Virus record (IMG/VR): IMGVR_UViG_3300010354_000785
Coordinates: 1-21,821 of that record
Strand: one strand, 5' to 3'
DNA: 21,821 bases
Source: a virus
Shown here: positions 1-21,821 of the stretch, one piece after another
How the letters are laid out: the number at the start of each line of letters is the position of its first letter
Numbering within the stretch: position 1 is the first letter of the stretch
The notes under the pieces: model-generated
Told to the model about the DNA's origin: nothing
The model's input: only the letters and a program-made list of their open reading frames with translations
The model's database searches: none
Position numbers and translations under genes: made by a program

Positions 1-134
1 TTATCGTCCGTAAGAAAAATTCTTACAGATTCCTTTCCTTCGGTTAGATATTTGTCCATGAGATGCGATACATCTCTACTAAATATTTGGTAATCTTTTT
101 GTTGTATTTTTGCAACTAATTTTAATGGTTCCAT
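1..134 (-). CDS. Partial leftward gene, unknown product (C-terminus beyond window)
   Basis: The minus strand is open from ATG at 134 to the window edge (about 44 codons). The protein starts MEPLKLVAKIQQKDYQIF and continues as a mixed charged, non-membrane sequence. Support for a real gene: an AGAGGA Shine-Dalgarno (complement of 142-147) lies 7 nt before the ATG, and a TTGACA/TATTCT promoter lies upstream on the same strand. It is transcribed away from all other genes in the window, so it probably belongs to a different, perhaps early or regulatory, unit. I do not recognise the family. A 7-bp inverted repeat (10-26) falls inside the reading frame and may be chance. Confidence 0.6.
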   Translation of the reverse strand, partial: MEPLKLVAKIQQKDYQIFSRDVSHLMDKYLTEGKESVRIFLTDD

Positions 135-179
135 TGTCTTATCCTCTTTTTAATTTATGGTGTTTGTTAATACGACTAC

Positions 180-208
180 AGAATATCGGACTTTTGTACA
201 TTTGTCAA
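180..208 (-). promoter_or_regulatory. Sigma70-like promoter for the leftward gene
   Basis: Read on the minus strand, TTGACA (203-208) is followed after exactly 17 bp by TATTCT (180-185, 4 of 6 matches to TATAAT). It points at the leftward gene starting at 134, leaving a leader of about 40 nt with a good RBS. The -35 is a perfect consensus. The call rests on sequence only. Confidence 0.6.
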
Positions 209-250
209 TTGAACTTTTTAATCGATAACACAAGATTGATTGATTTTTTT

Positions 251-314
251 AATAGCGATTCGATACTATAGGGTAGATAGTTTCGATTCAACATCAAAAA
301 ATAGCGATTCGATA
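251..314. repeat. Direct repeats in the divergent control region (candidate operators)
   Basis: AATAGCGATTCGATA occurs exactly twice, at 251-265 and 300-314. A third partial copy sharing CGATTC is at 284-289. The CGATTC cores begin at 256, 284 and 305, so spacings are 28 and 21 bp. The block lies between the divergent promoters at 180-208 and 338-365, ending 23 bp before the rightward -35. This arrangement is typical of regulator binding sites, but no regulator is identified in the window. Flanks do not match, so it is not simply a longer duplication. Confidence 0.55.
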
Positions 315-337
315 GTGAATTCATAGTGATTTAGTGT

Positions 338-365
338 TTGACATATCATATTAGTATGCTAAAGT
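338..365 (+). promoter_or_regulatory. Sigma70-like promoter with extended -10 for the lyase gene
   Basis: TTGACA (338-343) is followed after 16 bp by TAAAGT (360-365, 4 of 6 to TATAAT), preceded by TG at 357-358 as in extended -10 promoters. Transcription would begin near 372, about 26 nt before the ATG at 398. The promoter argues against translation beginning at the in-frame TTG at 338, which is part of the -35 itself. Confidence 0.6.
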
Positions 366-397
366 CACGAAAAAATTGTATTTTTGGAGTTAAAGAG

Positions 398-2083
398 ATG
401 AAAAATTTTCTGTTTTGGGCCGTAATTGTTGTTATGTCCCCTTTGAATGCGGCAACACTAATTTTTGATGATGGCTTTGAATCTGGCGATTTAAGAAATT
501 ACAAACCTCATCTAATGAATGATCCAAACATTACTTTTAATGTCGTTAATTCAACCGTGGCAAGCGGAAGATATTCAGGTAAGCTGGATTTGCCGTTTGT
601 AAGCGTACAGGCGGATAGTTATCGCGCCGAAACGCAACTGGCAAACAATTTGCACCAATTTTATTTCGGCAAGGAATACTGGTTCAGTTTTAATTTTCGA
701 TATGAAGACTGGGCAAAAGATATTAGTGCCGAAACAGCTCCCTTTCAAGTTCATTTGCGCCCCGGCAGTTGGGATGCTGCTTGTAGTACAGGGTCGCACG
801 GCGGAGCCTCGCCAGTATATATGATCGTCGAAAACGACATAGTGGAGTTTAATACTTATGGTAATCGTACCATGTGGTCAGCTCCTATCCAGAAGCAAAA
901 ATGGATGACGGTGACTGTTCATTTTAAACCATCCTACGACACGGATGGCTTGATAGAGGGATGGATTGATGGCGTTAAAATAGGCAGCGTCAGTGGTGCC
1001 AATCAGATGAAATACGATAAATGCGGGAATCTGATGAAGTCACCTTATTTCAATATAGGTATTTATAAATGGGATTGGAGAGCCGGTCGTCCTGCTACTC
1101 AATCAAGCCGCCGCACCCTTTTGGTGGATGACCTTAAAATAGCTGAGGGTGCTGATGGGTATAATCTTGTCACCTCTTCTTCAGGGGTAAACCAAGATAT
1201 AACGGCGCCAACTATCAGCAATGTTCAGGCCACGGCGATCACCAGCAACAGTGCCACCATCACCTGGACCACCGACGAAAATTCGAACAGCGTGGTCAAT
1301 TACGGCCTAACCAACGCTTACGGCAGTAATTACAGCAATACTGAATTATTAACCAGTCACAGCGTTAATCTGACCAACCTCAGCCCGAATACCACCTACC
1401 ATTACCAGGTTACTTCTACTGACGCTAATGGAAATACAGCATCAAGCGCGGATTTTGAGTTTACGACTAGCGCGGTTATAGTAGTTACAGAGCTTTTAAA
1501 TGACAGTTTTAATCGTTCGAATAGCACTAAAATCGGCAATGATTGGGTAGAAACGGAAGAGAATAATGCTTTTATTAGCTTGATTTCTCAATCGCTTTAT
1601 TTTGCAGATACTACAGACAAAACTAATCGACCAATGGCAAGTAGGTCTTTTCAAAAAGTATCTGATGGGGTATTAGAATGGAATTTTGATTTTAACTGGA
1701 CTAGAATCGGAAGTGAAAAAGACTATAAATTGTTTATGCAGATCGGCGATAGTACGCAAATGCTGACTACTGATCAGAATGCAGGTGTCGCAGTTAATTT
1801 AGTATGGACTCCAATCGGCGTCGTTCATCAAATGCTAGGCGTTATTAAATCCGGTGAGATAACTTCGGTTAATCTATTAAAAGGATTAAACAAAATCAAG
1901 GTTATTGCTAATTTTAATACTAAAACATACAATATCGAGATTAATGATATACTCGTTAAATCAGATATTGTTTTTGATAATGACGTTCCTATTGATACTG
2001 TACGCTTTTTTACCGACGGACTGAATGAGGTTAATTTTTCTGGTCGTTCGTTTGATAATGTATTGATTAAAAATATATTATGA
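398..2083 (+). CDS. Secreted polysaccharide lyase (heparin-lyase-I-like fold) with FN3 and LamG-like domains
   Basis: Predicted 561-aa enzyme that cleaves an acidic polysaccharide outside the cytoplasm. Start chosen at ATG 398: GGAG lies 8 nt upstream, and the upstream in-frame TTG lies inside the promoter. Residues 1-18 look like a Sec signal peptide (MKNFLFWAVIVVMSPLNA). Residues about 20-260 resemble the jelly-roll Polysacc_lyase family (PL7/PL20/heparin-lyase-I type): FDDGFESGD near the start, a YRAE strand motif, paired W/F-rich strands, and a closing LLVDDLKIAEG strand. Residues about 266-357 are a fibronectin type III domain (DITAPTISN through TTYHYQVTS to FEFTTS). Residues about 362-561 form a LamG-like beta sandwich starting LLNDSFNRSN. 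The FN3 stretch is clearly richer in G+C than its flanks, suggesting a separately acquired module. The gene ends in an ATGA overlap with the next. Substrate is unknown; host capsule or exopolysaccharide is an inference. Confidence 0.7.
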   Translation: MKNFLFWAVIVVMSPLNAATLIFDDGFESGDLRNYKPHLMNDPNITFNVVNSTVASGRYSGKLDLPFVSVQADSYRAETQLANNLHQFYFGKEYWFSFNFRYEDWAKDISAETAPFQVHLRPGSWDAACSTGSHGGASPVYMIVENDIVEFNTYGNRTMWSAPIQKQKWMTVTVHFKPSYDTDGLIEGWIDGVKIGSVSGANQMKYDKCGNLMKSPYFNIGIYKWDWRAGRPATQSSRRTLLVDDLKIAEGADGYNLVTSSSGVNQDITAPTISNVQATAITSNSATITWTTDENSNSVVNYGLTNAYGSNYSNTELLTSHSVNLTNLSPNTTYHYQVTSTDANGNTASSADFEFTTSAVIVVTELLNDSFNRSNSTKIGNDWVETEENNAFISLISQSLYFADTTDKTNRPMASRSFQKVSDGVLEWNFDFNWTRIGSEKDYKLFMQIGDSTQMLTTDQNAGVAVNLVWTPIGVVHQMLGVIKSGEITSVNLLKGLNKIKVIANFNTKTYNIEINDILVKSDIVFDNDVPIDTVRFFTDGLNEVNFSGRSFDNVLIKNIL

Positions 2084-2223
2084 TAAAAATTGTATTTTAT
2101 GAGTTTGATGATGATATCATCCCGCGATCTGTTACTGTTGACTGTATTAATGTGGAACAAGCAAAAAATGATGTTATTAGTATCTATCCTGATGCAATTA
2201 TAATAAGTTATGAATTTATCTGA
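2080..2223 (+). CDS. Small protein of unknown function (47 aa)
   Basis: The ATG at 2080 overlaps the lyase stop (ATGA), and the stop at 2221-2223 lies 14 nt inside the next gene, so it exactly bridges its neighbours. The protein starts MIKIVFYEFDDDIIPRSVTV and is acidic, with alternating beta-like hydrophobics and a hydrophobic IIISYEFI C-terminus. No signal peptide or clear membrane span. Family not recognised. The tight fit on both sides is the main evidence that it is translated. Confidence 0.55.
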   Translation: MIKIVFYEFDDDIIPRSVTVDCINVEQAKNDVISIYPDAIIISYEFI

Positions 2224-2515
2224 CTTGATTCAAAAACTTAGAAGTTATAATACATGCAGTGGCTATGCTAAGACTATGAGACTTGCAGCGGACGAACTAG
2301 AAAAAGCAGCAAGTAATTCTTATTATGTTACTGTGCTAAAGTCTGAATTTGAGGATAAGTATCTCAAATATAAAAAGGGATGGGAACGATGGGAAAAACT
2401 TAAAAGGTTAGATTTATCTCAATACTCTGATTTATATCTTTTGAGTCTACAAAGCGATAAATCATTTGATAGCATTATTGATAACTTAAAATGTTTTGAT
2501 GTTGATGAAAAATGA
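2210..2515 (+). CDS. Hypothetical phage protein (101 aa)
   Basis: Helical, soluble-looking protein. The N-terminus (SDLIQKLRSYNTCSGYAKTM) followed by RLAADELEKAA resembles short amphipathic helices common in phage accessory proteins. The middle is rich in Lys, Glu and Trp (YKKGWERWEKLKR). No catalytic motif is seen. It overlaps the 47-aa gene upstream by 14 nt and the peptidase gene downstream by ATGA, so it sits within the lysis block. Function not assigned. Confidence 0.65.
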   Translation: MNLSDLIQKLRSYNTCSGYAKTMRLAADELEKAASNSYYVTVLKSEFEDKYLKYKKGWERWEKLKRLDLSQYSDLYLLSLQSDKSFDSIIDNLKCFDVDEK

Positions 2516-2931
2516 TAACTCATAAAGACTGTTTTAAAAAATACGGCGCTCCTGAAAATGAAAGTAATATGGTACTGTATGATGTTTTATATCATAATAA
2601 GATATTAGCTTTACCAAAGAGAATTTATTGCAACATTGATTTAATAGAGCCTTTAGAAAGGGCTTTATATTCTATAGTTTTTAATAAACTTGAAAATCAA
2701 ATAAAATCATGGGATGGCTGTTTTAATATCAGAAAGAAACGCGGTAACTCAACTCCAAGCCTTCATTCATGGGGTGTAGCGATTGATATAAATGCGGCCT
2801 GGAATCAATTTGGACAACCACCAACTATGAGTAAAGAGCTGGTACAGTGTTTTAAAGATGCCGGTTTTGATTGGGGTGGCGATTGGTCTAAACCTGATGG
2901 GATGCACTTCCAGTTATCGAGTCTGGATTGA
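2512..2931 (+). CDS. Endolysin: M15-family zinc peptidase (VanY / L-Ala-D-Glu peptidase type)
   Basis: Predicted 139-aa peptidoglycan peptidase for host lysis. The zinc site is complete: SLHSWGVAID gives H85 and D92, and DGMHF gives H132, with D129 the likely general base. These are the hallmarks of the M15 D-Ala-D-Ala carboxypeptidase / endopeptidase fold found in many phage endolysins. The N-terminal 70 residues are a helical region; no cell-wall-binding domain is present and none fits in this length. There is no signal peptide, so it needs a holin for export; candidate holins lie far downstream at 12071 and 12268. Start at 2512 overlaps the previous stop (ATGA). The assignment to M15 is firm; the exact bond cleaved is not determined. 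Confidence 0.85.
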   Translation: MITHKDCFKKYGAPENESNMVLYDVLYHNKILALPKRIYCNIDLIEPLERALYSIVFNKLENQIKSWDGCFNIRKKRGNSTPSLHSWGVAIDINAAWNQFGQPPTMSKELVQCFKDAGFDWGGDWSKPDGMHFQLSSLD

Positions 2932-2933
2932 TT

Positions 2934-2990
2934 ATGGACATTATTATAATAATGATTTTGATAACTTTAATTAGTATTTATGGAATATAA
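2934..2990 (+). CDS. Possible 18-residue hydrophobic peptide
   Basis: Two nt after the endolysin stop, ATG at 2934 opens a frame encoding MDIIIIMILITLISIYGI and a stop at 2988-2990. It is almost entirely hydrophobic, like a minimal membrane helix, and ends 1 nt before the ATG at 2992 of the next frame. It could be a tiny lysis-associated membrane peptide or a leader for translational re-initiation. It could equally be chance in AT-rich DNA; there is no Shine-Dalgarno beyond the coupled position. Confidence 0.25.
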   Translation: MDIIIIMILITLISIYGI

Positions 2991-3261
2991 TATGGACAAT
3001 AAAATAACAAGGGCTGAGATATATTTTACGTTAAAAACTTATCGTGATATTCCGCATAAAATAGTTGATAATATAACCAGGAATATCGAAGAGGATATAT
3101 CGGAAGAATTTGATTTGTTACAAAATGCTTTACAAAAGTTGTTTGATTTGGAAATAGAATGCTGGCTAAAGGATCAGGAAGATAGAAATATCGATAGGAT
3201 ATTAGAATTGTGTCGTATGACGCATTGTGAAACTGTACATAAATATTTAAGAGGTGAATAA
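2980..3261 (+). CDS. Hypothetical protein (93 aa, or 89 aa from 2992)
   Basis: Acidic, largely helical protein with a short Cys/His-containing end (CRMTHCETVHKYLRGE). Two starts are possible: ATG 2980 (MEYNMDNK) or ATG 2992 (MDNK). Neither has a good RBS, and 2992 would suit re-initiation after the tiny frame ending at 2990. No known domain is recognised. It ends directly against the next gene (TAA then ATG), so the two are co-translated. Confidence 0.6.
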   Translation: MEYNMDNKITRAEIYFTLKTYRDIPHKIVDNITRNIEEDISEEFDLLQNALQKLFDLEIECWLKDQEDRNIDRILELCRMTHCETVHKYLRGE

Positions 3262-3558
3262 ATGAGTGAAGAAACTAAAGAGCAAACTCAAGAAGTTGTT
3301 GAAGATAAAAAAGAAGAACAATCTTCTGATGATTTGATTGTCAAAGGGCAATACGATCAAAGCCTATATGTTGCTGATCGCAAGGCTAAAATCGATCTTA
3401 TAGTATATGACATTAATAAATCCGGGGAAGATAAACAGATTTTTAGCTTTTTAATACAAAAACCCGAAGGTGAAAAGATTAGCTTGCTTCTGAATAAAGA
3501 AGATATTGCCAATATATCGACATTATTAGATAATTCACGATATATTTTTAGTAAATAG
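3262..3558 (+). CDS. Hypothetical protein with acidic N-terminal tail (98 aa)
   Basis: Begins immediately after the previous stop, with an AGAGGTG RBS at 3250-3256. Residues 1-25 are a disordered, Glu/Lys-rich tail (MSEETKEQTQEVVEDKKEEQ). Residues 28-98 look like a compact alternating beta/alpha domain (SLYVADRKAKIDLIVYD, then FSFLIQKPEGEKISLLL). No known family is recognised. It is the last gene before a strong intrinsic terminator. Confidence 0.65.
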   Translation: MSEETKEQTQEVVEDKKEEQSSDDLIVKGQYDQSLYVADRKAKIDLIVYDINKSGEDKQIFSFLIQKPEGEKISLLLNKEDIANISTLLDNSRYIFSK

Positions 3559-3575
3559 TTTTATCCCCACCACTC

Positions 3576-3601
3576 GCCCGGACTTAATCCGGGCTTTTTT
3601 T
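3576..3601 (+). terminator. Intrinsic terminator after the lyase/endolysin block
   Basis: Perfect 7-bp GC-rich stem GCCCGGA (3576-3582) / TCCGGGC (3588-3594) with a CTTAA loop, then seven T (3595-3601). It lies 17 nt after the stop at 3558 and ends at the base before the ATG at 3602. Confidence 0.9.
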
Positions 3602-3781
3602 ATGACTAAGAAATGGCTAGAGACACAAACCGGAATCAATGTTGAAGTTATCTCGGAAAGTGCTATATTAGTGAGTAATATAGCCAAGCCTAAGCTTTGT
3701 GTTATCTATAATAAAAACAATACGATAACGGTTAGAGATAAAAAAGAATTTGAACGATTATTTGAAGAGATTAAAAAGTAA
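3602..3781 (+). CDS. Small protein of unknown function (59 aa)
   Basis: Open frame from ATG 3602 to TAA 3779-3781, which overlaps the next ATG by one base (TAATG). The protein begins MTKKWLETQTGINVEVISES and ends in a charged helix (KKEFERLFEEIKK). It looks like a small folded alpha/beta protein. The start codon directly follows the T-tract of the terminator, so there is no room for a Shine-Dalgarno that is not part of the hairpin; the start could be internal. Family not recognised. Confidence 0.5.
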   Translation: MTKKWLETQTGINVEVISESAILVSNIAKPKLCVIYNKNNTITVRDKKEFERLFEEIKK

Positions 3782-3969
3782 TGTATCACTGGAAACAACA
3801 AAGACGCGATAGCAAAGGGCGCTGGCTATCGTATGATGGCACTAGAGGCAAGAAATACACAAGTGCCGACATTGCAAAAGCATGGTATGCAGGAAATAAC
3901 GACCAATCAAGGTTCATGTTGCCCGCACAAAAGTTGGCTAAGTATTTGGAATTGAATGGCATTATATGA
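3781..3969 (+). CDS. Small basic protein upstream of the terminase (62 aa)
   Basis: Basic, aromatic-rich protein: MYHWKQQRRDSKGRWLSYDG, then a helical part SADIAKAWYAGN and QKLAKYLELNGII. The Arg/Lys/Trp-rich N-terminus suggests nucleic-acid contact, but that is only inference. It is coupled at both ends: TAATG with the 59-aa gene before it and ATGA with the small terminase gene after it. No family is recognised. Confidence 0.6.
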   Translation: MYHWKQQRRDSKGRWLSYDGTRGKKYTSADIAKAWYAGNNDQSRFMLPAQKLAKYLELNGII

Positions 3970-4313
3970 CGGACAAACAATGGCTATTTAAAAAGGGCCA
4001 TAAAAAAATGGGTGGCCGACAAAAAGGAACGCCACCAAAGATTAAAAAAGAAATCAAAGATATGATCTTTGAGGCTTTTGAAAATGCTGGTGGAGTTAAT
4101 TATCTTGTTCAACAGTCACAAGAAAACCCAGTCGCTTTTTTGGGATTGCTTAAGTGTATTGTTCCAAAGATTATCAATGCTAATATTGATATGAATGTCA
4201 ATGTTGCGGAGGAATTAGATCGGTTAAAAAATAGGATGAAAGACTCAATAACGACTGAATATCGTGTTATTAAAGATGATGGAAAATCAAGCTCTGGAAA
4301 ACATCTTAATTGA
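3966..4313 (+). CDS. Terminase small subunit-like protein (DNA packaging)
   Basis: 115-aa protein lying directly before the large terminase, the usual place for the DNA-recognition subunit. The N-terminus has the lysine/glycine motif FKKGHKKMGGRQKGTPPKIK, characteristic of one family of phage small terminases (GGRxKGTxxK). A helical core follows (IKDMIFEAFENAGGVNYLVQ) with the conserved PVAFLGLLKCIVPK segment near residues 55-68. The C-terminal part (about 85-115) is polar. It overlaps the large terminase by about 38 nt. Role: bind phage DNA and hand it to the large subunit at the portal. Assignment rests on motif and position. Confidence 0.7.
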   Translation: MTDKQWLFKKGHKKMGGRQKGTPPKIKKEIKDMIFEAFENAGGVNYLVQQSQENPVAFLGLLKCIVPKIINANIDMNVNVAEELDRLKNRMKDSITTEYRVIKDDGKSSSGKHLN

Positions 4314-5706
4314 GGCCGCGCATACATTTAGACATGACCCGTTAGGATTTGTTAAATTTGCATGGGAAAATGTTAAACCACATCAATGGCAAGAAGAGCT
4401 ATTAAAAGACATTGGGTTTAAGTTACAAAATGGAGCAATAACTAAGCATGAGGCTATATTACAAGCAATAGCTTCAGGACATGGTATTGGCAAGAGCTGT
4501 CTGGTTGCTTGGGTTATATTATGGGCGATAACTACAGAGGTTGATACAAAAGGCGTAGTTACTGCTAATACAGAGAATCAGTTAAGAACAAAGACTTGGG
4601 CTGAATTAGCCAAGTGGTATTACTCATATAAATTTAAACATTGGTTTACATTTACTGCTACAGCGATTTATTCGTCTGACAAGGATCACGAAAAGACTTG
4701 GCGCATGGATATGATACCTTGGAGTGAACGCAATACTGAAGCTTTTGCAGGTTTGCATAATATTGGAAGACGGATATTAGTTGTATTCGATGAAGCTTCA
4801 GCTATACCAGATAATATTTATGAAGTTACAGAGGGTGCTTTAACAGATATAAATACAGAAATATTATGGCTAGTATTTGGAAATCCAACTCGAAATACCG
4901 GGAGATTTAGAGAATGTTTCGGGCGATTAAAACATCGATGGACAAATAAACAGATAGATAGTCGTAGTGTTCCAGGAACTAATAAAGAACAGATACAACA
5001 ATGGATAGATGATTACGGAGACGATTCAGACTTTGTAAGGGTTAGAATTAAGGGCGAGTTTCCTAGAACTGGAGCTAAGCAGTTTATATCTTCTGAGATA
5101 GTTGAGGCGGCAATAGACAGAAATGTTGATGTACCATATGGAACGCCCAAGATTATGAGCGTAGACGTGGCGAGATTTGGGGATGACCAGACTATTATTG
5201 CTCGAAGACATGGGCGAAAGCTTGAAGATTTAATTAAGTATCGCGGTCTTAATACAATGGAGGTAGCGAGTGAGGTTGCTGCTAATATCAAGAAATATAA
5301 GCCCGATGTTGTATATGTTGACGGCGTTGGTGTTGGTGGTGGTGTTGTCGATAGATTGCAACAATTGGGATTTAATATTATAGAAGTTAATGCAGGTTCA
5401 AGCCCGGAACATTCAAACAAAGATACGCACTATAATAAAAGAGCTGAAATGTGGGATAGAATGCGTCAATGGCTTGATAATGCTGATATACCTGACGATA
5501 GAGATTTAAGAGACGATTTAATAGGTATTGAATACGGATACGATAATAAAATGCGTCTACAATTAGAGAAGAAAGAAGATATGAAAAAAAGAGGATTATC
5601 AAGCCCCGATTGCGCTGATGCTTTATCACTATCTTTTTATACAGCATTGCCGCCAATGATACATATTAATGAACAAGATTGTTATCCAGAGGAAGCTTTC
5701 TTATGA
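4276..5706 (+). CDS. terL: Terminase large subunit (packaging ATPase/nuclease)
   Basis: 476-aa motor that pumps DNA into the prohead and cuts concatemers. ATPase domain: Walker A SGHGIGKS at residues 67-74; Walker B ILVVFDEAS at 167-175 with catalytic Glu173; a coupling-type segment WLVFGNPTRNTGRF at about 198-211. RNase H-like nuclease domain: acidic residues D297 in SVDVARFGDD, D349 in VVYVDGVG, and D445/D448 in SPDCADAL. All are intact and the length is normal for the family. Start is uncertain: GTG 4264, ATG 4276 or ATG 4279 are in frame, none with a strong RBS; ATG 4276 is used. The frame overlaps the small subunit gene and ends in an ATGA overlap with a 49-aa gene. Confidence 0.93.
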   Translation: MMENQALENILIEAAHTFRHDPLGFVKFAWENVKPHQWQEELLKDIGFKLQNGAITKHEAILQAIASGHGIGKSCLVAWVILWAITTEVDTKGVVTANTENQLRTKTWAELAKWYYSYKFKHWFTFTATAIYSSDKDHEKTWRMDMIPWSERNTEAFAGLHNIGRRILVVFDEASAIPDNIYEVTEGALTDINTEILWLVFGNPTRNTGRFRECFGRLKHRWTNKQIDSRSVPGTNKEQIQQWIDDYGDDSDFVRVRIKGEFPRTGAKQFISSEIVEAAIDRNVDVPYGTPKIMSVDVARFGDDQTIIARRHGRKLEDLIKYRGLNTMEVASEVAANIKKYKPDVVYVDGVGVGGGVVDRLQQLGFNIIEVNAGSSPEHSNKDTHYNKRAEMWDRMRQWLDNADIPDDRDLRDDLIGIEYGYDNKMRLQLEKKEDMKKRGLSSPDCADALSLSFYTALPPMIHINEQDCYPEEAFL

Positions 5707-5852
5707 GCAACAATACACGTCAACGAACCTGGAAGCAGGAATGCCAGATTGCCGAAGGCAGAGACATGATAAAGCCTAAGCCGGTTATCGGCTATGAGTT
5801 TACCGGGCGCAAGTTTAAAGATAAAGTAGATAAAAATAAGAGCTATGACTGA
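5703..5852 (+). CDS. Small basic protein between terminase and portal block (49 aa)
   Basis: ATG 5703 overlaps the terminase stop (ATGA), and its stop at 5850-5852 overlaps the next gene by 8 nt. The protein is strongly basic (MSNNTRQRTWKQECQIAEGR, then GYEFTGRKFKDKVDKNKSYD). It has no membrane segment and no recognised domain. The exact fit between two genes and codon use like its neighbours favour translation. A role near the packaging machinery is only implied by position. Confidence 0.55.
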   Translation: MSNNTRQRTWKQECQIAEGRDMIKPKPVIGYEFTGRKFKDKVDKNKSYD

Positions 5853-6168
5853 AGCTGAAATAGAAGCGGCAAATCAAACGATATCTAAACACGTTGCCGA
5901 AACATTAGATAAGCATTACCCTGGTCATGCTTGGGCAGTCATGGCAAATATCGAAACAGGTATTGTTACTATTAGAAATCTTAAGCTTTCAAGTAGAATG
6001 GGGTTCATTCTAAAAATGGACGACCTTGCTACTGATCCGACTATGAGATTAGTTGTCAAAGCTGGTGGTGAGTTTCTGGAAAGATTTAATATCGTTAGAG
6101 GCATGGCAAACGATGAAACCTATAATGATGTTAACTACGATTTTAAAGGCGAGGCTATTCAGTCATGA
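5845..6168 (+). CDS. Hypothetical phage protein before the portal (107 aa)
   Basis: Contains a beta-rich core typical of a small folded domain: HAWAVMANIETGIVTIRNLK, then MGFILKMDDLATDPTMRLVV and a helical GGEFLERFNIVRG. Small proteins in this slot between terminase and portal are common in podophage-like genomes, but I cannot give a function. It is coupled to both neighbours: an 8-nt overlap upstream and ATGA with the portal gene. No catalytic motif is visible. Confidence 0.65.
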   Translation: MTEAEIEAANQTISKHVAETLDKHYPGHAWAVMANIETGIVTIRNLKLSSRMGFILKMDDLATDPTMRLVVKAGGEFLERFNIVRGMANDETYNDVNYDFKGEAIQS

Positions 6169-8189
6169 ATGAAATGGAAATGGAACCGGAAGTTATTGAC
6201 GATGCTGAATGGCTTGACTTAGCGAATAGCGCTTATCATTCCTCAAAGCCTTATATGGACGCTTATCTAAGGCCGCAATGGGAAAAGAATCTAAGGCAAT
6301 GGCAAGGTAAGCATAGAACCGATTCAAAATACGAATCGAGTGATTACGGCAAATCTAAACTATTTAGACCACGCACAAGAGCCGCAATCAGAAAGAATGA
6401 AGCGGCTGCATCAATAGCTTATCTATCGAACGAAGATATTATATCGATTGATCCTCAAGACGAAGATAATCTAACCGATGTATTGACGGCTGAAATCGGG
6501 AAAGAGCTATTACAGCAACGGCTTGTTAATGATATTCCCTGGTTCCATACGGTTGTTGGCGCGTATCAAGTCGCACAAATATACGGCGAAGTCGTATCAT
6601 TTCAGTATTGGGACAAAGAAAAAGACAAACCTTGTGTAGAACTGATCCCGCCTGAAAACTTCCGTATCGATCCAGCATCCGACTGGATAAATCCTATAGG
6701 CACAACGCCTTATATTATCCACGAAATACCGATGTATGTTAAAGACGTTAAAGCGCGTCAAGACTGGAAAGAAGTGGATGAAAAGACCATGCTTTCTGCA
6801 AGCAATGAGTATTGGGATTCGATACGTATAACTAGAGAAAACACGGACAGCAAAAGCGGAGACGATGCCCAGGTAACAGAATATAACGTTGTATGGGTAA
6901 GGCATTATATCGTTAATAAAGACGGTGTTGATTGGTCGTTTTATACGCTCGGCAATGAAGTATTGTTATCACAACCATTGCCTACTTATGAGAAGTATTT
7001 AGGTGAAAGGCCCTATATTATAGGCTCGTGTCTTATTGAAGCCTTCAAGCCGCACCCGTCCGGTTTGCCTGAAATCACAAGCGACATACAAGACGAAATA
7101 AACGATGTATGTAACCAGCGTAATGATAACGTCAAGTTCGCTATGAACAAGCGTTATTTTGCGCGTAGAGGTTCGCAAGTTGATCTTAGGTCGCTCACCC
7201 GCAATATCCCTGGCTCTGTTACGTTGATGAACGATCCAGAGAAAGACGTTATTGTCCACTCAACACCCGATGTCACTTCTTCCGCATTCCAAGAGCAAGA
7301 CCGGCTTAACCTTGACTTCGACGATCTTGTCGGCTCTTTCTCCGGTTCCAGTATCCAAGCCAATCGCAAAATGAATGAAACGGTTGGCGGAATGAATATG
7401 ATGGCTCAAGCATCTAATCAAATTGCTGAATATCAACTTAAAACTTTTAATGAAACATGGACTGAAAAGGTTTTACGGCAACTTGTTAAATTGGAACTGG
7501 CTTACGAAACAGACTTAACGATTCTTAACAATGCTGCAAAAAAATCCCCTGCTTTTAAATCAGGTGGGTATCAGGAAGTATTGCCTGCTATGCTTGAAGG
7601 CAATTACAAATTATCTGTTAATGTAGGTACTGGCGCAGCAAATCCACAAACACAAGCCGAGCGTTTTTTCTATGGCCTACAAACCTTAGCCGCTATTAAA
7701 CCTGATATTGTGTTAAAGCTTAATGACGAAGAAGTTATTAAGGAAGTATTCGGAAAGCTTGGATATAAAGACGGGAAGAGATTTTTTAACTTCGACAATG
7801 AAGACCCCCGCATTGAGCAATTAACAATGCAAATACAGCAACTGCAACAAGAATTGCTTAATAAACGGAATCCTGAATTAGATAAAGCGCAAACTAAAAA
7901 GCTTGAAGCAGAAACAGTAAAAATACTGAACGAAGCACAATTTACATCCATGCAAGGTGGCGCACAAATAGCGCAAATGCCGCAAGTTGCGCCTATTGCT
8001 GATGTGATTATGCAAAATTCAGGGTATCAACAGCCTAATCCTGCCGGTATTGATCCCAATTATCCAATTCCAAATAGACCTGTTAATAATGTTATAGATA
8101 CTAAGCAAAATACATCGCCTTATTTGCCGCCTGTGCCAGAATCAGGGCAGCAAGGTATTGAAACACAAAGAGTTGAAGATAATATTTAA
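6165..8189 (+). CDS. Portal protein (head-tail connector ring)
   Basis: 674-aa protein predicted to form the dodecameric ring at the capsid vertex through which DNA passes. N-terminus about 50-100 carries the portal-like motif SSDYGKSKLFRPRTRAAIRK followed by NEAAASIAYL. A central wing/clip region includes VELIPPENFRIDPASDW (about 165-180) and a long helix GLPEITSDIQDEINDVCNQR. Residues about 545-600 form a Gln/Leu coiled coil (IEQLTMQIQQLQQELLNK), and the last 70 residues are Pro/Gln-rich. The length matches large podovirus portals. Position between terminase and scaffold supports the call. Base composition is visibly richer in G+C in the first 1.2 kb than in the last 0.8 kb. Confidence 0.85.
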   Translation: MNEMEMEPEVIDDAEWLDLANSAYHSSKPYMDAYLRPQWEKNLRQWQGKHRTDSKYESSDYGKSKLFRPRTRAAIRKNEAAASIAYLSNEDIISIDPQDEDNLTDVLTAEIGKELLQQRLVNDIPWFHTVVGAYQVAQIYGEVVSFQYWDKEKDKPCVELIPPENFRIDPASDWINPIGTTPYIIHEIPMYVKDVKARQDWKEVDEKTMLSASNEYWDSIRITRENTDSKSGDDAQVTEYNVVWVRHYIVNKDGVDWSFYTLGNEVLLSQPLPTYEKYLGERPYIIGSCLIEAFKPHPSGLPEITSDIQDEINDVCNQRNDNVKFAMNKRYFARRGSQVDLRSLTRNIPGSVTLMNDPEKDVIVHSTPDVTSSAFQEQDRLNLDFDDLVGSFSGSSIQANRKMNETVGGMNMMAQASNQIAEYQLKTFNETWTEKVLRQLVKLELAYETDLTILNNAAKKSPAFKSGGYQEVLPAMLEGNYKLSVNVGTGAANPQTQAERFFYGLQTLAAIKPDIVLKLNDEEVIKEVFGKLGYKDGKRFFNFDNEDPRIEQLTMQIQQLQQELLNKRNPELDKAQTKKLEAETVKILNEAQFTSMQGGAQIAQMPQVAPIADVIMQNSGYQQPNPAGIDPNYPIPNRPVNNVIDTKQNTSPYLPPVPESGQQGIETQRVEDNI

Positions 8190-8215
8190 TTGCATTAAAT
8201 AAATAATATGCTACT

Positions 8216-8482
8216 ATGAATGAAGAAAATTATAATATTGCAAGATTAGGTATGTATGCGGAACAATTCATTAATACTGAATTAGGCAAATACTTAATAG
8301 AAAGAGCAGATAATGATATTTTAGAGGCAAAGGATTTACTATTAATGGTTAATCCTTTAGAGACGAATAAAATAATGGAATATCAAATTTTAGGGCGTTC
8401 AGCTATTAATTTTAAACAATGGTTGATTGAATGTATAGAAAATGGCGAAATGGCTAAAGGTGAAATAAAAGAGTATGAATGA
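8216..8482 (+). CDS. Small phage protein between portal and scaffold (88 aa)
   Basis: Helical protein: MYAEQFINTELGKYLIERA, then DILEAKDLLLMVNP and FKQWLIECIENGE. Proteins with this pattern (AEQF...S/T-x-LGKYL-x-ERA...FxQWL) occur between portal and scaffold genes in many phages; their role is unknown. There is a 26-nt gap after the portal and no clear Shine-Dalgarno, and an 8-nt overlap with the scaffold gene downstream. Confidence 0.7.
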   Translation: MNEENYNIARLGMYAEQFINTELGKYLIERADNDILEAKDLLLMVNPLETNKIMEYQILGRSAINFKQWLIECIENGEMAKGEIKEYE

Positions 8483-9410
8483 AGAAGATTTACCAATTGA
8501 TGATGAATCAAACGATGATCTAATAAATGAAGACCAAACACAAGACACAGACCAAGAGGAAGAACAAGGAAAGCCATTAAGTAAAATCGAGCAAATTGCA
8601 GCAAATAGAGAAAGGCAACTTTTAGAAGAGTTTGGGGAAGATAAAAAAGAAGAACCAGTTCCAGCCAAACAAAAAGTTAAGGTCAAGATTGACGGCAAGG
8701 AAGAGGAAAAAGATTTAGATGACATTGTAAGCACATATCAGAAATCCGTAGCGGCTGATAGGCGATTACAAGAGGCTTCTGAAAAGCAAAAGCAACTTGA
8801 ACAAGAATGGTATCTTTTACAACAAGCCAAAAGTGAATGGGAGAAGGAAAGGAATAAACCATTAGTTGATGAGAAGGAACAGGGAAAAGCTGAAGTAATA
8901 CCTATTGACGAGCTAAAGCTGAGACGGCGAGAAGCTATGGAAATAGGTGATTATGAAGAATTTGATAGATTAGACGAAGAAATCGCCAATCTAAGGTATA
9001 AACCATCAAAGGAAATTGATGAGGATAAGATTAAGCAAGAGGCTTCACAAACAGCATTAGATAAGATTGCTTATAATGATGCTTATGAAAAATTTAAGTC
9101 TTCTAACGAAGATTTATTAACTGATAGAGTTTTATATCAAGTAACTTCTGATACTTTTAATCAGATAGTTACACAATCTAAAAGCTATCAGGAAGCTTTT
9201 GATACTACAGCTAAGCTTGTTAGAGAATGGGTTAATGGCCTTACTCCGCAAAAACAAGAAGAAACAATGGCTGATAGGGTAGAAAAGAAAAAATCTATCC
9301 CAAATGAACCGGGACGATTAAACGTAAAGAATACATTACAGCCAGAAAAGGAAGAAACGCCTTCTGATGTAATAAGAAATATGAGGAAAGCCAGAGGGCT
9401 TCCTGTTTAA
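8475..9410 (+). CDS. Capsid scaffolding protein
   Basis: 311-aa, highly charged and almost wholly helical/coiled-coil protein immediately before the major capsid gene, the standard scaffold position. Residues 1-60 are a strongly acidic disordered tail (Asp/Glu/Gln runs). Residues about 65-115 hold the segment KVKVKIDGKEEEKDLDDI followed by STYQKSVAADRRLQEA, as seen in podophage scaffolds. A long Glu/Lys/Gln coiled coil follows to about 190. The C-terminus is basic (MRKARGLPV) and could contact the capsid floor. No protease motif is visible, so cleavage by an internal protease is not suggested. Assembles the prohead, then leaves. Confidence 0.75.
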   Translation: MNEEDLPIDDESNDDLINEDQTQDTDQEEEQGKPLSKIEQIAANRERQLLEEFGEDKKEEPVPAKQKVKVKIDGKEEEKDLDDIVSTYQKSVAADRRLQEASEKQKQLEQEWYLLQQAKSEWEKERNKPLVDEKEQGKAEVIPIDELKLRRREAMEIGDYEEFDRLDEEIANLRYKPSKEIDEDKIKQEASQTALDKIAYNDAYEKFKSSNEDLLTDRVLYQVTSDTFNQIVTQSKSYQEAFDTTAKLVREWVNGLTPQKQEETMADRVEKKKSIPNEPGRLNVKNTLQPEKEETPSDVIRNMRKARGLPV

Positions 9411-9413
9411 TTA

Positions 9414-9432
9414 AATTATTGTCGAGAGACGA
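9414..9432 (+). promoter_or_regulatory. Leader element with GNRA-type stem-loop before the capsid gene
   Basis: AATTATTGTCGAGAGAC (9414-9430) contains a small stem-loop: TTGTC (9419-9423), loop GAGA (9424-9427), GACGA (9428-9432), with one G-U pair. GAGA is a GNRA tetraloop. The same 17-nt sequence with one change recurs at 15096-15112. It lies 26 nt before the capsid ATG; a separate SD, TGGAG, is at 9447-9451. Confidence 0.5.
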
Positions 9433-9458
9433 AATATTCCCTTTGATGGAGTTTTATT

Positions 9459-10403
9459 ATGGCAAGTCAATTATGGGGCGTTAATACGCTCGGCGGGTAC
9501 ATGTACTCGCTTAATCTCAGTAAAGAATTGCGAATGGCTTTACAGCCGCTCGTTAAATTTCGTCAATTTTGTGACGCTAAAGACGCTACTCAACAAGGGT
9601 TGAACAAAGGCGATACATTCCACTGGAACGTATATTCCGATGTTGCAACTCAAGGTACTACATTGGCTGAAACCGATGTTATGCCGGAGACCAATTTTAC
9701 CATCGCTCAAGGTAGTTTAACCATTACTGAAATGGGTAATAGCGTTCCTTACACCGGTAAACTGGATAATTTGAGTGAACATCCAGTTAAAGAAATTATT
9801 AACAAAGTTCTAAAGAACGATGCTAAGAAAGCCTTTGATATTGCTGCTCACGCTCAATTTAATGCAACGCCTTTGTATGTGGCTCCCACTGGGGGAACAT
9901 CCACCACGGCGGTCACGTTGACTACTAACGGCGCTACTGCAACAACCAATAACGTTGCAATGGGTAAGGATCACGTTAAAGCTATTGTCGATATTATGAA
10001 GGAAAGAAATATTCCTCCATATCAGGGCGACGATTATATGTCTGCTGCTCATCCAACAACTTTCCGCACGTTTAAAAATGATCTGGAATCAGTTCATCAG
10101 TATGTTGATGCTGGCTTTCAAATGATCCTGAATGGCGAAATTGGTCGATATGAGTCGGTACGCTTTATCGAGCAAACAAATATTGCCAAAGAAACATGGA
10201 CTAATGCTAAATCAAACTGGGCCTTTTTCTTCGGTGAAGATACCGTTGCCGAAGCAATTGCTGTTCCTGAAGAAATGCGCGGTAAAATTCCAACTGATTA
10301 CGGTCGGTCTAAAGGTATCGCTTGGTATTACCTGGGCGGTTTTGGCTTAGTGCATACTCAAGCTGCACAAGCTCGTATTATTAAATGGGCTTCGGCTGCT
10401 TAA
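9459..10403 (+). CDS. Major capsid protein, N4-gp56 family
   Basis: 314-aa HK97-fold-type capsid subunit. Diagnostic features: N-terminal LWGVNTLGGYMYSLNLSKEL, then FRQFCDAKDATQQGLNKGDT, an E-loop-like stretch with TLAETDVMPETNFTIAQGSL and TITEMGNSVPYTGKLDNLSE, a long backbone helix (NKVLKNDAKKAFDIAAHAQF), and YQGDDYMSAAHPTTFRTFKN before the C-terminal GEIGRYESVRFIEQTNIAKE. This pattern matches the N4-gp56 capsid family. The start has a TGGAG Shine-Dalgarno 7 nt upstream, among the best in the window, as expected for the most abundant virion protein. It follows the scaffold and is followed by a likely companion protein at 10415. Confidence 0.9.
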   Translation: MASQLWGVNTLGGYMYSLNLSKELRMALQPLVKFRQFCDAKDATQQGLNKGDTFHWNVYSDVATQGTTLAETDVMPETNFTIAQGSLTITEMGNSVPYTGKLDNLSEHPVKEIINKVLKNDAKKAFDIAAHAQFNATPLYVAPTGGTSTTAVTLTTNGATATTNNVAMGKDHVKAIVDIMKERNIPPYQGDDYMSAAHPTTFRTFKNDLESVHQYVDAGFQMILNGEIGRYESVRFIEQTNIAKETWTNAKSNWAFFFGEDTVAEAIAVPEEMRGKIPTDYGRSKGIAWYYLGGFGLVHTQAAQARIIKWASAA

Positions 10404-10414
10404 GGAGAATTATC

Positions 10415-10813
10415 ATGGCTTATGATGTAAGAGAAAGACGAACTTATCATGTTAGAGCAAATGATTTTGGTGGTGCTGCTGATACTACCACTAAAGTTAT
10501 CGGCCCTTCCGGTAAAAAAGGTGTAGTTACTGGTGTTTGGATTGACCACGTTACCGAAACATTTGTCGGCACTACTACTGGAGGAGGCGTTTATGTTGGA
10601 TTGAGTGGAGATACAGATGCTTACTTTAAATCCAACCTGACCACGTTACAAGGCTCTGCTCCTGCTGTTGGGGTTCCTGCTGAATTGGCGGATACTTTGA
10701 CAGGGTACAATGAAATTCCGGCTGATACAGTGGTATTTATTACCTGTATCGCTACTGTCGGAGGCACTGTAACTGGCATTGCAGACGTCACTGTAACAAT
10801 TGATTGGTATTAA
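10415..10813 (+). CDS. Capsid-associated virion protein (possible decoration/head protein, 132 aa)
   Basis: Start chosen at ATG 10415 because AAGGAG (10402-10407) lies 7 nt upstream; the longer in-frame reading into the capsid gene is not supported. The protein is beta-rich with many Gly/Thr/Val: VRERRTYHVRANDFGGAADT, KKGVVTGVWIDHVTETFVG, and GTVTGIADVTVTIDWY at the C-terminus. This resembles an all-beta surface subunit. Location directly after the capsid gene and the strong RBS suggest a high-copy head protein such as decoration or cement protein, but no family is recognised. A terminator follows. Confidence 0.65.
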   Translation: MAYDVRERRTYHVRANDFGGAADTTTKVIGPSGKKGVVTGVWIDHVTETFVGTTTGGGVYVGLSGDTDAYFKSNLTTLQGSAPAVGVPAELADTLTGYNEIPADTVVFITCIATVGGTVTGIADVTVTIDWY

Positions 10814-10825
10814 TCTAAATAGAGG

Positions 10826-10851
10826 AAGGGCAGTGTAAAAGCTGCCCTTTT
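10826..10851 (+). terminator. Intrinsic terminator after the capsid genes
   Basis: 8-bp stem AAGGGCAG (10826-10833) / CTGCCCTT (10842-10849) with an 8-nt loop TGTAAAAG, and a short T run (10848-10851). It lies 12 nt after the stop at 10813 and 4 nt before the ATG at 10856. The T-tract is short, so partial read-through is plausible. Confidence 0.75.
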
Positions 10852-10855
10852 CGTT

Positions 10856-11038
10856 ATGAAAGAAATTAAAAGTAAGATTATATCAGACAAATGTTATGGC
10901 GCAACCAAACAAGAATTGCGTCAAGGCTATTCATCTCAAACAATCAAAAGTGACGAAGAAGATTATTTTGACGAATGGGATGAAAAACAGAAATATAAAA
11001 AAATCGGCTTTGGCCGATCTACTGGACATGACCGATGA
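10856..11038 (+). CDS. Small protein of unknown function (60 aa)
   Basis: Charged 60-aa protein (MKEIKSKIISDKCYGATKQE, then EEDYFDEWDEKQKYKK and GFGRSTGHDR). The ATG lies 4 nt after the terminator hairpin, with no free Shine-Dalgarno, as at 3602. The stop overlaps the next ATG (ATGA). No domain is recognised; the alternation of acidic and basic clusters suggests a small interaction protein. Confidence 0.5.
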   Translation: MKEIKSKIISDKCYGATKQELRQGYSSQTIKSDEEDYFDEWDEKQKYKKIGFGRSTGHDR

Positions 11039-11211
11039 AGAATCAAGAAGTGAGAGGCGATACTTCGCCTATTAATGATAAAGGTAAATCCAAAGAAGGC
11101 GAATTCGGCAAATCTTTGGGTGAGGCTTCCAGTTCAGATTTAGACAAAGGGTTTTATGGGCAGACCAAGATTACATCCGATACCAAAAGCGACAACAACG
11201 GTTTTGCTTGA
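11035..11211 (+). CDS. Small polar protein (58 aa)
   Basis: ATG 11035 overlaps the previous stop. The protein is polar and low in hydrophobics (MKNQEVRGDTSPINDKGKSK, then GEFGKSLGEASSSDLDKG), likely disordered. Its 3' end overlaps the next gene by 56 nt in another frame. Such overlap is larger than elsewhere in the window, so either this frame or the start of the next gene may be misread. No family is recognised. Confidence 0.45.
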   Translation: MKNQEVRGDTSPINDKGKSKEGEFGKSLGEASSSDLDKGFYGQTKITSDTKSDNNGFA

Positions 11212-11347
11212 TAAAGATCGTTCTTATGGAACTATTTTTGGCGATTCTATTGCTGTATATGAGCAAGACGGATTGTTATTTGATGCACATGGAGTTTTGA
11301 TAGATGAATCTGAGCGAGATAGTGACAGCGGCGAGGCAGAGACTTGA
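11156..11347 (+). CDS. Small phage protein with GRPR N-terminus (63 aa)
   Basis: Starts MGRPRLHPIPKATTTVLLDK, with an AAAGGG Shine-Dalgarno just upstream (about 11145-11151). The body (SYGTIFGDSIAVYEQDGLLF, DAHGVLIDESE) has alternating hydrophobics typical of a small beta fold. The C-terminus is acidic. It overlaps the adaptor gene by 44 nt. Function unknown; location between capsid and adaptor genes suggests a virion or assembly factor. Confidence 0.55.
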   Translation: MGRPRLHPIPKATTTVLLDKDRSYGTIFGDSIAVYEQDGLLFDAHGVLIDESERDSDSGEAET

Positions 11348-11939
11348 GGATGAAACACAGCCTTATTTATTCTCAACTTCCCGTTTAGAATACTGGGCTA
11401 ATGAAGCCAACATAGAGGCTTGTCGTAGAAGTCGATATTTGGTTGATAATACTCAATCTGTTTCATTAGTCACAGGGGTATCAGATTACGATAATCCTGA
11501 TAATATAATCTTTATAAAAAGAGGCAAGCTTTCTACGGAAGACTTGCCTTTATTTATATGTAGCTATAAGGACATGGATGAGATACCAGGGTGGGAAACT
11601 CATACAGGTACGCCAACTCATTTAATATTGGATATGAGCTTTGATAAATTTAAGGTTTATCCAACTCCAGATTCATCATATACATTGAATCTAATCACTA
11701 TCAACGAGCCTGAATTATTAACTAATGATATAAACGTTCCAGCACGATTCGGTTATTCTTATGTTGATTGGATTTGTTTTAGAGCGTATCAAACTAAAGA
11801 TGTAGAAACTTTTGATAAGGCATTATCTTTAGAATGTTTAGCTCATTTTGAAAATGAATTTGGAACAAGAAGTTCAGCTAAAGATGAAATATATAATTTT
11901 AGGAATCGACCGTTAAATGGTTTTGACGGAGATTTTTAA
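11304..11939 (+). CDS. Head-tail adaptor (connector) protein
   Basis: 211-aa protein resembling P22 gp4 / T7 gp11-type adaptors that seal the portal and dock the tail. N-terminal helices MNLSEIVTAARQRLEDETQP and FSTSRLEYWANEANIEACRR match the common adaptor opening (xIVxxARxRLxD...LxxYxNEAxxEACRR). A beta middle follows (SLVTGVSDYDNPDNIIFIKR; FDKFKVYPTPDSSYTLNLIT), then a C-terminal helical pair around YVDWICFRAYQTKDVETFDK. GGAG (11291-11294) lies 9 nt before the ATG. Position after the head genes supports the call; exact family membership would need a profile search. Confidence 0.7.
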   Translation: MNLSEIVTAARQRLEDETQPYLFSTSRLEYWANEANIEACRRSRYLVDNTQSVSLVTGVSDYDNPDNIIFIKRGKLSTEDLPLFICSYKDMDEIPGWETHTGTPTHLILDMSFDKFKVYPTPDSSYTLNLITINEPELLTNDINVPARFGYSYVDWICFRAYQTKDVETFDKALSLECLAHFENEFGTRSSAKDEIYNFRNRPLNGFDGDF

Positions 11940-11972
11940 TATTTATTGCTATAGATTAAAAGGAAGATGTTA

Positions 11973-12059
11973 ATGTGGCTAAGAGTTGAAAGATTAGAGC
12001 GTGCAGGATGTGGGATCAAACGCTGTTCTCATAGGAAGCCTATAGAATATAATGCCTGA
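11973..12059 (+). CDS. Candidate 28-residue Cys/Arg-rich peptide
   Basis: In the gap between the adaptor and the holin candidate, ATG 11973 is preceded by a strong AAAGGAAG sequence (about 11959-11966), 6 nt away. It encodes a 28-aa basic peptide: MWLRVERLERAGCGIKRCSH then RKPIEYNA. An in-frame ATG at 11967 is also possible. Two Cys are spaced CGIKRC. Support is the RBS and the otherwise unexplained gap; nothing confirms translation. Confidence 0.4.
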   Translation: MWLRVERLERAGCGIKRCSHRKPIEYNA

Positions 12060-12070
12060 TAGGTGATTAT

Positions 12071-12268
12071 ATGTTTGATGACCATGATGATATGAAAGTA
12101 TTAGCTGAAAGAATACGTCAAATTGAAATACGTTGCGATAAAAAAGACGCTCAAATAGAAAAGTTAAACGAATTTAGAAACACAGTGGTTGGCTTTGCTG
12201 TTGCGATTAGTACAACTTGTGCGGTTATTGTCCAGTTTGTTTTTAATATAATTAACGGTAAACATTAA
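12071..12268 (+). CDS. Holin-like membrane protein with N-terminal coiled coil (XhlA-like)
   Basis: 65-aa protein. Residues about 7-35 form an amphipathic charged helix (MKVLAERIRQIEIRCDKKDA...EKLNEF); residues about 39-61 form a single hydrophobic span (VVGFAVAISTTCAVIVQFVF). This cytoplasmic coil plus C-terminal membrane helix is the layout of the haemolysin XhlA family, which cooperates with holins in some phages. AGGTGA (12061-12066) precedes the ATG. The stop overlaps the start of a 31-aa membrane peptide (TAATG), so the two are probably made together. Proposed role: inner-membrane lysis partner. It might instead be a membrane anchor used in infection. Confidence 0.6.
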   Translation: MFDDHDDMKVLAERIRQIEIRCDKKDAQIEKLNEFRNTVVGFAVAISTTCAVIVQFVFNIINGKH

Positions 12269-12363
12269 TGGGTTATTTAATTACAGCATCGATCATATTT
12301 GTCATTTATAGTGTATTTAATTTCTTTTATACTGAAAAGATACATAGGTTTTTTGACGAATGA
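12268..12363 (+). CDS. 31-residue single-span membrane peptide (possible lysis partner)
   Basis: Sequence MGYLITASIIFVIYSVFNFF followed by YTEKIHRFFDE. Residues 3-21 are a continuous membrane span; the tail is short and charged. Its ATG overlaps the previous stop by one base (TAATG) and its stop overlaps the fibre gene start (ATGA). An open frame that exactly bridges two genes and encodes a clean membrane helix is unlikely to be chance. Family not recognised. Inference: a second component of the holin system with the gene before it. Confidence 0.55.
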   Translation: MGYLITASIIFVIYSVFNFFYTEKIHRFFDE

Positions 12364-15089
12364 CAACATGGTATATCGATCCTGCTAACGGTACAGATTC
12401 TAATTCCAGCGCAGGGAATGGCGATAGTTTTGCGACCAGAAGAAAGTCATTAACTAATTTGACAGCGGCTTCATTAGTTGCTGGTGATACTGTTAAATTT
12501 ATTAAAAGCTCTAACGCTACATCATTAGGGATCAATGGAACATGGACTAAAGGCCCGATCCCATCATCCGTTAGTATCACATCATCGACTAATGCGACGC
12601 CGATTGTCATTACGTTATCATCCGGCAATTATACAACGTTAAATCCTTCGGCGGGCGATACTGTAGTTATTGCAAGCCATACGACCAACACTAAAGCCAA
12701 TGGCGTATGGAAAATTAGTGCTGTCAATGGATCAACTACGGTCACAATTGTTAATGCTGATGGGACTAATTCAGTAGGCAATGGTGTTGGTGGCGCTACC
12801 GGAACTATTACTAAAATCAATGCTTCTACTGTCAAGCTGGCATCTCCGTTAGTACAAAATATTGCTTGTCATGGCAACAGAGGCGCATTAACCAATTGGA
12901 CGGCCTCAGCAAACGTAACTTGTACAATCGATTCCACCAACTATAAAGAAGGTGGTGAATCGCAAACAATAGCCATCGGCGCTTCATTTACGACTGGCAA
13001 AGCCGCGTATTTAACGTTATCTACTCTTGATTTGTCAGCTTACAAGCAAGTTTCTTTCTGGCTTCGCTGGAACTCTGGTACGGCTTTAGTTTCCGGTGAT
13101 ATGGAACTTAGACTTTGTTCTGATACAACCGGAGATACTGTTGTCAATACGATTGCTATACCACCATTACAATCCAATGCGGCCTGGGCTTGTATCACAG
13201 TTGATAAAGCGGCTGCTTTAGGTTCAGCTATTCAATCTATTTCGCTTTATGTCAACGTGGATCGTGGGGCGCAATCGTTAAATTTGGATTGTATTACGGC
13301 TTGCAAGGATTCAACAAGCAACGATTCGTTATCTCTTAGCAGTCTTATTGGGAAATCATCTGGGAATTATTATGGAATCCAATCTATCAATTATGATCGT
13401 GTTATTCTCGATACTCACGTTAATGCAAAGCCTATCGTCGGCCAAATTACGGGATATTATGGAACGAGCGAAACGGTTACGACGTATAAGCGAGAATGTT
13501 TTAAATACGCGGCAGCATTAGGGTTAACAACTCAGGTGATGAATTTTAATGACAGTGGAACGTCAGGAAGCCCGATAACCATATCAGGTGGTTGGAATGA
13601 TACGGACATGACTACGCAAACTGGAGAGACTTGGTTTGACGGGATCAATGGTAATGGTTATTTGTTTTATGGAAACAATATAAGTTATTGGTCAGGATTC
13701 GGGAATCTTGCCGCCGTTCGTTATTATGCTCCAGCTTATTTTGGAAGTGCATCGAATGTAACTGCATCATTTCGAGCTTTAAACAATAATACTTTATACG
13801 GCATTAACGCAACAAGTGCACAAAATGTTACTCTTGGAGCTGATTACATAGAGAATAATTTATCTGGCGTGTTATCTGGAATCATTAATACTATTACGGC
13901 AGGACAAGTTAACAATAACGTCAATTATGGAGTGTTAGTTCAACAAGGGTCATGCAAGTTTAATCTCGATAGCTGTTGCAATAATTTAAGTTATGGAGCA
14001 TACATTAATACCAATGTAGGCGGAGATGCGGTTTTAAATATCGATCTTTGCAAAGATAACGGAACATCAAATTATAACTTTGATACCGTCGGCGGATGCG
14101 TTATTAATAACTCTGTTATGGGGGGTTCTGCTCCTATCGATATTACATTAACCACAATGTATGGGTATGACGTTATTGCCAATCGTTGTACGTTTGCGGC
14201 AGCAACAGAAGTATCTGTCACAGCAACGTATATTGATTCCAGATTGTATGTTAATAGTCGAAATCTTGACAATAACGATCATAGAATATATTTGCCTAAT
14301 GCTAATATAAAAACAGATACCGGCGTTGTCTATGGAACTAATCCTTATTCGTGGAAGCTATCGCCTACATCTACAACGTATCAGAATGAAAATAATCCTA
14401 CTGTTTTTTCATTAGGTAAATTTACTTGCTACGCTAATGTGGCTACAACATTCAAGGCACAATTCAGACGAACTAATACCGGCATTTCTGCTCAATTAGT
14501 TTGTGAAGGTGGACAAATCAATGGCGTCGATAATGACGTTACTGATTCCATGACTGCCGCACAGGATACATGGGAAGAATTAAGCATTAGTTTTACGCCA
14601 ACGGAAACGAAAACAGTAGAAATATTAGCTAAAGCCTGGGGCGGGACAACTTATAGCGTTTATGTTGATGACTGGTATCAAACATCAGGAACTATATCTG
14701 GAAATATTACTGAATCGTTAGACATTACGGACTGGATGGTTACAGCTTATAAATGTAGTAATGGCGAATATAACGGTCATACTTATACCAATGGTACGAA
14801 TTATTCTATTAATGTACTACACTTAGAGCCAAGCCATATAACGCTTTCGCCACGAATACATTATCGTTGGTCAGCCAGTAAAGTGTCAACATTAAATGAT
14901 TTTGTTGTCGCTACTGTTCCTGATACAACGCCACATATTTGGAAATGTACAACGGCCGGAACAACGGGGGGCAGTGAGCCAACCTGGAATCTATCAGGAA
15001 CAACAACAGATAATACAACAACCTGGACTTATATTGCGCCTTTAGTCGATCCAAAAACATTAGGGCCAAAAATACCAGTAGCTTTATAG
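12360..15089 (+). CDS. Tail fibre/spike protein with beta-helix and carbohydrate-binding-like domains
   Basis: 909-aa, beta-rich, Thr/Ser/Asn/Gly-rich protein, the largest in the window. Residues 1-60 are a conserved head domain (TTWYIDPANGTDSNSSAGNG, then ATRRKSLTNL), of the type found at the N-terminus of right-handed beta-helix proteins. Residues about 165-310 look like a jelly-roll module (NWTASANVTCTIDSTNYKEG ... YKQVSFWLRWNSGT). About 440-640 is a right-handed beta-helix-like stretch of short Asn-rich rungs (e.g. YIENNLSGVLSGIINTITAG). About 690-790 is a second jelly roll ending YSVYVDDWYQ. Residues 861-889 carry a short motif with EPTW and TTTW shared with the protein at 18726. Predicted role: receptor binding or surface-polysaccharide contact. 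No catalytic residues can be named. Confidence 0.7.
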   Translation: MTTWYIDPANGTDSNSSAGNGDSFATRRKSLTNLTAASLVAGDTVKFIKSSNATSLGINGTWTKGPIPSSVSITSSTNATPIVITLSSGNYTTLNPSAGDTVVIASHTTNTKANGVWKISAVNGSTTVTIVNADGTNSVGNGVGGATGTITKINASTVKLASPLVQNIACHGNRGALTNWTASANVTCTIDSTNYKEGGESQTIAIGASFTTGKAAYLTLSTLDLSAYKQVSFWLRWNSGTALVSGDMELRLCSDTTGDTVVNTIAIPPLQSNAAWACITVDKAAALGSAIQSISLYVNVDRGAQSLNLDCITACKDSTSNDSLSLSSLIGKSSGNYYGIQSINYDRVILDTHVNAKPIVGQITGYYGTSETVTTYKRECFKYAAALGLTTQVMNFNDSGTSGSPITISGGWNDTDMTTQTGETWFDGINGNGYLFYGNNISYWSGFGNLAAVRYYAPAYFGSASNVTASFRALNNNTLYGINATSAQNVTLGADYIENNLSGVLSGIINTITAGQVNNNVNYGVLVQQGSCKFNLDSCCNNLSYGAYINTNVGGDAVLNIDLCKDNGTSNYNFDTVGGCVINNSVMGGSAPIDITLTTMYGYDVIANRCTFAAATEVSVTATYIDSRLYVNSRNLDNNDHRIYLPNANIKTDTGVVYGTNPYSWKLSPTSTTYQNENNPTVFSLGKFTCYANVATTFKAQFRRTNTGISAQLVCEGGQINGVDNDVTDSMTAAQDTWEELSISFTPTETKTVEILAKAWGGTTYSVYVDDWYQTSGTISGNITESLDITDWMVTAYKCSNGEYNGHTYTNGTNYSINVLHLEPSHITLSPRIHYRWSASKVSTLNDFVVATVPDTTPHIWKCTTAGTTGGSEPTWNLSGTTTDNTTTWTYIAPLVDPKTLGPKIPVAL

Positions 15090-15095
15090 TTTATT

Positions 15096-15114
15096 AATTA
15101 TTGTCGGGAGACAA
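15096..15114 (+). promoter_or_regulatory. Leader stem-loop presenting the Shine-Dalgarno in a GGGA loop
   Basis: AATTATTGTCGGGAGAC (15096-15112) repeats the element at 9414-9430 with one change. It folds as TTGTC (15101-15105), loop GGGA (15106-15109), GACAA (15110-15114), 5 perfect pairs with a GNRA tetraloop. GGGAG (15106-15110) is also the Shine-Dalgarno for ATG 15118 (7-nt spacing), so the ribosome site is displayed on the loop. Confidence 0.5.
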
Positions 15115-15117
15115 CAA

Positions 15118-15534
15118 ATGGCAAATGCAATTTATCCTTTGTGGAAGGAAGCTTTATTACAAAACAGTGCTGATTCTGATCTTGATGGTTCTGGAACTAC
15201 GGGGATTTATGTCGCCTTGGTAGATACCGGAACTTATACTTATTCATCTTCACATCAATACTATTCTTCTGTATCTTCTGCTGTTATAGGAACGGATCAA
15301 GAGCTTGGTACAAAATCTTATACCAATGGCGCATTTGACTCGGCTGATAGCACCTTTACTTCGGTAACAGGTAACTCAGTAGAAGCTTTAGTATTTTACC
15401 GTAAAAATTCTGGCGCTAATACAACATGGCGTTTAGTTGCCTATATTGATACAAACGTAACTAATCTTCCAGTTACTCCAAATGGTGGTAATATTACATT
15501 AGCCTGGAATGCTTCAGGTATTTTTGCACTTTAA
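15118..15534 (+). CDS. Phage virion structural protein (138 aa)
   Basis: Starts MANAIYPLWKEALLQNSADS, followed by TGIYVALVDTGTYTYSSSHQ, YTNGAFDSADSTFTSVTGNS and VEALVFYRKN. This pattern (MANAIYPLxKxALL...VALVDTGTYTYS...VEALVxF) is common among small virion proteins encoded near tail fibres in many phages; the molecular role is not established. All-beta, no charge clusters. Good RBS inside the leader stem-loop. It lies between the fibre gene and the P-loop gene. Confidence 0.7.
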   Translation: MANAIYPLWKEALLQNSADSDLDGSGTTGIYVALVDTGTYTYSSSHQYYSSVSSAVIGTDQELGTKSYTNGAFDSADSTFTSVTGNSVEALVFYRKNSGANTTWRLVAYIDTNVTNLPVTPNGGNITLAWNASGIFAL

Positions 15535-15551
15535 TTGATAGGATTTTAATT

Positions 15552-15869
15552 ATGATTTTTATTATTGAAGGGCCAGCGAAAAGCGGCAAAACAACACTGG
15601 CAAATGCCTTAAGAAACAGTCAAATTTCTCAAAAGAAGGGTTGTTTGCTAGTGGACGAGGATCAAGACGGTGATTTAGATATTTTGCTTGAAAAGATTAT
15701 TGTTGGTGAAAAATTGGGAGATAAACCTGATGTAGCCAAAATTCCTTGGAAACCTGAATCTATGATTGTTTTTGTTAATGCAAAACAAAGCTTGTTAAAA
15801 GACATAGAAACTAGAGTGCCAGGAATTATTGAACTTTTAGGCCCAGTTAAAAAAGTTACTGTTAGCTAA
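15552..15869 (+). CDS. Small P-loop NTP-binding protein in the virion gene cluster
   Basis: 105-aa protein with an intact Walker A motif, GPAKSGKTT (residues 7-15, preceded by MIFIIE), and a Walker B-like strand CLLVDED (31-37). Another strand, MIVFVN, is at 71-76. It is shorter than typical nucleotide kinases, with no visible lid or substrate-binding region. Predicted to bind ATP or GTP; activity is unknown. AGGA (15540-15543) precedes the ATG by 8 nt, and the stop overlaps the next gene (TAATG), so it is expressed with structural genes. It could be an assembly factor, a small kinase, or act on the host cell. Confidence 0.7.
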   Translation: MIFIIEGPAKSGKTTLANALRNSQISQKKGCLLVDEDQDGDLDILLEKIIVGEKLGDKPDVAKIPWKPESMIVFVNAKQSLLKDIETRVPGIIELLGPVKKVTVS

Positions 15870-16726
15870 TGAGCCTACTTTCTAGCAAACCTAATTTTAA
15901 TTATACAGAGACGAATAACAGCGTCGGCGTTGCATCTGGTGACCAAGCCGGAACTGCCGTTACTTCCGGTTCTGCCAATGCCTATGGATCATGGACTCAA
16001 ATTCATGCCGGATTAACTTATAAGAGTTCTGTTGTTGTCGTTAGGATTAACTCGGTAGAAACATCTGCGGATGTTACGGCGGCAACTGTTTTAAATGCTT
16101 ATATAGACATAGGTATTGGCCCAGATAGTAGTAATGTGACTGTTATTCTTGAAAAGCTTGGTGGTAGTTTCGCAGGTGGATTAGGAAATAGTTTTTATAT
16201 ACCTGTTAGCTTTCCTCAAGATACTCCTATTTGGGCTAGGCATCAAAATACACAAGCATCTGCTAAATCAGGGGTAGAGGTTACATTTTTTGGTGGTGGC
16301 GGGAATGGTTATTTTTTCCCGTCATTTTCAAGAATGGTGGCTATAGGTGCAGTTACCACGTCAACAACAGGGGCTTCATTATCTACCATAGGTAACTCGG
16401 GTGCCGAAGGCGGATGGGTAGAAATCACAAGTAGCTCTAGTGACGATTATTCAGTTTTAATGTTATCACCAGTATTTAACGTCGATTCTAGTTTAACAAA
16501 TGGATTAATACAAACTTTTGATATAGGGATCGGTGGAAGCGGTTCTGAAATTTCAATCGGAGAAAATGTCATGCAATCGTTTTTATGGACGGGCGCAGAG
16601 CAAAGAGTCAGTATTTCTTATCCCGTTTATCGAACAATTCCATCAGGAACAAGGATCGTTTGCAGAGGGAGTGGAAGCACGACAAACGATGGAACAAATA
16701 GTATTCTTTTGTATGGGATTATGTAA
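15869..16726 (+). CDS. Virion structural protein with a tandemly duplicated beta domain (285 aa)
   Basis: Two related halves, residues about 20-142 and 157-283. Each has a W-containing opening strand (SWTQIHAGLT / GWVEITSSSS), the motif DIGIG (80-84 and 218-222), then a strand with proline before a bulge (IPVSFPQDTPIWAR / YPVYRTIPSGTRIV), and a closing hydrophobic strand (VEVTFFG / SILLYGI). Such jelly-roll-like units are frequent in phage surface proteins. No enzyme motif. It starts in a TAATG overlap with the P-loop gene and is coupled the same way to the next gene. Confidence 0.6.
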   Translation: MSLLSSKPNFNYTETNNSVGVASGDQAGTAVTSGSANAYGSWTQIHAGLTYKSSVVVVRINSVETSADVTAATVLNAYIDIGIGPDSSNVTVILEKLGGSFAGGLGNSFYIPVSFPQDTPIWARHQNTQASAKSGVEVTFFGGGGNGYFFPSFSRMVAIGAVTTSTTGASLSTIGNSGAEGGWVEITSSSSDDYSVLMLSPVFNVDSSLTNGLIQTFDIGIGGSGSEISIGENVMQSFLWTGAEQRVSISYPVYRTIPSGTRIVCRGSGSTTNDGTNSILLYGIM

Positions 16727-17070
16727 TGGCTATATCAGAACACGCAAGCGGGACTAGAACGGCAGGAACCCCGCCAGAGGCTAGTTTTACAGCACTAGGA
16801 ACTTCGGCGGATACGACGGACGGCGTATTCCAGTTTTTCATTGATTGCAATAACATGGCTAATGGCGACACGCTAGAAATACAATTGCTTGAAAAGGCTT
16901 TGTCGTCTGGGACTGCAAGAGTTCTTTTTGAAGCCGCATTAAGCAATGCTCAATCTGAGCCATTATGGGCTTCTCCATCATTTGTATTATTGCACGGATG
17001 GACGTTTCAAATACGTCAAACGGCTGGCACGGCTAGGTCTTACGATTGGTCACAGCGTAAGGTTGCCTAA
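16726..17070 (+). CDS. Small beta-rich virion protein (114 aa)
   Basis: Contains the recognisable sequence of a widespread small phage protein: DGVFQFFIDCNNMANGDTLE, then IQLLEKALSSGTARVLFEAA and FQIRQTAGTARSYDWSQRKV at the C-terminus. The pattern (DGxFxFxIDxNNMxxGDTLExxL...QTAGTxRxYDW) accompanies head or tail surface proteins in many phages; role not defined. Coupled on both sides by TAATG overlaps. Confidence 0.6.
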   Translation: MAISEHASGTRTAGTPPEASFTALGTSADTTDGVFQFFIDCNNMANGDTLEIQLLEKALSSGTARVLFEAALSNAQSEPLWASPSFVLLHGWTFQIRQTAGTARSYDWSQRKVA

Positions 17071-18722
17071 TGTCTTATTTGTATTCTCCATTATTACCTT
17101 CTGCGGCTTCTGGAGATTCGGCGCAAGCATTAACGCAATCCAGTATTTTTACCAATACTAATACTTTTTACACTCACACATTAAACGGAGCTATCACTTT
17201 AACACAAGATAGCTCATTATCTAATTCCAATACGTTTAATGCACATACATTAACCAATGTTAATGCGTTAAGTCAAGATAGTTCTTATTCAAACTCTAAT
17301 ACATTTAACACGCATGCTTTAAGTAGTGCAATAACGCTTACTCAAAGTAATGTTTATGAAAACTCAAGTACATTTAATGCGCATGTATTAACTAATCTTA
17401 ATACTCTAACTCAAGATAGCGCATATACAAACTCTAATACTTTTAATAATCACAGTATTTCTTTAGTTAATAACTTATCTCAGGATAATTTATTTTCCAA
17501 TACTAATACGTTTAATGATCATACATTAACGGCGGGCGCTGTATCTTTAACACAAGATACTACGTTAAGTAATAGCAATACTTTTTATAATCATAGCTTA
17601 TCTGGGAATAACATATTAACTCAGGATAGTATTTATTCCAATAATAATACTTTTAATACGCATGTATTATCTAATATAAATACCTTAAGTCAGAATAGTA
17701 TTTATAATAATAGCAATACTTTTTACGAGCACTCTTTAAGTGGTGTTATTACATTAACTCAGGACAATGGTTATTCTAATACAAATACTTTTTATACTCA
17801 TACTTTATCAACTGCTGCAAATGATTTAGTTCAAAATCAAACACTTACTAACGATAATACGTTTTATGCTCATTCTTTAAGTGCAAGTATTAGTTTATCT
17901 CAAGATGCAAGTTATACTAATACTAATACTTTTAATGCTCATATATTAACTAACTTAAATACTTTAACTCAGGATAGTGCTTATACTAATAATAATACTA
18001 TCTATGATAGTGTTTTAAGTTCTGCAATAACGCTAACTCAAGATAGCTCATATACTAATACTAATAGCTTTTATACTCATGTATTAACTGCTGGTTCTGC
18101 TGGCGTAGATTTTACGATTACATCTGGATATACTACTGGAACTGATTTCAGCTTTGGAAGTATTTATGACTTAATTCAAAACGCTATATTCACAAATAGC
18201 AATACTTTTTATAGTCATACTTTATCGAGTCCATCAGTATTAACTCAAGATAGTATTTTTAATAATACTAATAGTTTTAATAATCATAGCTTATTATCGA
18301 CTATTAGCCTTATTCAAGATTCTACTTTAACAAATAACAATACTTTTTATCAGCATAGCATTGATAATGTACAATCATTAACCCAAGATTCCAGTTTTGT
18401 TAATAGCAATACTTTTTACTCTGCTACTCTTGATCGTGATATTACATTAACTCAGTCGCAGTTTATTGAAAATCTTAATAGCTTCTATCAACATGTTCTT
18501 ACACCAGAAGCTATTAATTTAACTCAGACTTCACTATTTGTTAATGAAAATGTATTTTATCAAGCTGTAATAAGTAGTAATATTAACTATACTACTATTG
18601 TTTTTGAGCATAAAAATAATGTATTATATGCTGAATATCCAAATTATTCTGTTATAATAGAGAATAAGAATAAAACTATTTTTAACGAAAATAAACAAAA
18701 AGACATAATCGTTGAGGCTTAA
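17070..18722 (+). CDS. Repeat-built fibre-like protein: about 20 copies of a 23-24-residue Asn/Thr repeat
   Basis: 550-aa protein made almost wholly of one repeat with consensus L-[ST]-Q-D-S-x-[YFL]-[ST]-N-[ST]-N-T-F-[YN]-x-H-[TSV]-L-[ST], about 20 copies from residue 21 to about 503. One copy near residue 345 carries an insert (TAGSAGVDFTITSGYTTGTD). There is no Lys or Arg before R456. The C-terminal about 45 residues differ: YTTIVFEHKNNVLYAEYPNY, then a Lys/Asn/Glu tail. A short N-terminal cap (about 20 residues) precedes the repeats. Repeats with [ST]Q...NTF occur in other phage structural proteins as far as I can recall; function is unknown. Inference: a beta-solenoid or repetitive fibre on the virion surface. 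Coupled by TAATG to the gene before it. Confidence 0.65.
   Translation: MSYLYSPLLPSAASGDSAQALTQSSIFTNTNTFYTHTLNGAITLTQDSSLSNSNTFNAHTLTNVNALSQDSSYSNSNTFNTHALSSAITLTQSNVYENSSTFNAHVLTNLNTLTQDSAYTNSNTFNNHSISLVNNLSQDNLFSNTNTFNDHTLTAGAVSLTQDTTLSNSNTFYNHSLSGNNILTQDSIYSNNNTFNTHVLSNINTLSQNSIYNNSNTFYEHSLSGVITLTQDNGYSNTNTFYTHTLSTAANDLVQNQTLTNDNTFYAHSLSASISLSQDASYTNTNTFNAHILTNLNTLTQDSAYTNNNTIYDSVLSSAITLTQDSSYTNTNSFYTHVLTAGSAGVDFTITSGYTTGTDFSFGSIYDLIQNAIFTNSNTFYSHTLSSPSVLTQDSIFNNTNSFNNHSLLSTISLIQDSTLTNNNTFYQHSIDNVQSLTQDSSFVNSNTFYSATLDRDITLTQSQFIENLNSFYQHVLTPEAINLTQTSLFVNENVFYQAVISSNINYTTIVFEHKNNVLYAEYPNYSVIIENKNKTIFNENKQKDIIVEA
17130..18578 (+). repeat. Degenerate tandem coding repeat, about 69-72 bp unit
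   Basis: The repeat is visible at protein level in all copies; at DNA level copies have diverged by synonymous and other changes, though stretches such as AATACTTTTTATAATCATAG recur in variant form. The unit contains runs of AATACTAATACT. This is a coding repeat, not a CRISPR array: no constant-length spacers. Confidence 0.8.
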
Positions 18723-18725
18723 TTA

Positions 18726-19262
18726 ATGATTTATAGTGCAAGTCAAAAAGGCCCGTATAAAGTATCAGGTTATCATGATCCTGATTCTATAGTTTCGTAT
18801 CAGATAATATTTAGACCGCCTACCTGGACATCTGGTACAGTCTATAGGTTTGTTAATTCAAACGAATATGATATTGTTTTACCATCAGTTTATAAAGGAT
18901 ATTATTATGCTTGTGTTAATGGAGGTAAATCTGGAGCTACTGAGCCAACATGGGCACTAAGAAAAGATGAGGAAACAACAGATTTTGAATCCGGTGCTAC
19001 AGATGGACTAACATGGAAAGCTGTCCCTTATAATCTTTTGCCTGTTGATGTTGATGTTTCGAGTGTGGCAATAACTGCTAATAATGGAGTCACAATAAGC
19101 TCTGATTCTAATACAGCAATAAAAGCATTTTATACTGTTGATAATATAGCAACTAATGCTACAGCAAGAACTTTAAAATACTTTGATGTTTTGATTAGAC
19201 CAACTTATAATAATAATTTAATGGATGATTTTTCTGTACGATATAAACTAGCGGAACGCTAA
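18726..19262 (+). CDS. Virion/tail-associated protein with EPTW motif (178 aa)
   Basis: Begins MIYSASQKGPYKVSGYHDPD. Residues about 58-100 hold the motif YYYACVNGGKSGATEPTWAL followed by TDGLTWKAV, a short module also present at the C-terminus of the 909-aa fibre. Residues about 105-178 form an all-beta domain (DVDVSSVAITANNGVTISSD; RTLKYFDVLIRPTYNNNLMD). GAGG in the end of the preceding gene can serve as RBS. Role unknown; likely part of the same surface assembly as its neighbours. Confidence 0.6.
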   Translation: MIYSASQKGPYKVSGYHDPDSIVSYQIIFRPPTWTSGTVYRFVNSNEYDIVLPSVYKGYYYACVNGGKSGATEPTWALRKDEETTDFESGATDGLTWKAVPYNLLPVDVDVSSVAITANNGVTISSDSNTAIKAFYTVDNIATNATARTLKYFDVLIRPTYNNNLMDDFSVRYKLAER

Positions 19263-19301
19263 TTTTAGGCTATAATTTTTTTATTATTTGAGGGTATTAA
19301 A

Positions 19302-19619
19302 ATGTTTGAATTACATGAAGGCAAAAAAAGAACGCTCACTTTGAATGTTGCTAAATCCGATGGTAATCCTGGTGTTGTTGATGGCATTCCAGAATGGACT
19401 GTAGAACCTGCTGATTTGGCTTCTCTTACAGTAGCGGAAGATGGTATGTCGGCGGTTATGGATTGGGTAGCTGCTGGTGATGTAACTGTTATGGTAACGG
19501 CTGATGGCGATCTTAGTAATGATGTTTTCACCATTGTTGCTCAGGAAACATTTACGATGATGCCGTCTTTGGGTGCTGTATCAGCTACAATTTCTGTTTC
19601 TGACGAAGAGCCAGTCTAA
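19302..19619 (+). CDS. Ig-like (BIG2-type) phage surface protein (105 aa)
   Basis: Single bacterial Ig-like domain: KKRTLTLNVAKSDGNPGVVD, then IPEWTVEPADLASLTVAEDG, MSAVMDWVAAGDVTVMVTAD and GDLSNDVFTIVAQE. The order GxPxWxxxPxxLxxLTVAxDGMSAxxxxxxxGxVxVxVxADGDL is typical of the small phage Ig-like proteins that decorate heads or tails and bind weakly to cell-surface sugars. GAGGG (19290-19294) lies 7 nt before the ATG. Coupled to the next gene (TAATG). Confidence 0.7.
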   Translation: MFELHEGKKRTLTLNVAKSDGNPGVVDGIPEWTVEPADLASLTVAEDGMSAVMDWVAAGDVTVMVTADGDLSNDVFTIVAQETFTMMPSLGAVSATISVSDEEPV

Positions 19620-19969
19620 TGGTTATTAACGAATTTATAGCAGAATTAGAATCTGCTTTAAGTTTTGAACAGGCTAGGATTAAGGGTTATTTGGGAGTTT
19701 TAACATTCCCGAACAACCTTGTTAGTGATCCATCAAAACAGGAAATACAACAAGCTTTAGATTGGTCTGTAAAGCGTAATGCTTTATTGGAAAGCGCATT
19801 AACTCCAGTCAAAGCTTTATTGGATCATGGGTATCCTAAAAGAGTAGAACAGCTTGCGCCTGAGTCTGTTATCGATGAACTTAAAGAAGCACTAAGATTA
19901 TTAACTCTGTCGGTTGATGAATTACATGAACCGCCTGTTTTAAATATAGAAGTATCGGAAGAGGCGTAA
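19619..19969 (+). CDS. Hypothetical helical phage protein (116 aa)
   Basis: Amphipathic helical protein: MVINEFIAELESALSFEQAR, then KQEIQQALDWSVKRNALLES and a helix DELKEALRLLTLSVDELHEP. It differs from its beta-rich neighbours, so may be an assembly factor or chaperone rather than a surface subunit; this is inference. It starts at a TAATG overlap. No family is recognised. Confidence 0.6.
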   Translation: MVINEFIAELESALSFEQARIKGYLGVLTFPNNLVSDPSKQEIQQALDWSVKRNALLESALTPVKALLDHGYPKRVEQLAPESVIDELKEALRLLTLSVDELHEPPVLNIEVSEEA

Positions 19970-19982
19970 AGCCTTATTTTAA

Positions 19983-20037
19983 TGCCGTGAGGCAATTGTT
20001 TTTTTTTGCGATGTGAATCGCTTTATCTCTTCGAGAG
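19983..20037 (+). promoter_or_regulatory. Three short stem-loops in the leader of the 20047 gene
   Basis: Stem-loop 1: TGCC-GTGA-GGCA (19983-19994). After a T9 run (19999-20007), stem-loop 2: GCGAT-GTGA-ATCGC (20008-20021). Stem-loop 3: CTCT-TCG-AGAG (20027-20037), overlapping the Shine-Dalgarno GAGAGGA (20033-20039). Loops 1 and 2 are both GTGA, a GNRA tetraloop. Stem 1 plus T9 could also act as a weak terminator for the preceding genes. Confidence 0.45.
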
Positions 20038-20046
20038 GATTTTAAA

Positions 20047-20673
20047 ATGGCATACGTCAATTCATTTGCCGATGATGTATTAGGCAGACCAACATCTCAA
20101 ACTGTAACCAGTGTTGGCACAGTCGCTACTCCATCGTCTGGAACCATTACCGCAACTCATAAAGCAGGTGGTGGTCTTGTTGGATATTCTACTTTTACTC
20201 TGACCAGCGTTTTACAAAACGTTGTCAACGGTACTGAGTATCAAGGTACTAAAATCTGGACTTTCCCTTCCGGGATTACTGCAAGAGTTTTGCAAGCGTA
20301 TATCAATATCGCGCAAAAAACCACAAGCGATCTTGCGACAACTTTGAACGCTAGTTCTACAGGCGCTATTGCTTTAGGTACTGCTACAGCCTCGAGTACA
20401 ACTTTAAGTAGCACGATGGCTAACTTGGTAGCTTCGACTGCATTTACATCGTCCGCAACGATTAACGTGGCTGGCACGGCTGTAGAAGGATATTTTGACT
20501 CTAACTTAGATGGTTCGGAAACATTGTTTTTGGATACTACTTCGTCGGATACGTCAATTTATCTGAATACGGCTTATGCGACTACTACCGATGTAGATGC
20601 GGATGCAACGCAAACGCTAACTGGCACTATTACGCTTACTTGGCTTCTCTGCAAAACGATTAGAGCCTTGTAA
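20047..20673 (+). CDS. Virion structural protein (208 aa)
   Basis: Thr/Ser/Ala-rich beta protein: MAYVNSFADDVLGRPTSQTV, then VNGTEYQGTKIWTFPSGITA, RVLQAYINIAQKTTSDLATT, VEGYFDSNLDGSETLFLDTT and the C-terminal DVDADATQTLTGTITLTWLL. Few charged residues. The ending (DVDADATxTLTGTIxLTW) recurs in phage minor head or tail proteins. It has one of the best Shine-Dalgarno sites here (GAGAGGA, 7-nt spacing), which predicts strong expression. Confidence 0.65.
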   Translation: MAYVNSFADDVLGRPTSQTVTSVGTVATPSSGTITATHKAGGGLVGYSTFTLTSVLQNVVNGTEYQGTKIWTFPSGITARVLQAYINIAQKTTSDLATTLNASSTGAIALGTATASSTTLSSTMANLVASTAFTSSATINVAGTAVEGYFDSNLDGSETLFLDTTSSDTSIYLNTAYATTTDVDADATQTLTGTITLTWLLCKTIRAL

Positions 20674-20675
20674 TT

Positions 20676-21821
20676 ATGGCTAACCCGGTGATTCGTTTCA
20701 CTGGGCTTAATAATCGACTAAGACCCAGTGAATTGCCAGTTAGGGATGGTCGAAAAGACTATGGCCGTCTATTCAAAGCTGTAAACGTACAGTTTGATAA
20801 TGACGGCCAAGCTTTATTGCCGTGCCAGAATCTTTCCCAAGTCTATGACGGGGATTGTCACTCTATCTTTGTCTGCAATTTCTGCACATTATTTGTAGAA
20901 AACGACAATCTTTATAAACTCGCTTCCCCTTCAAACGTTGAGCTATTAGCCGATATTGGCGCTACTCGTGTTTCTTATACTCAAGTTGGCGATACCATTT
21001 ACTTTTCCAACGGAATAATATCCGGTCGTTATGTAAAAGGCGATATTGTTGCTAAGGAATGGGGAGTCCCAACTCCAGACGCTCCTGATGTTGCGGCAAT
21101 TACTACAGGAGGCATGTTTGCCGGTGATTATCGAGTCGCTATTACCTGGATTGCTAATTGGGAATCTGGCGCAGGCAATAGTGTTAAGGTTACAGTGGCC
21201 GAGGGCGGAGGCATTAATCTTTCCAATTTTCCAATAGCACCAGATTACGTTACGCATTTTGCCGTTTGGTTGACTTCGGTCAATGGCAAGATATTATATT
21301 TTTATGACGAATATCCGATAGCTACTACATCCGTTAATTTGGTTAAATCCATTGGCGCTATACCTTTAGAGACTCAATTTGCTGAACCACCAGCCCCGGA
21401 AGCCGATGGCGTTTTATGTTATCACTACGGGCAAATCTATTATTCTGACGGGCCTTATCTTCGCTATACCCATATTGGCGCCAAAGGCCCAAATTACGGT
21501 CTGCAATTTCCTTTTAACTTCCTGCCTATTGATACTACAGATATACAGGTATTAATCAGTATGCCTAACGTTTTATATGTTGGCACTGATAAGGCCATCT
21601 ATCGCCTGATTAATATTAATGGCGATGGGCCACCAATACTTGAGCAAATGCTGGATTGTGCGGCTGTTAAAGGATCAGTAGTTTATGATCCTAATGGTAG
21701 TTCGGCCTATTTTATGTCGGATAGAGGAGTTTTATTAGTCACTGGCGACGGAATACAAGAGCTTACTTATAAAGATGTTGCCATGCCATTTTATTTAAGC
21801 GGTTCGTCAACAATTACTGAA
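20676..21821 (+). CDS. Tail-type virion protein, partial (at least 382 aa, C-terminus beyond window)
   Basis: Open from ATG 20676, 2 nt after the previous stop, to the window end (382 codons, no stop). N-terminus MANPVIRFTGLNNRLRPSEL with AVNVQFDNDGQALLPCQNLS and HSIFVCNFCTLFVENDNLYK, then repeated beta-propeller-like strands (TRVSYTQVGDTIYFSNGIIS; VLCYHYGQIYYSDGPYLRYT; SMPNVLYVGTDKAIYRLINI). The opening FxGLNNRxxPxxLP...NVxxDxxGxL matches a common podophage tail or stopper-type structural protein. The repeated YxxVGDxIYFSN / GQIYYSD strands suggest a propeller fold. Exact role in tail or injection is uncertain. Confidence 0.65.
   Translation, partial: MANPVIRFTGLNNRLRPSELPVRDGRKDYGRLFKAVNVQFDNDGQALLPCQNLSQVYDGDCHSIFVCNFCTLFVENDNLYKLASPSNVELLADIGATRVSYTQVGDTIYFSNGIISGRYVKGDIVAKEWGVPTPDAPDVAAITTGGMFAGDYRVAITWIANWESGAGNSVKVTVAEGGGINLSNFPIAPDYVTHFAVWLTSVNGKILYFYDEYPIATTSVNLVKSIGAIPLETQFAEPPAPEADGVLCYHYGQIYYSDGPYLRYTHIGAKGPNYGLQFPFNFLPIDTTDIQVLISMPNVLYVGTDKAIYRLININGDGPPILEQMLDCAAVKGSVVYDPNGSSAYFMSDRGVLLVTGDGIQELTYKDVAMPFYLSGSSTITE

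Follow-up and report, generated by a model that had tools for sequence, protein, structure and literature searches.

A 23-residue repeat family encoded beside a tail wing arm homologue in tailed phages: a probable rod of a tail appendage

Introduction

Repeat-built rods are already known as components of phage tails, and several described systems come close to the locus considered here. The tail wing of mycobacteriophage Bxb1 consists of an arm (gp31), a brush (gp33) and a base, as described by the chain names of PDB 9d93 and by two papers citing it, in which gp33 is a wing brush with polyproline-II bundles (PMC13243192) and the wing base is linked to D-Ala-D-Ala carboxypeptidase domain proteins (PMC13148394). 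Phage SU10 carries trimeric fibres, namely the long tail fibres gp12 and gp13 and the short fibre gp16, whose genes lie, judging by their numbers, between those of the adaptor gp11 and the nozzle gp17 (PMC9509320). Recurring His residues are found in the HxH iron-binding fibres of T4 (gp37) and of alterophage R22Y (PMC11705849). Finally, the curli protein CsgA and the secreted adhesin EtpA are solenoids of short stacked coils, a fold also predicted for the repeats discussed below. Curli contain rows of Asn and Gln, as the predicted solenoid would.

The locus compared with these systems lies in the window, i.e., the whole stretch of viral DNA analysed, which is a complete virus record of 21,821 bases and represents a genome fragment (Table 1). 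It encodes a homologue of the Bxb1 wing arm together with a long repeat protein, which can be likened to the SU10 fibres by gene position, though not by sequence, and to the HxH fibres by its recurring His residues. The window protein differs from the latter in carrying one His per 23 residues, with all 18 isolated and no HxH motif anywhere in its sequence.

Table 1. Coordinates of the repeat gene, its parts and the surrounding cassette in the window
Feature	Position	Strand	Remarks
SU10-type adaptor protein, upstream cassette border	11304..11939	+	PF24175
909-aa cassette protein	12360..15089	+	11 further loci have homologues, 37-40% identical, close to the repeat gene
phrog_644 protein, Bxb1 gp31 homologue, found constantly upstream of repeat-family genes	15118..15534	+	
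Other cassette genes	15552..20673	+	starts 15552, 15869, 16726, 18726, 19302, 19619, 20047
550-aa repeat protein	17070..18722	+	one open frame, 550 codons (translation)
Short N-terminal segment ahead of the repeats, residues 1-20	17070..17129	+	
Array of 20 repeats, 23-24 aa each	17130..18590	+	consensus LTQDSxYxNxNTF[YN]xHxL
Degenerate His-free stretch inside the array, residues ~345-367	18102..18170	+	low model confidence
C-terminal tail with Lys, residues 508-550	18591..18719	+	
Hc3 head-closure protein, truncated at the window end; downstream cassette border	20676..21821	+	phrog_8040

Architecture of the repeat protein

An earlier note on this DNA had described a protein of twenty 23-24-residue repeats with a His in almost every one, and both descriptions are confirmed. 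Twenty repeat starts (L[TSIV]Q) run from residue 21 to residue 484 at spacings of 23 or 24, apart from a single 46-residue step that holds the degenerate stretch, and TRF detects the same array in the DNA with a period of 69 and a match of 67-74%. N, T and S are the dominant residues of the protein. Across the 20 repeats, L1, Q3 and N9 are present in all, N11 and F13 in 19, and H16 and L18 in 17, with T12 also among the kept positions. The single His outside this pattern aside, all His residues of the protein (17/18) occupy repeat position 16.

Over their first 18 positions, the repeats share a pairwise amino acid identity of 55%. At residues shared between repeats, codons agree in 65.5% of cases, compared with the 63.3% that the codon usage of the gene itself would predict, indicating near-saturation of silent sites at residues that have stayed. 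Thus, the array is neither a product of chance nor a recent duplication, and its repeats are old and constrained. This bears on the reading of the gene as encoding a protein foreign to the virion, or a disordered protein of low complexity that adopts no fold. The abundance of N, T and S would suit such a protein; however, the strictly kept alternating positions, whose silent sites are nearly saturated, the confident segment model and the tail gene context described below all argue against it, and we regard it as most improbable.

The better-conserved positions of the repeat are 1, 3, 7, 9, 11 and 13, followed by 16 and 18, and most of those in between vary. This pattern fits strands with one buried face and a kink near positions 14-15. 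Because conserved and variable positions alternate, it also suggests that the His at position 16 points inward.

Lys and Arg are confined to R456, K515, K533, K535, K542 and K544, with all five lysines falling within the last 36 residues. The translation therefore agrees with the earlier statement that no Lys or Arg precedes R456. The absence is real, but it does not set this protein apart, as Lys/Arg scarcity spans the whole repeat family: the two residues together make up 0 to 5.7% of the repeat-spanned stretches, and many members have none. The window protein does have the longest Lys/Arg-free run seen in the family, helped by the length of its array. The related prediction that trypsin-based proteomics would miss the protein was too strong. 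Two tryptic peptides, NNVLYAEYPNYSVIIENK (516-533) and TIFNENK, should still be released, so the protein would be sampled at its C-terminus only, and hence under-sampled, not missed. Digestion with Asp-N is predicted to yield 26 peptides, of which 21 are 7-35 residues long.

Distribution and variation of the repeat family

Sequence and repeat-profile searches across phages, the latter suggested in the earlier note, placed the repeats in many of them. Querying IMG/VR with the window protein (tblastn) returned 69 family loci, with E values down to 1e-44. The same approach matched gp68 of the cyanophage Pam2 (Pseudanabaena phage; 29.7% identity) in a phage collection, and a scan of bacterial genomes yielded one contig only, a prophage of Mesorhizobium Root157. 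A cleaner family member, used as query in its turn, gave weak matches to Microcystis phage Mwe-JY26 and to mycobacteriophage Brujita and its kin. A five-repeat profile scored 36.9 bits against XAI96042.1 of Mwe-JY26 (best shuffle 1.2) and 12.0 bits against Brujita gp24 (best shuffle 3.8); the Microcystis phage protein is a diverged form of the family, and the mycobacteriophage proteins probably are as well. The common form of the repeat is LxPxLFxNTNTFYxATVxxGxVx, in units of 22-24 aa, and the family profile, of which the window repeats are part, matches the window protein 21 times (E 2.7e-73). Pam2 gp68, XAI96042.1 and Brujita gp24 are of the same repeat class but lack the His row, and in the Brujita and Microcystis repeats SxA or DGD takes the place of the NxN seen in the window.

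Scans of the repeat protein against Pfam, PHROGs and NCBIfam gave either nothing or matches far below curated cut-offs. A PDB sequence search with the protein and the repeat profile found no matching chain, the solved Bxb1 wing proteins included; antibody chains (E 0.46 and 0.085) were dismissed as chance. A literature search for the motif NTNTF returned nothing concerning tailed phages, and the repeat gene was not found in the stretches compared from 80 MCP-relative loci. The family thus appears undescribed in the sources searched, as do its wing arm linkage and its His-lined form: the repeats occur in many unrelated tailed phages while being absent from the protein-family libraries scanned.

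Close relatives within the family differ in length by whole repeats. The proteins of L016, L017 and L020 (269 aa) are 96-98% identical to those of L035 or L034 save for one internal gap of exactly 23 residues, and those of L015 and L031 differ in length by exactly 46 residues while being 95.5% identical otherwise. One repeat is therefore a unit open to loss or gain in nature, as a rod would predict. Such a natural series of rods differing by whole coils would be useful for relating appendage length to adsorption.

The ends of the family proteins vary more freely in kind. N-terminally, they are short or carry a Laminin_G_3 lectin-like domain or other long N-domains, and C-terminally they bear several kinds of tail; in L052 (9251-12106), two repeat runs flank an M14 zinc carboxypeptidase domain (PF00246, E 7e-11). 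The N- and C-modules of the relatives had no matches in PHROGs. Tandem decapeptide tails of the form R[QRK][SN]MxVxELP follow the repeats at the C-termini of L009, L011, L013, L015 and L031, and L005, L041 and the protein of the Microcystis phage have similar tails. A like repeat, R[QR][SN]MxVxE, is an attractive reading of the C-terminal tail in the window protein, but shuffles gave p 0.09 and the repeat is not claimed.

His at position 16 is rare in the family. The only other His-type array found is in a 420-aa protein of L160 (11792-13054), which has His in 14/15 repeats and is 43% identical to the window protein in its best stretch; two degenerate-pattern scans for His-type units returned the L160 genome and one contig with a single unit (L042). 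These arrays bear on the proposal that the His stack binds iron or another metal, which would stiffen the rod or allow it to contact the metal-uptake receptors of the host, an idea put forward for the HxH fibres. Retention of the His row at nearly saturated silent sites and its recurrence in L160 would fit such a metal-binding rod, whereas the rarity of His in nearly all other members and the missing HxH motif do not, and one His per coil, if turned inward as suggested, would make a poor coordination site. We consider it quite unlikely. Metal binding, raised in the earlier note, is a weak candidate idea not supported so far, as the protein has no HxH motif, a His row was found in only two arrays and its His residues are suggested to point inward.

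Predicted fold

From a repeat-registered alignment, AlphaFold2 modelled ten repeats (residues 113-343) as a monomer with two strands per repeat, a pLDDT of 84.9 and a pTM of 0.81; the full-length model was weak (pLDDT 58.7). AlphaFold2 yields confident beta-solenoids even for random perfect repeats, a bias that may concern near-perfect repeats only (PMC11795689). Because the window repeats are only 55% identical, this worry is lessened, though not removed. With that caveat, prediction supports the regular solenoid proposed earlier, in the form of a two-strand beta-solenoid with one coil per repeat.

Structural alignment of the ten-repeat model with VIA-align gave Z scores of 14-18 against beta-helix proteins, including 18.2 for the EtpA adhesin (222 residues, 2.7 Å) and 17.6 for a SufBCD chain (194 residues, 2.5 Å). 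CsgA (8c50) scored Z 18.6 at an rmsd of 9.3 Å and is thus not a close fit; moreover, the window protein had no curlin match in the Pfam scan. Foldseek searches of the models returned no match at E <= 0.001 and, among viral models, no clear named match. Given such poor Foldseek E values, support extends to the fold class and to no particular relative.

The monomer solenoid would be an artefact if the protein instead formed a trimeric fibre, with three chains wound into a beta-structured shaft. Most phage fibres are trimers. The position of the repeat gene among SU10-type fibre genes and the bias of AlphaFold2 toward beta-solenoids (PMC11795689) also speak for three chains, but the ten-repeat model is confident as a monomer, a coil length of 23 suits two-strand solenoids, and no known trimerisation domain was matched in the window protein in Pfam, PHROGs or NCBIfam. 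On balance, a trimer appears unlikely.

The wing arm homologue and the cassette

Homologues of phrog_644 lie upstream of the repeat gene on the same strand in 47 loci, at distances of 4 bp to 5.2 kb, and are 52-74% identical where full length. Only three further loci with at least 4.8 kb of upstream sequence (L017, L026 and L035) lack one; here, the gene may have been cut off, since their group (L016/L020/L066) has it 4.0-5.2 kb away. The phrog_644 protein matches the chain named 'Tail wing arm, gp31' of Bxb1 in PDB 9d93, with E values of 1.1e-13 (profile) and 5.5e-9 (single sequence). In mycobacteriophages, phrog_644 is annotated as a minor tail protein, and a similar repeat gene, often with the same annotation, lies within ~2.3 kb of it. 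Examples of phrog_644 and the Brujita-type repeat gene, respectively, are found in Brujita (23116-23514 and 23533-23928), Dylan (40195-40593 and 40611-41000) and Oaker (31122-31337 and 29987-30343). Bxb1 itself differs in having no such repeats just downstream of gp31; thus, a wing does not require the rod. In L160, three consecutive Gly-rich proteins (8910-11784) are encoded between phrog_644 and the His-type repeat gene, and they resemble the glycine-rich brush gp33 of Bxb1.

The window also encodes an SU10-type portal (PF23899) and a major head protein, in addition to the adaptor and Hc3. The interval between the latter two spans 8.7 kb and ten genes, and most of those listed in Table 1 as other cassette genes (15552-20673) have no homologues among the loci compared. 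In L074 and L078, both close relatives, nothing separates the adaptor gene from that of Hc3. The window capsid protein shares 80% identity with its L074 counterpart and 57% with the one of Vibrio phage D65. L160 has the gene order adaptor, phrog_644, repeat gene and Hc3-like, where all labels but that of the repeat gene were assigned by reading.

The surroundings of the repeat gene could also point to a decoration of the head or neck, with rods standing on the capsid or connector instead of the tail. The gene directly downstream (18726-19262) has a short match to the head-decoration profile phrog_20658 (36 residues, E 4e-7), and the cassette sits in the head-tail connector region. The phrog_644 partner, however, has a homologue in the Bxb1 tail and is annotated as a minor tail protein in mycobacteriophages, which makes such a decoration very doubtful. 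Separately, a short CxxGGxSGxxEPTW-type motif with TW after it was noticed by reading in the 12360-15089 and 18726-19262 proteins.

Proposed role in the tail

We read the gene as encoding a tail-appendage shaft of beta-solenoid fold, partnered by the phrog_644 arm, at a rough probability of 0.6. This reading draws on the whole-repeat length gaps of 23 and 46 aa, on the joining of the repeats to unrelated end modules (Laminin_G_3, M14 peptidase, long N-domains and varied tails), and on the upstream phrog_644 gene with its match to the Bxb1 wing arm, including the mycobacteriophage repeat genes near it. The location of the cassette between the adaptor and Hc3 genes of both the window and L160, like that of the SU10 fibre genes, and the AlphaFold2 segment model with its EtpA and SufBCD alignments point the same way. 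Units present in tail genes of many unrelated phages, beside a relative of a tail-appendage protein, probably form a length-adjustable rod, whose likely place is an appendage beside the wing arm.

In such a virion component, each 23-residue repeat would make one coil of a two-strand beta-solenoid, packing the side chains of the conserved residues (L, Q, N, N, F, H and L) in inside rows and leaving the variable T/S/N/D residues outside, and rod length could be adjusted by one repeat per coil. As a spacer, the rod and the 'wing arm' protein would hold a host-binding or other end module off the tail, where SU10-type phages carry tail fibres. Against this shaft, other genes of the cassette could encode the fibre instead; the weak full-length model, the Foldseek result, the AlphaFold2 bias and the repeat-free Bxb1 wing also count against it.

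A bolder proposal, which we regard as a long shot, is that the repeats form a widespread, uncatalogued tail rod partnered with the tail wing arm and possessing a polar, His-lined core, in which uptake of protons or metal would switch stiffness or assembly. If true, the stiffness or assembly of the His-form rod would follow pH or metal supply.

Other genes of the window

At its start, the window encodes a polysaccharide lyase (338-2083; PF14099) with a fibronectin-III domain and an apparent signal peptide, which may be a secreted depolymerase. An M15 peptidase is encoded nearby (2512-2931).
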